Source: Natronosalvus caseinilyticus (GTDB taxonomy: Archaea > Halobacteriota > Halobacteria > Halobacteriales > Natrialbaceae). Taken from it: a stretch of 64,000 nucleotides of DNA. Of the stretch, positions 1 to 64,000 are shown piece after piece. Below the pieces are notes generated by a model. The model worked only from the letters and a program-made list of their open reading frames with translations, was not told where the DNA came from and made no database searches. Location: contig NZ_CP071596.1 of NCBI RefSeq assembly GCF_017357105.1, forward strand, positions 1,984,001 to 2,048,000. Direction: 5' to 3'. Within the stretch, counting starts at the first letter, position 1, and each line of letters starts with the position of its first letter. The translations under genes and the position numbers were made by a program.

Positions 1-318
1 TTCGAACCCGGCCTCGCCCGGACCGAACTCGAGGTCACCGAGGACCTGACGAACTTCCACGGGACGCCCCACGGCGGGGCGGTCTACTCGCTGGCCGATG
101 CGGCGTTCGCGGCCGCCTCCAATTCCCACGGCGAGACGGCGGTGGCCCTCGAGACGAACATCTCCTACCTCGAGGCGGTAGACGTGGGCGATGTCCTGAC
201 GGCGACGGCGGAGGAGACCCACGTCGCGGGTCGCACCGCGGAGTACGAGGTGATCGTCACCGACGAGGCCGACGATCGAATCGCCACGTTCCGCGGTCGC
301 GTGTACATTCTCGGTTGA
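1..318 (+). CDS. PaaI-type hotdog thioesterase (5' truncated by window)
   Basis: The reading frame is open from base 1 and stops at 316-318, so only the C-terminal ~105 residues are visible. The motif NFHGTPHGGAVYSLADAAF is the N/HGG...D active-site pattern of PaaI-family hotdog thioesterases, which hydrolyse aromatic or other dead-end acyl-CoAs and recycle CoA. It faces the PaaK-like ligase at 899-2185, and the pairing fits phenylacetate-type acyl-CoA metabolism. The gene end runs straight into a 19-bp tandem repeat whose first unit covers the stop codon. The family call is confident; the substrate is inferred. Confidence 0.85.
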   Translation, partial: FEPGLARTELEVTEDLTNFHGTPHGGAVYSLADAAFAAASNSHGETAVALETNISYLEAVDVGDVLTATAEETHVAGRTAEYEVIVTDEADDRIATFRGRVYILG

Positions 319-459
319 TCGGTTGGTTCTCGGTTGATCGGTTGGTTCTCGGTTGATCGGTTGGTTCTCGGTTGATCGGTTGGTTCTCGGTTGATCGGTT
401 GGTTCTCGGTCGATCGGTTGGTTCTCGGTCGATCGGTTGGTTCTCGGTCGATCAGTTGC
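308..459. repeat. 19-bp tandem repeat, 8 units
   Basis: Eight head-to-tail copies of TTCTCGGTTGATCGGTTGG begin at 308, 327, 346, 365, 384, 403, 422 and 441. The first five carry GGTTGATC, while the last three carry GGTCGATC; the last unit also degenerates at its 3' end. The array starts inside the final codons of the thioesterase gene. A 19-bp unit is not a multiple of three, so any read-through would shift frame at each copy. Each unit has one GATC. This looks like a VNTR-type slippage array. Confidence 0.95.
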
Positions 460-590
460 GTCGACCTCGAGCCGGCCTTCGTCGAAGTGTGACTCAACGT
501 GAGACTCGAGATGGACGAACACGGCTCTGACAACGATTACGACGGATCGAGTTGCACGAACACGACGAAACCCCTCACGCCGCTCGCAAC

Positions 591-637
591 CGCAGTGACG
601 GATATCCTCGCTATGCTCGGATAGGGCCGTCACTGCG
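591..637. repeat. Long nested inverted repeat (hairpin)
   Basis: CGCAGTGACGG (591-601) is perfectly complementary to CCGTCACTGCG (627-637). Inside it, TATCC (603-607) pairs with GGATA (619-623) around a short loop. The hairpin lies in the 580-base gap between two convergent genes (thioesterase end, PaaK end). The rest of that gap, about 640-898, is GC-rich and shows no credible gene. It could be a bidirectional terminator, a dispersed palindromic repeat or a small structured RNA; the sequence alone does not decide. Confidence 0.6.
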
Positions 638-898
638 ACTCCCCGTCGGCGCGAGCGCCGTTCGCCCTTTCGGTCCGCCAGGGGTACCGCCTGCCCTCCC
701 CCGGGTCGCGCGGCCCGCCGTCGCGGGCACGCGCTCCCGGCCATAGTTCGATTTCACGATTGGCTCCGCCGCAAACGAACCTTCGGTATCGAAAGTAGAG
801 CTATAACGTACAGAAACGGTAGTACTGTCGGATTGACGGTCGGACGACCCTCGAGAATCGCACCTCGAGTGTACGATCGCGACTCGATACGCGTACGC

Positions 899-2185
899 TC
901 AGCGGTGGTCGTAGACGCGCTTGACCTTCCCAACCTCGGTTCGCTCGATGCCACCAGGCTCCTCGATCGTGAGGGTATCGGGGGTGAACGAGAGCACGTT
1001 CTGGAGTCGGGTGAGCACCCGGTCGCGCAGTTCCTCGCGGTCGCCGTCGAAGTCGTGCTCGCACTCGATGGTGATCTCGAGGGTGTCCAGGTTGTTCTCT
1101 CTATTCAGGTCGATCCGGTAGTGCGGGGCGACCTCGTCGAATTCGAGGACGACGTCCTCGACCTCGCTCGGGTAGAAGTTGACCCCGCGGACGATCACGA
1201 GGTCGTCGGCGCGGCCGGTGACGTTGTCCATGCGGACCGTGGTGCGACCGCACTCACACTCTCCACTGGAAAGCGTCGTCAGGTCGCCGGTCCGGTACCG
1301 GAGGACGGGCAGAGCCTCCTTCGAGAGCGTCGTGAGGACGAGTTCGCCCTCCTCGCCCTCCGGCAGGGGCTCGCCGGTGTCGGGATCGACGATCTCCGGG
1401 TAGAACCGGTCCTCGTGGATGTGCAGTCCCTCCTGGGCTTCCACGCACTCGATGGAGACGCCGGGGCCGACGATCTCGGAGAGGCCGTAAATGTCGATTC
1501 CCTTTACGCCGAGGCGTTCCTCGATGGCCTCGCGCATCGGGTCCGTGCAGGGTTCGGCACCGAAGATGACCACCCGCAGCGGGAGGTCCTCGATGTCGAC
1601 GCCCATGTCCGCCGCGGTCTCGGCGAGATACAGCGCGTACGACGGCGTGCAGGCGATGGCGTCGCTCTCGAGGTCCTCGAGCATCTCGACCTGGCGCTGG
1701 GTGTTGCCGCCGCCGATCGGGATTACGGTCGCGCCCAGTTCCTCGACGCCGTAGTGGAGCCCGAGGCCCCCGGTGAAGAGCCCGTAGCCGTAGGCGTTCT
1801 GGACCGTGTCGCCCGCGCCGAGGCCGGCAGCCTCGAGACACCGGGCGACGGCGTCGCTCCAGACGTCTACGTCGTTTTGCGTGTAAGAGACGATCTTCGG
1901 CTTCCCCGTGGTTCCCGAGGAGGCGTGGATCCGGACGATGTCCTCGTCGTCGACGGCGAACAGGCCGTCGGGGTACTCGTCGCGGAAGTCCTCCTTCGTC
2001 GTGAACGGGAGCTTCGTGATGTCGTCGACCGTCTCGATATCGTCTGGGGTGAGTCCGGCGTCCTCGAGCGCGTTCCGGTAGAAGTCGACGTTCTCGTAGG
2101 CGTTTCGCACCGTTTCCTGTAAACGTTCGTTCTGGCACTCCCGGAGTTCGTTCCGTGGAGCGGTCTCTATTGCCTGGTAGGCCAT
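899..2185 (-). CDS. paaK: Phenylacetate-CoA ligase-like AMP-forming enzyme
   Basis: An ANL-superfamily acyl-CoA ligase of about 428 residues, close to the PaaK family length. The nucleotide loop ASSGTTGKPK and the late motif TGRADDLVIVRGVNFYPSE are typical of PaaK, as is the C-terminal EVGKVKRV lysine region. It would activate an aryl or short carboxylate with ATP and CoA in the cytoplasm. I prefer the ATG at 2185 (MAYQAIETAP) over an upstream in-frame ATG at 2215, because the extension is not family-like and a purine-rich GGGAGATGAG lies just before it. Neighbours are beta-oxidation genes and a PaaI thioesterase. The exact substrate is not determined. Confidence 0.85.
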   Translation of the reverse strand: MAYQAIETAPRNELRECQNERLQETVRNAYENVDFYRNALEDAGLTPDDIETVDDITKLPFTTKEDFRDEYPDGLFAVDDEDIVRIHASSGTTGKPKIVSYTQNDVDVWSDAVARCLEAAGLGAGDTVQNAYGYGLFTGGLGLHYGVEELGATVIPIGGGNTQRQVEMLEDLESDAIACTPSYALYLAETAADMGVDIEDLPLRVVIFGAEPCTDPMREAIEERLGVKGIDIYGLSEIVGPGVSIECVEAQEGLHIHEDRFYPEIVDPDTGEPLPEGEEGELVLTTLSKEALPVLRYRTGDLTTLSSGECECGRTTVRMDNVTGRADDLVIVRGVNFYPSEVEDVVLEFDEVAPHYRIDLNRENNLDTLEITIECEHDFDGDREELRDRVLTRLQNVLSFTPDTLTIEEPGGIERTEVGKVKRVYDHR

Positions 2186-2365
2186 CTCATCTCCCTCTCT
2201 GGAGTGGGGCACCAAAAATTATGTGGTAGGCACAAACGCCCGGGCTGATGGGGCAGTGGACGGCATTTACGGGGACGAGAGCGGACGACTACGGTTGCCG
2301 GCTCCACTCGAGCCAGGCCTGCCAGGGTCCGAAGCTATAAATCCGCCACCTGACAAGGGTCGAGT

Positions 2366-3538
2366 ATGCGGGACGTCTACGTCATCGGTGCTGGACAGAC
2401 CGCCTTCGGTTCGTTCCCGGAGCGAGGATACCGGGAACTGTTCGCGGAGGCGTACGCGGCCGCCAGGGATCGCGTGGACAACGGCCTCGAGACCGAGGAC
2501 ATCGACGAGGCGGTCGTCGCCACCCTCGGCGTCGGTGGTCGCCAGATTGGCCTCTCGGGCCCGGCCGTCACGGAACACGTCGGCCTCCACAACGTGCCCT
2601 GTTCGCGGATCGAAAACGCCTGCGGCGCCGGCGGCTTCGCCGTCCGCCAGGGCGTCCAGGCGATCAAGAGTGGCATGGCCGACGTCGTCCTCGCGGGCGG
2701 CTTCGAGGTCATGACTGACATGTCCGGCGACACCACGAAGTACTGGCTCGGTGTCTCCGGGGAGACCGAGTGGGAACGCCTCACCGGCACCACCTTCTCC
2801 GGTGTGTACGCCCAGATGGCCAGCGCCTACCTGGACGCCTACGACGCGACCCCCGAGGACCTCTCGCGAGTCGCCGTCAAGAACCACGCCAACGGCGCGA
2901 AGAACCCCAAGGCCCACCTCGGCTTCGAGTGTTCGCTCGAGGACGCCGTCGCGGCGCCGGCCGTCGCCGACCCCCTCAACCTCTACCACTGCTGTCCGAC
3001 CTCCGACGGCGCCGCTGCGGTCCTCCTCGCCAGCGAGGATGTCGTGGCCGAGTACACCGACGAGCGCGTTCGCGTCGCGGGCGTCGGCGCGGCCAGCGAG
3101 CGGGTCGGCCTCGCCGAACGCGACAGCTACACGAGCATCTCGGCCTCCCAGGAGGCCGGCAGACGAGCCTACGAGCGCGCGGGAATCGGTCCCGACGACC
3201 TCGACTTCGCCGAGGTCCACGACTGCTTCGCCATCGCGGAACTCATCGCCTACGAGGACCTGGGCTTTTGCGAACCCGGCGAGGCCCCGAAACTCCTCCG
3301 CGAGGGCGTCACCGACCCGGAGGGCGACCTCCCAGTGAACACCTCCGGCGGCCTCAAGTCGAAGGGCCACCCCATCGGTGCGACCGGCACCGGGCAGGTC
3401 GTCGAGGTCTTCGACCAGCTCACGGGGAACGCGGGTGACCGCCAACTCGAGGACCCGCGCTACGGCCTCACCCACAACGTGGGCGGGAGCGGCGGCGCGA
3501 CGGCGGTCCACGTCTTCGAGCAGGAGGTGGCGCGATGA
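2366..3538 (+). CDS. SCP-x-type thiolase (acetyl-CoA acetyltransferase family)
   Basis: A thiolase of 390 residues in the lipid-transfer/SCP-x branch. The nucleophile motif ENACGAGG puts Cys at about residue 86, and the later HDCF and KSKGHPIGATG motifs carry the catalytic histidines, so it looks active. Its stop overlaps the next start (ATGA, 3535-3538), which indicates translational coupling to the HMGCS-like/DUF35 fusion. In archaea a thiolase of this type forms a complex with HMG-CoA synthase through DUF35 (established for mevalonate synthesis). In this catabolic cluster it more likely makes or cleaves 3-ketoacyl-CoA; that is inference. Confidence 0.85.
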   Translation: MRDVYVIGAGQTAFGSFPERGYRELFAEAYAAARDRVDNGLETEDIDEAVVATLGVGGRQIGLSGPAVTEHVGLHNVPCSRIENACGAGGFAVRQGVQAIKSGMADVVLAGGFEVMTDMSGDTTKYWLGVSGETEWERLTGTTFSGVYAQMASAYLDAYDATPEDLSRVAVKNHANGAKNPKAHLGFECSLEDAVAAPAVADPLNLYHCCPTSDGAAAVLLASEDVVAEYTDERVRVAGVGAASERVGLAERDSYTSISASQEAGRRAYERAGIGPDDLDFAEVHDCFAIAELIAYEDLGFCEPGEAPKLLREGVTDPEGDLPVNTSGGLKSKGHPIGATGTGQVVEVFDQLTGNAGDRQLEDPRYGLTHNVGGSGGATAVHVFEQEVAR

Positions 3539-5031
3539 CTGACATGGACCTCGGCATCGCGGGTATCGGCGCGTACGCCCCTGACTACCGGCTCACGGCG
3601 GAGGCCGTCACCGAAGCCTGGGGGCAGTTCCAGGGCGCCGGCATCTCCGAGACGGCTGTGCCCGCTGGCGACGAAGATACGTTGACGATGGCGTACGAGG
3701 CCGCCCAACGGGCGCTCGAGGCCGCCGCGGTCGATCCCGAGACCGTCACCCATCTCTTCCTCGGAACGACCACGCCACCCTACGAGGAGGAGGCGCTGGG
3801 GCCGCGCCTGGCCAGCTTCCTCGGACTCGAGTCGTCGCTCGAGAGCCGCCAGTTCACCGGGAGCACCCGCGTCGGAGCCGACGCGCTCCGGACGGGCCTC
3901 GAGACCACGACCGACGACGCCGTCCTCGTCGTCGCCAGTGACGCGCCTCGCGGTGCCCCCTCGGACGAACACGAGCACGCGGGCGGGGCGGGCGCCGCCG
4001 CGCTCGTCCTGACGCCCGACGGTTCTGGGAGAGTCACGGACGCCGGAGAGTACGTCGACGCCGTCACAGGCACTCGATTCCGGGAAGCGGGGTCGACGGA
4101 AACGACCGGTCTGGGCATCACGCAGTACGACCGGGACGCCTACACCGACGCCGTCGCGTCGGCCGTCAAGGGGCTCGAGTCCTCGCTCGAGGACGTCGAC
4201 GCCGTCTGCCTCCAGTCACCGAACGGCAAACTGCCCTATCGCGCCGCAAGCGCGCTGGACGTCGACACAGACCGGATCCAGGCGGGGACGACCGTCCACG
4301 ATCTCGGCGACACGGGTGCCGGGAGCACTCTCCTCGGGCTCGCGAAGGCGCTCGAGGCCGGCCACCGCTCGCTCGCTCTCGTCGCGTACGGATCGGGCGG
4401 CGGGGCGATCGCAATGCGCCTCGAGGTGGGCGGAGGCGATGCGGACGGGAGGGACGAGAGCGACGCGGGCGGCGACTCGAGTTCGAGCGATAGCGTCCCC
4501 GTCGAAACCACACTCGAGGGCAACCAAACCCTCTCCTACGGCGAGTACCTCCGCATTCGCGGCGACGTGACGCCCGGCGAACCCGACGGTGGCGGCGCCT
4601 ACGTCAGCGTCCCCAGCTGGAAACGGACGATGGCCCAGCGCCACCGCCTCCTCGCGGGTCGGTGCCGGGAGTGCGGACGGCTCGCGTTCCCGCCTTCCGG
4701 CGCGTGTCGAGAGTGCGGAACGCTCGACGAGTACGACGACGTCGAACTCCCGGGGACGGGAACCGTCGAAGCCGCGACCGTGATCGGCCAGGGTGGTGCC
4801 CCGCCGGAGTTCGTCGAGCAGCAGGCCCGCGAGGGCGCGTTCGTCAGCGCCGTCGTGGCCCTCGAGGGACCCGAACCCGACGACGAGCCCGTCTCGACCC
4901 CCACGCAGGTGCTGACGCCCGACACGGCGTCCGTGTCGGTCGGCGACCGCGTCGACGCGACGATCCGGCGGATCTACACCCAGGAGGGCGTGACCCGGTA
5001 CGGATTCAAGATGCAACTGTTCGAGTCCTGA
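3535..5031 (+). CDS. HMG-CoA-synthase-like domain fused to DUF35, catalytic residues lost
   Basis: A fusion of 498 residues. Residues 1 to about 300 have the thiolase-fold layout of archaeal HMG-CoA synthase (GIGAYAPDYRL start, LGDTGAGSTLLGLAKALE). Residues ~365-495 are a DUF35 zinc ribbon plus OB fold with CxxC pairs at about 377/380 and 391/394. The nucleophile position, ACKAGTAAL in active enzymes, reads STRVGADAL here, so Thr111 replaces Cys. The FHQPNGK histidine position reads LQSPNGK, so Gln227 replaces His. A low-complexity Ser/Asp linker joins the halves. It is probably a non-catalytic partner of the overlapping thiolase. Confidence 0.8.
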   Translation: MTDMDLGIAGIGAYAPDYRLTAEAVTEAWGQFQGAGISETAVPAGDEDTLTMAYEAAQRALEAAAVDPETVTHLFLGTTTPPYEEEALGPRLASFLGLESSLESRQFTGSTRVGADALRTGLETTTDDAVLVVASDAPRGAPSDEHEHAGGAGAAALVLTPDGSGRVTDAGEYVDAVTGTRFREAGSTETTGLGITQYDRDAYTDAVASAVKGLESSLEDVDAVCLQSPNGKLPYRAASALDVDTDRIQAGTTVHDLGDTGAGSTLLGLAKALEAGHRSLALVAYGSGGGAIAMRLEVGGGDADGRDESDAGGDSSSSDSVPVETTLEGNQTLSYGEYLRIRGDVTPGEPDGGGAYVSVPSWKRTMAQRHRLLAGRCRECGRLAFPPSGACRECGTLDEYDDVELPGTGTVEAATVIGQGGAPPEFVEQQAREGAFVSAVVALEGPEPDDEPVSTPTQVLTPDTASVSVGDRVDATIRRIYTQEGVTRYGFKMQLFES

Positions 5032-5110
5032 GCGCCTGCGTTCTGAGCACTCTCGTCCTGATCGCTCGAACTGGATTTTCGTCTCGACAAAAGAGCACGC
5101 TCGAGCTGAT

Positions 5111-6256
5111 TCACTCCCGCTCGAAGACGACGGCGACCCCCTGGCCGAACCCGACGCACATCGTCGCGAGGCCGTAGCGGCCGTCGCGGCGAGCCAGTTC
5201 GTGGAGCAGGGTCGTCGTAATGCGGGCGCCGGAGCAGCCGAGCGGGTGGCCGAGTGCGATGGCGCCGCCGTTGACGTTCAGTTTGTCCTCGTCGAACCCG
5301 AGTTCGTCGGCGCAGTAGAGACTCTGGGAGGCGAACGCCTCGTTGAGTTCCACGAGGTCCAGGTCCGAAACCGAGAGGTCGGCTGCCTCGAGCGCCTGCC
5401 TGGTGGCGGGAATCGGCCCCGTTCCCATCACGGTCGGGTCGACGCCGGCGACGCCGCGGGCGCCGACGCTGGCCAGGACCTCGAGACCGTGTTCCTCGGC
5501 GTACTCGCGACTCGTGACGAGCAGCCCTGCGGCGCCGTCGGTCAGCGGCGAGGCGTTGCCGGGCGTCACGGTGGCCGCGTCGTCGTCCGCGAACACGGTG
5601 GGCAGGCCGGCGAGGGTCTCGAGATCGGTGTCGGGACGGGGGCCCTCGTCTGTCTCCACGATTCCCTCGGGCGTATCGACCGGGACGACCTCGTCGTCGA
5701 ACCGACCCTCGTCCCACGCCTCGAGCGCGCGTTCGTGGGACCGAAGCGCGAACGCGTCCTGGTCCGCCCGCGAAATGTCGTACCGCCTCGCGACGCGTTC
5801 GGCGGTCGCGCCCATCGGGAGGTCGTCGGCATCGTAGCGCTCCTCGATGCCGGGGTGGAGCCAGCTCGAGAACGGGATCCGGCTCATGTGTTCGACGCCA
5901 GCGACGGGGTAGACGTCGCCGTCACCGGTTTCGACGGCCCGGACGGCGTCGACGAGCGTCGTCAGCGAGGAGCCACAGAGTCGAGTGGTCGTCGCTCCCG
6001 GCACGGTTTCCGGGAAGCCGCCGGCGAGCAGCGACTGGCGCGCCAGGTTCCGCCCCTGTTCGTTCTCCTGGTTGGCACAGCCGAGTCGGAAGTCGTCCCA
6101 CTCCTCGGCGGGGACCCCCGTGCGTTCGACCAGCGCCTCGAGGACGGTCACGACGAGGTCCTCGGGGTAGGTCTCGGCGAGTCCGCCGTCCTTGCGTCCC
6201 TGCGGCGTCCGTACGGCATCGACGATAACGGCCTCTGCGTCGGCGTCTGTCATCAC
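5111..6256 (-). CDS. Acetyl-CoA C-acyltransferase (thiolase)
   Basis: A thiolase of 381 residues in the degradative branch. It starts with the typical [14 protein letters not shown], has the nucleophile motif RLCGSSL at about residue 90, [14 protein letters not shown] carrying the catalytic His, and [10 protein letters not shown] carrying the second Cys. It would perform the last step of beta-oxidation. It is convergent with the DUF35 fusion and divergent from the 3-hydroxyacyl-CoA dehydrogenase at 6423, with a ~165-base shared promoter region between. A second ATG lies one codon downstream of the chosen start. It is a paralogue of the thiolase at 57541-58677. Confidence 0.9.
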
Positions 6257-6422
6257 GAGAGAGGTCGGACGGTCGGGGGTTAAGCGTTTGGCTCTCCACA
6301 GGGGTCGCCGGTCTTGTGGAGCCGGGGTGGCGATGAACGACTCGGCGCGCAGGGTTGTTCGTCACGCCGAACGTATCGCCCGAACGGAAACGGCTTTCAC
6401 ACAGCCCCGAAAATCCCGACAC

Positions 6423-7343
6423 ATGCGAGTCGCAGTACTCGGCGCCGGCACCATGGGCCACGGCATCGCCCAGGTGACGGCCATGGCGGGCCACGACGTG
6501 ACCGTGCGAGACATCGAAACCGAATACGTCGAGAACGGCCTCGAGTCCATCGAAGCCAATCTCGAGGGTGGCATCGAACGCGACAAGGTCACCCGCGAGG
6601 AGGCCGACGCAACCCTCGAGCGCCTCTCGGGAACGACGGACCTCGCGGAAGCCGTTGAGGACGCGGACCTCGTGATCGAGGCCGTTCCGGAGGACCTCGA
6701 CCTCAAGAAAGGAACGCTCGAGGACGTGGAGGCACTCGTCGACGACGAGACCATTATCGCGACGAACACTTCGTCGCTGTCGATCACGGAGATCGCGAAC
6801 GCGGCCGAGCGCGACGGACGGGTGATCGGCCTGCACTTCTTCAACCCGGTCCACATCATGGGGCTGGTCGAGATCGTCGTCGCCGAACAGACCGACGACG
6901 ACACCGTCGAGTTCGCTCACGAGTTCGTCGACGAGATTGGCAAGACGCCAGTCGAAGTGACCGACTCGCCAGGGTTCGCCTCCTCGAGACTCGGCGTCGC
7001 TCTCGGCGTCGAGGCGATCCGGATGGTTCAGGAAGGGGTCGCCGACCCGCGAGACGTCGACGCCGCGATGGAACTCGGCTACAATCACCCGATGGGCCCC
7101 ATCGAACTCGGCGATGTCGTCGGCCTCGACGTTCGCCTGGACATCCTCGAGTACCTGCGCGAGGAACTCGGCGAGCGGTTCAGGCCGCCCCAGGCGCTCA
7201 AGCGGAAGGTGCGCGCGGGCAAGTTAGGCAAGAAGACCGGCGAGGGATTCTACGTCTGGGAGGACGGCGAGATCGTGGGCGTCAGCGGCGAGTACGAGGG
7301 TGACGCCGGCGAAGACGGTGACGACCGCGGAGGGTCGAACTGA
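6423..7343 (+). CDS. 3-hydroxyacyl-CoA dehydrogenase
   Basis: A protein of 306 residues with the N-terminal NAD fold VAVLGAGTMGHGIAQV, the active-site segment HFFNPVHIMGLVEIV, and the C-terminal domain GYNHPMGPIELGDVVGLD. It oxidises 3-hydroxyacyl-CoA to 3-ketoacyl-CoA. The ATG at 6423 is chosen because the upstream open extension (from 6192) is unrelated to the family and the glycine-rich loop must start near residue 6. Its stop overlaps the next start as TGATG (7341-7345), so it is coupled to the enoyl-CoA hydratase. Confidence 0.92.
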   Translation: MRVAVLGAGTMGHGIAQVTAMAGHDVTVRDIETEYVENGLESIEANLEGGIERDKVTREEADATLERLSGTTDLAEAVEDADLVIEAVPEDLDLKKGTLEDVEALVDDETIIATNTSSLSITEIANAAERDGRVIGLHFFNPVHIMGLVEIVVAEQTDDDTVEFAHEFVDEIGKTPVEVTDSPGFASSRLGVALGVEAIRMVQEGVADPRDVDAAMELGYNHPMGPIELGDVVGLDVRLDILEYLREELGERFRPPQALKRKVRAGKLGKKTGEGFYVWEDGEIVGVSGEYEGDAGEDGDDRGGSN

Positions 7344-8185
7344 TGCTCCCCGACGGACCCGTCGACGGCGCCGAGGACATCGACGCCGCGGCCGAGGACT
7401 GCGATCTGGTCCACGCGAGCGTCGGCGACCGCGTGCCCGGCGTCGCGACCGTCACGATCGACCGCCCGGACGCTCGAAACGCGCTCAACGCACAGGTTCG
7501 GCGCGAATTGAAGGAAATCGCGGCCGCGGTCGCCGAGAGCGACGTCCGCGTCGTCGTCCTCACGGGCGCCGACGAGGCGAAGGCGTTCGTCGCTGGCGCT
7601 GACGTCGGCGAGTTCCGCGACCGGAGCGCCCTCGAGCAGCGCGAAATCTCGAAGCGCCCCCGCGTCTACGAGGTGATCGACGACCTGCCTCAGCCGGTGA
7701 TCGGACGGGTCAACGGCCACGCGCTGGGCGGTGGCTGCGAACTCGCCCAGGCCTGTGACGTGCGCATCGCCCACGAACGGGCGAAGATCGGCCAGCCGGA
7801 GATCAACCTCGGGATCATGCCCGGCGGAGGCGGCACCCAGCGCCTCCCCCGCCTGGTCGGCGAGGGCCAGGCGATGCGCCTGATCCTCTCGGGCGACCTG
7901 ATCGACGCCGAGGAGGCGCTCGAGATCGGTCTCGTCGATATCGTCTGTGGAGACGCCGAGGAACTGGACGAGGAGGTCTACGGGCTCGCCGAATCGATGG
8001 CCGAGCAGAGCCCCGTCGCCCTCGAGCTGGCAAAGACTGCCGTCAAGGCGGCCTCACGGACCGACCTCGAGCAGGGCATCGAGTACGAGGCCGAACTGTT
8101 CGCTCAGCTGTTCGGAACTGCGGACAAGGACGAGGGGATCGACGCGTTCTTCGAGGATCGAGAGCCGGAGTGGACGGGCGAGTGA
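7343..8185 (+). CDS. Enoyl-CoA hydratase / crotonase; stop codon now inside an IS end
   Basis: A crotonase-fold protein of 280 residues with FVAGADVGEF (oxyanion-hole region), GHALGGGCELA and PEINLGIMPGGGGTQRLPR carrying the catalytic Glu. It hydrates trans-2-enoyl-CoA. The first ~35 residues are an acidic extension not usual in the family; an internal start is possible but would lose coupling to the upstream dehydrogenase. The TGA at 8183-8185 appears to lie within the right terminus of the adjacent IS200/IS605 element. Without the element the reading frame would end GAG-TAA, giving the same last residue. Confidence 0.92.
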   Translation: MLPDGPVDGAEDIDAAAEDCDLVHASVGDRVPGVATVTIDRPDARNALNAQVRRELKEIAAAVAESDVRVVVLTGADEAKAFVAGADVGEFRDRSALEQREISKRPRVYEVIDDLPQPVIGRVNGHALGGGCELAQACDVRIAHERAKIGQPEINLGIMPGGGGTQRLPRLVGEGQAMRLILSGDLIDAEEALEIGLVDIVCGDAEELDEEVYGLAESMAEQSPVALELAKTAVKAASRTDLEQGIEYEAELFAQLFGTADKDEGIDAFFEDREPEWTGE

Positions 8186-8330
8186 CTACTCCCACGACTG
8201 AAGTCGTGGGCTTCCCTCACTGAGGGTTAGGCCCACGTCTTCCGAGGAGTTCGCAGGTTCCATTTTACCGTTAGTTCCCTCGAGTCTGACCTGCGTTTCG
8301 GGCTGAGCCACAACAGCCCCCACCGTCGAT
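8165..8330 (-). ncRNA. Predicted TnpB guide RNA (reRNA) of element 1
   Basis: In the IS200/IS605 family the guide RNA covers the tnpB 3' end and right terminus, and its guide is the flanking DNA. By analogy it would run on the minus strand from within tnpB, through the hairpin at 8191-8210, into flank reading TCGCCCGTCCACTCC. That flank is antisense to the last codons of the enoyl-CoA hydratase gene. The boundaries are approximate and expression is not shown. Confidence 0.4.
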
Positions 8331-9370
8331 AGCGGGCTCTGAAGGTCCTTACCGACGGCTCGTTTACCGATATTCGACGCACCGTTCTTGTCCGCATTAT
8401 CATCCAACTCACAGTCGTGGCACTCCACCCGACCCTGCACGTCACGACTCGTGTGCTGACTGCCACACCGCCAACACGTCACCGACGTGTCCGCCTCGTT
8501 CACCGGCAAACACTCTCGACCATCGAGATGGGCTTTGTACGTGAGGATGGTCGCCAGCTTCGCGTACGGCATCTTGTGCGTCTTGTCGTTCACGTACCGA
8601 CCCTTATCGTTGTCGAAACGCAAGCCCGTCAAATCACCGAACACGATGGCAGCGTTCCGTTTACGAGCGCGGGCGACGAGTCCGTTCGCCACCTGATGTA
8701 GTTCGTGTTCGACCGTTCGCGACTCTTTGTCGCCGATGCGGTCGATCACTCGTGCCCCCGAACGAACCTTCGCCTTCCCGATGGACTTGCGGAGTTGCTT
8801 GTAGTGTTCGCGAATGCGTCGCACTTCCACGCCGTGGAATTTGGTCTCACGGTCGGAGAGGAACGTACTGACGGCTATCCATTTGGCACCCATATCGACG
8901 GCGAGTACGTCGTCGTACGCGTCTGCAACGGCCACAGACCGCTTGCAGACGAGGTGGACGTACCACTCACCGTCGCGGCGGACGAGTTCCGAGTCTCGGA
9001 TGTGCTCGTCGGTGAGAAGGTGCGTGTCTTTCTCGGGAACGTGAACGGGTACCCAGATGCTGTCTCCGCGTTCTCGCTCGGGGTTGTAGACGGGGAGTTT
9101 AAACCACCACGACGACAGCACGGTATCCTCGTCGTGTTCAATGGTGATGCAGTCATTTCGAAGAACGACTGGTTGTTCGGTATCCTCGCGTGGGTTCTTG
9201 GTTGACCGGACTTTTCCCGCCTGTTGCTTGGTGGCGGAGTAGAGGTTCGCGTCATCGTCACCGTGAACGGCGTCTTGGAACGCAGTGTATTCGCGTTCGA
9301 TGAGTCGGGCTTTCCGCTGAGTGAGTGAGTGGAGCTTGACCCGTATCGTGGTGGTGACTTCGCGACGCAT
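8186..9370 (-). CDS. tnpB: TnpB RNA-guided nuclease of IS element 1
   Basis: A TnpB of 394 residues. The RuvC-I motif LAVDMGAKWIAV gives Asp159; NADKNGASNI gives Asp327 (RuvC-III). Zinc-finger cysteines are at about 299, 302, 317 and 320. The usual RuvC-II Glu is absent: the strand reads IVFGDLTGL with Gly245. A Glu lies instead at 292 in VNEADTS, next to the zinc finger. ATG 9370 is one base after the tnpA stop; an upstream in-frame start (9406) would overlap tnpA. The last codons and TAG stop are encoded by the right-end hairpin, so the 3' end also overlaps the predicted guide RNA. Confidence 0.9.
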   Translation of the reverse strand: MRREVTTTIRVKLHSLTQRKARLIEREYTAFQDAVHGDDDANLYSATKQQAGKVRSTKNPREDTEQPVVLRNDCITIEHDEDTVLSSWWFKLPVYNPERERGDSIWVPVHVPEKDTHLLTDEHIRDSELVRRDGEWYVHLVCKRSVAVADAYDDVLAVDMGAKWIAVSTFLSDRETKFHGVEVRRIREHYKQLRKSIGKAKVRSGARVIDRIGDKESRTVEHELHQVANGLVARARKRNAAIVFGDLTGLRFDNDKGRYVNDKTHKMPYAKLATILTYKAHLDGRECLPVNEADTSVTCWRCGSQHTSRDVQGRVECHDCELDDNADKNGASNIGKRAVGKDLQSPLSTVGAVVAQPETQVRLEGTNGKMEPANSSEDVGLTLSEGSPRLQSWE

Positions 9371-9371
9371 T

Positions 9372-9761
9372 TTATTGGCCGGTCTGGGCTTCGATGTATT
9401 CCTCAATGGTCTGGCTCGATACCTCGCCTGCTGAGGAGACGAAGTACGAGCGCGTCCACAGCGAGGGGAGGCCGAAGTCGAATTCGTCTCGGAGGTTCCG
9501 CGAGGTGTAGCCCTTGATCTGTTGGATGATTTTGTTCGGGGAGAGTTTCGGATTCCCCGTGATGAACAGGTGTACGTGGTCGGGCTGGATTGCCAGTCGG
9601 AGTATGTCGAGGTCGAGTTCGTCCGCTTTCTCCTCGATGAGTTGTTCGAGACGGTCTACAACCTCGTCGGTCAGCACCGACTTGCGGTACTTCGGACACC
9701 ACACGAAGTGGTAGTGGAGGTTGTGAACCGACGTTCGCTCTTGACTATACCCGCGTGGCAT
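9372..9761 (-). CDS. tnpA: TnpA Y1 (HUH) transposase of IS element 1
   Basis: A protein of 129 residues, the normal length for IS200/IS605 TnpA. It has the N-terminal YHFVWCPKYRKSVL, the HUH motif QPDHVHLFI (His62 and His64), and the catalytic tyrosine in IEEYIEAQ (Tyr122). It cuts and rejoins single-stranded DNA at the hairpin ends. All key residues are present, so the element could be active. tnpB follows one base after its stop. Confidence 0.95.
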   Translation of the reverse strand: MPRGYSQERTSVHNLHYHFVWCPKYRKSVLTDEVVDRLEQLIEEKADELDLDILRLAIQPDHVHLFITGNPKLSPNKIIQQIKGYTSRNLRDEFDFGLPSLWTRSYFVSSAGEVSSQTIEEYIEAQTGQ

Positions 9762-9963
9762 ACAGTTAGATAGATACTACTCACTATTAGTTGCTTTGAT
9801 TCTATCAACCTTACACCGTGCTTTCGAGGAGCGATTGTGTCGGCTTTTTCGGATTCATCCCACGACTGAAGTCGTGGGCTTTCTCCTCGTATCTATGTAA
9901 CCGATATTCTGCTACATCCCGCCGCAGTTTTCGACGCGTCGCCGACCGACCATCGAGCGCCGT

Positions 9964-10560
9964 TCAGGCGAGCGTCTCCCGCTCGGCCGGCGGCAGTCGG
10001 ACGGCGTCGACGATGGGTTCGTCGAACGAGAGGCGCATGGCCAGGTCGCCGCCGCTTCGACCGGTGATCCGGAACCCCAGCTTCCGGTAGACGTGTACGG
10101 CTCGTTCGTTGGCTGCGTCTACGTCGAGCGTGAGCGCCTCGTGGCCGTTTTCGGCGGCCGTGGCGATCGTGTGCCGGCAGAGTTCGCTGCCAACGCCCCC
10201 GTCGTGATAGTCCGGATCGACGAAGATCACGAACTCGGGTTCCGCGCTCGAGGTCGGGGCGTAGGCCGCGTGGCCGACGACGCGCGTCCCGTCTCGAGCG
10301 ACGAGATTGGTGCCCGTCTCGAGCAACGCATCGAGCCAGGCGTCGATTCGCTCGAGACGAATCGGCGGCAGTCCCATCGACCGGTGGGCGTCGGGGTAGT
10401 CCGCGTACATGGCTCGGAGGCCCTCGCGGTGGTGGTCGCTCGCGGGTTCGACGAGCAGCGCGCGTCCGTGCTTGTCGATGAAGCGCGGGCATCGGGGCGG
10501 ACAGCCAGCGGTTCCCTCACACGCTGACGGGTTCCAGGCAGCGCAGGTATCGGTCGACAT
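9964..10560 (-). CDS. GNAT-family N-acetyltransferase with Cys-rich N-terminus
   Basis: A protein of 198 residues. The acetyl-CoA loop region FVDPDYHDGGVGSELCRH and the C-terminal NERAVHVYRKLGFRITGR are clear GNAT motifs. An unusual N-terminal segment has four cysteines (residues 6, 14, 20 and 24) in a C-x7-C-x5-C-x3-C pattern that could bind a metal. It is monocistronic, just beyond IS element 1. The substrate is unknown. Confidence 0.8.
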   Translation of the reverse strand: MSTDTCAAWNPSACEGTAGCPPRCPRFIDKHGRALLVEPASDHHREGLRAMYADYPDAHRSMGLPPIRLERIDAWLDALLETGTNLVARDGTRVVGHAAYAPTSSAEPEFVIFVDPDYHDGGVGSELCRHTIATAAENGHEALTLDVDAANERAVHVYRKLGFRITGRSGGDLAMRLSFDEPIVDAVRLPPAERETLA

Positions 10561-10727
10561 TATCGTTCTTGTCAGTAGATACGGCTGCCAGCACCATCAC
10601 GTTCGTCCCGAACATGCGGGGGTCCTTTATATATGTCGAGGCTCTCGAAGGGGCGAACGATGTCTCGAGTAGGAGTCTCGAACGGACGGCGAGCTCTGAA
10701 CCCCTGTTCACTCCGGCGAAACGGCCG

Positions 10728-11141
10728 TCATCGATCACCCGATTCTGAGGATGACGGCGAGACGGTCGTCACCGGTCGCTCGCTACTGAGGATAACCGCC
10801 TGGGTGACGCTCCCGAAGAGCACCTTCCCGGTAGGCGTCCGCTTGCGGCCGGAGAGACAGATCATGTCGGCGTCGAGTTCGGCCGCCGCCTCGACGAGTT
10901 CGGTCGCCGGTTCCCCGCTCGTCTCGTAGTACTCGTACTCGACGTCGTGGTCCTCGAGGAAGTCGATGGCGCGTCGGACGGAATCGAGTTGCTGGATCGA
11001 CGCCCCCTCCGGGTTGTCCTGGAAGACGTGGGTCAAGATTGCGGTCACGTCCGTACTCGCTGCGGGGAGCGAGGCGACCATTCGGGCCTGCGCCTGTGCT
11101 CGTTCGACGTTGGTGTCCAGACCGACCAGTATCCGGTACAT
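10728..11141 (-). CDS. UspA-family universal stress protein
   Basis: A protein of 137 residues from ATG 11141 (MYRILVGLDTNVERAQAQ). It has the Usp fold with the C-terminal ATP-binding-type motif CLSGRKRTPTGKVLFGSVTQAVI. An in-frame ATG nine codons earlier adds residues atypical of Usp and was not chosen. It is divergent from the MaoC gene at 11285. Function is probably general stress or nucleotide-binding regulation; family members are too diverse for a precise role. Confidence 0.85.
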   Translation of the reverse strand: MYRILVGLDTNVERAQAQARMVASLPAASTDVTAILTHVFQDNPEGASIQQLDSVRRAIDFLEDHDVEYEYYETSGEPATELVEAAAELDADMICLSGRKRTPTGKVLFGSVTQAVILSSERPVTTVSPSSSESGDR

Positions 11142-11284
11142 GCACGTCGATTGTGGTGGAATCGTCATAATCTCTCGGGTGCGAGATGCCTCGAGCCGAT
11201 TTGGGTGTGCTGCTCGAGGGGGCGTCGATCGGACATATGACGCGAGGAAAATCTATTTATCCGCTCTATTTGAACAGTCGTATC

Positions 11285-13118
<1,834 letters not shown>

Positions 13119-13122
<4 letters not shown>

Positions 13123-13499
13123 TCGTCGCCACCTTCCTGTTCAGCGATGTATTGTTCGACGGCGCCTTTTGAGGCGCTTTCCGCTGTTCCGACGTAGTAC
13201 GAACGAGTCCACTTCACACGGTCGTCGTACCGCTGATTGTACTTGCGGGCGGAGATGCCCTTGACCCAGTTGACGATGAGTGACGGGGCGTTCTTCGGTG
13301 GACTCCCGATGAACAGGTGTACGTGGTCGGGCATGACCTCGGACTCGGCCAGTTCGAGGCCTTTGTCTTCACAGATTTCCGCGAAGATGGCTTCGAGACG
13401 CTCTTTCGTCTTCCCCGTCAAGTGTGAACACCGATGCTTCGGCACGAACACTATGTGGTAGTAGAGTTCATATTTCGCGTGACGGGTACTCTTCACCAT
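13119..13499 (-). CDS. tnpA: TnpA Y1 (HUH) transposase of IS element 2
   Basis: A protein of 126 residues. HUH motif [10 protein letters not shown] (His59 and His61), N-terminal [11 protein letters not shown], and catalytic Tyr117 in AVEQYIAEQ are all present. It is translationally coupled to tnpB through ATGA. It appears intact. Confidence 0.95.
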
Positions 13500-13575
13500 C
13501 TATGCATACTATCACGGTCGGGCGGCTTAAAGATTGTGTTGGAACCCCGTCTATGCCATCGTCGGCGGTTGAATC

Positions 13576-13608
<33 letters not shown>

Positions 13609-13700
13609 AAGGCTTTCGCCTCGAATTTTCCGTAATATTTCAACGCCGTTCTGAACGAACCGTTCGTCTTCGGTCGATTTTCCGTCAGTTGAATAGCTAG

Positions 13701-13742
13701 TATGTTTATATAACCCGTCCATCTACGGGTGAATATTTATAC
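13701..13742 (+). promoter_or_regulatory. TATA-type promoter of the liv operon
   Basis: Two AT-rich boxes precede the liv gene: GTTTATATAA (13703-13712) and AATATTTATAC (13732-13742). The second is about 40 bases before ATG 13780, which would give a leader of roughly 16 bases with the usual 26-base archaeal TATA-to-start spacing. The region lies just outside the left end of IS element 2, so the insertion is close to the promoter. Confidence 0.5.
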
Positions 13743-13779
13743 AACATCCGCGATAGATGGACTTGTGACTCGAGATACC

Positions 13780-15084
13780 ATGAGCCAGGGGAACAGGCGG
13801 CAATTTCTCAGGGGTGCAGTCGTCGGCGGGGCGGCCGGACTGACCGGACTCGCCGGGTGTATTCAATCGTCAGGTGACGGAAATGGGGATGGGAACGGCA
13901 ACGGGAATGGAAACGGCAACGGTAACGGAAACGGCAATGGCGGCGCGAGTGGAACCGTCCCACTCGCCGTCCTCGAGCCGTTCACGGGGCCGTTCAGCGC
14001 GCTAGCCGAAGAACGCCACCGAGGAACGGAACTGGCCATCCAGCAGATAAACGAGAGCGACGAGTACGAGTTCGAATTCGAGTACGAGGAGTACGACACC
14101 CAGCTCGACTCCGAGTCCGCGATCCAGGAGGCGAACAACGCCGTCCAGTCCCAGGGCGCGGAGTTCTTCACCGGGTGCATCTCGAGTTCGGTTGCGCTGG
14201 CGATGAACGAGTTCGCCCAGGACAACGAGGTACTGTACACGCCGGGGGCGGCCGACGTCTCCATCACCGGGGAGAACTGCAACGAGTGGGTGTTCCGGTT
14301 CGAGACGAGCACTGCCCAGATCGCGGAGGTCATGTCGCAGTGGATGGCCGAGGAGATGGGCGACCAGCTGTTCTACCACATTGCCGACTACGCCTACGGC
14401 AATTCCGTCCACAACGAGATCGGCACGCGGATGGAGAACCTCAGCGATGGGTACGAGGGAGTCGGCATCACCCGCTCGGACCCCGGTTCGACGGACTTCG
14501 CCTCGTTCATCACGCAGATTTCGGACGCCAGCGACGAGGCGGATGCGCTCGTCGTTGGGATGACCGGCGCGGATCTGGCGACGTTCCTCACGCAGGCGAA
14601 AGATCGGGGACTGCACGACGAAATTCCGATCGTGACGACGACCGGATCGTTCCGGGCCGTGATGTCCGGTGCGGGCGAGGGTGCCTACGGCATCTACAGC
14701 GGGACCCGGTACGTTCCGACGATCGAGACCGGCGACAACCAGACGTTCGTCAGCGACTACCAGGACGCCTACGACGGCGACCTCCCGGACAACTTTTCGC
14801 GTGTCGGCTACGAATCGATCCGGATGGTCGCGAACGGCATTCAGGAGGCCGGTTCGACCGACCCTGCCGACGTCAAAGACACCCTGCCTGGTATGGAACA
14901 CGAGACGATTTTCGGTCCCGTCGAGTTCCGGGAGTGCGATCATCAGGCGACGAACCCGGTCTGGATGGCCGAGTGCGTCGAACCCGAAGAGGGGGACATC
15001 GCGGACGTGAACCTCCTCGAGGGGTGGGAACTCGACGGCGAGGAAGCTGCCCCCGACTGTGAATCGACGGGTTGTTCACTCTGA
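13780..15084 (+). CDS. ABC transporter substrate-binding lipoprotein, branched-chain amino acid (LivK) type
   Basis: A protein of 434 residues. It begins with a twin-arginine signal (RRQFLRG), a hydrophobic stretch and the lipobox LAGC, then a (GN)n spacer that lifts the domain off the membrane. The mature part has the periplasmic-binding type-I pattern (LAVLEPFTGPFSALAEERHRG, a type-I receptor start). The ATG at 13780 (MSQGNRRQ) places the RR motif correctly; the earlier in-frame start at 13729 does not. It heads an operon with a permease and two ATPases. Ligands of this family include branched-chain amino acids, amides and aromatic acids; the gene neighbourhood suggests an organic acid. Confidence 0.88.
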   Translation: MSQGNRRQFLRGAVVGGAAGLTGLAGCIQSSGDGNGDGNGNGNGNGNGNGNGNGGASGTVPLAVLEPFTGPFSALAEERHRGTELAIQQINESDEYEFEFEYEEYDTQLDSESAIQEANNAVQSQGAEFFTGCISSSVALAMNEFAQDNEVLYTPGAADVSITGENCNEWVFRFETSTAQIAEVMSQWMAEEMGDQLFYHIADYAYGNSVHNEIGTRMENLSDGYEGVGITRSDPGSTDFASFITQISDASDEADALVVGMTGADLATFLTQAKDRGLHDEIPIVTTTGSFRAVMSGAGEGAYGIYSGTRYVPTIETGDNQTFVSDYQDAYDGDLPDNFSRVGYESIRMVANGIQEAGSTDPADVKDTLPGMEHETIFGPVEFRECDHQATNPVWMAECVEPEEGDIADVNLLEGWELDGEEAAPDCESTGCSL

Positions 15085-15102
15085 CCGGAGAGCACTAGTT
15101 GA

Positions 15103-17148
15103 ATGACATCTTTACACATCCTTCTGGAAGGGGTCACGACCGGAGTCTTTTCTTTCGTCTCTTTGCAGGGACTGCTGGACGGGCTCACGGTCGGCCTCAT
15201 ATACGTCCTGCTAGCGGCCGGGCTGTCCGTGATCTTTGGGGTCATGCACGTCATCAACTTCGCCCACGGCGAACTCTTTACGCTCGGCGCGTACTTCGCG
15301 CTCGCGTTAATTGCACCCCTCGGTGGCGGGTACGCGTTCTTCGCCGCCCTGTTGATCGCACCGCTTCTCGTCGGGGTCGTCGGCGTGGCGATCGAACGAT
15401 TCACCGTCCGACCGCTGTACGGACGAAATCCCCTCTATCACATCTTGCTCACGTTCGGACTGGTGCTCGTCATCAACGACCTGATCTATCTGGTGTGGGG
15501 AACGGGGAACCGCTCGTTCAATCGCCCCGAGATCATCCGTGGCACCTTCGAGCTGTTTGGGTTCAGTTTTAGCTCGTACAACCTGTTCATCATCGTCTTC
15601 GGGACTCTCGTCGCCCTCGCCGTCTGGGCGGCACTCGAGTACACGCGGTACGGGCTCATTATTCGCGCCGGGTCACAGGACCGCCAGATGGTCCGGAATC
15701 TGGGCATCGATATCGACCGATACTACTCGCTGGTGTTCGGCGCTGGCGCCGCCCTCGCGGCGATTGCAGGGATCATCGTTGGCGGCACCCAGCAAGTGAG
15801 CCCCAGCATGGGGATGTCGTTCATCATCCCAGCGTTCGTCATCGTCGTCCTCGGCGGTCTCGGGAGTTTCAAGGGTGCGGTCGTCGGGGGGCTTCTCGTC
15901 GGGGTTCTCCAGGAGACGATTATTCGACCCAACGTCCCCGCGCTCGAGGGGACCGTGATCTTTCTACTGATGATCGGGATCTTGTTGGTTCGCCCACAGG
16001 GGCTGTTCGGAACCGAAGCTCCGGAGGACGAAAGCGGGACGTTGCTGGCCGGAACCGACGGTGGCTTTCTGGATCAGGACACGCGGTTGAAACTCGGGTT
16101 CGTGATGGTGGTCTTGCTGGTGTTGATTCCGTTCGGAAGCGGCTGGCTCTACTCGGGGTACGCAGTCACGCTCGTGACCCGGATGCTCCTGTGGGGACTG
16201 TTCGCGCTGTCGCTCGATTTCGTCATGGGGTACACCGGCCTCGTTTCGCTCGGCCACGTCCTCTTCTGGGGGCTCGGCGCGTACACGGCCGCGATCACGC
16301 TGATCAACGTGAGCGAGTCCGCGTTCGTCGCAATCGCGCTGGCTATCGCGCTCTCTGCGGTGGCCGCGTGGATCGTCGGGGTTCTCTCGATTCGGGTCGC
16401 CGGCGTCTACTTCGCGATGATTACGCTCGCGTTCGCGGAATTGTTCTACAACGCGATCTATTCGCTGGATACGATTTCGCTCTTCGGTCTCATCGAGGAG
16501 CGGCCGTTTACCGGCGGCTCGGACGGGCTCTTTGGCTTCGGCGCGTACTACGGTGTCGGAGGCGCCGGTATCGAACTCAACGAAATCGAGGTCGTCCTCG
16601 GTCCGGTCGTCCTCGGTGGCTCAGCCTTGTTCTACTACGTCGTACTGGCGGCCCTCGTCGCTTCGTTCTTCCTCACCCGCCGAATTCTCAACTCGCCGTT
16701 CGGCGCGGTCATGAAAGCGATCCGCGAGAACGAACAGCGGGCGACGTTCCTCGGCTACGACACGACCGTCTACAAGCGCCGCGCGTTCGTCATCAGCGGG
16801 GCAGTTGCCGGACTCGCCGGCAGCCTGTCAGCGCTCAACACGGGACTCGTTACGCCCTCGGCCGCCGAGTGGATCAAATCGGGCGAGGTTATCGTTATGG
16901 TTGTCCTCGGGGGTATGGGGACGCTGTACGGGCCGATTCTGGGCTCGTTCGTCTTCTTCGGCCTCGAGAACGTACTGACCGACTTCACCGGCTACTGGCG
17001 ATTGGTACTCGGTATCATCTTCATTCTGTTCGTCATCTTCCTCCCGCGAGGGCTGGTCTCGCTTCCGGGACAGCTTCGCCCGCTCATCTCGGGCGGTCCC
17101 GGCTCGAAACCGACCCCTGACGATACGGCACCGGGAGGTGACGACTGA
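15103..17148 (+). CDS. Fused LivH-LivM ABC permease
   Basis: A membrane protein of 681 residues joining both permease subunits of a branched-chain-type importer. Residues 1 to about 305 are LivH-like (GLTVGLIYVLLAAGLSVIFG, VINFAHGELFTLGAYFA). A soluble linker (~310-335) follows, and residues ~340-665 are LivM-like (FALSLDFVMGYTGLVSLGHV, AIRENEQRATFLGY). The two subunits are usually separate genes. The last base of its stop codon is the first base of the livG ATG (17146-17150), so the genes are coupled. The C-terminal tail is acidic. Confidence 0.92.
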   Translation: MTSLHILLEGVTTGVFSFVSLQGLLDGLTVGLIYVLLAAGLSVIFGVMHVINFAHGELFTLGAYFALALIAPLGGGYAFFAALLIAPLLVGVVGVAIERFTVRPLYGRNPLYHILLTFGLVLVINDLIYLVWGTGNRSFNRPEIIRGTFELFGFSFSSYNLFIIVFGTLVALAVWAALEYTRYGLIIRAGSQDRQMVRNLGIDIDRYYSLVFGAGAALAAIAGIIVGGTQQVSPSMGMSFIIPAFVIVVLGGLGSFKGAVVGGLLVGVLQETIIRPNVPALEGTVIFLLMIGILLVRPQGLFGTEAPEDESGTLLAGTDGGFLDQDTRLKLGFVMVVLLVLIPFGSGWLYSGYAVTLVTRMLLWGLFALSLDFVMGYTGLVSLGHVLFWGLGAYTAAITLINVSESAFVAIALAIALSAVAAWIVGVLSIRVAGVYFAMITLAFAELFYNAIYSLDTISLFGLIEERPFTGGSDGLFGFGAYYGVGGAGIELNEIEVVLGPVVLGGSALFYYVVLAALVASFFLTRRILNSPFGAVMKAIRENEQRATFLGYDTTVYKRRAFVISGAVAGLAGSLSALNTGLVTPSAAEWIKSGEVIVMVVLGGMGTLYGPILGSFVFFGLENVLTDFTGYWRLVLGIIFILFVIFLPRGLVSLPGQLRPLISGGPGSKPTPDDTAPGGDD

Positions 17149-17957
17149 TGGCGACCGAACCGCTTCCGAACGACACGAAAACCATCCTCCGCACCGAGGG
17201 ACTGGTCAAACGCTTCGGCGAATTCACGGCGACGGACCACGTCGAACTCGAGCTCGAGCACGGCGAGTTCCGGAGCCTGATCGGGCCGAACGGGGCCGGA
17301 AAGACGACCCTGTTCAACCTCATATCCGGGGCGCTTCCGGTCACGGAAGGGGAGATCTACTTCGCCGGACGCGACGACGAGGAACCGACTCCTATTACGT
17401 CGCTCTCGCCGGCCGAGCGCGTTCGCCGCGGCATCGGCCGATCGTTCCAGATATCGAATATATTTGGCGGCTTATCAGTTCGAGAAAACGTCAGGCTAGC
17501 GGTCCAATCGGTAAACCGAGAGGAAATTGGGCTGCTCGAGTCGCTGTTTCGACCGACCGACCGCTACGACGAGATCACCGCCGAAACCGAGCGCATCCTC
17601 GAGCGTGTCGGCCTCGAATCAGTCGCGGACGTCACCGCTAACGCGCTGGCGTACGGCGATCGGCGCCGCCTCGAGATCGGCGTCGTCCTGGCGACCGATC
17701 CCGAACTGGTCTTGCTCGACGAGCCGACTGCCGGCATGAGCGTCGAGGAGACGAGAGAAACGATCGATCTGATCCAGGACGTCCTGGTAGATCAGACATT
17801 ATTACTCATCGAACACGACATCGAACTCGTCATGGAACTTTCCGATCGAATCAGCGTGTTGAATCGCGGCGAACTCCTCGCGGAGGGAACGCCGGACCAG
17901 ATCGCTAGTAACCAGGCCGTCCAGGACGCCTACCTCGGAGGGACGCTCGATGAGTGA
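17148..17957 (+). CDS. livG: LivG-type ABC ATPase
   Basis: A protein of 269 residues with Walker A GPNGAGKTT, the Q-loop in RSFQISNIFGGLSV, Walker B LVLLDEPTAGMS and the switch His in LIEHDIELVMEL. The signature region reads ALAYGDRRRLEIG, the LivG-type variant. It powers import through the upstream fused permease. It overlaps livF by eight bases. Confidence 0.9.
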   Translation: MATEPLPNDTKTILRTEGLVKRFGEFTATDHVELELEHGEFRSLIGPNGAGKTTLFNLISGALPVTEGEIYFAGRDDEEPTPITSLSPAERVRRGIGRSFQISNIFGGLSVRENVRLAVQSVNREEIGLLESLFRPTDRYDEITAETERILERVGLESVADVTANALAYGDRRRLEIGVVLATDPELVLLDEPTAGMSVEETRETIDLIQDVLVDQTLLLIEHDIELVMELSDRISVLNRGELLAEGTPDQIASNQAVQDAYLGGTLDE

Positions 17958-18675
17958 TCGCGTTCCGCTTCTGGAACTCGAGTCCGTCGACGCGGGCTAC
18001 GGCGAGACGCGAGTCCTGCACGACCTGTCGCTCACGATCGACGAGGGCGAAATCGTCTCATTGATCGGGCGCAATGGCGCCGGCAAGACGACGACGCTCC
18101 GGTCGATCATGGGAATTATCATGCCGACGTCGGGAACCATCGCCTATCGCGGCGAGGACATCACCCAGCTCGACGCGACGGCGACCGCCAAGCGGGGGCT
18201 CTCGCTCGTCCCCGAGGAGCGTCAGATATTCCCCGAGTTGACCGTCCGGGAGAACCTCGAACTCGCTTCCTACGGCGGGGCTGACGACGTCGACTCGCTG
18301 TCGGTCGACGAGGCGCTCGAGACGTTCGAGAACCTCGCCGAGCGGGAGGGGAACGCCGGGTCGTCGCTCTCGGGTGGCGAACAGCAGATGCTCGCCATCG
18401 CCCGGGCGCTCGTCGCGGGGGCCGACCTCATCCTGCTCGACGAGCCGACCGAGGGGCTCGCCCCCTACATCGTGCAGGACGTCATGGACATCATCGAGGA
18501 CCTCAACGACCGTGGGATCACGGTTCTCCTCATCGAACAGAACGTCCACGTCGGCCTCGCCCTCGCGGACCGGAACTACGTCATCAACCAGGGCGAAATC
18601 GTCTGGGAGGGGACCTCAGCGGAACTCGAGGCCGACGAGGAGGTACTCGATCGGTTCCTCGGCGTCACGGCCTGA
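17950..18675 (+). CDS. livF: LivF-type ABC ATPase
   Basis: A protein of 241 residues with Walker A GRNGAGKTT, LVPEERQIFPELTVRENLE (typical LivF), signature SSLSGGEQQMLAIARAL, Walker B LILLDEPTEGLAP and LIEQNVHVGLALADR. It is the second ATPase of the importer and the last gene of the operon; an oligo-T terminator follows at once. Confidence 0.93.
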   Translation: MSDRVPLLELESVDAGYGETRVLHDLSLTIDEGEIVSLIGRNGAGKTTTLRSIMGIIMPTSGTIAYRGEDITQLDATATAKRGLSLVPEERQIFPELTVRENLELASYGGADDVDSLSVDEALETFENLAEREGNAGSSLSGGEQQMLAIARALVAGADLILLDEPTEGLAPYIVQDVMDIIEDLNDRGITVLLIEQNVHVGLALADRNYVINQGEIVWEGTSAELEADEEVLDRFLGVTA

Positions 18676-18678
18676 TCG

Positions 18679-18687
18679 TTTTCTTTT
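18679..18687 (+). terminator. Oligo-T terminator after the liv operon
   Basis: TTTTCTTTT starts three bases after the livF stop. Oligo-T runs are the common archaeal termination signal. The next gene is convergent. Confidence 0.5.
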
Positions 18688-18731
18688 GCGAGTTTTCACT
18701 CGAGTCGCCGCCGGCCGATGCGCCTTCTCGC

Positions 18732-20009
18732 TCACGAGGAGTCCGTCACCATTCGCATGACGGGGTTCGCCGTGATTCCGTGGATGACGATCGAAATGAG
18801 GACGACGGCTCCGACGAGCGCCCAGAGCAAGTCGGCGTCGGAGAAGGCGGCCTCGTTGAGGCCGTGAGCGAGGTAGTAAAACGAGCCGATCCCCCGGATA
18901 CCGAAGAACGCGATGGCGCCGCGTTCGGCCCACCCCGTATTCGAGCCGAGGAAGCCGACGAGACCGGCCAGCGGACGCACGACGAAGACGATGGCGACGG
19001 CAGCAATCCCCGCCTGGAGGGTCAACGGCGCCAGCAGTCCGCCGGCGATTGCGCCGCCGAAGAAGACCATGATGACCCCCATCGCGACCTGTTCGGCGAG
19101 TTCGCTGATCTGGTGGAGCGCGTCGTTGTACTCGTGAGACCGTTCGGAACTGCGGATCGTCACTGCGGCGACGAAGACGGCGATGAAGCCGTACCCGCCG
19201 ACGAGTTCGGTGATCCCGTAGACGAGGAGCGTCCCGGCGACGGCCTCGAGGCCCTGGACCGACCTGGCGATTTGCGTGTTCGGTTCGGTGGCGAAGATGA
19301 GTTTGGCGCTGATCCAGCCGAGAATCACGCCGAGGAGGGAGCCGACCACGATCCGGTAGCCGACGTCGATCAGCAGCCACTCTCCCATCCAGTTACCCGG
19401 AGCGAGGCCGACGAGCGCGACGGCAACGGCGAGGTTCGTGAACGGGAAGGCGAAACCGTCGTTGAGCCCCGCCTCCGAGGAGAGGGCGAACCGGACCTCG
19501 TCACCGTACTCCCCCTCGCCGATTACGTCCTCTTCGGATCCGTCTCCCGGTTCGTCGACTTGCACTTCGGAGGCGAGCACGGGGTCCGTCGGGGCGATAC
19601 ACGCGCCGAGAAGTACCGCCGTCGGAACGAGGAGGCCGACCAGCCACCAGCCGATCACCGCCGCGCCGACGATCGATAGCGGCATCGCGATCAGCAGCAA
19701 CCGCCAGGTCGACGCCCAGGCTCGCAGTCCTGGCGGCCGGTCGAGTTTCAGTCCGACGCCCATCAGTGCGATGATGACCCCGAACTCCGCCAGCCGTTCG
19801 ACGACGTGACCTTGCTCGAGCGGATCCGGCGCGGGGATTCCGATCGGCAACCAGACTCCGAGAAAGCCGAGGCCCACGAAGAAAATCGGTAACGAAATCG
19901 CTCTGTCGGCGACGTATCGGGGAAGCACGGCGATGCCGAACAGCGTCACACCGACGACGACGAAGCCGATGTCGTACAACTCGAGTACCACACCGATACT
20001 ATCCATCAA
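18732..20009 (-). CDS. Na+/H+ antiporter, CPA1 (NhaP-like)
   Basis: A protein of 425 residues with about twelve hydrophobic segments. Characteristic motifs are IAPTDPVLASEVQV and SSEAGLNDGFAFPF, whose Asp residues carry cation and proton exchange in NhaP transporters. An acidic cytoplasmic loop (DEPGDGSEEDVIGEGEYGDE) separates them. It would export Na+ for pH and salt homeostasis. It is convergent with the liv operon and divergent from the lipoprotein at 20079. Confidence 0.9.
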   Translation of the reverse strand: MMDSIGVVLELYDIGFVVVGVTLFGIAVLPRYVADRAISLPIFFVGLGFLGVWLPIGIPAPDPLEQGHVVERLAEFGVIIALMGVGLKLDRPPGLRAWASTWRLLLIAMPLSIVGAAVIGWWLVGLLVPTAVLLGACIAPTDPVLASEVQVDEPGDGSEEDVIGEGEYGDEVRFALSSEAGLNDGFAFPFTNLAVAVALVGLAPGNWMGEWLLIDVGYRIVVGSLLGVILGWISAKLIFATEPNTQIARSVQGLEAVAGTLLVYGITELVGGYGFIAVFVAAVTIRSSERSHEYNDALHQISELAEQVAMGVIMVFFGGAIAGGLLAPLTLQAGIAAVAIVFVVRPLAGLVGFLGSNTGWAERGAIAFFGIRGIGSFYYLAHGLNEAAFSDADLLWALVGAVVLISIVIHGITANPVMRMVTDSS

Positions 20010-20078
20010 CGATCGGATAAGACCGGACCCGTCAGTTGCAGGCAGAGGGCCGTTTGTGACGGTCGTCGTTCGTTCGCT

Positions 20079-20705
20079 ATGGAACGACGGCTCGAGGTCG
20101 AGGGTGCGTCGGTCGAGTCGGAGTCGAACTCGCCGGCTCGAATCTCCAGACGCGCCGCGCTCGCCGTCCTCGGCGTTGGCGTCACCGCGTCGCTCGCGGG
20201 CTGTACTCAGGACGTTGGCGAGGAACTTCCACCGAATCGGTCCTGGCCGATCGCCGAACTCGTTCCCGACGTGCCGATCACGAAACGGACGGACGTGCTC
20301 GCGGCGGGAATCGAGTCGGTAGACGACGAGATCACCGACGAGGATGCGTTCGCCGAGGCGCTCGATTCCCGGGAACTCACGGTCGAGTCACTCGAGCGTG
20401 AGCGGGACGTGCTGACCCTCGAGTACGTCAATCGGGAGCGGTACGAATCGGGGACGATCCACGAACTCGGGCCGATCGCCGGAGCCTACGCGGCACTGGT
20501 CGAATCCGGCTACGACGCCGTCGCCCTCGCGATCACGATTCTCGACGATGCGCCCGAATCCTACGGCTCGGCGACGGTCGAGAGTGCATGGGCCGAACGC
20601 TACGTCACTGGCGACCTCACGGCCAGCGAGTACGGCGAACTGGTGGCGGCGACGATCGACTCCCGGCGCCACCCGCCGTTCGTCGGCGTCTCTCCGGAAG
20701 AATAG
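20079..20705 (+). CDS. Predicted twin-arginine lipoprotein, family unknown
   Basis: A protein of 208 residues. ISRRAALAVLGVGVTASLAGC is a twin-arginine signal followed by a lipobox with the lipidated Cys near residue 42. The mature domain is acidic, without recognised motifs, and ends in DSRRHPPFVGVSPEE. It lies between two antiporter systems, but a functional link is only suggested by position. The start could also be a few codons downstream, since the ~23-residue lead before the RR motif is long. Confidence 0.65.
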   Translation: MERRLEVEGASVESESNSPARISRRAALAVLGVGVTASLAGCTQDVGEELPPNRSWPIAELVPDVPITKRTDVLAAGIESVDDEITDEDAFAEALDSRELTVESLERERDVLTLEYVNRERYESGTIHELGPIAGAYAALVESGYDAVALAITILDDAPESYGSATVESAWAERYVTGDLTASEYGELVAATIDSRRHPPFVGVSPEE

Positions 20706-20860
20706 CTGCGGGGCCGGCGCGGAACCCACGTCGGTCGGGCCAGCGGCCCTGTTCAGGTCGACGCTCGAGCCGATGTCCGCGACCCGTCTCCCACGACATC
20801 CTCGGCGCAGGCCCGCCAATTCCCGCGGCGTTTATTACGTTCCCTTCCCGTCATCAGGGT

Positions 20861-21355
20861 ATGACCATCTACGAGAGCGACCTTCCCGGCGTCGGCAAGA
20901 AGTACGAGGTAGAACTCGAGGACGGGGAGCGCCTCGTCATCGTCACACACAACACGGGGAAACGGGAAATCTACAAAAAGATCGAGGAGGACGCCGACAG
21001 CGAGAAGGTGTTCGAACTGTCCGATCGGCTCGCTCGAAAGATCGGAACGATCCTCGAGGGTGCGTACTTCCAGCCGGTGCAATCGGAGCGCGTCGAGACC
21101 ATGCTCACCGACGAGACGTTCATCGAGTGGTACAACCTGGACCCGGCCTCGGAACTCGTCGGTCAGACCATCGCCGAGGCACAGATCCGCGAGCGGACCG
21201 GCGTCTCCATCGTCGCGATCCAGCGTGGCGAGGAGGTTCTCGCCGCACCGGATCCGGAAACGACGCTCGCGGCCGACGACACGCTCGTCGTCGTCGGCGA
21301 CCGCGACGACTGCCGGGACTTCGAGACACTCATTGGAGGCGACGGCGGGCGGTGA
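20861..21355 (+). CDS. TrkA-C domain regulator of cation antiporter (KhtT-like)
   Basis: A protein of 164 residues from ATG 20861 (MTIYESDLPGVGKKYEVEL). The N-terminal half matches the KhtT-type domain. The C-terminal half, from about residue 85 (ELVGQTIAEAQIRERTGVSIVAI), is a TrkA-C ligand-binding domain ending in DDTLVVVGDRDDCRDFE. It is followed after 33 bases by a CPA2 antiporter. The pair corresponds to KhtT-KhtU, in which the small protein gates K+ efflux in response to a nucleotide. The longer upstream open frame (from 20588) is not family-like. Confidence 0.88.
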   Translation: MTIYESDLPGVGKKYEVELEDGERLVIVTHNTGKREIYKKIEEDADSEKVFELSDRLARKIGTILEGAYFQPVQSERVETMLTDETFIEWYNLDPASELVGQTIAEAQIRERTGVSIVAIQRGEEVLAAPDPETTLAADDTLVVVGDRDDCRDFETLIGGDGGR

Positions 21356-21388
21356 TCCTCGTGCAGCCACTACTGGAGGTGTCCGAGA

Positions 21389-22663
21389 GTGGCAGCTGAA
21401 ACCCACCTCGTCGACGTCGGCGCGCTCTTCGCCGTCGCCGCCGTCGCCGGCCTGCTCGCCTCACGGATCGACCAGTCGGTGATCCCGTTTTACATCGTCG
21501 CCGGGATGCTTTCGGGTCCGTACGTGCTCGGAACGGTCGATATTCCAGCTCTCCTGGGAATCGACGTTCTCCCACACGGGGAGACACTGGCACTCGACGG
21601 CCAGTCGGAGTTCATCCACCTGGGCGCCGAACTCGGGATCGTCTTCTTGCTGTTCTTCCTGGGCCTCGAGTTCAATCTCGAGCGACTGCTGGCGGCCAGA
21701 CATCGCATCGGGAAAGCCGGAAGTGTCGACCTGGCCGTCAACTTCGGCGCCGGACTGCTCCTCGGGTTCGTGCTCTTCGAGTCACTCCTCGCAGCCCTGC
21801 TCGTCGCAGGTGTCGTCTACATCTCCTCGAGTGCGATCATCACCAAATCCCTGATCGACCTCGGCTGGATCGCCAACGACGAGGCGAACCCGATGCTCGG
21901 CACGCTCGTCTACGAGGACCTCTTCATCGCAATCTACCTCGCGGTGGTCTCCGCGCTCGTCCTGGGCGGCGGCGACGTCGGCGAGGCCCTCGGCTCGATT
22001 GGGGTTGCGATCGGATTCATCCTCGCGCTCTTGATACTCGTCCAGTTCGGCACCGCCTGGTTCCAGCGGAGTCTCGAGACCGACTCCAACGAGTTCCTCG
22101 TCCTCCGGGCGCTGGGGATTCTCGTCCTGATCGCGGGCGCTGCGCTCGCCCTGGGCGTGAGCGAGGCCGTCGCCGCCTTCTTCGTCGGGATGGCCTTTTC
22201 GGCGACCGACCACGTCCACGACCTCGAACAACTGCTCGAGCCCGTTCGGGACGTCTTCGCCGCCATCTTCTTCTTCTGGATCGGCCTCGAGACGAACCCG
22301 CAGCTGTTCGCCGGCGTCGCCGGGCTGATCGCCGTCGCGGTGATCGTCACGACGCCGACGAAACTGCTGAGCGGCTACCTCGGTGGCCGAATCTACGACC
22401 TCGACGAGCGACGATCCCTGCGGGTCGGCCTCGGCATGACGACCCGCGGCGAGTTCTCCCTGATCATCGCGAGCATCGCCGTGGCGGGTGCCGGCGGAGC
22501 GATCGCCGAACCCGTCGCCACCCGGATTTACGCGTTCACCGTCGGCTACGTGCTGGTCATGAGCATCCTCGGGACGACGTTCATGCAGTACGCCGACCGC
22601 ATCGAAGCGGTGCTCGTGCCGCGCCTCGAGGCGCGCAGCGGGGCGGTCTCGAGCGGCGATTGA
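21389..22663 (+). CDS. CPA2 cation/proton antiporter (KhtU-like)
   Basis: A protein of 424 residues with about twelve hydrophobic segments, GTG start at 21389 preceded by GGAGGTG. Motifs include VIPFYIVAGMLSGPYVLG, FFLGLEFNLERLLA and GLGMTTRGEFSLIIASIA, typical of KefB/KhtU-type CPA2 carriers without their own RCK domain. It probably exchanges K+ or Na+ for H+ under control of the TrkA-C protein encoded just upstream. Confidence 0.9.
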   Translation: MAAETHLVDVGALFAVAAVAGLLASRIDQSVIPFYIVAGMLSGPYVLGTVDIPALLGIDVLPHGETLALDGQSEFIHLGAELGIVFLLFFLGLEFNLERLLAARHRIGKAGSVDLAVNFGAGLLLGFVLFESLLAALLVAGVVYISSSAIITKSLIDLGWIANDEANPMLGTLVYEDLFIAIYLAVVSALVLGGGDVGEALGSIGVAIGFILALLILVQFGTAWFQRSLETDSNEFLVLRALGILVLIAGAALALGVSEAVAAFFVGMAFSATDHVHDLEQLLEPVRDVFAAIFFFWIGLETNPQLFAGVAGLIAVAVIVTTPTKLLSGYLGGRIYDLDERRSLRVGLGMTTRGEFSLIIASIAVAGAGGAIAEPVATRIYAFTVGYVLVMSILGTTFMQYADRIEAVLVPRLEARSGAVSSGD

Positions 22664-22777
22664 TCGATTCGACCGTCGAGTTTCTTCATCCGAAACGAAC
22701 TCACAGCGGACGTCGGCGCGACCTCGCACTGGATTCCAACAGACAACTTCAAACCCCTCGAGCCCCCTCCATCGCCC

Positions 22778-23431
22778 ATGCTCGAGGCAGTCGTCTTCGA
22801 CTTAGATTACACGCTGGCGGTCCCCGACCGGGACCGGGAGACGTTGCTCACCGAGGCGACGGCCGCGGCCGGCGCACCGCCGCTCTCGAGGGAGGCGTAC
22901 CTCGAGGCCCACCGGAACAACCTCACGCGCGAGAGCCGCGAACCCATCTTCGCGGACCTGCTCGCCGACCACGACACGAGCGCCGAGCCCGGCGCCGTCG
23001 CCACGGCCTACCGGGAGTCGATTGCCGACGCCCTCACGCCACTGGCGGGCGTCGAGGCCATGCTCGAGGACCTCCGGTCGACCTACCGCGTGGGACTCCT
23101 GACGAACGGCCCTGTCCGCGCCCAGCGGGACAAACTCGAGACGCTCGGTTGGGAGGGGCGATTCGACGCGGCGCTCGTCACCGGCGAACTCGAGGCGGGC
23201 AAGCCCGATCCGCGGGCGTTCGAGGCCATCCTGGAGGAACTGTCGGTCGCACCCGAGCGAGCCGTGTACGTCGGCGACGAGCGCGAGGCGGACGTGGAGG
23301 GGGCGACTCGAGCCGGAATGCGCGCGGTCCAGGTGCTTCGGGCGGATACGGAACCGGACTCGCGGGCGGTTGCGCACGTCGATCAACCCACCATCGCGCG
23401 CGACTTGCCCGCGGTTCTGGCGTCGTTGTAG
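22778..23431 (+). CDS. HAD-superfamily phosphatase
   Basis: A protein of 217 residues with all four HAD motifs: VVFDLDYTLA (I), LLTNGPVRAQ (II), the Lys in EAGKPDPRAFEAIL (III) and VYVGDEREADVEGA (IV). A helical cap lies between motifs I and II, as in phosphoglycolate phosphatase-type HADs. The natural substrate is not evident. It stands alone between the antiporter and a long gene-free stretch. Confidence 0.88.
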   Translation: MLEAVVFDLDYTLAVPDRDRETLLTEATAAAGAPPLSREAYLEAHRNNLTRESREPIFADLLADHDTSAEPGAVATAYRESIADALTPLAGVEAMLEDLRSTYRVGLLTNGPVRAQRDKLETLGWEGRFDAALVTGELEAGKPDPRAFEAILEELSVAPERAVYVGDEREADVEGATRAGMRAVQVLRADTEPDSRAVAHVDQPTIARDLPAVLASL

Positions 23432-24658
23432 CCACTCGCATCGGCACGTGATCGCTATAATCGCGGGCGGTCCTGGTCCGTCACCGGTACATTGGGGCCA
23501 CCTCCACGGTGATATCGCGCATACCGGTTCCGGGCTACTAACCGCATGCTCACCCCGACATGGAGTAAATGTTGGACGTAGCAACTCTTGATTCCAGAGC
23601 AACCGCTAAACTGAAAGCCGAAGGTAGGGGCCTCAGTGAATATGCTCCCTAACGAATGGAGAATTTCACATAGGGATGAGCGCTTCTATGATCGTACTGG
23701 CCAGACTACCTTGGTGATCATAACCACGACAGTTGTCCGGAAGAAGTGTGTTGAGGTGGTCTATGGACGAACCTAGGAAGCGATCCTGGAGTAGGCGATT
23801 ATCGCTCGAGATGGCTTCCAGGCCAGAAGTAGGCGTGAGCAGGAGAAAGGGAGTGGCTCGAAAAGCGTGGAAAATCACGCTCTCAAATGTTCATAATCGG
23901 TTTCCCTCTTGCGTTTACGGGTTGGCGGTAACCCGGAAGAGAATCGCCACGAAGAGAGCCTCGAGCCACTCTCACGAAAATCGGATTTGGTGGTTAAGAG
24001 GCTTCTCTGCAGTGATTTCACTTACCACTTGAGTCGATCGTAGGTCCGGCCAGTACACGATTCAAAAGTTCATAATCGGTTTCCTGCTATCGATTTTGGG
24101 GTTCTATACACCACTGAAATTACCGAAGAGACTGAGACACTTTCCGAGAAGGTAAACACACTATAGAGCGCGTCTCGAACTGGTTATGCACGTTTGATGC
24201 CTCGAGTCTTGCATCTACGCAGCGAGTACCGATTACGAAACGGACCTCGCTCGCCCATCAGCCTCGGCAATCACCAGAATATACGTGAAAACCTCCCAAT
24301 CGCCTCGAGAAGCCCCCTACTCGACGATTGGGACACAAGTCATACGCTCGAGGGAGATATTCATCGTGCAATCCTTCCTAGACTATCTTCATAATCGGCC
24401 CTCGAAACAGAGACCATACCCACTTTTCCGGACAGAGAACCCGATTATGAGGTTTCTGAAAGACGATTAGTACGTTTTGTTGTAAATCGAACCAGATGTC
24501 GTGCCACATTCGCTCTCTATTCGCACGACAACCGATATGTATCGCCATAGAAGAGTCTCAACGAGGCACAGTTCGCATCGTCTTTCCGCGACGAGGAACT
24601 GAACGCGAATAATCGAAAATAGCCACATTAATAGTTCTATTCGTGCAATTCTTGCACG
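23432..24658. other. 1.2 kb gene-free stretch of lower GC with a repeated 9-mer
   Basis: No convincing gene is seen; the short open frames here have no family features. Base composition is visibly more AT-rich than the neighbours. GTTCATAATCGGTTTCC occurs exactly at 23889-23905 and 24068-24084, a shorter CTTCATAATCGG at 24387-24398, and the inverse CCGATTATG at 24441-24449. The final ~180 bases are AT-rich and must hold the promoter of the downstream dehydrogenase. It may be the scar of an old insertion or a regulatory region. Confidence 0.6.
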
Positions 24659-25714
24659 ATGGTACACGGGAAGATGGCCGCGTCCGGCCACGAACAGGTA
24701 ACGCACTTCGTCGACGACGAAACCGGCCTCGAGGCGATCGTCGCCATCCACGACACGACGCTCGGCCCCTCCCTCGGTGGCACCCGACTCCTGCCCTACG
24801 AGAGCCACGACGCCGCCCTGCGCGACGTCATGCGCCTCTCGCGTGCAATGACTTACAAGGCGGCCGCCGCGGACCTCGACCTGGGCGGCGGGAAGGCCGT
24901 CATCCGCGCCGACCCGTCCGAGAAAACCGAGGACCTGATGGCGGCCTACGGACGGATGATCGCCCGACTCGGCGGCTACTACATCACCTCAGTCGACGTC
25001 AACACCGGTGTCGCGGACATGGACGTGATCGCGGGCGAAACCGACCACGTCGTCGGGACGAGCGCGGGACTCGGAGACCCCTCGCCGATCACGTCCCGCG
25101 GCGTCTTCGAGGGACTGCGAGCCTGCGTCGAGGCCACCTACGGGACGCCCGACGTGGACGGCCTCTCCGTCGTCGTCCAGGGCGTCGGAAAGGTCGGCAG
25201 CGGCCTCGCCGAGCTCCTCGCCGAGCACGGCGCCGAGGTCGCGGTGAGCGACATCGACGAGGAGGCGACGGCCGCGCTCGCCCGCGAATACGGGTTCGAG
25301 ACCGTCGCCCCCTCGGCCGTCTACGAACAGTCCTGTGACATCTTCGCCCCCTGTGCGATCGGCGGCGTCGTCAACGACGAGACGATTCCGCAACTCGAGT
25401 GCGACATCGTTGCTGGTGGGGCGAACAACATCCTCGACGAGCGAGCCCACGCGCAGGCGCTTCACGACCGGAACATTCTCTACGCACCCGACTACGTGCT
25501 CAACGCGGGCGGCCTGATCACCGTCGCGGCCGAACACACCGGCGACACGCGAGAACAGGCGCTCGCCGACGCGGTGGCCATCGGTGACCGGACCCGAACG
25601 CTCATCGAGCGTGCCGAGGCCGACAGCGTGACCGTGCTCGAGGCCGCGGATCGGTACGCGCTCGAGCGGATCGAGGCGCCGAAGACCGAGGCGGCGTCTC
25701 CGTCGACCAGGTAG
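24659..25714 (+). CDS. Glu/Leu/Phe/Val-type amino acid dehydrogenase (leucine dehydrogenase-like)
   Basis: A protein of 351 residues, the length of the short leucine/phenylalanine dehydrogenases rather than glutamate dehydrogenase. TYKAAAADLDLGGGKAVI carries the substrate and catalytic lysines; GPSLGGTRLLPY is typical. The NAD fold is VVVQGVGKVGSGLAELL. It would reversibly deaminate a branched or aromatic amino acid to the 2-oxo acid, which could feed acyl-CoA catabolism. An alternative in-frame ATG is at 24674. The upstream bases are AT-rich. Confidence 0.85.
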   Translation: MVHGKMAASGHEQVTHFVDDETGLEAIVAIHDTTLGPSLGGTRLLPYESHDAALRDVMRLSRAMTYKAAAADLDLGGGKAVIRADPSEKTEDLMAAYGRMIARLGGYYITSVDVNTGVADMDVIAGETDHVVGTSAGLGDPSPITSRGVFEGLRACVEATYGTPDVDGLSVVVQGVGKVGSGLAELLAEHGAEVAVSDIDEEATAALAREYGFETVAPSAVYEQSCDIFAPCAIGGVVNDETIPQLECDIVAGGANNILDERAHAQALHDRNILYAPDYVLNAGGLITVAAEHTGDTREQALADAVAIGDRTRTLIERAEADSVTVLEAADRYALERIEAPKTEAASPSTR

Positions 25715-25779
25715 GTACCCGAGCTCGGTTTCGCCTCCGATCTCGATCTCTGGGACCGAGTCGTTCCCGCGTCCCGATT

Positions 25780-26184
25780 TCACCGAACACCGCCGTTTCG
25801 AGCCGCGGCCTGCACGACAGTCACGCCGCGTTTGACTGCCGCCGCGCACTCGAGAAAGACGAGCGTCTTCGCCGGCGTCGTCGCCTTCGGACGCGTCCGA
25901 AGATCGGCCTCTGCGGCGGCGTCGACGGCCGCTTCTCGTCCGCGACCGAACTCGAGGTGCGCTCGATCCGGGTGAACGAAGACGCGAGCGAGGCGCTCCA
26001 GCGGGTCGCCGTCCTCGTCCACGAACGAAATATCGAACGCGCGGGCGCCGCCGACTGCCGGTTCGACGTCGCGATCGGCGTTCGTCACCGCGAGTGATAC
26101 GAGTTCGTCGTCCGCTCGCCCGTCGATTTCGGAGGCGAGCAACTCGGCGATCCGCCGGCCGTCGGTGATCCGATCCTCGACCAT
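25780..26184 (-). CDS. Conserved-looking haloarchaeal protein of unknown function
   Basis: A protein of 134 residues without a recognised domain. It is acidic in the first two thirds (DELVSLAVTNADRDVEPAVGG), then basic (TRPKATTPAKTLVFLECAAAVKRG). Codon use and composition match the neighbours, supporting a real gene. It is followed on the same strand, upstream, by the DUF2240 gene (gap ~23 bases), so the two may be co-transcribed. Confidence 0.6.
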   Translation of the reverse strand: MVEDRITDGRRIAELLASEIDGRADDELVSLAVTNADRDVEPAVGGARAFDISFVDEDGDPLERLARVFVHPDRAHLEFGRGREAAVDAAAEADLRTRPKATTPAKTLVFLECAAAVKRGVTVVQAAARNGGVR

Positions 26185-26207
26185 ACGCGCGGTTGTCCCC
26201 GGGCAGG

Positions 26208-26660
26208 CTAACCGTCTTCGATCAACGCCGAGCGAGCGGCGGGGGCGAGTTCGTCGACGTCGATCCCCTCTCCACTGGCGTAGACGACTGCGGCGGCCTC
26301 GATCGTGATCGCGTACTCTTGCTGGAGCGAGTTGATCGCGCCGACGGCCTCGTGCTTTTCGACGCCCGAGGCGACCAGCGCGTCCAGGACGCGCTCGAAC
26401 GTCGACCGTTCTCTGAGCAGGTCGTCGCCGGGGACGAAGTCGTCGTCGATGGTCACGCTCGAGGGATCGAACGTCGCCACCAGTTCGGGACCGTCACGCT
26501 CGAGGACGCCCTCCTGGGTCGCGACGTCGATGAGTCGCTGTGACTGATCGGGTGAGAACCAGTCGCGATCGAGCGACAGCGCGACGACGAACTCGTTCTC
26601 GCGCAGCCGATTCGTTCCGTGTTGTTTGAAGGGCGCGGCGACCGCGACGCGAAGGCTCAT
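26208..26660 (-). CDS. DUF2240 family protein
   Basis: A protein of 150 residues starting MSLRVAVAAPFKQHGTNRL, the characteristic beginning of the archaeal DUF2240 family. The middle (WFSPDQSQRLIDVATQEGVLE) looks like a small winged-helix-type segment. The biochemical role is unknown. It lies just downstream of RNase HI on the same strand (52-base gap). Confidence 0.75.
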   Translation of the reverse strand: MSLRVAVAAPFKQHGTNRLRENEFVVALSLDRDWFSPDQSQRLIDVATQEGVLERDGPELVATFDPSSVTIDDDFVPGDDLLRERSTFERVLDALVASGVEKHEAVGAINSLQQEYAITIEAAAVVYASGEGIDVDELAPAARSALIEDG

Positions 26661-26711
26661 CGAGAACGACTCTCGCGACGGGGTGAATAACGTTGGCGGT
26701 TCGGGTTCCCG

Positions 26712-27347
26712 TCAGTCGGACGCCCGTCCACCCTGGTTCCGATTGGCTCGAGACGGCGGCGGGACCTGCGTCGACGTCACCTCGGGCGGGTCGGGGAGCA
26801 CGCACCGGTCGAGTTCGCGGTTGACGTGGGCGTACTCCTCGGGGGCGTTCGCGAGGGGGTGTGCGGGGTTCTGGCTGCTGTCGATGCGGGCGGCTCGGAC
26901 CTCACCGAACCGGTTGAGTCTGGCGATGATCCCGCGCCAGTGATGGGTCGTCGCCGCCGGGACGGTGTACGGTCGGGGTGGTTTGTGGTCGGGGTGTCCG
27001 GCGGCCAGGATTGCGGCGTTGACGTTGCTCGCGAGTTGGTCGTGATCGACGAGGATGCCGACGCGGGCGTCGACTGGCGCCCTGGCTGCGAGAACGTCGA
27101 GACCGAGGTGGAGCGCCCGGTACTCCGCGACGTTGTTGTCCGGCGGTGCGTCGGTGGCTGCGATGCGACCGACGCGCGTGCCGTCGCGCGTTTCGATGAC
27201 GGCCCCGAGGCCGCCGCCAGCCCGTCGGAATGACCCGTCGGTGGCGACGTAGAAGTCACGATGATGGGTCGACGGGGGGTGGGCGATGTGCGGCGTCGGC
27301 GACTCGTCGAACAGGTCCCGAAGTGCGGGGCGGCCGTGAGCGGCCAT
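26712..27347 (-). CDS. rnhA: Ribonuclease HI
   Basis: A protein of 211 residues. The RNase H fold occupies residues ~35-190, with the acidic centre in FYVATDGSF, NNVAEYRAL, ILVDHDQLA and a late HVNRELD. It cleaves RNA in RNA-DNA hybrids. Start ATG 27347 (MAAHGRPALRDLFDES) is chosen over an upstream in-frame ATG at 27446, whose extra residues are not family-like and overlap the divergent dpp promoter. A ~35-residue N-terminal lead and basic tail flank the core. Confidence 0.88.
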   Translation of the reverse strand: MAAHGRPALRDLFDESPTPHIAHPPSTHHRDFYVATDGSFRRAGGGLGAVIETRDGTRVGRIAATDAPPDNNVAEYRALHLGLDVLAARAPVDARVGILVDHDQLASNVNAAILAAGHPDHKPPRPYTVPAATTHHWRGIIARLNRFGEVRAARIDSSQNPAHPLANAPEEYAHVNRELDRCVLPDPPEVTSTQVPPPSRANRNQGGRASD

Positions 27348-27422
27348 ATGCCGCTGTAGGACAGTCAAGTACTTAACAACTAGGCCGTCTCTCATCGAGT
27401 GCTGGTCGACCGAATCCAACAA

Positions 27423-27432
27423 CGTATAAATA
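27423..27432 (+). promoter_or_regulatory. TATA box of the dpp operon, near-leaderless
   Basis: CGTATAAATA (27423-27432) is a near-ideal archaeal TATA box. With the usual ~26-base spacing, transcription would start at about 27453, essentially on the ATGs at 27449 and 27455. The mRNA is therefore probably leaderless. Confidence 0.65.
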
Positions 27433-27448
27433 GGATGGTTGTACATGT

Positions 27449-29119
27449 ATGCGTATGCAGGGTGCTGACAAACTCACCACGAACCGCCGGAACGTCCTTC
27501 GATACACAGCCGGTGCGACCACGCTCGGACTCGCATCGATCGCCGGTTGTATCGGTGACGACCCGGAGGAAGGTAACGGGAATGGAAACGGCGGCAACGG
27601 CAATGGAAACGGCAACGGGAATGGCAACGGTAACGGCGGCGGCGATATCGACGAGATCACGCTGACGCTGACGCAGTTCCCCGACACGCAGGATCCACTC
27701 GACCACATCACCGGGGACTACTTCAACGTCTACGACCACATCTACGAGCCGCTCTTCGACTTCCAACCCGGCGAGGGCATCTTCCCGCGCGTCGCCGAGG
27801 ACTGGGAAGCACAGGACGACGGGACGACGGAGGTCTACCTCCGGGACGACGTCGTCTTCCACAACGGCGACGACCTCACTGCCGAGGACGTCGCTTGGAC
27901 CATCAACCGAACGGTCGATCCCGATATTGGCGTTCAGAGCCCGATCGGAACGTACGGTCTCGGCTCCATCGAGGGCGCCGAAGCCGTCGACGACACCACC
28001 GTCGCGATCAACTACGGCGCGTCGGCCGGTCTCGCGGAGTTCGAGTTCGGGAACTACGCACGGGCGATGAACAAACAGTGGGCGATCGACAACTACGACG
28101 CCGAGAACGAGGCGATCGCCGGCGCCGAACCCGAAGCGTTCAACGGAACGGGTCCGTACGAGGTCGTCGAGTACACCTCCGGTGAGGAAATCGTCGTCGA
28201 AGCGTTCGACGACTACTGGGGCGATCAGCCGCCGTTCAGCCAGGTCACGTTCAACGCCACCGGCGAGTCGAGCAGCCGCGTCGCCGCGCTCGAGACCGGC
28301 GAGAGCGACGTAACGATGAACATCCTCCCCGAGGACGTCCAGACCGTCCAGGACGCCGACGACATCGACATCCGAAACGTCACCAGCTTCCGGAACATCT
28401 TCTGTCCGATGAAGAACACGGTGGAACCGTTCGACAGCCAGGAGTTCCGCCAGGCGATGAACTACGCCGTCGACAACGAGGCGATCGTCAGCGAGATCCT
28501 GAGCGGCTTCGGCGAACCGCGAGGACAGCCGGTCGCCCCCGGCATCAACGGCTTCAACGACGAACTCGAGCCCTACGAGCACGACCCCGGCCGTGCCGAG
28601 AGCCTCGTCGAGGACAGCGGCTACGGCGACGTCGAGATCACGCTCACCGCCCCGCAGGGCCGGTACCTCAACGACGCCGCAATCGGCGAGCGCGTCGCCG
28701 ACATGATCGACCAGCTCGACAACGTCAGCTGTGAAGCCGAAATCGTCGACTTCCCGGTCGTCTCCGACGCCAATCAGGCCGGCGTCGAACCTGGCCAGTT
28801 CGACATCCCCTTCTACATGATCGGCTGGGGGACCATCACGGGCGACACCGACTACGGCGTGCAGGGATTCTTCACGATTCCCGACAACCCGTCGCGCACC
28901 TTCGACGACGAGGAGCTCAGCGACGCCATTCTCGAGACTCAGCAGATCGACGACCCCGAGGAACGGACCGCGGCGCTCCAGGATGTCAACGCGCTGGCGC
29001 GTGAGAAGGCGCCGTTCGTCTTCCTGCACACCCAGGAGAGCATCTACGGGGCGAACAGCAACATCCAGTGGGACCCCCGCGAGGACGAGACCATCTACAT
29101 CTGGGAGATGGAGGCGTAG
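27449..29119 (+). CDS. Dipeptide/oligopeptide ABC transporter substrate-binding lipoprotein (family 5)
   Basis: A protein of 556 residues. It has a twin-arginine-like signal (NRRNVLRYTAGA), lipobox SIAGC, then a Gly-Asn spacer. The mature protein has the family-5 pattern (YDHIYEPLFDF near the start, NGDDLTAEDVAWTINR, EFRQAMNYAVDNEAIV). It delivers peptides or related solutes to the DppBC pore. A second in-frame ATG at 27455 is equally likely as start and fits the TATA position better. The gap of ~165 bases before dppB has a TATA-like stretch, so the permease genes may have an extra promoter. Confidence 0.9.
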   Translation: MRMQGADKLTTNRRNVLRYTAGATTLGLASIAGCIGDDPEEGNGNGNGGNGNGNGNGNGNGNGGGDIDEITLTLTQFPDTQDPLDHITGDYFNVYDHIYEPLFDFQPGEGIFPRVAEDWEAQDDGTTEVYLRDDVVFHNGDDLTAEDVAWTINRTVDPDIGVQSPIGTYGLGSIEGAEAVDDTTVAINYGASAGLAEFEFGNYARAMNKQWAIDNYDAENEAIAGAEPEAFNGTGPYEVVEYTSGEEIVVEAFDDYWGDQPPFSQVTFNATGESSSRVAALETGESDVTMNILPEDVQTVQDADDIDIRNVTSFRNIFCPMKNTVEPFDSQEFRQAMNYAVDNEAIVSEILSGFGEPRGQPVAPGINGFNDELEPYEHDPGRAESLVEDSGYGDVEITLTAPQGRYLNDAAIGERVADMIDQLDNVSCEAEIVDFPVVSDANQAGVEPGQFDIPFYMIGWGTITGDTDYGVQGFFTIPDNPSRTFDDEELSDAILETQQIDDPEERTAALQDVNALAREKAPFVFLHTQESIYGANSNIQWDPREDETIYIWEMEA

Positions 29120-29285
29120 GTCGGGTCCCATCGTCGTCGAATAGAACCGCCGTTCGACTTTTGAGGCGCCAAACGACCGGGTTCACCAGCGACAGCTCGA
29201 GTTCGCGTACGAGCCCCAAAACCGCCAGAATCGGGCGGGGACCGACAGTATAATTAATGTTCGTGGGTTCCTTCGATACGTTCCG

Positions 29286-30362
29286 ATGGCACTGAGGAAA
29301 TTTCTGATCAGGCGGATACTCCAGGGCGTATTCGTCATCTGGGGTGTGGTGACGGTCCTGTTCGGGCTACGGGCCGTTTCGCCGGGTGACCCAGCGACGT
29401 TGATGCTCGGGGAAGGGGCGAGTCGGGCGCTCGTCGAGCGGGTTAGGGAGGAAGAGGGGCTCAACGACCCCATACACGTTCAGTATCTCGATTACGTCGG
29501 TGGGTTGCTCCAGGGCGACCTCGGCTATTCGTGGCAATCGAGCAGGGACGTCTCGGCGATGGTTATCGAGCGAATTCCGGCGACGATCGAACTCACGGTC
29601 GCCGCAACGATCGTGGCGATCGTCATCGCGATTCCCCTCGGGGTCGTCTCCGCGACGCGCCGGAACGAACCCGCCGATTACGGCGCGACGATGTTTTCCC
29701 TCCTCGGGATCAGTACGCCGAACTTCTGGCTCGGGCTGATGTTGATCCTCGTGATGAGCGTCTGGTTCGGCATTCCGTACCCGGACGTGGCTACCGACAC
29801 GTTCTCGATCGGAATCGTCCACGTTCCGTATCCCACCTACATCGGCTACGACTTCTACGGATTCCCGACCGGAAGACGGGGCGTGAGCTTCGCGGACGCA
29901 GTTCGGGCGATCGTCTTCGACCAGTCGATTAGGGAGATGGGAACCTGGTTGCACTACATCACCCTTCCGGCCATTACCCTCGGGACGTACTTCACCGCGC
30001 TCATCACCCGGCTCACCCGGAGTGGCATGATCGACGAACTCGGGAAGCCGTACGTGACGGCGACGAAGGCCAAGGGGCTCCCGAACCCGCTGATCCGGTA
30101 CAAACACGTCCTGCGAAATACGATGATTCCGATTATCACGGTTCTGGGTCTTCAAATGGGATCGCTGATCGGCGGGTCAGTCATCACCGAAACCGTGTTC
30201 AACTGGCCGGGTCTCGGGCTTCGACTGGTCGACGCGCTACGCATTCGAGACTGGCCGCTGATGCAGGGAATCATCCTCTTCATCGCCATTTCGTTCATCA
30301 TCATCAACATCGTCGTCGACGCGCTGTACACGTCGCTCAATCCGCAGGTGAACAACGAATGA
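29286..30362 (+). CDS. dppB: Dipeptide-type ABC permease, DppB
   Basis: A protein of 358 residues with an N-terminal LRKFLIRRILQGVFVIWGVVTV and the inner-membrane component motif LRNTMIPIITVLGLQMGSLIGGSV, which docks the ATPase. Six hydrophobic segments are visible. A longer extracytoplasmic loop (~170-205, Tyr/Pro/Gly-rich) is notable. It overlaps dppC as ATGA (30359-30362). Confidence 0.92.
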   Translation: MALRKFLIRRILQGVFVIWGVVTVLFGLRAVSPGDPATLMLGEGASRALVERVREEEGLNDPIHVQYLDYVGGLLQGDLGYSWQSSRDVSAMVIERIPATIELTVAATIVAIVIAIPLGVVSATRRNEPADYGATMFSLLGISTPNFWLGLMLILVMSVWFGIPYPDVATDTFSIGIVHVPYPTYIGYDFYGFPTGRRGVSFADAVRAIVFDQSIREMGTWLHYITLPAITLGTYFTALITRLTRSGMIDELGKPYVTATKAKGLPNPLIRYKHVLRNTMIPIITVLGLQMGSLIGGSVITETVFNWPGLGLRLVDALRIRDWPLMQGIILFIAISFIIINIVVDALYTSLNPQVNNE

Positions 30363-31360
30363 TCTCCAACCGAATCACGTCGAATCTCAAACAGACGTTC
30401 GCCGAGAGTCTCCTGCCCAAGGTCGGGCTGGTTTTGCTGGTCGCGATCGTCCTCATGGCAATCTTCGCGCCGTTACTGGCTACCCACGACCCGACCCGGA
30501 CGGGATACTACGCCGAGAGCGGCTCACCGTACCCACCGATGGGTCACAGCTACGAGACGCAAGTCGCTCAGGAGGGTGAAATCGGCGACGTGACAGTCGA
30601 ACCCACGAGCGAGCACATCCTGGGGACCAACAACGTCGGACAGGACGTCTTCTCGCGATTCGTCTACGGCGCCCGCGTTTCGCTGCTGGTCGCCCTGCTG
30701 GGAACGGCACTGGCCATGTTCGTCGGTGTTCCAGTCGGGCTCATCGCCGGCTACTACGGCGGCCGCATCGACGACGGACTGATGCGAGTCGCCGACACGA
30801 TGTTGGCGTTCCCTTCACTCGTCCTCGCGATGGCGCTGGTCGGCGTCTTCGGCTCCTCACCGATCTACGTCCCCGACCCGATCGTCGTGGCCGGACTGGC
30901 CGATGGCATGCCCGAATCCATCCCCATTCCGGGTACGGTGACGGTCGTGGCCGGTCTCGTTATCTGGGTCTGGTTCGCGCGGGTCGCCCGTGGGGAGGCC
31001 CTGTCGCTTCGGAACCAGGAGTACGTCAAGGCGAGCAAGAGCTACGGGATGCCGAGTCGATCGATCCTCACCCAGCACATCCTCCCGAACAGCCTGACGC
31101 CCATCATCGTCCTCGCGACGATTCAGGTCGCCGTGGTGATCCTCCTCGAGGCGTCACTGGCGTACCTCGGGTTCTCCGGAACGACGCTGTCGTGGGGGTA
31201 CGAAATCGAGCGCGGGCAGGACCTCCTTCGGTCGCGACCGTGGATCGCGATGTTCCCGGGGGTCGGGATCATGCTCACGGTGATCGCGGTCAACCTGCTC
31301 GGCGACTGGTTCCGCGACGCGCTCGACCCGAACATCGAAGGAAGCGAACGAGGTGCCTAA
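30359..31360 (+). CDS. dppC: Dipeptide-type ABC permease, DppC
   Basis: A protein of 333 residues with the DppC features HILGTNNVGQDVFSRFVYGARVS and the ATPase-docking motif YVKASKSYGMPSRSILTQHILPN. A ~60-residue insert after the first membrane segment contains the acidic loop before HILGTN. It partners DppB in the pore. Confidence 0.92.
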   Translation: MISNRITSNLKQTFAESLLPKVGLVLLVAIVLMAIFAPLLATHDPTRTGYYAESGSPYPPMGHSYETQVAQEGEIGDVTVEPTSEHILGTNNVGQDVFSRFVYGARVSLLVALLGTALAMFVGVPVGLIAGYYGGRIDDGLMRVADTMLAFPSLVLAMALVGVFGSSPIYVPDPIVVAGLADGMPESIPIPGTVTVVAGLVIWVWFARVARGEALSLRNQEYVKASKSYGMPSRSILTQHILPNSLTPIIVLATIQVAVVILLEASLAYLGFSGTTLSWGYEIERGQDLLRSRPWIAMFPGVGIMLTVIAVNLLGDWFRDALDPNIEGSERGA

Positions 31361-31361
31361 C

Positions 31362-32573
31362 ATGAGTGACGACATTCTTCGCATCAGCAACCTATCGACC
31401 CAGTTTTTCACCAGCGAGGGACAGGTAAACGCCGTCAACGACTTCGATCTGACGGTCAAACGCGGCGAGGTCTTCGGTATCGTCGGCGAAAGCGGGAGCG
31501 GAAAGAGCGTAACGGCGCTTTCGATTATGGACCTGGTCGAGTCGCCTGGGGAGGTGACGAGCGGATCGATCGAGTACCGAAATTCGTCGTTCGCCGACGC
31601 CATGCGGGAGTCCCATCCCGGGGCCGTCGATGGAGACCTGGTCGACCTGCTCGCGATTCCCGACGAGGCCCGTCGCTCGCTCAGAGGAACGTCCTTCAGC
31701 ATGATCTTTCAGGACCCCGAGAGTAGTTTCAACCCCAGTCTGACTGTCGGCGAACAGATCGCCGAGGCCGTCGAGGTCCAGCAACGGGCGACCCCCAACC
31801 CGCGATCCGGCGAAGCCCGAACGCGGGGGCCGGAGTACTCCCTGGGATCGTACGTCATGTCGATGGCGCTCCCATCGAAGCGGTACGTGAGCGAGGACAG
31901 CAGGGCACAGGCGATCGAATTGCTCGAGACCGTGGGGATTCCGGACCCGGCACAGCGCGCCGACGAGTACCCCCACGAGTACTCCGGCGGCATGCTCCAG
32001 CGGGCGATGATCGCACAGGCGCTCGCTGGCGAACCGGACATTCTGATCGCCGACGAACCGACGACCGCACTCGACGTAACGATCCAGGCCCAGATTCTCG
32101 ACCTCCTGAACGACCTCCAAGAGAAGACGGGAATGACTATCCTGCTGATCACGCACAACCTCGGCGTGGTTGCCCGGATGTGTGATCGCGTCGGCGTGAT
32201 GTACGCCGGGGAGATCGTCGAACGCGGCACCCTCGAGGACATCTTCGACCGGTCGGTCCACCCCTATACGAAGGGATTGCTCGGGAGCGTTCCCGACCTC
32301 GAGGGAACCACCGAACGGTTACGCTCGATCCCGGGGAACGTCCCGAGCCTCCTCGATCACGAGATGCCCGACCGGTGTTACTTCGCCGATCGGTGCCCGA
32401 AAGCGATGGAGGAGTGCCTGAAGAAGCCGCCGGCGTACGCGGCCGAGGGAAGTACAGACCACGCGACGAAGTGTTACCTCGCGGAGATGGAGTACGATCC
32501 GGATCGAGCACTCGAGAACGACGCCCTCGAGCCCGAGGCGACGGTGACGACCGACGGGGGTGAGTCCCAATGA
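31362..32573 (+). CDS. dppD: Dipeptide-type ABC ATPase, DppD
   Basis: A protein of 403 residues with Walker [10 protein letters not shown], signature [16 protein letters not shown], Walker [13 protein letters not shown], and the C-terminal cysteine cluster [15 protein letters not shown] common to oligopeptide ATPases. A ~50-residue insert lies between the Q-loop and the signature. ATG 31362 is preferred to a GTG at 31353, because GAGGTG (31350-31355) then serves as ribosome binding site. It overlaps dppF as ATGA. Confidence 0.92.
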
Positions 32574-33868
32574 GCATCGATACCGGAAGCGACCAGCCGC
32601 TGGTTCGCGTCGAGGGGCTCCGCAAGTATTTCTACGAACAGGATTCGTACATCGACCGATTGTTTGGACACGAGCCCGTCGCCGTCCGCGCAGTCGACGA
32701 CGTGGACTTCGAGGTGCACCGCGGGGAGACGCTCGGTCTCGTCGGCGAATCAGGCTGCGGAAAGTCGACGACGGGAGAGACGCTGTTGCACCTGCAAGAA
32801 CCCACCGACGGCATCGTCCAGTTCGAGGGCGAGAACGTCTTCGAACTCGAGGGTGACCGTCGCAACGAGTTCCGGCGAAACGCACAGGTCGTCTTCCAGG
32901 ATCCGTTCTCGAGTCTCGACCCGCGAATGACGATCGGGAAGACGATCCAGCAGCCACTCGCGGTCCACGACGTCGGCACTGCCGAAGAACGCCGCGACCG
33001 GGCCCAGGAGTTGCTCGAGCGCGTCGGCCTGTCGGCCGATCAGATCGACCGCTATCCACACGAGTTTTCGGGCGGCCAGCGCCAGCGAATCGGCATCGCA
33101 CGGGCGCTCGCCCTCGAACCCGAGTTTGTCGTCCTCGACGAACCGACGAGCGCACTCGACGTGAGCGTCCAGGCACAGGTTCTCAACCTGCTCGAGGACC
33201 TCCAGGAGGAGTTCGACCTCACGTACCTGCTCATCAGTCACGACCTCTCGGTCATCCGCCACATCTGTGATCGAGTGGCCGTGATGTACCTGGGCGAGAT
33301 CGTCGAAATCGGCCCCGTCGAAGAGATTTTCGACTCGCCGAAACACCCCTACACACGGGCGCTCCTCGAGAGCGTCCCACGGGCGTCGACCGACGAACAG
33401 GACCGCGACCGCAAAACGCTATCCGGCGACGTCCCCTCGCCGCGAGACCCGCCGAGTGGTTGTCGGTTCCGGACGCGGTGCCCGGAGGTGATCCCGCCCG
33501 AGGACGTGACAATCGAGCAAGCCGCGTATCGAGAGATCATGACCCTCAGGGAACTGGTCGAACGGGAGAATATCAGTCTCGAGGTCGTCAGCGACCACGC
33601 CGTGATGACCGATGACGGCATCGCCGTGGACCCGGCCGAGGTGGACGCCTTCGTCGCAGACCTGAAGGCCCACGTTGTCGACACGCCGCTGCCGCCGGAA
33701 CACGAGGCAGTGGTCGAGGAAGCGCTGGCGCCGCTCGCGAAGGAAGACTGGGACGAATCCGCGACGCGGTTGCGCGACGCCTACGAGAGCGTCTGTGAAC
33801 TCGAGAATCCGGAACTGGGAGAGCGGGCCCATCCCGTCGCCTGTCACCTGTACGACGGCGAGCACTGA
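32570..33868 (+). CDS. dppF: Dipeptide-type ABC ATPase, DppF, with long C-terminal extension
   Basis: A protein of 432 residues. Walker [11 protein letters not shown]-loop [15 protein letters not shown], signature [16 protein letters not shown] and Walker [13 protein letters not shown] are all present. After the usual oligopeptide C-terminal domain (residues ~290-320, [10 protein letters not shown]) comes a helical, acidic extension of roughly 100 residues that ends [10 protein letters not shown] and interrupts the second cysteine pair. It is the last gene of the importer operon. Confidence 0.92.
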
Positions 33869-33968
33869 GGTTCGACGAATCTGGATTTTCCTGGGAAACG
33901 GTGGATTACCGCCTCGAACGCCCCGTTGCGTACGAGATGCTTTTGCGCGTTTCTCGCCTACTGGTGCT

Positions 33969-34127
33969 ATGGCGAGCAAAGCACCGATCTACTGCGAACT
34001 GTGTAAGGAAACGATCGACTCCGGCGAGAGCCTCGAAAACCACTTGCTGAACGAACACCGGCCGCCCGAACTGGCCGAGCGACTCGCGTCGCAGTGGGAA
34101 TCTGAAGAACTCGGCGATCCATCCTAA
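33969..34127 (+). CDS. C2H2-type zinc finger microprotein (52 aa)
   Basis: A very short acidic protein. The pattern CELCKETIDSGESLENHLLNEH gives C-x2-C and H-x4-H ligands spaced as a C2H2 finger. ATG 33969 is chosen because the earlier open frame runs into dppF. Haloarchaea encode many zinc-finger microproteins, some affecting stress and biofilm phenotypes (established); the role of this one is unknown. It is probably a single-gene unit. Confidence 0.75.
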   Translation: MASKAPIYCELCKETIDSGESLENHLLNEHRPPELAERLASQWESEELGDPS

Positions 34128-34511
34128 CGGATTTGTGAGCTGTGTGCTGGGCGCTGTGCTCCATAGAAGCCCCTCGAGAAACGGCTTTTGAGCACGACAA
34201 ACACACAGCGGAGATAATCTCGATGACCGGAGTCCGTCCGGTGTCTCGCCTGCACGTTGCGAGTGGGTCGGTTCGTCTGCGTCTTCGTTGTCCTACGTTC
34301 TAGCCGTTGACGAGCATCGGTTTTCGATACGTACGCCGCTAGCGTCGATTACACCGTTTTCTGACGACAGTAACGACGGTTTCGAATTCGTAATCGAGGT
34401 TACTGGCGGACTCGACATTTGCAATCGAAGTTACCCACGTGTTCGGTTTAGATAACAAAGTGGGGTGTTCTCGAGAGGGTGTGTTGGCGGGCTACCCGCC
34501 GGATGAAATAA
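34128..34511 (+). promoter_or_regulatory. Upstream region of the giant repeat protein: direct repeats, TATA-like box, hairpin, two-codon ORF
   Basis: This 384-base stretch has no gene. AATCGAGGTTAC (34392-34403) and AATCGAAGTTAC (34423-34434) are direct repeats 31 bases apart, about three helical turns. TTTAGATAA (34447-34455) may be the TATA box. Then GGCGGG-CTA-CCCGCC (34486-34500) can form a hairpin just before ATG-AAA-TAA (34503-34511), a two-codon open frame directly abutting the gene's ATG at 34512. The elements are seen; regulatory use is inferred. Confidence 0.5.
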
Positions 34512-37500
34512 ATGTCAAGCAAGAATCGTTTCATAGTGACTCTCGTCGCGCTACTCGTGGCGACCGGCATGCTCTTTGCCGGGAGTGCGGTGGCGCTCGG
34601 GGCGACATCGGGATCGAATTCGAATGCATCGAACTGTGAACAGGCGGAGGTAACGATTGTCGACGGGGCGCAAGATAGCTATCAGGAAGCCGACGGCGAC
34701 GAGAATTACCAGGACCAGGTCGCCACGGTAGACGGCGAGTTGCTGCAGAGTCAACTCGCGACCGGCGACGATAACTGCCAGGAGGCGACCCAGGTGCTCT
34801 ACTACCAGCAGAGCCAGGAGCAGTGGGCGTTGTTCGGTGACGACAACGAGCAGGTAGAAGACCAGGGAATCCTCGTTTTCTACACGCAGGATCAGTCCGC
34901 CGAGGGTGACGACAACGACCAGGCAGCCGAACAGCACGGAGACATCCAGCAGGATCAGATCCAGTACGTCATCCTGGGTGTCGACAACGACCAGCTGAGT
35001 GCCCAGGAGGCGGCGCAGGTGCTCGTCCAGTCGCAGTCCGCCGAGGGTGACGACAACGACCAGAGCGCCGAACAGAACCACAACAACATCAGCCAGTTCC
35101 AGATCCAGCTTTCGATCGCTGGAAACGACAACGCGCAAGACGCGAGTCAGACTGGCGTGCAGGTGCTCGAGCAATCCCAGACGGCCGAGGGTGATGACAA
35201 CGACCAGGAAGCCGAGCAAAACGACAACGACATCGGCCAACAGTCGGTTCAGCTGGTGATCTTCGGCAACGACAATGAGCAAAATACCACGCAGGCTGCC
35301 GAGCAAATCTTCAGCCAGGAGCAGACTGCTGAGGGTGACGACAACGACCAAGAAGCCGAGCAAAACGACAACGACATCGATCAGCAGTCGGTCCAGCTCG
35401 TGCTCTTCGGCGATAACAACGACCAGGATGCCAGTCAGAGTGCCAGCCAGTCGTTGAGCCAGGAACAGACCGCCGAGGGTGACGGCAACGAACAAACTGC
35501 CGAGCAAAACGACAACGAGATCGACCAACGGTCGGTTCAGCTCGTCCTCTATGGCGACGACAACGAACAATCGTCCGAACAGGACGGTGAGCAGCACAGT
35601 AGCCAGGAGCAGACGGCAGAGGGTGACGACAACGAGCAGGAAGCCGAGAGCGAACAGGACATCGATCAGGACGCCGAGCAAGAAGCGAGCGGCTACGAGA
35701 ACGAGCAAGCGTCCGAGCAGGAAGCCGAACAGGAGGTCGAGCAGGAACAGGAAATCGAGGACGGTGACGACAACGAGCAGGAAGCCGAGGCTGAGCAAGA
35801 ATCAGACCAGGAGACTGACCAGCAGACGAACGGCGACTACAACGATCAGGAAGCTGAACAGGAGGCTGAACAAGAAACCGAGCAAGAGCAAGAAGTCGAG
35901 GACGGCGACGATAACGAGCAGGAAGTCGAAAGCGAGCAAGAGGCCGACCAAGAAGTCGAACAAGACGCCGACGGCGTCAAGAACGATCAGGAGGCCGAAC
36001 AGGAATCCGAACAGGAGGCCGAACAGGAACAGGAAGTCGAAGACGGTGACGACAACGAACAAGAGGCCGAAAGCGACCAGGAGTCTGAGCAGGAAACCGA
36101 GCAAGACGCTGACGGTGTCCTGAACGACCAGGAAGCTGAACAGGAGGCTGAACAAGAAGCCGAGCAAGAGCAGGAAGTCGAAGACGGCGACGACAACGAG
36201 CAGGAAGCCGAAAGCGAACAGGAGACCGAGCAAGAGGTCGACCAGGATGCTGATGGCGTCAAGAACGACCAGGAAGCCGAACAGGAATCCGAACAGGAGA
36301 CCGAACAGGAACAGGAAGTCGAAGACGGTGACGACAACGAACAAGAAGCCGAATCCGAGCAGGAATCCGAGCAAGAGGTCGATCAAGACGCCAACGGTGT
36401 CGCCAACGATCAGGAAGCAGAGCAAGAATCCGAACAGGAGGCCGAACAGGAACAGGAAGTCGAAGACGGTGACGACAACGAACAAGAAGCCGAGGCTGAG
36501 CAAGAAACCGAACAGGAAACCGACCAGGACGCCAACGGCGCACTGAACGACCAGGAGTCCGAACAGGAAGTCGAACAGGAGATCGAACAGGAACAAGAAG
36601 TCGAGAACGGTGACGACAACGAACAGGAAGCCGAAAGCGAACAAGAGGCCGACCAAGAAGTCGAACAAGACGCTGACGGTCTCGCCAACGAACAGGAGGC
36701 CGAACAGGAAACTGAACAAGAAGCCGAACAAGAGCAGGAAGTCGAAGACGGCGACGACAACGAGCAGGAGGCCGAAAGCGAACAGGAATCTGAGCAAGAA
36801 GTCGAACAGGATGCCGACGGTGCCCTGAACGATCAGGAAGCCGAACAGGAATCCGAGCAGGAAGTCGAGCAGGAACAGGAAGTCGAAGACGGTAACGACA
36901 ACGACCAGGAGGCCGAATCCGAACAGGAGACCGAGCAAGAGGTCGATCAGGACGCCAACGGTGTCGCTAACGACCAGGAGGCTGAACAGGAAGCCGAACA
37001 GGAGGCCGAGCAGGAACAAGAAGTCGAAGACGGCGACGACAACGAGCAGGAGGCCGACCAGGAGAGCGACGTCGAACAAGAGGCCGACCAGGAGGCGACC
37101 GGAACCTCGAACGGCCAGAACGTCGAACAGGACGCCGAAACCGACCAGAACCAGGAACAGACCGTCGAGAACGGCGACGACAACGAACAGACTGCCGAAC
37201 AGGACGCCGAGGTCGAGCAAAACGCCGACCAGGATGCCACTGGCGACGATAACGACCAGTCCATCGAACAGGACGCGGAAGTCACCCAGGACCAGGAACA
37301 GACCGTCGAGGACGGCGACGACAACGAGCAGACCGCCGAACAAGACGCCTCGATCGAACAGAACGCCGAACAGGACTCGGACGGCGCTGACACGGTGACC
37401 CAGACCGACGAGACCGAAGTCGACCAGACGCAAACGCAGCACGCGTCCGGTGACGACAACACGCAGTCCCAGTCCCAGTCGACCACGATCACGACCAGCC

Positions 37501-37514
37501 AGAGCGCCACGTAA
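34512..37514 (+). CDS. Giant secreted Gln/Glu/Asn/Asp repeat protein with curlin-like spacing
   Basis: A protein of 1000 residues. Residues 1-30 are a Sec-type signal (FIVTLVALLVATGMLFAGSAVALGA). Residues ~125-375 hold 48-residue repeats; AEGDDN starts recur every 144 bases at 35040, 35184, 35328, 35472 and 35616. Each repeat has two turns of the type Q-x4-G-x2-N-x-Q-x3-Q with V/I/L between glutamines. From ~415 to ~850 come 47-residue repeats (141-base spacing) where nearly all those hydrophobic positions are Glu. G-x2-N-x-Q is kept throughout. A third, mixed form ends the protein. There is no anchor or PGF-CTERM. The spacing resembles curlin (CsgA) repeats; function is unknown. Confidence 0.8.
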   Translation: MSSKNRFIVTLVALLVATGMLFAGSAVALGATSGSNSNASNCEQAEVTIVDGAQDSYQEADGDENYQDQVATVDGELLQSQLATGDDNCQEATQVLYYQQSQEQWALFGDDNEQVEDQGILVFYTQDQSAEGDDNDQAAEQHGDIQQDQIQYVILGVDNDQLSAQEAAQVLVQSQSAEGDDNDQSAEQNHNNISQFQIQLSIAGNDNAQDASQTGVQVLEQSQTAEGDDNDQEAEQNDNDIGQQSVQLVIFGNDNEQNTTQAAEQIFSQEQTAEGDDNDQEAEQNDNDIDQQSVQLVLFGDNNDQDASQSASQSLSQEQTAEGDGNEQTAEQNDNEIDQRSVQLVLYGDDNEQSSEQDGEQHSSQEQTAEGDDNEQEAESEQDIDQDAEQEASGYENEQASEQEAEQEVEQEQEIEDGDDNEQEAEAEQESDQETDQQTNGDYNDQEAEQEAEQETEQEQEVEDGDDNEQEVESEQEADQEVEQDADGVKNDQEAEQESEQEAEQEQEVEDGDDNEQEAESDQESEQETEQDADGVLNDQEAEQEAEQEAEQEQEVEDGDDNEQEAESEQETEQEVDQDADGVKNDQEAEQESEQETEQEQEVEDGDDNEQEAESEQESEQEVDQDANGVANDQEAEQESEQEAEQEQEVEDGDDNEQEAEAEQETEQETDQDANGALNDQESEQEVEQEIEQEQEVENGDDNEQEAESEQEADQEVEQDADGLANEQEAEQETEQEAEQEQEVEDGDDNEQEAESEQESEQEVEQDADGALNDQEAEQESEQEVEQEQEVEDGNDNDQEAESEQETEQEVDQDANGVANDQEAEQEAEQEAEQEQEVEDGDDNEQEADQESDVEQEADQEATGTSNGQNVEQDAETDQNQEQTVENGDDNEQTAEQDAEVEQNADQDATGDDNDQSIEQDAEVTQDQEQTVEDGDDNEQTAEQDASIEQNAEQDSDGADTVTQTDETEVDQTQTQHASGDDNTQSQSQSTTITTSQSAT

Positions 37515-37530
37515 TCGCCTTCGGCTGGTG

Positions 37531-37536
37531 TTTTTT
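37531..37536 (+). terminator. Oligo-T terminator of the giant repeat gene
   Basis: TTTTTT lies 16 bases after the stop codon, preceded by CGCCTTCGGCTGG. This is a typical archaeal T-run terminator. Confidence 0.5.
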
Positions 37537-37576
37537 GCAGCTGTGTAACCCAGACTTGAGTACGCACACGTGAACC

Positions 37577-37621
37577 GCCTCGGGGTCAAGCCCCGAGGCA
37601 CTCGGCCTGTTCTTTCTGTAG
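37577..37621 (-). repeat. Possible orphan IS200/IS605 left end (hairpin)
   Basis: GCCTCGGGG (37577-37585) pairs with CCCCGAGGC (37591-37599). The hairpin is followed after exactly 18 bases by GTAG (37618-37621), the same spacing seen between hairpin and GTAA in the three IS elements here. No tnpA or tnpB is attached. The alternative is a plain terminator hairpin between the two convergent genes. The rest of 37515-37899 shows nothing else. Confidence 0.4.
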
Positions 37622-37899
37622 AAAGGTGATTTCGTCGAGCGTCTCGAGCGAGTCAGGCGAGTCGAGCGAGTTGATAGTCGGACGTCTCTAGCGGGTTGAA
37701 CGAGAATTGACCCGCGGTAACTCGAGTTATTCGAACCGGTTGGTCCAGCCGATTCGTCCGGATACTCCGTTAGGGAGACATCCAAGACCCATCATCGACG
37801 AATTTTGTAGCGAAATCGTGAAAAAGGACACGGACTTCGATTCGTTCACTGTCCGCGTTTAGTGCTGATTCCTCGTTGATCCGGACCGTCGTTCGTCAC

Positions 37900-39039
37900 C
37901 TACGTGTGGCCGGCCTTCTTTTGCTTCTTGTAGTCCGGCACACACTCGCTCTCGTCTTCGTTTTTGTGTTCGTCGTCGGTTTCGTCCTCGTCATCACCGT
38001 CGTTACTTTCGTCCTCATCGCTTTCGTCTCCGTCGCTCGTGCTCGTGTGTTCCTCCTGGGTACTGATCTGTACGCTCTCCTGGATCACGTAGATCGCGCT
38101 CTCGTTCGCCTCGACGACGATATCGACGTCCTGGTCGTTCAGCTGGGAACTCTCCTGTATCACGTCGGCCGTCGCACCTGGACCTGCCGCGGCGGCCATC
38201 GCCTCTTGCTCGCTGCGCTGGACGTTGATCTGGGCGACGACGACCGCCGCCTCCGACGCGGTGACGTTCACCGAGGCGAACTGGGTCGCGCGCTGGTCGT
38301 TCTCCTGTTGGACGACCGCCGACGCGTTCTCGCCAGCCGCCGCCGCGTAGCCCCTCTGGTCGTTCTCCTGGACGTTCAACTGGACGACGAGGACGGCTGC
38401 CCGTTCGGCGTCGACCGTGACCGTTGCGTTCTGATTCGTCGTCTGGTTGTTCTCCTGATAAACCGCTGCGCGGCTGTCGGGTCCGGTCGCCGTCGACTCG
38501 CCGTCCTGCTCGGTTCGATCGCGGGTGACTTGCTCCACCGTCACGACCGTCCCGTGATCGGTCGTGATCGTCGCTTCGCCGTCGTCGACGGCGAGCGTTT
38601 CGCCGTTCGCAGTCGACGCCGTCACGTCGTTCGTGAAGTCCGCGAGCGTCGCCTCGTCGGCGTCGTCCGCTGACTCCAGCAGCGTTCCCCAGACGAGTTC
38701 GGCGTCCTCGTCTTCCAGGGCGTGCACCCGCGTCGACTCTTCTCCGTCGATTGTGCTCGATTCGATGACGACCGCCTCGAGTTCGTGGGTGTCGAATTCG
38801 GCGAGTGCCTCCTCGATCGACATCGTTCCGTCTTCGGTCACGACCGTGGCCGAGTCGGTGCCGTTCCCGGCGTTCGCGTGTGACTGATCGGGCTGGTACG
38901 ACGTCGCCTCGAGTGGCGTCTGGGTCGCTTCGATAACGGTACCTGTCGCTGCCAGCGATGCGCCTGCTGGGACTGCCATGCCGATCACGACGATGACAAC
39001 CGCGAGTAGTGTGATCGGGACGGGAGTGTGTCTTTGCAT
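37900..39039 (-). CDS. Secreted protein with three ~48-residue Gln/Asn repeats, convergent to the giant repeat protein
   Basis: A protein of 379 residues from ATG 39039. It has a signal (PITLLAVVIVVIGMAVPAGASLA) and an acidic N-terminal domain to ~170. Three repeats of 48-50 residues follow (about 185-335), each with Q-x-N-x-Q turns alternating with V/A/I-rich strands such as AAVLVVQLNVQENDQ and AAVVVAQINVQ. The tail is a Ser/Asp/Glu run ending in a basic KKQKKAGHT. Repeat length and Gln/Asn spacing parallel the neighbour at 34512-37514. Several N-x-S/T sites suggest glycosylation. TTATTAAAAC (about 39074-39083, minus strand) may be its TATA box. No known family recognised. Confidence 0.75.
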   Translation of the reverse strand: MQRHTPVPITLLAVVIVVIGMAVPAGASLAATGTVIEATQTPLEATSYQPDQSHANAGNGTDSATVVTEDGTMSIEEALAEFDTHELEAVVIESSTIDGEESTRVHALEDEDAELVWGTLLESADDADEATLADFTNDVTASTANGETLAVDDGEATITTDHGTVVTVEQVTRDRTEQDGESTATGPDSRAAVYQENNQTTNQNATVTVDAERAAVLVVQLNVQENDQRGYAAAAGENASAVVQQENDQRATQFASVNVTASEAAVVVAQINVQRSEQEAMAAAAGPGATADVIQESSQLNDQDVDIVVEANESAIYVIQESVQISTQEEHTSTSDGDESDEDESNDGDDEDETDDEHKNEDESECVPDYKKQKKAGHT

Positions 39040-39663
39040 GATAATACCGATTTTGACGACGGTAACGGCGTGTTTTAATAATGACTTCCCAACCATTCGT
39101 AGGGTGGTCCAACGGGGCCGCTGGGGCCTATCCGGGAGATTTACAGTGGGATGAGCGGTCTGTAGCAGGCGAATATCGAACACTCACTGCGAACATCGCT
39201 CGAGAGAGGAGGCCATTACCGAGGTGTACGGGCTGGATACCGGCCGGCGCACCTGGCCACGGACCCGCGAAATTCGAAATAGCGGAGTTAAAAGGGGGTT
39301 ACGGACCGGCTATCGGAATCGTCGCTCGAGGACGTGTTCGTGCGGAGTCCCCGCCGGTTCTACGATCCCCGATCCCGGAAGTATAATGTGGCCTTTCGAT
39401 GAACTATTTCGGTCTCTCCCGGTGGTCGACTCGATCCTGATACGTCTCGACACCCTCGCGTCTGGCGTACGTGAATCGCTAGTGATGTGTCGTCGACGGG
39501 ACTATTACGGCGGTGAAATGGCACGTATCGACGACACACACGTACGATGACGAGTAACCGCAGTCGGAAACTTCAACATGTGACGGTTTACGGACGATAT
39601 AACTCTAATTGTCAACCCATGACGAGGTTCTCCCTTTAAGAGAGCAGTGGTCGATGGAGTCGA
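39040..39663. other. 620-base stretch without a confident gene
   Basis: It holds the promoters of the two divergent genes. A 54-codon open frame at 39386-39550 (MWPFDELFRSLPVVDSILIR) starts nine bases after a TATA-like AAGTATAA. That is too close for a normal promoter, and the peptide has no family features. I do not call it a gene. Confidence 0.4.
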
Positions 39664-40242
39664 GTGAATGCTGTACGCATGAACGGGAATAGTCAGCTGC
39701 TCGAGGACCTCTCGGAAGACATTCGAGAGATGACGAGGAATCTCCGGCGGCGATACGTGCTGTATTGCCTGTCAGAGCGAGACGGTCCGGTGGACCTCTT
39801 CGACCTCGTCGAACGCGTCGCGAGCTGGGAATCCGGGTGCGAACCCGATCAACTCGACAGGCGAACCGTCAAATCGGTCTATAGCTCGCTCTATCAGTCC
39901 CACCTCCCGTTGCTCGAGGAGCGAGACCTCGTCTCGTTCGATCGGCAACGAAAGGTCGTCTCGCCGACGGACCGGACGAAACGCGTCACGATCGAATTTC
40001 GGACGGACCCGTCCCCACTCGATCGGCAGTCGGCAGCCACGATCGTCGGAGTCTCGATTGCAGCCGCGTCGGTGAGCCTCTGGGGAGGCCAGCTCTTCCC
40101 GACCGCGATCAGTGGACTCGTGGGCATCACCCTGCTCGCGGTCGTGCTCGTCTCGAGCTACGCCGCGTATCGATCCGCTCGGCGATCGACGACGTCGATT
40201 GCGCCGGATTTCACGCTCACCGTCGACGACACGCGTCGGTAG
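39664..40242 (+). CDS. DUF7344-type winged-helix protein with C-terminal membrane helices
   Basis: A protein of 192 residues. The first ~110 residues fit the haloarchaeal DUF7344 winged-helix pattern (RRRYVLYCLSERDGPVDLFDLVERVASWE, then YSSLYQSHLPLLEERDLVSFD). Two hydrophobic segments follow (~120-165), so it is a membrane-tethered regulator candidate. CCTTTAAG (about 39633-39640) is ~26 bases before the GTG at 39664, consistent with a leaderless GTG start; ATG 39679 is the alternative. Targets are unknown. Confidence 0.7.
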   Translation: MNAVRMNGNSQLLEDLSEDIREMTRNLRRRYVLYCLSERDGPVDLFDLVERVASWESGCEPDQLDRRTVKSVYSSLYQSHLPLLEERDLVSFDRQRKVVSPTDRTKRVTIEFRTDPSPLDRQSAATIVGVSIAAASVSLWGGQLFPTAISGLVGITLLAVVLVSSYAAYRSARRSTTSIAPDFTLTVDDTRR

Positions 40243-40393
40243 TCGAGCCGTCCTCGTCCTGCTGCTCGAGAGCGGTGAAAATTGTACAGGGACCTCGACT
40301 CGAGTTCCGGTGTGCCCGTCGGTAACCTCTCAGATGCCGAGCCTCGAGACGAAGTAGCGGACCGTCGATTCGTCAAACGGCTCCTCGCTTCGT

Positions 40394-43312
40394 TCAAAAA
40401 TCGTCCACACTCGCGTCCGTTTCCCCGTCTGGGTCGTAGTTGGGTATCGAGGAGGTCAACTCGAATTCGTCGAACCCGTCGGTATCCTCGACCAGGACGT
40501 TCTCCGTTGCTGCTCCGTCTACTCGTTGTGCCACCAGTCTGCTGTGGGCGGCCTGTAGTTCCTCGACGGAGAGGTCCAGTTCCGGATCCAGAAACTCGAG
40601 GAGCACTCGATCGAGTTCGTCCTGTGCTCCGTCGACACCCCGTACCAGTTTCTCTCCGGCCGCCACAATCCGCTCACGTTGTGACTCGGACATCAATTCC
40701 GGACTGGGAACCGGAACCGACGACACTTCGTACGTGAGCAACTGAAGCGCCCCTCCGCCCTCGTGACGGCCCCACAGTTCGAGCAGTACCTTGTACACGG
40801 TCGAGTGGAGAATAGCCGGAAGTACGTCGTCGTACTCGGTGATATCGACGCACTGGATCGCGTTCGTCGGCGCATACCCACCGGCGTTGTCGACCGTGAA
40901 CACCCGTTCGTTGTAGAACACTGGATGTAAGACGTCCGGGACGAGCAGGTGTCCCAGGTTGAACCAGGGCGTACGTTGAGACACGGTTCGTCCATCGGGG
41001 ACGCCCGCTTCTTCCCCGTACTCGAGGTAGCTGACCGTCGACTCGTACCCGTCGGTGCGTAACTCGTTCGTTACTGCTTCTGCCAGGTCGCTCGTCGAGC
41101 CCAATCCGTCCTGACGTGCCTCGACAGTATCGACGTACGCGCAGAAATCGAGAAGGTACTGATCCGTATCCGCCACGCGATACGACTCCAGCGCTCGAAT
41201 CGATCGAATCGCTGGCTGCAGGAATCGCTCGTCGATCCCCCACTGCGTGACGTCCTGCTCGTCGAGCAAGAAAAAGTCGTTATTTCCCGTCTTGTTGCCG
41301 AACGCCACGTCTGCATACGTATCCAGCCGCCGCATCTTGTCGCTGTGGACGAGCGAGATGAACGGACTCGGGCCGTACAGGTAGTGGCCGAGCTTTCGCC
41401 CACCCTGTCTCTCCAGGCGGTTCTGGGAGAGACTGACGACTCGGTACGCGTCGGTCATCTCGATTCCAAACGCCTTCCCGTCGGGGACCGACCGTCGAGC
41501 GCCCGCAATCGACGGGAGTTCCGCAGGCGACAGTCGCTCTTTCACCCGGATGAAGTCCGTAACCGTCTCCCGACGCTCCGTTTCGTCGGTACATCGTTCG
41601 GCGAACAACACTACCGTATCGACGAGGGGGGTGAACGCTCTGTCGGAAAACCCGACGATAGCGTGGACTTTCGCCTGATCGTACAGGAACTCCTGAAACG
41701 ACTCGCCGTATTTCGTCGTTAGCCACTTCGCGGGAACGATGAATCCGAGGCGTCCCCCGTCTCGGAGGAACTGCAACGCGTGTGAGACGAAGTAGACGTA
41801 CGCGTCGGACCTGGTCGATAGTTCGTTCCGCCCGCTCGCGTATCGACTCGAGTTCTCCGCGCCGTACGTCCTCAGGTGAGAACGGAAGTGGTCCCTGTCG
41901 GGAGACAGGTTCTCCTGGCGGATGTACGGCGGGTTCGCGACTACTGCGTCGTATCTCCTCGTCTCGTCTTCCGTATCGTCTCCCCGCGACAGCCGCCTGT
42001 CCCCGGGTGACACGTTGAAGAAGGAGTCGTTGATCGTGTGTAATCGGCTGGTTCGCTCCTGGACGGTTCGTGACGCGAGATTGAGCGCCGTGAGGTGTAA
42101 CGGAAATCGGCTGACGTCGATTGCGGTGATGTTGTCGAGAATCTCCTGGTGTGTTGCCGAGGGTGCTAGCGCCTGCATTCGGTGGTACGCTTTTACCGGG
42201 AATGTACCGCTTCCGGACGCCGGATCGAGGACTCGAGGGACGCCATCTCTCTGCTCCTGGGGTTGCAGCGCCCAGGTACAGATCGCTTCGGCGATATCTG
42301 GATGGGTGTAAAACTGCCCGAGGGACGTTCGATCGTGTTCTGTGATCAGGTCCTCGTACGGTTCCCCCAGCAGGTCCTCGTCGACGGTGGAGAGGCTCTC
42401 TGTCTCGATACGCCCGAGCAGTGCACGCACGGCTGACCGCGTTTTCGAATTGTGTGGGTACGCGGCGAACAACGACGGACCGTCGTCGAACGCGGGTTCG
42501 AAGTCAATTTCCGCCCGAATCGCTTCGACCTGCTGCCCGATTCGGGGTGGGCTATCGGCCGCCGAGGCGCCTTCGACGAGGGGCTCGAGCGGATAGCTGC
42601 TCGTCTCGCCTGGTTCGGACCGCTGTTCTCGAACGACTTCGGCGAACAGAAGGTGACTGGCGACCAGGTACGCGTACTGTTTGGCGGCGAGGGAGAACCG
42701 TATAGACTCCTCGAGTGACGCGTACTCGTTCTCCCGGAGCCACTCGTCGAATCTCTCGGCGAAATCGGGGTCGGAATCGTACGTTTCTCGAGCGAGGTCC
42801 CGGAACGTCGGCCAGATCGAGTCGTGAAACGAACGAAGCGGGCCGACGATTCGGTCGCGTGCGCTCTGTTCGGGAAGTTCACCGTGGGTCGTGAGAAACT
42901 GAACCGCGTAGAGAATCGTCGAGAATCGGTCGTTTGCCGACGGACCGTCGACGTCGACGTCACGGAAATCGAGGTAGTAGTGGGGAATCTCCAAAATCTC
43001 ACGCTGGCCCGTGTCGTGAAACAGGAAGAAGTCACGGGAGTTGCACGTCGCGAAGTGCTCGACGTCGGCCGCATCTGCGGTGTCTCGAGCCTGCGTCATT
43101 ACGTCGGCGTCGAGGGGATAGACGCAATCGCGCTCGACTGCGATGACCAGGCTCTCGGTGACGTCGGATTCGACGACGATGTTCCCCAGTCCCGGCTCGC
43201 CTCCCTCCTCGATTCGAACGGATTCGAACGGCGTTCGTTCGCGGTGGACACAGTCACGTAATCGCGTACAGAGAACACGGTGGAACTCCGATTCGGATGG
43301 AGTACCCGGCAT
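40394..43312 (-). CDS. Large N6-adenine DNA methyltransferase (type IIG-like), nuclease domain apparently dead
   Basis: A protein of 972 residues. Residues ~1-110 look like a PD-(D/E)xK nuclease fold: IVVESDVTESLVIAVERD then QARDTADAADVEHFATCN. The E-x-K pair is replaced by A-V-E. The methyltransferase core has motif I VLDPASGSGTFPVKAY (~365) and motif IV VVANPPYIRQE (~465), as in Eco57I/IIG enzymes. The C-terminal half (~650-950) resembles target-recognition regions (VAFGNKTGNNDFFLLDE). No separate restriction subunit is seen nearby. Roles could be solitary methylation or a defence remnant. Confidence 0.82.
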   Translation of the reverse strand: MPGTPSESEFHRVLCTRLRDCVHRERTPFESVRIEEGGEPGLGNIVVESDVTESLVIAVERDCVYPLDADVMTQARDTADAADVEHFATCNSRDFFLFHDTGQREILEIPHYYLDFRDVDVDGPSANDRFSTILYAVQFLTTHGELPEQSARDRIVGPLRSFHDSIWPTFRDLARETYDSDPDFAERFDEWLRENEYASLEESIRFSLAAKQYAYLVASHLLFAEVVREQRSEPGETSSYPLEPLVEGASAADSPPRIGQQVEAIRAEIDFEPAFDDGPSLFAAYPHNSKTRSAVRALLGRIETESLSTVDEDLLGEPYEDLITEHDRTSLGQFYTHPDIAEAICTWALQPQEQRDGVPRVLDPASGSGTFPVKAYHRMQALAPSATHQEILDNITAIDVSRFPLHLTALNLASRTVQERTSRLHTINDSFFNVSPGDRRLSRGDDTEDETRRYDAVVANPPYIRQENLSPDRDHFRSHLRTYGAENSSRYASGRNELSTRSDAYVYFVSHALQFLRDGGRLGFIVPAKWLTTKYGESFQEFLYDQAKVHAIVGFSDRAFTPLVDTVVLFAERCTDETERRETVTDFIRVKERLSPAELPSIAGARRSVPDGKAFGIEMTDAYRVVSLSQNRLERQGGRKLGHYLYGPSPFISLVHSDKMRRLDTYADVAFGNKTGNNDFFLLDEQDVTQWGIDERFLQPAIRSIRALESYRVADTDQYLLDFCAYVDTVEARQDGLGSTSDLAEAVTNELRTDGYESTVSYLEYGEEAGVPDGRTVSQRTPWFNLGHLLVPDVLHPVFYNERVFTVDNAGGYAPTNAIQCVDITEYDDVLPAILHSTVYKVLLELWGRHEGGGALQLLTYEVSSVPVPSPELMSESQRERIVAAGEKLVRGVDGAQDELDRVLLEFLDPELDLSVEELQAAHSRLVAQRVDGAATENVLVEDTDGFDEFELTSSIPNYDPDGETDASVDDF

Positions 43313-43632
43313 ACTCTGGACTCAGGCGGGGGCGTATTGATTCTGTTGATCAACGGGTCACTCGAGTGCCGCTCGGCGAACGGACGTAGCGACGGTGGTG
43401 AAGGCGCGAGGGCGACTAGCGGTCGATCGGTGGTGGGACGACGTCGAAGCGTCCGAGGACTATTCGGAGGTTCACGCTGAATTATCCGCTGTTCGATTGA
43501 TCCCCACACTGGAGTTCCCACTCCCGATTCGACTCCCACGACCCGGATTCGGGTCAGTAATTGTCACGGAGATACTCACACCCCAAACGCTTGGGAGTAT
43601 CCGTTTTGAACACAGTCTACCAATATAACACC
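43313..43632. other. 320-base gap, nothing recognised
   Basis: It lies between the start of the methyltransferase gene and a zinc-ribbon microprotein, so it must hold both promoters. Only shadow frames are open; no repeat or RNA was seen. Confidence 0.4.
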
Positions 43633-43752
43633 GTGAACAGCACTCGCTGTCCGAACTGTGGCGAGATAAATCGAAGCACACTACTCGGAGACGGAGGATT
43701 GGTTACGATCGAATGCGTCCACTGTGGCCACGAGTGGACCACGCCCAATTGA
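43633..43752 (+). CDS. Zinc-ribbon microprotein (39 aa)
   Basis: From GTG 43633 the peptide begins VNSTRCPNCGEIN and ends IECVHCGHEWTTPN, giving two C-x2-C-G knuckles 19 residues apart. This is the CPxCG-type zinc ribbon common among haloarchaeal small proteins. The frame is open further upstream to 43561, so a longer start is possible. Function is unknown. Confidence 0.6.
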   Translation: MNSTRCPNCGEINRSTLLGDGGLVTIECVHCGHEWTTPN

Positions 43753-43873
43753 GCGAGAACGGTATCGCTTTTGACCCACACCTTCACCGTAACTCCGGCA
43801 TCTCCAGCGATATGTAGCTGTGGATCGTCACGTGGCAATCACCGTTATCCGTCTCCGGCCGCTACAGTCGAGT

Positions 43874-44104
43874 ATGTCTCCCTCCGCTGAGCCCCCCGAC
43901 CGATCGACGCCTCGAAAGTCGATGCTCATCTGTTTCGCGTGCGGTCACGAAAGCCCCCTCGAAGCGAACTGGATTCGCCGAGTGCACGACGATACCACCG
44001 ACATCGAGTGCCCGGCGTGTGGAACGACGATCACCTCCCGTCCGTCTAGCGTCGATCCGGTCCCGGAGAGCGAGGGCGCCCTTTGCTATCGTCCAGGTGA
44101 CTGA
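43874..44104 (+). CDS. Two-knuckle zinc-ribbon small protein (DUF8106-like)
   Basis: A protein of 76 residues. SMLICFACGHESPLEANWI and IECPACGTTITSRP carry the C-x2-C pairs; the spacing and the HESP-W pattern match the small haloarchaeal family I remember as DUF8106, though the number is uncertain. ATG 43874 is chosen because upstream residues in frame are unlike the family. It may act in nucleic-acid or protein binding; this is not shown. Confidence 0.65.
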   Translation: MSPSAEPPDRSTPRKSMLICFACGHESPLEANWIRRVHDDTTDIECPACGTTITSRPSSVDPVPESEGALCYRPGD

Positions 44105-44192
44105 GTCGTCGACGTGCCGTTGTCAGACGGCTGTTCGGCGTCGGCTAGAACCGTTCGTCGAGTGGTCGGATTCGCTCGTGCCAGTTCACTTC

Positions 44193-45708
44193 TTGACATC
44201 CACCCACGACTGAAGTCGTGGGATTCCTCTCGTGGGAGTCTCAGTCGTCTGAGTCCCCGAGAGCGATATTCCCGCGTGATGCGGTACTCCGGGTTGTGTA
44301 TTCCTCGTTGGTCGTTGTTTCCGCGATGGAAGGCGGGCTATGGTCGTCCCGCCAGTTGTGATTGTTCCACGTGAGGTACACGGGCCGTGCCATCGACCCG
44401 ACTGCTGTTTGCCGTCTCAGGAACGATTCCGACGCGATGAGGTCGGCGTGTCCTTCGAACCCACATGGGCACGTCAACGAATCTTCGTGACGACGTGTAT
44501 TGTCGCGTTCACCGCACACAGGACACTCTGACTTGTCCACGCTTCGGATTCTTCCCCGACCGTGATACCGTACTCTTCGCATATGTCTTCGAGGCGGTCG
44601 ATGAACCGCCGGTACGCCCAGAAGTTGTGTGTCTTCTCGTTCACACGCGACGACCAGTGCGTTGAGAGAACGCCCTTGATGTCGCCGACGTACAGCGTCG
44701 AAACACCCTCGTCATACAGGCGTTCCACAAGGTCTCGGACGAGGCTGTCTTGGGCGTGGTTGCGGCGGTTCGTGCGCGTTCGATACAAGCGGTTGATGCG
44801 CTTGCTAGACTTGCGTTGGTCTTCGAGGAGCGACTGATAGTACGCGATTTGTTCGGTGATTTCGCGGAACTCCGTGAACAAGGTGCGTCCGTCATACAGG
44901 TATTGGGAGCCGGTCGTTGTCGTGCAGGCGACGAGGTTGTTCGCGCCAACGTCCAGAGCGGCTTCTTCCGAAGCCAGTGGTGAATCCAGTTGAGAACTGG
45001 CGATGGTGACTGGTTGATAAGCCCTGAACGTCTTCGCGAGTTCGTCGTACACGAGTTCGAGTCGGCCCTGCTCGCCGCTCCACTTCGGGTCGCCCGTAAC
45101 CTCAACGCGAAGGCGCTGATTCCGGTTCAGCCCGAGTTCGCCTTTGAGTTCGGAGCCAATCGGGACTTCGAGCCGGGAACGCTTCCCGAACTTGAGGGTG
45201 TACTGGTCGTTTCGAACGTAGGTGCGTAGGACTCGTCCGTCGCCTTCGTTGCCCCAGTACCCGGTGGCGACGGTCGGTCATCGAGTTTCCCGGCGTGGTA
45301 CCTCTCGTTACTGGAGAAGAACGATCGCCACGCTTCGGAGTTTTTGCGGATGAGTTGCTGGGCGACACTACTGCTGAGGACGCCTTTGTATTTGCCTTCG
45401 AGGCTACCGGTATCGGCGTCCCAGACGCTCTCATCGTCTTCGAGGAAGGCTTGGCGACGAGCGTAGTTGGTCTCGTTCCAGAGACTCGCAGAAGCGTCCA
45501 ACCAGCGAACGAACACCTCGCGCTCCTTTTCGGAACGAGGGCAAACGTCGAACTGGTTGGTTCGCTTCATCACTACGTGATACGTAATATTGGTTCGTAA
45601 AAGTATGGATTAGCGTGGGAGACTCAGACCTGCCATCGCACGTGGTCGGGTAGCGGAGTGTCGGATTCATCCCACGACTGAAGTCGTAGGCTTTCTCCTT
45701 GATTCTGT
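44193..45708 (-). mobile_element. IS200/IS605-family element 3 (tnpB only, decayed)
   Basis: Left-end hairpin CCCACGACTGAAGTCGTAGG (45671-45690) is 18 bases from GTAA (45709-45712; TTAC on the element strand). The right-end hairpin (44203-44222) is followed by TCAA (44193-44196 complement). There is no tnpA. The terminal hairpins match element 1, while the tnpB matches element 2, so the ends and the gene come from different lineages. It probably moved with a TnpA supplied in trans. Confidence 0.8.
44241..45573 (-). pseudogene. tnpB: tnpB pseudogene with two frameshifts
   Basis: Three frames together cover a full TnpB like that at 11794-13122. Residues from MMKRTNQFDVC run to about 45260, where the frame shifts. 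The middle part (including [17 protein letters not shown] and ESEAWTSQS) runs to about 44530, where a second shift occurs. The zinc-ribbon end ([14 protein letters not shown]...[11 protein letters not shown]) is in a third frame. The RuvC-I Asp and the EAWTS Glu are still readable. It is not expected to make a working protein. Confidence 0.88.
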
Positions 45709-45977
45709 GTAATGATGGTCCTTTGATCATCTCATCGATACCCACGTCTCTCTCTCCGACTGGATTAGACTAACTCGGCGCAGTAGTGCGGTGAATTACC
45801 GATCCTCGGCAACTCGAGCGTTCATCTCACGTCACCGTTTTCCGGCCTACACATAACGTGCAGAGGGGTGGCCACTCGACAGGACGTCACGATGAGGTTT
45901 CGTCCGTTGATGATGAGGTCTCTGCCAGGTACCCCTTGAACCATAAGATATTCAATAGATGACGATTGTATTTATCC

Positions 45978-46439
45978 ATGAACAGGGAAATTTCACGCCG
46001 AAGGGTCATCTCCCTGAGTAGCGCCTCACTTTTTGCCAGTCTCAGTGGTTGCAGTTCTCTGGCAGACCAGGACGAAACTGAGCAGTTTACAGTGTGTCAT
46101 CTCGAGATCCACAACAGAGATCAGCACTCGGATCACACGATCGATATTCACGTCCAGGCCGATGGTGAGACGGTTCATCAGGGGACCTACGACCTGCCGA
46201 GCGCCACGGGCGACGTCGTTTCCGACGAGGAATTACACCCACGCGATTGGTTCGACGGGACGGTAGAAACGCTCACCCTGGAGGGCCAGGTTGACGACCG
46301 AGAGCGTGTCGGTCCTCGAGAGATTATAGCCTCACAGGTTAGTGAACAAACCGAAGTAATCTATCGCATCGAGGAAGGTGGTACGCTCGGAATAAGCACC
46401 CTGGTAGCGGGCAATGCGTGTACTCGCGAGGAGCAGTAA
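45978..46439 (+). CDS. Small predicted lipoprotein, unknown function
   Basis: A protein of 153 residues. ISRRRVISLSSASLFASLSGCSS is a twin-arginine-type signal with lipobox LSGC (Cys near residue 25). The mature part is rich in beta-type stretches (TIDIHVQADGETVHQGTYDL) and ends in CTREEQ. ATG 45978 is preferred to a TTG four codons earlier. It lies between the decayed IS and tRNA-Ala. No family recognised. Confidence 0.65.
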   Translation: MNREISRRRVISLSSASLFASLSGCSSLADQDETEQFTVCHLEIHNRDQHSDHTIDIHVQADGETVHQGTYDLPSATGDVVSDEELHPRDWFDGTVETLTLEGQVDDRERVGPREIIASQVSEQTEVIYRIEEGGTLGISTLVAGNACTREEQ

Positions 46440-46653
46440 ACTCACACTGTGAGCGGTCAATTCACGGGACTGCTAGTTTGAACCCGGAGGAAGACGGTCG
46501 CTCGAGCTGTGACTTCCAGGGCTTCGAATCCCGCTTCGACATTTTCTCTCGCTCAAAAATTCGCTCTGATGGACTCGTCGGGATTGAGCAAACCCGACGG
46601 GTTTGCGATGTTCGGCGAGTCCACGACTCAACGAGCGAAGCGACGTGAGGAAG

Positions 46654-46725
46654 TGGACTCGCCGGGATTTGAACCCGGGGCCTCTTCCTTGCGAAGGAAG
46701 CGATCTGCCACTGATCTACGAGCCC
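46654..46725 (-). tRNA. tRNA-Ala (anticodon CGC)
   Basis: Seventy-two bases fold to a perfect cloverleaf on the minus strand: acceptor GGGCTCG/CGAGTCC (one G-U), D arm GATC/GATC, anticodon stem CTTCC/GGAAG with loop TTCGCAA, T stem CCGGG/CCCGG with loop TTCAAAT, and discriminator A. Anticodon CGC reads GCG (Ala). There is no intron and no encoded CCA. Confidence 0.96.
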
Positions 46726-46820
46726 TCGAGGAGTTCTATCCGCGGTTCGTACTTGTAGCTTGTGTTTCGGGGTAGGTTCGTCATCGAGTGGCGTGCTCGC
46801 TCGAGTCCCTGGCTCGCTTC

Positions 46821-47450
46821 TCACGCCGTCGCTCGAGTTCGCTCGGCGGCCCGCGAGACCTCGAGGACGCCCAGGCGACCGGTTACGAGCCCCAGCAGGA
46901 ATCCGGTGAAGTGAGCCACGAGGGCGACACCCGGCGCACCCGTGGCGACCGTGATCACGGCCGCCAGGACGACGAACGACAGTAGCGTCGCCCAGAGCGG
47001 AATCTCGACGCGGGCCGCCACGCTGTCGGAGACGCGGTTGCCGGCGATCAGGTAGCCCATGAGCGCGAAGACGGCGCCGCTGGCGCCGAGGACGCCTGCC
47101 GTCGAGCCACCGACGAACGAGGCAACTGCCCCCGTCACGAGAATCTGTGAGACGCCGGCGATCGCACCCGTCACCACGAAGAACGTGTGAAAGCGAAGTC
47201 GCGTCGTCGCGCGGGCAATCGGCCAGCCGAAGACGATCAGCCCGATACTGTTCGAGACGAGGTGACCCACACCGCCGTGGGCGTAGACGCTCGTGATAAT
47301 CGTCCACGGGTTGGTCTCGAGCGGCGGCGCGAGGACGAAGAGGCCAGCCATCAGACCGAGGCTGAACATCGCTGCGATCGCCTGCAGGACGAACACGATC
47401 GCGAACAGACCGAGCGTCTCGAGGATCGGGCTCGCGGAGTCAGACGCCAT
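46821..47450 (-). CDS. Rhomboid-family intramembrane serine protease
   Basis: A protein of 209 residues from ATG 47450 with about six hydrophobic segments. The catalytic Ser lies in LGASGAVFALMG (GxSG) and the His in ALVAHFTGFLLGL. HGGVGHLVSNSIGL supplies the usual H-x2-GH-N membrane motif. It cleaves membrane proteins within the bilayer. The eight-codon upstream extension to 47474 is possible but unneeded. Confidence 0.9.
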   Translation of the reverse strand: MASDSASPILETLGLFAIVFVLQAIAAMFSLGLMAGLFVLAPPLETNPWTIITSVYAHGGVGHLVSNSIGLIVFGWPIARATTRLRFHTFFVVTGAIAGVSQILVTGAVASFVGGSTAGVLGASGAVFALMGYLIAGNRVSDSVAARVEIPLWATLLSFVVLAAVITVATGAPGVALVAHFTGFLLGLVTGRLGVLEVSRAAERTRATA

Positions 47451-47654
47451 ACTGTGTGTTCGTCGATCGGACACAAAAGTATGTACCGCGAATGTGCGCT
47501 GCCGGGTCGGTTGACGGCAGGGTCCGCTTCGAGTCTCGAGCCGTGGGCGCTCAGTGTGCAGTGCACAGTGCAGTCGCTCGAGTAACGAAAACGAGTGAAA
47601 ACGAATCTCGTGACTCGAGATTTGAGATTCGAACCCGAGAACGAGAGAACCGCC

Positions 47655-47963
47655 TCAGTCCTCGAGGACGATCTCGATCGAGACGTCGTTCGGCACCTGG
47701 ATGCGCATGAGCTGTCGGAGTGCGCGTTCGTCGGCGTCCAGATCGATCAGGCGCTTGTGGACGCGCATCTCCCAGTGCTCCCACGTAGCGGTGCCTTCGC
47801 CGTCAGGCGACTTTCGCGTTGGCACCTCGAGCGTCTTCGTTGGCAGCGGAATCGGCCCGCTGAGGTTGACGCCGGTGTTGTTCGCAATCTCGCGGACGTC
47901 TGCACAGATGTTGTCCAGATCGTTCGGGTTGGTGCCCGCGAGTCGAACGCGTGCTTGCTGCAT
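47655..47963 (-). CDS. rpsJ: 30S ribosomal protein S10 (uS10)
   Basis: A protein of 102 residues with uS10 hallmarks [38 protein letters not shown] and [13 protein letters not shown]. Its ATG directly follows the EF-1 alpha stop (TAA-ATG), the standard archaeal tuf-rpsJ arrangement. Confidence 0.97.
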
Positions 47964-49229
47964 TTATTTCTCGTTGACGCTCAGGACCTTGCCGGCGGCG
48001 ATGGTCTGACCCATGTCGCGGATGGCGAAGCTCCCGAGTTCGGGGATCTCGCTTGCCGGCTCGATGCTGAGGGGCTTTTGCGGTCGGATCGTGACGACCG
48101 CGGCGTCGCCCGACTGGATGAAGTCGGGGTTCTCCTCGCTGACCTCGCCGCTCGAGGGGTCCATCTTTTTGTCGATGGACTCGATCGTACAGGCGACCTG
48201 GCTGGTGTGGGCGTGGAAGACCGGGGTGTAGCCCGCGGTGATCACGCTGGGGTGCTGCATGACGATGATCTGCGCCTGGAAGGTCTCGGCGACCGTCGGC
48301 GGGTCGTCGGCGGGACCACAGACGTCACCGCGGCGGATGTCGTCCTTGCCGATGCCGCGGACGTTGAACCCGACGTTGTCACCGGGGCCGGCCGAGGGGA
48401 CTTCCTCGTGGTGCATCTCGATGGTCTTCACCTCGCCGCCCACGTCGCTGGGCTGGAAGGAGACGTTGTCGCCCGTGTTCATCGTCCCGGTCTCGAGGCG
48501 TCCGACGGGGACGGTCCCGATACCGGAGATGGTGTAAACGTCCTGGATAGGGAGACGCAGCGGTGCGTCCGACGCCTCGTCAGCCTCGGGCAGGTCGTTG
48601 AGGGACTCGAGGAGGGTACGGCCGTCGTACCAGGGGGTGTTGTCGGAGGGCTCGGCGATGTTGTCGCCCTCGAAGGCCGAGATCGGGATGAACGAGTCGT
48701 CCGAGACCTGGAACTGGACCTGGTTGAGGAGCTTGTTGACCTCGTCGACGACTTCCTTGTAGGAGTCTTCGGAGTAGTCGACGACGTCCATCTTGTTGAT
48801 GCCGATGATGAGCTCGTTGATACCGAGCGTGCGGGCTAGGAAGACGTGCTCCTGGGTCTGGGGCGCGACACCGTCGTCGGCGGCGACGACGAGGACCGCG
48901 TTGTCGGCCTGGGAGGCGCCCGTGATCATGTTCTTGACGAAGTCACGGTGACCAGGACAGTCGACGATGGTGAAGTAGTACGTGTCCGTGTCGAACTCCT
49001 GGTGGGCGATGTCGATGGTGACACCACGCTCTCGCTCCTCGGCGAGGTTGTCCATGACGTAGGCGAACTCGAAGCCGCCCTTGCCCTTCTCTTCGGCTTC
49101 CTGTCGGTGCTGCTCGATGACGTGCTCGGGTACGCTTCCCGTCTCGAACAGGAGGCGTCCGACCAGCGTACTCTTTCCGTGGTCGACGTGGCCGATGATG
49201 GCCAGGTTCTGGTGCGGTTTGTCGCTCAT
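47964..49229 (-). CDS. tuf: Translation elongation factor EF-1 alpha (aEF1A)
   Basis: A GTPase of 421 residues. G1 [10 protein letters not shown]3 [12 protein letters not shown]4 NKMD and the switch-region [12 protein letters not shown] are intact. Domains 2 and 3 follow ([26 protein letters not shown]). It carries aminoacyl-tRNA to the ribosome. Confidence 0.98.
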
Positions 49230-49252
49230 TGTTGTAGCTCACGCGCAAAGGC

Positions 49253-49261
49253 GCTTATATC
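49253..49261 (-). promoter_or_regulatory. TATA box of tuf-rpsJ
   Basis: GATATAAGC on the minus strand is centred ~28 bases before the tuf ATG, so the transcript should start within a few bases of the start codon. Confidence 0.6.
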
Positions 49262-49478
49262 GGTCTCTTTTGGCCGATGCGGTTAAAACCATTTCGAAAG
49301 CGTATTCGTGTGACCCCGTCGCTTGCTTGCGGTTTGTGAGTAGTGCGCACGCCCTGACGGTGTTCGTTGCTGATCGGACGGTCGCTCACTCGAGCTCGCC
49401 GTCAGTGTGACAAACCACGGGGCGACGGCACAGCGATCCTGGGGCGTTTTCGACCCCTCAGAGTCACCCCGCCTCCCT

Positions 49479-50420
49479 TCAGAGTCTCCCCACGTCCGAG
49501 AGTACCGCCGTCGCCGTCTCCGGCCCGCCCGCGCCGCGGCCGCTCGAGTAGAGGTCGCCCGCGTGGCGCGTCTGAATCTGGACGATGTTTCGCGTGCCGG
49601 AAACGGCCATCGCGCCGTTTTCGGGGACGAGCCGCGGGCCGACGCGCACCCCCTCACGGGTCGCCTCCCCGACGAGGCGAATCGTTCGGCCGTCCTCGGC
49701 CGCGAGCTCGAGCGCGCTCGGCGGAACGTCCTGGATGCCGGTCACGTCGGCGTCCTCGAGGGAGAACCCGCCGTCGGCGAGGACGTTGGCCAGGATGACG
49801 CACTTGAGCGCGGCGTCGGTGCCGTCGACGTCGAACGTCGGGTCCGCCTCCGCGACGCCGAGGTCCTGGGCCTCCGCAAGGACGTGCTCGTACTCGAGGC
49901 CCTCCGCGGCCATTCGCGTCAGGATGAAGTTCGCCGTGCCGTTGAGGACGCCGCGAACGGCGGTGACGGCCTGGGGCGTGCAGTCCTCGATGGTCGAGAG
50001 CACCGGGATCGCGCCGCCGACGGCGGCCTCGAACCGGACTGACCCCGCGCTCTCTCGCTCGAGCGCGCGAACGTCCTCGTAGCGTTCGGCGACCGGCCCC
50101 TTGTTCGCGAGGACGACGTGTCTGTCGTCGGCCAGCGCGCGCTCGACGTGGGAGAAGCCGGGTTCGGCCTCGCCGAGGGTCGTCGGGGTCGCCTCGACCA
50201 GGACGTCGTAGTCGGTCTCGAAGACCCGATCCGGGTCGCTCGAGCCGAGGGGCTCGTCGCTCGCCGCTCGTTCGAGTGCCGACTCGACGTCGAGTTCCTC
50301 GTCGTCGGCGACGGCGGCCCGACTCGAGTTCGCCAGGGCGACGACCTCGTGGCCGTACTCGCCGGCGAGTTCCGCGACCGACCCGCCGACGGCCCCGGCA
50401 CCGAGAATCGCGAGGCGCAT
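49479..50420 (-). CDS. hom: Homoserine dehydrogenase
   Basis: A protein of 313 residues, the short form without its own ACT domain. NAD fold LAILGAGAVGGSVAEL, catalytic Lys in HVVLANKGPVAE and GVLNGTANFILTRM are diagnostic. It reduces aspartate semialdehyde to homoserine for Thr and Met synthesis. Its ATG overlaps the stop of the ACT-domain gene as ATGA (50419-50422), which suggests the two form the equivalent of a full-length ACT-containing enzyme. Confidence 0.93.
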   Translation of the reverse strand: MRLAILGAGAVGGSVAELAGEYGHEVVALANSSRAAVADDEELDVESALERAASDEPLGSSDPDRVFETDYDVLVEATPTTLGEAEPGFSHVERALADDRHVVLANKGPVAERYEDVRALERESAGSVRFEAAVGGAIPVLSTIEDCTPQAVTAVRGVLNGTANFILTRMAAEGLEYEHVLAEAQDLGVAEADPTFDVDGTDAALKCVILANVLADGGFSLEDADVTGIQDVPPSALELAAEDGRTIRLVGEATREGVRVGPRLVPENGAMAVSGTRNIVQIQTRHAGDLYSSGRGAGGPETATAVLSDVGRL

Positions 50421-51052
50421 CAGATCTCACCTCCCGACAGCGGCTCGATCAGACCGAGTCCCTTCTCGTCGGCGAGCGAGCGAAGGCCCTCCAGGACGGT
50501 CTCGCGTCGACCCGTGTCCACGGCGAGGCGAAGTCGCGCGCTCGAGACCGCGTCGGTTCCGTCGGGAGCGTTCAGCGAGAGGTCGAGAACGCCGGCGTGG
50601 GCGTCGCCTTCGATTCGTGAGAGCGAATCCGAGAGGTCGGTCTCGACGAGGTGGCCGACGAGCACCACGGTCAGTTCCTCGCCGTAGCGCTCGGGTCCGG
50701 CCTGGATGACGTTGATGCCGGCCTCGCGCAACCCGTCGACGACGTCGTCGAACCGGGCCGGGACGCACTCGAGGTCGACCTCGACGGGGATGTGCCCTCG
50801 CGGGGTGATGTTTCCGCGCTCGTGGTGGATGCTCAGGAGGTTGCCGCCGTTTTCGCTGATCGGTGCCAGCGCCCGGAGGAGTTCGCCTGGTTCGTCGATC
50901 AGCTCGAGGCGGACGGTGTAGGCCTGTCGGCCGCCGTCGGTCTCCGGGGTGTCGCCTTCGCTGTCGACCGCGGTGGCGTCGGCATCAGCCTCGGCCTCGG
51001 AGTCGGCCGCAGCTCCTGTTGTCGACGACCCGGAAGCGTACTCGTCACTCAT
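50420..51052 (-). CDS. ACT-domain regulatory protein linked to homoserine dehydrogenase
   Basis: A protein of 210 residues. After a disordered acidic lead (residues 1-40) comes an ACT domain (YTVRLELIDEPGELLRALAPISENGGNLL) with a second ACT-like half (~120-200). ACT domains bind amino acids; coupling to hom suggests threonine feedback control. ATG 51052 (MSDEYASGSS) is chosen; nine more in-frame codons lie upstream. Confidence 0.85.
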   Translation of the reverse strand: MSDEYASGSSTTGAAADSEAEADADATAVDSEGDTPETDGGRQAYTVRLELIDEPGELLRALAPISENGGNLLSIHHERGNITPRGHIPVEVDLECVPARFDDVVDGLREAGINVIQAGPERYGEELTVVLVGHLVETDLSDSLSRIEGDAHAGVLDLSLNAPDGTDAVSSARLRLAVDTGRRETVLEGLRSLADEKGLGLIEPLSGGEI

Positions 51053-51202
51053 CGACGATCCCTCCCGACGGTCGTCCACGCGTCGTCATGGCTCCATCTG
51101 CGTAACGGGCATAAAAAAGCGTATAGGCGTCGCCAAAACTGACCGGCGGTGTCAGCAGGTGCCACGGTTAGCGGTTCAGGGCTCGATCTCGGGGCTCAGG
51201 AC

Positions 51203-51565
51203 TCAGAAGTGGTCCTTCCCCGGGTTCGAGGACCCCCAGTCCCCGCGTCCGCCCTCGGTTCGGTCGATGCCCATGATCGACTCGGCCTGGTCGGGTCCGC
51301 CGAGGCTCTCGCGCGGGTCCGGAACCCGGACGGTGATGTCGGTGATTTCGGGCCAGGTCAGCAACTCGGCCTCGATGTTGCTGGTCGTGATGTCGGCGAC
51401 CTCACAGCCGGTACAGCCGCCGCCGAGTTCGATAATCACCTCGCCGGTCTCCGGATCGGCTTCGCGAACGGCGCTCGTCCCGCCGTGCATCTTGATGATC
51501 GGCATCTCGCGGGTGAGCCACTGCTCGACGCGCGCTTTCAGTGGCTCGTCGTCGGCGTCGGTCAT
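51203..51565 (-). CDS. NifU C-terminal-type Fe-S scaffold/carrier
   Basis: A protein of 120 residues. VIIELGGGCTGCEVAD contains the C-x2-C that binds an Fe-S cluster in NifU-C/Nfu proteins, preceded by MHGGTSAVREADPETG. A ~40-residue polar tail (SLGGPDQAESIMGIDRTEGG) is added after the domain. It probably delivers Fe-S clusters. It is monocistronic. Confidence 0.85.
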   Translation of the reverse strand: MTDADDEPLKARVEQWLTREMPIIKMHGGTSAVREADPETGEVIIELGGGCTGCEVADITTSNIEAELLTWPEITDITVRVPDPRESLGGPDQAESIMGIDRTEGGRGDWGSSNPGKDHF

Positions 51566-51603
51566 TGGGCGTTCTAGGAAGGCGACCGCCGAAAGGGTTT
51601 GGT

Positions 51604-53148
51604 TTAGCGTCGACGACGCCAGGCCTCGAGCGCGAGTGTCCCGCCGACGACGCCGGCAGCGCCCGCGGCGGTGAATCCGGGAGTCGGGTCGCTGTCGTCG
51701 TCTTCGGGACCGTCTTCGGACTGGTTGCCGTCGTCGTCACCGGTCTCGTTCTCGGCGTCGGTCTCGTTGCCCGATTCGCCTGGTTCGGTTTCGTTGCCTC
51801 CGTCACCGGTTCCCGATCCGGAGCCGTCCGCCGCGTCGAACGACGGCGGGTCGACCTGTTCACCGGCCTCGCTCGCGAAGACGTACAGCGTGCCTTCGGT
51901 CCCGGCGTTGGGGAGGATTGGCGTACTGCTGGCGACGAACGTCGCCGACGGCTCGAGCACCCGGGCCGTCCAGAACGCCGCAACGGACGGGTCTCGCCAG
52001 GCGGCAATCTCCTGGGGTTCCTCGAGCGTCGAGAGGTCGTGGAGCTTTACGCCGCCACGGTACCACGAGGAGTAGAGGAGTCCGTCGCGAAGTTCGAAGT
52101 TGTGCGAGGTCGTCCACTGGCCGGCCTCGTAGGCGCCGTTCGGCGTCTCTGGCGCGTCGATCGTCGTCGCGTGGACGGGGTTCTCGAGGTCGATGACGTC
52201 GTAGAGGTCGATGCCGCCGTGTCGGTCGGCCTCGGGTGCGTCGGTCACCCAGGCCTCCCGGCCCACCGCGAGGATCGACCCGGTATCGTCGAGCGCGCCG
52301 TAGTGGTCGTTGCCCGGGAGTCCGGTGTAGTAGTCCATCATCTCGGCGTCGCTGATCTCGAGTTGTTCCTCGAGGGACGTCTCCGAGACGTGGGAAACGT
52401 ACGTCGGGTCGCTCGGATCGCTCACGTCGACGAGGTAGGTGCCGGCGTTCCAGAAGGGGAGGACGGCTATCTCGTCGTGGACGGTTACGTCGTGAAGGTA
52501 CCAGAGGAAAGGTTCGACGACGTCGTCCCACCGCGGCTCGTGATCGAGCAGCGACCATTCGCCGAGGCGTTGGGGGTCGTCCCCGCTCAGGTCGTAGATT
52601 TCGACCGCGTTCGGCCGCCGATTCTGCCCCACCTCGTTGCGGGGGAGGTAGAGACGATCACCGTCGAGAAAGCAGTTGTGGAGGTGATACCCCGTCTCGA
52701 CGGGCTCGCCGATCAGCGTCGGGTTCGCGGGATCGCTCACGTCGTACTGGAAGAACCCGTGGAAGACATTGGGTCCGCCGGGATTTGCCGGCCCGGGGAC
52801 GATCAGCCGGTCGCCACTGACCTCGACGTCGAGAATCTCGGTGAACGAGCGGTCCTCGTTCTGGACGTCCTCGAGGAGCCCTCGTCTGTCGGCCAGCACC
52901 TGCGGATCGGTCGGATCGCTCACGTCGACGGTGGCGAAGCCGTCGACCGTCGCGAGGTACGCCGTCTCCCGGTCGTCGCCGACGACGACCTCGCAGGCCC
53001 CGTCGACGGGGACCGATCCCAGGGGTTCGTAGGATTCCTGTGCCGCCGAGGCGACGGCGGATCTGCTCGAGACGCCAGGGCCGAGGTTGAGACCGATGCC
53101 GACGCTACTGGCGCCAGCGACCGTTCGGAGGAGGGCACGTCGTTGCAT
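51604..53148 (-). CDS. Cell-surface LVIVD-repeat beta-propeller with PGF-CTERM-like tail
   Basis: A protein of 514 residues. It has a twin-arginine signal (MQRRALLRTVAGAS). The body has repeated LVIVD-type blades (VDVSDPTDPQVLADR, YDVSDPANPTLIGEP, VDVSDPSDPTYVSHV, YDVIDLENPVHATTI). A Gly/Glu/Asn/Asp stalk (~435-485) leads to PTPGFTAAGAAGVVGG, then helix and RRRR, the PGF-CTERM arrangement processed by archaeosortase A. It is likely anchored at the cell surface. Ligand unknown. Confidence 0.88.
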   Translation of the reverse strand: MQRRALLRTVAGASSVGIGLNLGPGVSSRSAVASAAQESYEPLGSVPVDGACEVVVGDDRETAYLATVDGFATVDVSDPTDPQVLADRRGLLEDVQNEDRSFTEILDVEVSGDRLIVPGPANPGGPNVFHGFFQYDVSDPANPTLIGEPVETGYHLHNCFLDGDRLYLPRNEVGQNRRPNAVEIYDLSGDDPQRLGEWSLLDHEPRWDDVVEPFLWYLHDVTVHDEIAVLPFWNAGTYLVDVSDPSDPTYVSHVSETSLEEQLEISDAEMMDYYTGLPGNDHYGALDDTGSILAVGREAWVTDAPEADRHGGIDLYDVIDLENPVHATTIDAPETPNGAYEAGQWTTSHNFELRDGLLYSSWYRGGVKLHDLSTLEEPQEIAAWRDPSVAAFWTARVLEPSATFVASSTPILPNAGTEGTLYVFASEAGEQVDPPSFDAADGSGSGTGDGGNETEPGESGNETDAENETGDDDGNQSEDGPEDDDSDPTPGFTAAGAAGVVGGTLALEAWRRRR

Positions 53149-53235
53149 ATTATCAACACGAACCTCGAGTATAAAACATTGTCCGATGTCGATGGCGACG
53201 CGATTCGCGTAGTCGACGCTGACGCCAGTACACGG

Positions 53236-54213
53236 TTACCCGCGCATTCGACGCCGGTCGCCGGTTCCCTCGGTCATCGCGCTCGCCAGGGCGCCCTCGA
53301 GGACGACGTCGTCACCGTGATCGGTGACGGTGATCTCGGGGACGTTCGACATCACCATCTCGGGGACCCGTTCGCGAATGGGGTCGACCACGAGGTCCTC
53401 GTTGTGCAAGACGACGGCACCGCCGAGAGAGACGACCAGGGGTGCGTAGGAGTGAACGACGTTCGAAATGCCGATCACGTTCCAGTGGGCGACCTGCTCG
53501 ATCGTGTGGTCGGCGAGTTGGTCCTCGCCGGCCAGATCGAAGACGTCCTTGGCCGTGAAGTCGGGGTCCTCGAGGGGCAGGCTGGTGTCGATCGAGGGAT
53601 CGTCCTCGGCCAGCAGGCGGGCGTACTCGGGGATGTTGTTTCCCGAACAGTAGCCCTCCCAGTGGCCCTCCTTGCCACAGCCGCAGGTCAACCGCCCACG
53701 GGGGTCGACGACGCAGTGGCCGACCTCGCCCGCGTTGCCGTCCCAGCCGGAGATGATCCGCCCGTCACAGCACACTCCCGCGCCGATCCCCGAGGAGATC
53801 GTGACGTACACCATGTCGTCGGGGTTTCGGTCGGAGTGGAATCGCTCGCCGATGACGCCCGCGTTGGTGTCGTTGTGGAGGTAGACCTCCTCGGAGTCGA
53901 CGAGCACCGAAATCGGGCCCGTCAGCGGGATTCGATCGACCGTTTCCGGAAAGTTCGCGGGGTCGATCACCGCCCCCTCAGCGAGGTCGAACGGGCCGAT
54001 CGAGCCGATGCCGACGGCCTCGACCCGAGCCGGTTCGACCCCGGCGTCCGCGCAGGCTTCCCGAAGCGTCGCGAGAACCTTCTCGGTCACGTCGATCCCG
54101 GTCGGGCCTCGAGGCGTCCCGTTCTTGCTCGAGCCGACGGTTCGGCCCTCGCCGTCGCCCATGACCGCTCGAACGTTGGTCGCGCCGAGGTCGACGCCCG
54201 CGTAGTAGACCAT
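53236..54213 (-). CDS. ROK-family sugar kinase, glucokinase-like
   Basis: A protein of 325 residues from ATG 54213 (MVYYAGVDLGATNVRAVMGD). It has the ATP-binding fold, ISSGIGAGVCCDGRI, and GNAGEVGHCVVDP with the catalytic-site region. The ROK zinc motif CxCGxxGCxE reads CGCGKEGHWEG, so His replaces the third Cys. It phosphorylates a hexose such as glucose. A TrmB-type sugar-responsive regulator is encoded divergently upstream (54746). Confidence 0.85.
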   Translation of the reverse strand: MVYYAGVDLGATNVRAVMGDGEGRTVGSSKNGTPRGPTGIDVTEKVLATLREACADAGVEPARVEAVGIGSIGPFDLAEGAVIDPANFPETVDRIPLTGPISVLVDSEEVYLHNDTNAGVIGERFHSDRNPDDMVYVTISSGIGAGVCCDGRIISGWDGNAGEVGHCVVDPRGRLTCGCGKEGHWEGYCSGNNIPEYARLLAEDDPSIDTSLPLEDPDFTAKDVFDLAGEDQLADHTIEQVAHWNVIGISNVVHSYAPLVVSLGGAVVLHNEDLVVDPIRERVPEMVMSNVPEITVTDHGDDVVLEGALASAMTEGTGDRRRMRG

Positions 54214-54745
54214 TCCTATCCGTGCAACCGACGTCCCCACACTTAACTACATACATCCTTACTCGAGAGCGAGTACACCTCACAATACGCGTGTCAACAC
54301 GTACCTCGAGAGGGACGGTCGGTCTAGCAAGTGGGTAAATTCGTTACCGTGTGAAGGGAAATCCGCACGCGAATCACTCCTGGTTTCGATGGGGATTTTG
54401 GTCTCGTTCGTAGCAGGCGGACGAAACATCCGGTATCGTCGAATCACTCGCCAGCCGTCGTATTCGGTCGTCACGGAAGCGCCACGGGTGAACGACGCGC
54501 TACTCAGCGAATCGGTCGGCAGAAAGCGACATCGGCGTGCCCCGCAGTGGTTGGGCCATAACAGGACACGCCAGTTGCCCATAGCGGGTGTGCCTTCAAG
54601 TAGTTTGTGTGATTATCTGAGTGAACAGTGTACCCCGCTCGAGTCACCGAAATGGTCCACTATCGAGCGCAACCCGCGACACGAATCCTTTTCCGTCACC
54701 GACGCCAACCACACACGTTCGGAAAACCGGACTCGTGGTTGGGCC
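54214..54745. other. 530-base intergenic region with a direct repeat at the TrmB start
   Basis: The region separates the ROK kinase and the TrmB gene, which are divergent. GTGGTTGGGCCAT occurs at 54547-54559 and again at 54735-54747, where its last bases are the first of the TrmB ATG. Frame through 54389 is open but not protein-like. No other gene was seen. Confidence 0.5.
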
Positions 54746-55567
54746 ATGACACAGGAAGAACGCATCTCGGAAGCGATTAGTCTGCTACAGGAACTCGGAC
54801 TCAAGGAGTACGAAGCGCGCTGTTTTCTGGCGCTCACACAGCTGTCCACCGGCACGGCGAAAGAGATCCACGAGATCTCCGAGGTGCCTCGGACGCGGGT
54901 GTACGATGCAATCGGTGTGCTCGAGTCAGAGGGCCTGGTCGAAGTACAGCATGCGAGCCCCCAGCGGTTTCGAGCCGTGGGGATCGCCGAGGCGACGCGG
55001 ACGCTCCGCCGAAAGTACGACACCCGTATCGAGACACTCGAATCGAATCTCCAGACGATCGAACGCCGAAAACTCGAGGAGGACGACACCCAGCTCCAGG
55101 AAGTGTGGTCGCTGATGGGAAACGAGGCGATCGAGTCACGAACGCTCGACCTCATCGACGAAGCGGAATCCGAAATCGCATTGCTCGTCGTTGACGAGGA
55201 ACTGCTGTCGGAGACGCTGTTCGAGCACCTCGAGGCGGCCCGAGAACGAGAACTCTCGATACTGCTTGGCGGCCAAACGGAGTCGATCACCGCGCAACTC
55301 GGGACGGGACTCCCCAACGTCCGCACGTTCGAAACCGGCCTGGACTGGCTCACTGGGCCAGCGGTCGCTCACGAGGTTGCGATCAGTCGAATCCTGCTCG
55401 TCGACCGCGAGACGCTGCTGATCGGATCGTACTATCCAGACGCCGACGACGAGAAGGCGAGAGAACAGGCGGTGTTCGCGCGCGGTCTCGAGAACGGAAT
55501 CGTGGTGCTGTTGCGGCGACTGGTGTCGGCAGGGTTGGCTCCGTCGAACGATCCGGGTAACGGGTAG
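54746..55567 (+). CDS. TrmB-family transcriptional regulator
   Basis: A protein of 273 residues. The winged helix (ISLLQELGLKEYEARCFLALTQL, then VPRTRVYDAIGVLESEGLVEV) is diagnostic of TrmB. A coiled segment (~85-115) and a C-terminal PLD-like sensor domain (IALLVVDEELLSETLF) follow. TrmB proteins regulate sugar metabolism genes in archaea; divergence from a ROK kinase suggests that target. ATG 54746 fits the family start; the longer open frame from 54389 does not. Confidence 0.87.
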   Translation: MTQEERISEAISLLQELGLKEYEARCFLALTQLSTGTAKEIHEISEVPRTRVYDAIGVLESEGLVEVQHASPQRFRAVGIAEATRTLRRKYDTRIETLESNLQTIERRKLEEDDTQLQEVWSLMGNEAIESRTLDLIDEAESEIALLVVDEELLSETLFEHLEAARERELSILLGGQTESITAQLGTGLPNVRTFETGLDWLTGPAVAHEVAISRILLVDRETLLIGSYYPDADDEKAREQAVFARGLENGIVVLLRRLVSAGLAPSNDPGNG

Positions 55568-55642
55568 ACAGACGGGTGCAGTGGTCGGCAGTGATTTTCG
55601 TTCGCAACCCAGGAACGATTCCTGATCACGCGATGTGCAAAT

Positions 55643-55969
55643 TTACAGCGACGAGGGACCGGTCGATTCGAAGATGATCAGTTCGTCACCGTCGAATCGG
55701 ACCTGGTAGCGGTCGATCGAAATGGTGATCGAGATCGAATCCGATTTTCGGTCTCGGACGAGAATATCGAGCGCTTCCGGATCGACGTGATCGTAAAGCG
55801 TCGTCTCGAGCACGGCCACCAGTTCGGCTGGGTCGACGCGCTCGAGGGTTGCGAGGGCGTCGATCACGGCGAAGCTCGGCGCCGTAACCGACCAGTCGTA
55901 CATTTTCCGAAGGCGGATGGGAGTCGGCTCGGCCGACTGCGCATCCTCTTCTCGATCACTTCCGACCAT
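55643..55969 (-). CDS. HalOD1 output-domain protein
   Basis: A protein of 108 residues. YDWSVTAPSFAVIDALATLERVDPAEL and LYDHVDPEALDILV match the haloarchaeal HalOD1 pattern found at the ends of two-component systems and as standalone proteins. ATTTAATAGC (55991-56000 complement) is ~27 bases before ATG 55969, so a leaderless start there is likely; ATG 55981 and 56038 are alternatives. Confidence 0.8.
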   Translation of the reverse strand: MVGSDREEDAQSAEPTPIRLRKMYDWSVTAPSFAVIDALATLERVDPAELVAVLETTLYDHVDPEALDILVRDRKSDSISITISIDRYQVRFDGDELIIFESTGPSSL

Positions 55970-56034
55970 TAGTCGTCTCATACGCTCCAGGCTATTAAAT
56001 CGGTGTGAGAATATGGGTGAATATTCAAATACTC

Positions 56035-56841
56035 TCACTCAGGCCGAGTGCTCTCGAGTCGCCACGTAAAGATGGCTCGCAGGACGACGACGAGGCTGTT
56101 GCGGTCGCCAGCACCCCAGATCGCCGTCTCCTCGATCTCATCGGCGTCGTCGGCCCCGTTCACGAGCGCGCTAACGAGTGCCGTCTCTTCGTCGGTGATC
56201 AACAGGCTCCCCGCGGGCGTGTCCTGCCACTCCCAGAGGGTTTCGAACAGGTCGATCGACGGCACCTCCGCCCGAACGCGCTCCTCGACTTCCTCCGAGA
56301 TGCCCGCCAGATAGATGTCGACCCCCCGGTCGGCGGCGGCCTGCAGCGCCTCGAGATGGGCGTCGGTGAGTAACTCGTCGACGGTCATGTAGACGATTTG
56401 TTCGTCTGCCTCGGCGACGAACTCGTCGATGCGGGCGGACACCGCCTCTCGGCCGGTGACCGTCCAGACGCCGAACTGCTCGCGCTGTGGCTGGGCGGGG
56501 CCGATCTCCTCCAGACACTCCGAGAGTTCGGTAATCGTGGTTTCGCGTCTGGTGTTGAGCGTACGGACGACGGTCTCCTTCGAGATCACGGTGAACTTTC
56601 GCGGTGTCGTGTGCTGGATGTCGATGAACCCCCGTTCGTGGAGCCGATCCGCCGCTTCGTACACCCGCGTTCGGGGAACGCCGTCGATTCGAGTGATGTC
56701 CTGTGCGGTACCCGTCCCCAGCCGCAAGAGATTGAGGAGTGTCTGGGCTTCGTACTGGGACAAACCCAGCTCCTGTAACCGGTCGAGTGCCTCGGCTTCG
56801 GCCTGCTCTTCGTCGAACGCTACCATAGTTGATCCGTCCAT
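56035..56841 (-). CDS. TrmB-family transcriptional regulator (paralogue)
   Basis: A protein of 268 residues. LDRLQELGLSQYEAQTLLNLLRLGTGTAQ and VPRTRVYEAADRLHERGFIDIQ form the TrmB winged helix. The C-terminal sensor region (EQIVYMTVDELLTDAHLEALQAAADRGVDIYLAG) parallels the regulator at 54746. A second ATG at codon 6 is possible. It is one of four small regulators encoded together between 54.7 and 57.3 kb. Confidence 0.87.
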   Translation of the reverse strand: MDGSTMVAFDEEQAEAEALDRLQELGLSQYEAQTLLNLLRLGTGTAQDITRIDGVPRTRVYEAADRLHERGFIDIQHTTPRKFTVISKETVVRTLNTRRETTITELSECLEEIGPAQPQREQFGVWTVTGREAVSARIDEFVAEADEQIVYMTVDELLTDAHLEALQAAADRGVDIYLAGISEEVEERVRAEVPSIDLFETLWEWQDTPAGSLLITDEETALVSALVNGADDADEIEETAIWGAGDRNSLVVVLRAIFTWRLESTRPE

Positions 56842-56908
56842 GGAGAGCGCAAAAAGCCTACCTCACGGTGGGGCGCTCGAGTCGGCCTCGAGTGACGCTG
56901 AGAGGAGG

Positions 56909-57244
56909 TTACTCGAGTTCAGCCGTGACGAACTGGTGCAGTTTTTCGACGCGCTCGTTCGGATGATAGCGGACCGTTTCCGTTCGGTCGTCGTACTCAA
57001 CGAGGCCGGCGTCTTCGAGTTTCGGGAGATGGTTGTGATACAGGTCCAGAAGAAGTCGTTCGGAGTTCGCTGTTTCAACTGAATCTGGGGGCGGATTCTC
57101 CGGCGACAGGTGTTTGGCGAGCACGTCCAGACCCACGTCGTTGCGCTCGTTTTCGATCAACTGCGTGAGGACCGAACGGCGTCGTTGGTTGGCGACGATG
57201 TGTATCGCGGTATCGGTCGAAATGGTGTGGGTGATGTGACTCAT
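56909..57244 (-). CDS. DUF7344 winged-helix protein
   Basis: A protein of 111 residues. HIVANQRRRSVLTQLIENERNDVGLDVLA and LLLDLYHNHLPKLEDAGLVEYDDRTETVRY are the DUF7344 signature segments, a haloarchaeal ArsR-like fold. A TATA-like TTGTATAAT (57261-57269 complement) lies ~20 bases before the ATG, so it is near-leaderless. The remainder of the gap to the thiolase (57245-57540) holds only this promoter and no other feature. Confidence 0.82.
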   Translation of the reverse strand: MSHITHTISTDTAIHIVANQRRRSVLTQLIENERNDVGLDVLAKHLSPENPPPDSVETANSERLLLDLYHNHLPKLEDAGLVEYDDRTETVRYHPNERVEKLHQFVTAELE

Positions 57245-57540
57245 TGTGTTTTCGATTCAATTATACAATGATCGCTACGGGGATTAACCCCGTAGTTCAC
57301 TCAGATCCTCACACGTGTGATGTCGACGACCGCGAATGAAATGGTGTGTTCTGCACAGGTACTCCTGGAAAGATGCGTCGAGTCTGGGAGACATACCTCG
57401 AGCGAACCCATCGATTGGTAACGCCGTGGTCGACCCCGAGTTCGATCGTCGCTCCCTGATGCGACCCCTTTTATTTCGCTCGGCTCGCGCCTCGCTCGCA
57501 AACGCTGGACCAAAAAACCCGGTTCAATCCTCGAGACACG

Positions 57541-58677
57541 TTACTCGACCTCGAATTCGATCGCCGCTCCCTGACCAAATCCAACGCAGAGCGTCGCCAG
57601 CCCACGGCCCCCGCCTCGCTCGAGCAACGCGTGGATCAGCGCGACGGGCAATCGGGCACCCGAGGCACCGAGCGGGTGGCCGAGTGCAATCGCGCCGCCG
57701 TTAACGTTGAACTGCTCGTTGTCGATGCCGAGTTCGTCACGGCTATAGACAGTCTGGCTCGCAAACGCCTCGTTGAGTTCCACCAGGTCGTAGTCCTCGA
57801 TGTCCCGGCCAGTGCGCTCGAGCAGCCCCCGGGTAGCGGGGACCGGGCCGATACCCATCACGGTCGGGTCGACGCCAGCGACGTTGTTCGAACCGACCGT
57901 TGCCATGATCTCGAGGTCGTGTTCCTCGGCGAAGGCCTCGCTCGTGACCATCACGCCCGCCGCTCCGTCGGAGATCTGAGAGGCGTTTCCGGGCGTGACG
58001 GTTCCATCGCCCTTGAAGACCGTCGGGAGTCCCGCCAGGGTCTCGAGGTCGGTGTCGGGACGGATGCCCTCGTCCGTCGTCACGGTGCCGTCGTCGGTCT
58101 CGATGGGGACGATCTGATCCTCGAAGCGGCCCTCCTCGGTCGCGGCGTGGGCGCGCTGGTGGCTCTGGAGAGCGTACTCGTCCTGGGTCTCACGGTCGAC
58201 GTCGTAGACCTCGGCGACCTTCTCGGCGGTCATTCCCATCTGGAGTTCGCCGACGTTGTACTCGGTCGCGAGCTGGGGGTGGAGCGTCGTGTAGCTGTCG
58301 CCCATCGCCACCTTCGACATGTTCTCGACGCCGCCGGCGATGATGCACTCGCGCTGGCCGGCGCGGATGGCGTCGGAGGCGGAGATGACGGCCTGCATCG
58401 AGGAGGCACACCAGCGGTTGATCGTCGTCGCCGGCACGGACTCGCCGAGCTCCGAGAGGAGCGCGATGACGCGGGCAATGTTGTTGTCCTGTTCGTCGCG
58501 CTGCTGGGCACAGCCCCACATCAGGTCGTCGACGTCTTCGCCCGAGAGGCCGGTCTCGGCGAGCATCTCGTCGATCAGCGGAATGGAGAGATCCTCGCTG
58601 CGAACGTCGGCGAACACGCCGCCGTCTTTTCCTTGCGGAGTCCGGACAGCCTGGACGATCACTGGCGTCTGTGTCAT
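57541..58677 (-). CDS. Acetyl-CoA C-acetyltransferase (thiolase)
   Basis: A protein of 378 residues from ATG 58677 ([20 protein letters not shown]). Nucleophile motif [26 protein letters not shown] with the catalytic His, and [10 protein letters not shown] with the second catalytic Cys are intact. It is paralogous to the thiolase at 5111-6256 but stands alone, far from the catabolic cluster. Confidence 0.92.
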
Positions 58678-58855
58678 ACCGACTCGCACGTTCCTCACGA
58701 ACTTAAATGGCCGTAGAACTCGAGGAGACGCGTGCGAAGTTTACGGAGAAGTGATTGGCGATTCGGATCGAGACAGGCGCTCCACATTGCTCACGGTGAA
58801 AGAGCGATTTTACCTTACCTTAGTATATTGAGGTGTGGGCCCGAATCACTAGCCG

Positions 58856-60823
58856 ATGGGATTCGATCGACAGGTGCTGGCAGTCGCCCTCGTCGCCCTG
58901 CTCGTGGGCTCGAGCGTGGGATTCGCCTTCGCCGGCGAACTCGGTGGGACGAGCCCGGCGGCAGCCGACACCAACGGACTGGAGAATCGACAGCTATCGA
59001 ACGACACTCCTCAGCCGACTATCGAGCAGTTCGACTCCGAGGCGGCGTTCGCCGACTACCTGCGGGCGTCGAACGACGGTTCCGGGTCTTTCGGTTTCGG
59101 AATGGGGCGGCCGGCCGTCGTGACCGACGAGGTCGAGGAAGACGCCGCAGATGGGGACGCCGGGAACGGTAACGGCAACGATGCTACTGACGACGCAGCC
59201 AGGAGTGGCGACTCCTCGAGCGCCGGTGCCGACGAGCGCCGCTACGCCGAGACGAACGTCCAGGAGGCGATGATGGACGAACCCGACATCCTGAAGACCG
59301 ACGGCCAGACCGTCTACTACGGCGACCGGCGGTTCCGCGGTGGGAGCGCGACGCACGTCATCGACGCCTCGACGCCGAACGATCCGACGGCGCTGAGCGA
59401 GATTCCGCGCTCGGGCGAGATGCTCCTGACCAACGACGACGTGCTGGTGCAGTTCGACCGCAACCGCCTGCGCGGCTACGACGTCTCGAGCCCCGAAGAC
59501 CCCGACGAGGCCTGGTCGACGGACCTCGAGGGCCACCTCGAGGCGGCCCGCCTCTACGACGGCGACATCTACCTCGTCATGGCCGACCGCGTCTCACCGG
59601 CCGAACCCTGTCCGGTCGAGCCGCTGGGCGACGACGGCCCCGCGGTCGACTGTACGGACGTCCACTACCCGACCGATCAGAACGGCGCCAACACGGTGTA
59701 CACGACGCTGCGCCTGGACCCCGCGAGCGGCGAGGTCACTGACTCGGTGAGCTTCCTCGGCTCGTCGCACACGACCGCGACCTACGTCTCCGAGAACGGC
59801 GTCTACCTGACGTACGTGGACTCGCCCTCGCACGCGGACGTTCGCCTCGAGTTCCTCCTGACGACCGGTGAAGCGTACCTCGACGACCGGTCGCTCGAAC
59901 GACTCGAGCGACTGCAGGGGTACGACCTCTCTGAACACGCGACGATGGTGGAAATCGAGGCCATCCTCGCCGACTGGCGGGCCGGACTCGACGACGACGA
60001 GCGCCGCACCAAAGAGCGCGAACTTCGCGACGCCTGGGAGGAGTACGTTGAGGAGAACAAGCGAGCGTTCGACCGGACGGGGATCGTCACGGTCGGATTC
60101 GGTGGCGACCTCTCTGTCGACGCCGGCGGCGCCGTCCCCGGCACGCCGCTCAACCAGTGGTCGATGGACGAACACGACGGCCACCTGCGCATCGCGACGA
60201 CGATCAACGCCCCGGGTGCCGAGTGGGAGAACGACCTCTACGTGCTCGATTCAGACCTCGAGGTGACCGGCTCGGTCACCGGCATGGGCGTCGACGAGCG
60301 GGTCTACTCCGTACGCTACGAGGGCGACAAGGCCTACGTCGTCACGTTCCGCCAGATCGACCCGTTCCACGTCATCGACGTCTCCGACCACGAGAACCCG
60401 GTGCTCGAGGGTGAACTCAAGCTTCCGGGCTACTCCGACTACCTCCACCCGCTCGGCGAGGAGCGTATCCTCGGTATCGGGCAGGAAGACGGGAAGGTCA
60501 AGGCCGTGATCTTCGACGCGAGCGACCCCGAGAATCCAGTGATCGAGGACGATGAAATCCTCGAGGATCGCTGGTCGGCCGTCAGCGAGAGCCACAACGC
60601 CTTCCTGCTCGACGAGCGCCACGGCGTGTTCTTCCTGCCGGGCAGCGAGGGCGGGCACGTCTACGCCTACGAGGACGGCCTCGAGCACGTGATGACCGTC
60701 GATACCGACGGTCCGGCTTTCCGGGCGACGTACATCGACGACTCGCTGTACGTCTTCGGCGAGGACGAACTGGTCGTCGTCGACCAGACGACCTGGGAGG
60801 AAGTGAAGCGCCTCGACCTGTAG
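58856..60823 (+). CDS. Secreted beta-propeller-domain protein (PF09826 type)
   Basis: A protein of 655 residues with an N-terminal signal (VLAVALVALLVGSSVGFAFAG). The segment TNVQEAMMDEPDILKTDGQTVYY is the recognisable start of the C-terminal beta-propeller family PF09826. Propeller blades follow (THVIDASTPNDPTALSEIPR, YDVSSPEDPDEAWSTDLEG, FHVIDVSDHENPVLEGELK). A low-complexity Gly/Asn/Asp stretch (~98-125) precedes. It is exported and probably membrane-tethered by its N-terminus. Function is unknown. Confidence 0.85.
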   Translation: MGFDRQVLAVALVALLVGSSVGFAFAGELGGTSPAAADTNGLENRQLSNDTPQPTIEQFDSEAAFADYLRASNDGSGSFGFGMGRPAVVTDEVEEDAADGDAGNGNGNDATDDAARSGDSSSAGADERRYAETNVQEAMMDEPDILKTDGQTVYYGDRRFRGGSATHVIDASTPNDPTALSEIPRSGEMLLTNDDVLVQFDRNRLRGYDVSSPEDPDEAWSTDLEGHLEAARLYDGDIYLVMADRVSPAEPCPVEPLGDDGPAVDCTDVHYPTDQNGANTVYTTLRLDPASGEVTDSVSFLGSSHTTATYVSENGVYLTYVDSPSHADVRLEFLLTTGEAYLDDRSLERLERLQGYDLSEHATMVEIEAILADWRAGLDDDERRTKERELRDAWEEYVEENKRAFDRTGIVTVGFGGDLSVDAGGAVPGTPLNQWSMDEHDGHLRIATTINAPGAEWENDLYVLDSDLEVTGSVTGMGVDERVYSVRYEGDKAYVVTFRQIDPFHVIDVSDHENPVLEGELKLPGYSDYLHPLGEERILGIGQEDGKVKAVIFDASDPENPVIEDDEILEDRWSAVSESHNAFLLDERHGVFFLPGSEGGHVYAYEDGLEHVMTVDTDGPAFRATYIDDSLYVFGEDELVVVDQTTWEEVKRLDL

Positions 60824-60868
60824 CGCGCGAGGACAACCCTTATTTCGAGCGTCTGGGAATGACGTCGC

Positions 60869-61813
60869 ATGGACGACACCGGCGAGCAGGACACCGGATC
60901 GCGGGCCGACGACCGCGACCGGATGACGGATCGCGACGGCGATAGCGACGCCGAGTCGGACGGCGTGGACGACGCCTCCGACCCCGGTACCTCCTCGAGA
61001 ACGACCCCTGGGTCAGAGGAGGGAACGGACTCGGCCACCGAGAACGAACGCGAACGCGAACACGAGTCTCGAGGTTCCGAGGGCGGATTGGGGCGAACCA
61101 CAGCAGGTGAACCTGAGGAACGGGACGACGAATCTGAGGGCCGTGACGTCGAAGGCGAGAGACGAGATGTCGAAGCCGAGGCACGAGACGACGAACCCGA
61201 AAGTCTGGACGACGAACCCGAACAGGGGACAGATCGCTCGAGCGAGGATCGCGACGAGACGGCGACGTCCGAACCGCCGATGCCTGGCGTCCCCGACCCC
61301 GACGCCGTCGACCAGGACGACGAAATCCCGGCCGACGTCCAGAAGTACGCCCGTTTCCAGAAGATGGACGGCGCCCAGTACGACCGGGTCAACGAGTTCC
61401 TGCGCGACCGGACGTACGTCACCGCCCGCGAGTGGGCCATCGCCCGACTCTGTTCTGACTTCCGGACCGAAACCGGCGTCGAGATGACCAAAATCGGCGA
61501 GAACCTGCCCGAACTCGTGCCGTTCATGACCGACACCTACACGCCCCAGGCGGTCAACCAGGCGCGGTCGTCCTTCGAGGAGAAGGTCCGAAAGTCGGGC
61601 GCGACCTTCCTCTACGGCGCGATGTGTGACTTCTTCACCGCGGAGGAACTTGACGACGTCATGTACGAGGCCACCGAGGTCGCGAAGTTCCTCCTCGAGG
61701 TCGAGGGCGTCGACCTCTCCGTCGAGGACGAACTCGAGGCCGAAGAGCGAATCTCGAGCGTGATGCGCGAGGTTCGCGAGGCGAGCAAGGAACTTCGAGA
61801 GGAAGAAACGTAG
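60869..61813 (+). CDS. DUF5806 family protein with long acidic disordered N-terminus
   Basis: A protein of 314 residues. Residues 1 to ~150 are disordered, rich in Asp, Glu, Arg and Ser. The conserved part starts near IPADVQKYARFQKMDGAQYDRVNEFL and runs to the end (FRTETGVEMTKIGENLPELVP). I recognise it as the haloarchaeal DUF5806 family; no biochemical role is known to me. It lies 100 bases upstream of rqcH in the same direction. Confidence 0.75.
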   Translation: MDDTGEQDTGSRADDRDRMTDRDGDSDAESDGVDDASDPGTSSRTTPGSEEGTDSATENEREREHESRGSEGGLGRTTAGEPEERDDESEGRDVEGERRDVEAEARDDEPESLDDEPEQGTDRSSEDRDETATSEPPMPGVPDPDAVDQDDEIPADVQKYARFQKMDGAQYDRVNEFLRDRTYVTAREWAIARLCSDFRTETGVEMTKIGENLPELVPFMTDTYTPQAVNQARSSFEEKVRKSGATFLYGAMCDFFTAEELDDVMYEATEVAKFLLEVEGVDLSVEDELEAEERISSVMREVREASKELREEET

Positions 61814-61913
61814 GTGACCCCACCCCCGGGTACCGAGTTATCGATCCGTTCGAGTCCACGGCTCTCACTCGTAGAGCGACACGTCTTTCCCACCGTGGGC
61901 GACACTGTGGTGT

Positions 61914-64000
61914 ATGAGCACCGAGCCAAAGCAGGAACTCACCAGCGTCGACCTCGCGGCGCTCGTCGGTGAACTCGGATCCTACGAGGGGGCCAAAGTC
62001 GACAAGGCCTACCTCTACGGCGACGACCTCGTTCGCCTCAAGATGCGTGACTTCGACCGCGGTCGGGTCGAACTCATGCTCGAGGTCGGTGACCGCAAAC
62101 GCGTCCACACCGTCTCGCCCGAGCGGGTGCCGGACGCGCCGGGTCGCCCGCCACAGTTCGCGATGATGCTTCGCAACCGGCTCTCGGGGGCGGACTTCGT
62201 CGGCGTCGAGCAGTACGAGTTCGACCGCATCCTCGAGTTCGTCTTCGACCGGGAGGACGGGATGACGCGGATCATCGTCGAACTGTTCGGCCAGGGCAAC
62301 GTCGCCGTCACTGACCGCGAGTACGAGGTGATCGACTCCCTCGAGACCGTCCGGCTGAAGTCCAGGACGGTCGTTCCGGGCTCGCGATACGAGTTCCCGG
62401 AGTCTCGCGTCAATCCGCTTACCGTCTCGCGGGAGGCCTTCGCCCAGCAGATGGACGACTCCGATACGGACGTCGTCCGGACGCTCGCGACCCAGCTCAA
62501 CTTCGGCGGCCTCTACGCCGAGGAACTGTGTACCCGCGCGGGCGTCGAGAAGACCCTCGACATCCACGATGCGGGCGAGGACGAGTACGAACGGATCTAC
62601 CAGGCAATCGAGCGACTGGCGCTCGACCTGCGAAACGCCACGCTCGAGCCGCGGGTGTATCTCGAGCGTGGCGACGGCAGTGGTAACTCCGAGAGTAACG
62701 ACGAGGATGGCGACAACGGCGGCGGGAACAGCGGCGACGAAGGCGGCGATGGAGCGACCGCCACAAACGACGACGCCCGCGTCGTCGACGTCACCCCGTT
62801 CCCGCTCGAGGAACACGAAAGCCTCGCCAGCGAGCCCCACGAGACGTTCAACGGCGCCCTCGAGGAGTACTTCTTCCGGCTGGACCTCGACGCCGACGAG
62901 CCGGACCCGCGCGACCAGCGTCCGGACTTCGAGGAACAGATCGCCAAGCACCAGCGGATCATCGACCAGCAGGAGGGCGCAATCGCGGGCTTCGACGAGC
63001 AAGCCGAGGCCGAACGCGAGAAGGCCGAGTTGCTGTACGCCAACTACGGCACGGTCGACGACCTCCTGTCGACCGTCCGCTCGGCCCGCGACGATGGCGT
63101 TCCCTGGGGCGAAATCGCCGGCCGACTCGACGAGGCCAAAGAACAGGGGATGGACGCCGCCCAGCCGTTCGTCGACGTCAATGGGAAGGAGGGGACGGTG
63201 ACGATTCGCCTCGAGGACCAGCCGATCACGCTCCTCGTCGAGGACGGCGTCGAGAAGAACGCCGACCGCCTCTACACGGAGGCAAAGCGCATCGCCGAGA
63301 AGAAGGAGGGTGCCCTGGCGGCGATCGAGGACACCCGCGAGGAACTCGCGGAGATCGAGCGTCGGCGTGACGAGTGGGAAGCCGACGACGGCGACGAAGA
63401 AACCGACGAGGAGGACGACGACGACCGCGACTGGCTCGCCGAACCCTCCGTCCCGATTCGCCAGAACGAGCAGTGGTACGAGCGATTCCGGTGGTTCCGG
63501 ACCAGCGACGACTACCTCGTGATCGGCGGGCGGAACGCCGACCAGAACGAGGAACTCGTCAAGAAGTACCTCGAGCGTGGCGACCGCGTGTTACACACCC
63601 AGGCCCACGGGGGGCCGGTCACGGTCCTGAAGGCCACCGATCCCAGCGAGGCGTCCTCGGGCGACATCGAGATTCCCGACTCGAGCGTCGAGGAGGCGGC
63701 CCAGTTCGCAGTGTCGTACTCCTCAGTCTGGAAGGACGGCCGGTACGCAGGCGACGTCTACGTCGTCGACTCCGACCAGGTGTCGAAGACGCCCGAGAGC
63801 GGTGAGTACCTCGAGAAGGGCGGGTTCGCGATTCGCGGCGACCGAACCTACCTGGACGACACGCCGGTGGGCGTCGCGGTCGGCATCCAGTGTGAGCCGT
63901 ACACGCGAGTCGTCGGCGGGCCGCCGTCGGCGATTGAGGGTCAAGCGGTGACGACGATCGAGGTCGAACCCGGACGGTTCGCGCAGGCCGACGCCGCGAA
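61914..64000 (+). CDS. rqcH: RqcH (Rqc2/NEMF-family) ribosome quality control protein (3' truncated by window)
   Basis: About 695 codons are visible from ATG 61914 and the frame is still open at the right edge. The NFACT-N domain (residues ~1-235) begins LTSVDLAALVGELGSYEGAKVDKAYLYG. An acidic insert (~260-290) and coiled-coil segments (~335-385, 445-490) follow. The NFACT-R/DUF814 domain starts at WYERFRWFRTSDDYLVIGG and contains LHTQAHGGPVTVLK. Family members bind stalled 50S-tRNA complexes and promote nascent-chain tailing. Confidence 0.93.
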   Translation, partial: MSTEPKQELTSVDLAALVGELGSYEGAKVDKAYLYGDDLVRLKMRDFDRGRVELMLEVGDRKRVHTVSPERVPDAPGRPPQFAMMLRNRLSGADFVGVEQYEFDRILEFVFDREDGMTRIIVELFGQGNVAVTDREYEVIDSLETVRLKSRTVVPGSRYEFPESRVNPLTVSREAFAQQMDDSDTDVVRTLATQLNFGGLYAEELCTRAGVEKTLDIHDAGEDEYERIYQAIERLALDLRNATLEPRVYLERGDGSGNSESNDEDGDNGGGNSGDEGGDGATATNDDARVVDVTPFPLEEHESLASEPHETFNGALEEYFFRLDLDADEPDPRDQRPDFEEQIAKHQRIIDQQEGAIAGFDEQAEAEREKAELLYANYGTVDDLLSTVRSARDDGVPWGEIAGRLDEAKEQGMDAAQPFVDVNGKEGTVTIRLEDQPITLLVEDGVEKNADRLYTEAKRIAEKKEGALAAIEDTREELAEIERRRDEWEADDGDEETDEEDDDDRDWLAEPSVPIRQNEQWYERFRWFRTSDDYLVIGGRNADQNEELVKKYLERGDRVLHTQAHGGPVTVLKATDPSEASSGDIEIPDSSVEEAAQFAVSYSSVWKDGRYAGDVYVVDSDQVSKTPESGEYLEKGGFAIRGDRTYLDDTPVGVAVGIQCEPYTRVVGGPPSAIEGQAVTTIEVEPGRFAQADAA

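Follow-up and report, generated by a model that had tools for sequence, protein, structure and literature searches.

Curlin is a left-handed beta-solenoid with two short strands in each 23-residue coil. The curli system of Escherichia coli (CsgA/CsgB; Curlin_rpt, PF07012; PMC10192328) offers several parallels to the protein described here: in both, a secreted chain is built from tandem units roughly 23 residues long that carry G-x2-N arcs, Gln ladders appear to face inward and polar residues outward, and a long major protein is encoded close to a minor second repeat protein. Further parallels come from archaea. The sheath proteins of Methanospirillum and Methanothrix (SH/MspA; PMC6242892, PMC10593813, PMC11576556) are secreted and amyloid-like, with two-sheet cores and Cys residues proposed as unit staples; the SH core pairs two antiparallel sheets of six strands each and has cap domains (PMC11576556). 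Biofilms of Haloferax volcanii stain with Congo red and ThT, although the protein was not identified (PMC4180959).

We analyzed a 64,000-nucleotide stretch of the Natronosalvus caseinilyticus chromosome (hereafter, the window), which encodes a giant protein of this general kind. Like the sheath proteins, it is archaeal, predicted to be secreted, and possibly amyloid-like, but it differs from SH in its 47-residue repeats, its presence in haloarchaea, and the absence of any detected relationship; it had neither a sequence match (E up to 10) nor a significant fold match, in comparisons covering PDB chains. The Haloferax biofilm material is likewise extracellular and haloarchaeal, but being a stain result only, it is at best an analogous case, and a scan of the species collection for the giant returned no Haloferax member. 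A last connection is with FG-GAP/integrin-alpha-type propeller surface proteins (PF01839): in other genera, the giant's partner at five loci carries such propellers along with Gln repeats, whereas the window genus has a different 427-aa partner without FG-GAP.

Two predicted faces of a Gln-rich repeat

The giant protein and its parts are as follows.

34512..37514, + strand: giant Gln-repeat protein (type A), 1000 aa (from the ORF, turn count, and orthologs)
34512..34601, + strand: predicted Sec-type signal sequence, residues 1-30 (MSSKNRFIVTLVALLVATGMLFAGSAVALG), from the translation
34635..35621, + strand: head, residues 42-370, 48-residue repeats with a putatively outward hydrophobic stripe
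34635-34637 and 34776-34778, + strand: head Cys42 and Cys89
35622..37511, + strand: acidic stalk, residues 371-1000, 47-residue repeats, 44% Asp+Glu

The ORF starts with ATG, and its hydrophobic N-terminus is kept across all homologs. It contains 39 G-x2-N-x-Q turns, whereas 1000 shuffled versions of the mature sequence have 4 at most; the turns are spaced 23 to 25 residues apart except for a single gap of 45 residues close to the C-terminus. The autocorrelation maximum lies at 48 up to about residue 370 and at 47/94 thereafter, and from residue 418 the stalk consists of 11 units of 47 residues, nine of them canonical and two, at the C-terminal end, divergent. Hence, the earlier note, made from the letters alone, was right in describing a signal-bearing 1000-residue protein with these turns, 48-residue repeats giving way to 47-residue ones, and about nine copies of the latter. 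The stalk ends in a conserved GDDNTQS..TITTSQSA strand. Searches of the giant against Pfam and NCBIfam returned nothing above cut-off, and a recognized membrane or S-layer anchor was found neither in it nor in its companion (see below).

Between the turns, Gln and small residues share one phase of a strict alternation and acidic residues the other. When positions are numbered from the turn Gly as 1, Gln occupies even and odd positions in a ratio of 161:7 and acidic residues in a ratio of 9:221, an alternation matched by 0 of 2000 shuffles and seen also in six homologs, including one in which the acidic residues are mostly replaced. Across the 23/24-residue half-units, G1, N4, Q6, and Q20 are essentially invariant. 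Conserved Gln and variable Glu would be expected if Gln stacked inside as a ladder and acidic side chains faced solvent. Indeed, in a comparison of the window protein with those of Halostella pelagica and isolate HArc-gm2 (three genera in all), Gln is identical at 61/67 positions in the head (91%) and 33/37 in the stalk (89%), and acidic residues at 22/79 (28%) and 14/91 (15%), respectively. The Halostella stalk has Asn/Asp/Ser/Gly in place of Glu while keeping the Gln positions and the G-x2-N frame; an all-Glu second part, as first described, is thus not essential.

What changes between head and stalk is the outer face alone, the Gln/G-x2-N frame being the same on both sides of the boundary. 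The positions G-2/-4/-6 before the long arc are hydrophobic in 17/18 cases in the head and Glu in 34/36 in the stalk of the window protein; the hydrophobic share drops from 86% to 17% in Halostella and from 58% to 0% in HArc-gm2. The switch from hydrophobic residues to Glu had been placed in the turns, but it affects these strand positions instead. From the phase of the alternation, we infer that they face outward, so that the head would bear an exposed hydrophobic stripe absent from the stalk.

Predicted structure

With residues 41-560 of three sequences (window, Halostella L060, and HArc-gm2 L061) as input, AlphaFold2 produced one good model of five (pLDDT 76.6, pTM 0.76; the other four had pLDDT 60, 39, 32, and 30). 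In this model nearly all of the stretch is predicted as strands, mostly of 18 to 22 residues and interrupted at the G-x2-N turns, in both parts; mean pLDDT is about 78 in the head, where blocks reach 91, and about 77 in the stalk (residues 371-560). Most half-units form such 18- to 22-residue strands, with the strand split at NDN in two head repeats, and many turns are short, with just 2 or 3 non-strand residues. The beta structure of the giant is accordingly a prediction with moderate support. The earlier note had named a disordered or coiled-coil first part, in structure prediction and circular dichroism, as grounds for refutation; the model suggests neither. Its picture of an amyloid-like or solenoid head joined to a highly charged part holds insofar as the model joins an extended beta-rich head to such a part; the structural break it placed between "amyloid head" and "stalk" does not, as the frame and the predicted strands continue unchanged.

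Foldseek comparison of the model with the PDB gave no match at E <= 0.001; the weak matches (E > 0.001, none significant) are mostly beta-helix proteins. Among viral predicted structures, the best match was an uncharacterized Tetraselmis virus protein (TM 0.48-0.54). Sequence searches of the PDB with profiles of the giant head and the companion likewise gave no match at E up to 10. The giant's only two Cys are 46 to 48 residues apart in 8/8 type A and type B proteins with an intact head; this spacing equals one 47-residue coil, and the two could therefore stack in neighboring coils, where a disulfide would be possible. The Gln regions of the FG-GAP partners have a Cys pair 43 to 45 residues apart.

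Taken together, the geometry of the turns, the distance between the Cys, and the kind of protein among the weak Foldseek matches lead us to favor, as a model, a wide solenoid of parallel coils, each with two long strands, over an antiparallel meander. In the latter, the long strands would form hairpins in one giant meander sheet or a pair of sheets, with assembly by stacked Gln faces. The short turns of the model fit this arrangement too, and DSSP alone cannot separate the two; however, a meander would put the Cys two strands (about 9.6 A) apart, too distant for a disulfide, where the solenoid stacks them directly, and the weak matches are mostly parallel beta-helices. We consider the hairpin arrangement rather unlikely.

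A different proposal would confine the fold to the head and regard the Glu-rich part as an extended or helical, largely unstructured polyanion, serving as a halophilic spacer or cation-binding matrix. Such a role is suggested by the 44% Asp+Glu, a net charge of about -273, and a Chou-Fasman helix propensity of 1.16 versus 0.78 for strand in the window stalk. Against this, Gln and the G-x2-N frame are as well conserved in the stalk as in the head, unlike Glu, and the modeled strands run on to residue 557 at pLDDT 58-88. Further, the helix-poor composition of the Halostella stalk shows no helix bias (Chou-Fasman 0.96) although the frame is kept; this, with the conservation of Gln and frame, disfavors a helical or coiled-coil stalk. 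The polyanion proposal thus appears distinctly unlikely.

Relation to curli and evolution of the repeats

The curlin-like spacing claimed for the protein is real to the extent that G-x2-N arcs recur every 23 to 25 residues, but the motif itself is not that of curlin. With the curlin motifs as defined in PMC10192328 and CsgA of E. coli K-12 as reference, G-x2-N-x-Q occurs 39 times in the giant and 0 times in CsgA, Q-x-G-x2-N-x-A 0 and 5 times, and N-x-psi-x-psi-x-Q 0 and 5 times, respectively. CsgA has Gln at 10 and 22 and Ala at 6; in the giant, Gln falls at 6 and 20, and N-x-Q-x-A-x-Q stands where curli have N-x-psi-x-psi-x-Q. The giant's strands would run uninterrupted for 17 to 20 residues in a 47-residue coil, unlike the 23-residue coil of curli, and its outer face is acidic. 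The profile check against curlin proposed in the earlier note was negative: PF07012 matched neither the giant nor anything in its genome (E. coli control detected), and hhalign of the giant against curlin repeats gave a probability of 0.1%. CsgG (PF03783) was not found in the genome, with controls detected, nor was a csg operon. The organism, being an archaeon, has no outer membrane in any case. A divergent, CsgA-type curlin could account for the extracellular location, the spacing, the arcs, the inward Gln ladder, and the second repeat protein; with neither curlin motif, PF07012, nor CsgG present, hhalign so low, and the central second arc absent from most half-units, we judge it very improbable. 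By sequence, then, the giant is not a curlin: it resembles curli in style and appears to form a separate family.

Nor are curlin-type repeats foreign to archaea. PMC3521004 mentions in passing an archaeal protein whose curli-like repeats are regularly spaced, and a different genus of this haloarchaeal family has true PF07012 curlins in three genomes, the giant not being one of them. The claim that no archaeal system of this kind has been described needs qualifying to this extent. The three curlins (G034:C1:1329075-1329671 at locus L063, and those of G076 at L065 and G077 at L064) have signal sequences and 19-residue N-x-A-x-V-x-Q repeats.

The stalk units share a mean of 73% amino acid identity, with pS 0.64 and pN 0.17 (pN/pS 0.26). 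High pS beside low pN points to repeats that are old and kept as protein by purifying selection, in agreement with the earlier argument from codons that selection acts on the protein and that recent DNA duplication is not the whole cause. Some units in relatives G007 and HArc-gm2 have been homogenized recently (up to 96-99% nucleotide identity), and "GNHN" turns are lineage specific, occurring in nearly all G007 units. Low-complexity expansion of repeats without a selected structure, which would suit this homogenization, the variation in repeat number between genomes, and the G330 pseudogene, is hardly credible because of the purifying selection among units (pN/pS 0.26), the positional conservation across genera, and the conserved ends, Cys, and gene neighborhood.

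The gene module and its possible role

Downstream of the giant gene, the window contains further features.

37577..37599, between two convergent genes: perfect 9-bp inverted repeat, GCCTCGGGG-tcaag-CCCCGAGGC, read from the sequence
37900..39183, - strand: companion secreted Gln-repeat protein, 427-aa ORF (from the ORF, orthologs, and paralog)
38047..38502, - strand: three 50-residue repeats of the V-x-Q-x-N-x-Q type in the companion
39664..40242, + strand: DUF7344 winged-helix-type gene (PF24035, E=9e-24) with two C-terminal transmembrane stretches, these read off the sequence

The companion gene is convergent with that of the giant, and the inverted repeat between them is terminator-like. Alignment with its paralog suggests ATG at 39039 as the likely start. 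Its orthologs are 92% identical and the paralog 48% (52% over the matched stretch); its autocorrelation at period 50 is 0.45, against a shuffle maximum of 0.26. It had no Pfam or NCBIfam match above cut-off, and its single-sequence AlphaFold2 model (pLDDT 45) is unusable. A DUF7344-type gene with transmembrane stretches, probably a regulator, lies near every type A giant found. Beside it, a 972-aa ORF (40394-43312, - strand) looks by eye like a large restriction-modification methyltransferase with an NPPY motif, and is also present in G002 and G007. Elsewhere in the window are TnpB-like transposon proteins, likewise recognized by eye (8186-9406, 11794-13122, and 44474-45052, all - strand, the last apparently a truncated remnant), and a near-perfect tandem array at 308-458 (7.9 copies of the 19-bp unit TTCTCGGTTGATCGGTTGG, 98% matches).

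A second locus in the same genome (L012) encodes paralogs of both companion and giant, the latter of type B, the pair having been duplicated together. The earlier note connected the giant with none of the three: companion, paralogous locus, or regulator. A 181-aa ORF between the two (L012 7012-7557), possibly exported, had no Pfam match. Beyond this genome, giant orthologs have heads 90% identical in two congeners and 57-63% identical in two other genera. Relatives sharing the G-x2-N-x-Q spacing do exist in other genera, and the earlier note had named their absence as grounds for refutation. Further giants of type A are those of Halostella pelagica, HArc-gm2, G238, and G330; G245 has one of type B, and G013 a third form broken by gaps. 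The repeat profile matches 9/341 genomes of the class. The G330 copy (L058, about 7900-10500, - strand) is a pseudogene broken by several stops, with the adjacent FG-GAP partner and DUF7344 genes open. In place of the hydrophobic head, type B giants (L057 8570-11386 and L012 7995-10634) have a short insert rich in Leu (LLQLLEILLGSNQDI / LLRLLDIIQNSNQDI) close to the N-terminus. Neither viral contigs nor plasmids yielded a giant head.

A second secreted Gln-repeat protein adjoins the giant in 9/10 loci. In five loci of other genera, the giant (type A or B) is preceded by a protein of 1200 to 1590 residues that runs from FG-GAP propeller repeats through an acidic linker and Gln repeats to a tail that is acidic or rich in Ser/Thr; Pfam was applied to the Halostella copy (PF01839, E=5e-29), with which the other copies align. 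No such partner was found in the N. caseinilyticus genome, and the companion profile matched only its own genus among the 341 class genomes and the species collection. The N-terminal domain of the giant's partner is thus exchangeable between loci. We rejected kinship of the companion with the FG-GAP partner, as profile comparison found no relation; the giant head matches the FG-GAP partner profile weakly, probably by composition, and profile comparisons gave no sequence evidence tying partner repeats to giant repeats.

On balance, we think it probable that the giant is a secreted structural protein that folds extracellularly as a flat, broad beta-solenoid bearing a Gln ladder and forms a surface fiber with its partner. 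Each coil of 47-48 residues would comprise two strands of about 17 to 20 residues joined by two G-x2-N arcs, a short one (A-D-G-x2-N-D-Q) and a long one (V-E-D-G-x2-N-E-Q). Inside, Gln alternating with Ala/Ser/Val/Thr would stack between coils as ladders, yielding an amyloid-like cross-beta core, and Glu/Asp outside would suit molar salt conditions. At 4.8 A per coil and 3.3 A per residue, a molecule of about 20 coils would work out as a rod or ribbon some 10 nm in length and 6 nm in width. The two lone Cys may staple the first two coils; the outward V/L/I/F stripe of the head probably makes side-by-side or partner contacts, with the rest as an acidic extension that would stay soluble. By analogy with CsgB and CsgA, the companion and its similarly sized Gln repeats probably serve to nucleate, cap, or anchor the polymer, and the membrane-bound DUF7344 regulator probably controls the giant. 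The likely role is as a surface fiber or matrix in adhesion and biofilm.

Secreted beta-repeat proteins and candidate functional amyloids are already known in kind; searches of libraries and literature returned no described family for the repeat, the coil geometry, or the gene module, and the 47-residue two-strand coil has no significant counterpart among solved structures (Foldseek against the PDB). There is a real chance that the giant and its module are a separate system. More tentatively, haloarchaea could have an extracellular amyloid-like fiber system of their own, unrelated by sequence to curli and sheaths, combining a giant Gln-ladder solenoid (two paralogous types), an exchangeable Gln-repeat nucleator or adhesin (with an integrin-like propeller or a genus-specific domain), and membrane-bound DUF7344 control; we regard this as possible, though short of probable. 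The giant family would show how a cross-beta core can be kept soluble or assembled in molar salt, with constant inner Gln ladders and an outer face free to vary (Glu versus Asn/Ser/Gly). It also offers a concrete class of candidates, open to genetic tests, for the amyloid-dye-binding material of haloarchaeal biofilms (PMC4180959).

Follow-up and report, generated by a model that had tools for sequence, protein, structure and literature searches.

Background

Among the extracellular repeat proteins described to date, those most similar in design to the pair of genes treated here are CsgA and CsgB of curli, a major and a minor protein composed of tandem coils of ca. 23 residues. The published curlin core is defined by an N-x5-Q spacing, and its inward-facing residues are hydrophobic, Ser or Thr (PMC10192328). 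Among archaea, Methanospirillum hungatei has an extracellular sheath protein, SH, which is amyloid-like, of the beta-arch type, and equipped with a cap domain (PMC10593813); it differs in being a single 40-kDa protein which forms sheath rings, and we liken it to our proteins by its description, not by sequence. In biofilms of Haloferax volcanii Congo red and thioflavin T staining revealed a putative amyloid in the matrix; its protein was not identified, and the authors proposed HVO_1403 as a potential determinant (PMC4180959). This is a haloarchaeal matrix component, which may be distinct from the proteins described below. In addition, an earlier study mentioned a single archaeal protein whose repeats resemble those of curli, without naming it in the main text (PMC3521004). 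The literature that we searched, with partial coverage, held no description of the present system.

The window analysed is a stretch of 64,000 bp from the haloarchaeon Natronosalvus caseinilyticus. It contains the genes of a small, head-bearing repeat protein (P0001) and of a giant repeat protein (P0002). As such pairings recur in other haloarchaea with different heads, the two may make up a bipartite fibre of the cell surface or matrix, curli-like and possibly unrelated to curli.

The small protein

P0001 is a small, putatively secreted two-part protein of 379 amino acids encoded at 37900..39039 (minus strand, stop codon included), with an ATG start codon at 39039. The first 31 residues (38947..39039, minus strand) form a hydrophobic, signal-like N-terminus, the call and its boundary coming from a reading of the sequence by eye and not from signal-peptide software. 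They are followed by a non-repetitive head (aa 32–186; 38482..38946, minus strand) with no match above the cut-off in Pfam or NCBIfam, a repeat region (aa 187–336; 38032..38481, minus strand) of three 50-residue repeats, or six coils of 25 residues, and a charged tail (aa 337–379; 37903..38031, minus strand) in which an acidic stretch precedes Cys and Lys residues. This agrees with the initial annotation, which had described a head and a charged tail ending in basic residues. A sequence search of the PDB with P0001 gave no match. Upstream of the gene (39070..39104, minus strand) lies an element with a TATA-like ATTATTAAA box, and a similar stretch precedes the gene of a paralogue (locus L004), the likeness of the two being judged by eye rather than by a statistic.

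Orthologues of P0001 (ca. 92% identity) are present in two other genomes of the genus, and the paralogue, encoded in the same genome, has 48–52% identity and shares three residues of the tail, a Cys and two Lys. Comparison with the orthologues gave dN/dS values of 0.13–0.18 for the whole protein and of 0.04–0.15 for the repeats. The ORF is real, and its repeats are under purifying selection.

The self-similarity of P0001 is strongest at a lag of 50 residues, followed by lags of 100, 25 and 75; at lag 50 the mean BLOSUM62 score is 1.65, and none of 1000 shuffled sequences exceeded 0.89. The motif [N/S]xQxxxQ starts at residues 197, 222, 247, 272, 297 and 322, that is at a spacing of exactly 25 (six observed, 0.2 expected), and alternate positions of the coils are hydrophobic. 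Three repeats had been proposed before, and three there are; the lengths first given (48, 50 and ca. 47) do not hold, as each is 50 residues long and divides into two coils.

The giant protein and its likeness to P0001

The giant P0002 (34512..37514, plus strand; 1000 aa) consists of ca. 40 coils of 23–25 residues with the consensus GxxNxQxAxQ and a repeat unit of 47–48 residues. Pfam and NCBIfam again gave no match above the cut-off. Since the unit of P0001 is 50 residues, the lengths of the two repeats, earlier taken to be the same, are alike without being equal. The motif [N/S]-x-Q-x-[ASTVN]-x-Q occurs six times in P0001 (0.1 expected) and 43 times in P0002 (1.4 expected), counts to be read in the knowledge that the shared motif is short and was picked after the sequences had been seen. 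No other ORF of at least 100 aa in the window reaches three copies of such a motif, in agreement with the initial annotation; a third ORF of this type was sought within the window and none was found.

In both proteins the first inward position of the coil motif is occupied by Gln, and in curli it is hydrophobic. This common departure from the curlin core is the best sign in the sequences that the two types of repeat may be related, although the motif might also have been reached by convergence.

P0002 possesses Cys residues at aa 42 and 89, near the start of the repeats and some 45–47 residues, or two coils, apart. A similar Cys pair is found near the start of the repeats in the FG-GAP companions of other giants, discussed below (aa 687 and 732 in L069:4054-7686), and is invariant in six sequences; both pairs could possibly form disulfides.

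Predicted folds

The segment of P0002 from aa 132 to 370 was modelled from an alignment of six rows as an all-beta structure with turns at the GxxN positions. The best of five models had a pLDDT of 72 and a pTM of 0.60, the other four having pLDDT values of 29–58. Foldseek gave no match to this model at E ≤ 0.001. Structural Z scores, computed on PDB chains preselected by Foldseek, were 10.3 for the Escherichia coli CsgA fibril (rmsd 8.4 over 101 residues), 8.7 for Pontibacter CsgA (22% identity) and 9.3–10.5 for SufB/D beta-helices, which are thus level with the CsgA fibril. The all-beta model is of moderate confidence and has both CsgA and SufB/D among its neighbours; the giant is likely to be a beta-solenoid, of either kind. 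P0001, modelled alone and without an alignment, reached a pLDDT of only 43, too low for the model to inform on its fold.

This low value, together with the very high Glu, Asp and Gln content of the second half of the giant (33% Glu and 19% Gln), would be in keeping with repeats that are mainly disordered, acidic Gln-rich polymers holding water and salt at the surface in the manner of halomucin, P0001 being a minor variant. Such a polymer would scarcely be expected to keep the strict coil lengths, with Asn and Gln at fixed alternating positions, or the hydrophobic alternate positions of P0001; the purifying selection on the repeats of P0001 and the solenoid model of the N-terminal half of the giant also argue against it, and we consider it improbable.

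Comparison with curli

The resemblance to curli extends to the N-x5-Q spacing and repeats of about 23 residues, found in both proteins (coils of 23–25 residues in the giant and 25 in P0001), to the split of the repeat proteins into a major and a minor one, and to the place of the CsgA fibril among the best structural neighbours of the giant model. One might then regard the pair as a true archaeal branch of curli, with the giant a homologue of CsgA and P0001 a nucleator like CsgB. Coils near 23 aa with the curlin N-x5-Q spacing (PMC10192328) would suit such a descent, as would the sole PDB sequence match of the giant profile, which is a CsgA; its E-value of 8.5 is not significant, and the SufB/D beta-helices score as high in structure. 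The curlin repeat (PF07012) was without match at E ≤ 1 in the eight genomes of the genus, with a positive E. coli control, and was absent from a direct Pfam scan; CsgG (PF03783) was likewise without match at E ≤ 0.01 in the eight genomes, with positive controls. An archaeon with a single membrane would not need a CsgG channel. The canonical core, N-x-[hydrophobic/S/T]-x-[hydrophobic/S/T]-x-Q, occurs 0–1 times per protein in P0001 and P0002, which is the level of shuffled sequences. The giant, in its archaeal host, is also much longer than its curli counterpart, and the minor protein carries a large head; to our knowledge CsgB has none. By the tests made (PF07012, CsgG and core motif) the two proteins do not appear to be curli, and we regard common descent with CsgA and CsgB as very improbable. 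The pair may work like curli all the same.

Linkage of the two genes

The P0001 and giant genes are both present in three of the eight genomes of the genus and both missing from the other five, one of which is 66% complete. In the three pair-bearing genomes the locus is syntenic and the genes are convergent. Were the genomes independent, this pattern would be expected by chance in 1 of 56 cases; they are not, and a single gain or loss may account for it. More telling than this count is another locus of the window's own genome, at which the gene of the P0001 paralogue has that of an 879-aa giant downstream of it, at a distance of 1.3 kb and on the same strand. The genetic linkage of small and giant genes is well supported. 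The facing orientation of the pair in the window was dropped as evidence of partnership, and it cannot be essential, since the second copy and the pairs of other families are arranged in tandem. The second pair (L004:4186-13103) has a 181-aa ORF with a signal between its small and giant genes, and adjoins a 991-aa ORF resembling the primase of a mobile island.

Outside the genus, a profile search of 391 Halobacteria genomes did not find the small protein. Two marginal hits near E 8e-4 proved dissimilar on inspection, and none of the eight weak-hit loci inspected held a similar protein, several being ORFs of unrelated make-up or on the opposite strand. The named genomes and viral contigs scanned gave no match either. 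The small protein was never seen without a giant.

Partners of the giants in other families

A profile of the giant detected giants in 11 of the 391 Halobacteria genomes. Eight of the 11 lie outside the genus, and a family search added one more (G060). The expectation that the two genes co-occur is therefore borne out within the genus and twice in this genome and fails in other families, where giants exist without a protein of the P0001 type, so that the independent occurrence which would speak against a strict pairing is in part what we observe.

Six of the eight giants outside the genus (G164, G228, G235, G321, G334 and G410) have a companion gene directly upstream on the same strand; the genomes with giant and companion include Halostella pelagica, HArc-gm2 and Halorussus amylolyticus. 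The six companions (1210–1587 aa) display a signal-like start, FG-GAP repeats (recognised by Pfam in the three that were scanned and by alignment in each of the six), an acidic linker and then Q-rich repeats with a periodicity of ca. 23–25 residues. The neighbour of the G303 giant has an acidic region and Q-repeats and is without an FG-GAP match, and beside the giants of G028 and G060 no Q-repeat companion could be clearly recognised. The G028 giant adjoins a Ser-rich ORF of 209 aa with a signal (L019:5972-6601), possibly a different kind of partner.

Among 14 FG-GAP proteins, the Gln content of the richest 150 residues was 0.31–0.35 in the three adjacent to giants and 0.01–0.06 in the other eleven. 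Across the class, the companion profile matched 48 genomes, nearly all of the others in the propeller part only, and matches spanning the whole Q region were confined to the six giant-bearing genomes; as the same six companions had served to build the profile, and some loci are incomplete at their ends, this restriction is suggestive and not a blind test. The same profile gave no match to genome G000 at E ≤ 1e-15.

P0001 too lies beside a giant and has a Q-repeat region with a periodicity of ca. 23–25 residues. Like the FG-GAP companions (e.g. L069:4054-7686 of Halostella pelagica) it has a signal-like start and a head ahead of its Q-rich repeats. The companions differ in their propeller head, their three to four times greater length, and a Q-x-Q-x-Q pattern where P0001 has strict coils of 25 residues; no sequence match was found between its head and theirs, and Pfam detected no FG-GAP in P0001. 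Since giants elsewhere adjoin partners with FG-GAP heads and Q-rich tails, the combination of a giant made purely of repeats and a Q-repeat partner that bears a head is a recurrent one, in which the heads are exchangeable. The proposal of a two-component system consequently survives in a broader form, with adjacent head-bearing partners beside most giants of other families, and not as a strict pairing of these two proteins.

Alternatively, P0001 is an independent surface protein or adhesin in the cassette of the giant, its repeats holding the head on a rigid stalk and its product not assembling with the giant. The unequal coils (25 residues against 23–24) and a head and tail which find no match in the giant are what one would then expect, and co-inheritance of a cassette within a genus requires no contact between its products. 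For unrelated products, a second linked pair in another arrangement would be unexpected, and so would head-bearing Q-repeat partners beside the giants of other families. We judge this reading to be rather unlikely.

In G303 several adjacent Q-repeat ORFs are found at two loci (L075:5616-11478 and L076:7712-10877), and the repeat family may therefore have expanded there. The giants of G321 and G228 (L073:9014-10342 and L072:8025-11092) are split over frames; the G321 match crosses three TAG codons, and L072 contains 1176 N. Decay and assembly error are equally compatible with the splits.

Proposed model

We favour, with a probability of roughly 0.45, the reading that P0001 and the giant belong to an extracellular system of haloarchaea with two repeat-protein components, the giant being the solenoid body and P0001 the minor component, which bears a head and docks to that body by its coils. 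Both proteins would be exported by way of their signal peptides. The ca. 40 coils of the giant would form a long beta-solenoid, the body of a fibre or matrix strand, and P0001 a short solenoid of six coils with a similar Gln/Asn ladder, plus its head and charged tail. Docking would most likely take place through these coils at the end or the side of the giant solenoid, whereupon the head or tail could decorate, cap, anchor or seed the fibre; the exchange of heads between families fits the first three roles somewhat better than strict nucleation. In favour of the model are the linkage at two loci and in three genomes, the DUF7344 gene that goes with the pair, the common motif, the recurrent head-bearing partners and the lack of Q tails in the eleven other FG-GAP proteins, the solenoid model of the giant and the selection on the repeats. 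Against it are the uninformative model of P0001, the coil lengths (25 against 23–24), the giants without P0001, the lack of a clear Q-repeat partner in G028 and G060, the genus pattern that may reflect one gain or loss, and a companion profile that was not blind.

More tentatively, one may envisage extracellular beta-solenoid fibres of two components as a class of their own in haloarchaea, with a Gln ladder in the core where curli is hydrophobic, a giant shaft and exchangeable head-bearing partners with short solenoids (an orphan head in this genus, an FG-GAP propeller elsewhere); such fibres would be a functional analogue of curli, possibly of independent origin. In view of the amyloid-staining biofilms of Haloferax (PMC4180959), it is of interest that the linked genes, with their curlin-like spacing and their recurrence across families with other heads, are concrete candidates for encoding a matrix fibre in archaea. 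The system also lends itself to asking whether such a fibre is seeded, capped or decorated by a separate protein with few repeats, and a core lined with Gln, if true, would be an uncommon way to build a solenoid in molar salt.

Neighbouring genes

The gene at 39664..40242 (plus strand) specifies a DUF7344 protein of 192 aa whose orthologue (93% identity) is limited to the three pair-bearing genomes of the genus; less closely related DUF7344 genes are common throughout the eight genomes. It has been inherited with the pair at this locus, and its product is possibly a regulator. DUF7344 genes also lie near four giants of other families (Pfam was run on three). In a tree with long branches the DUF7344 protein of the window groups with two of the giant-linked ones (support 98/92); all four and that of the window do not form one group. 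On a reading of the sequence, the module is adjoined by a 972-aa ORF (40394-43312, minus strand) with an NPPY motif that resembles a DNA methyltransferase, and two ORFs further along the window (44474-45573, minus strand) resemble pieces of a TnpB-type transposase.
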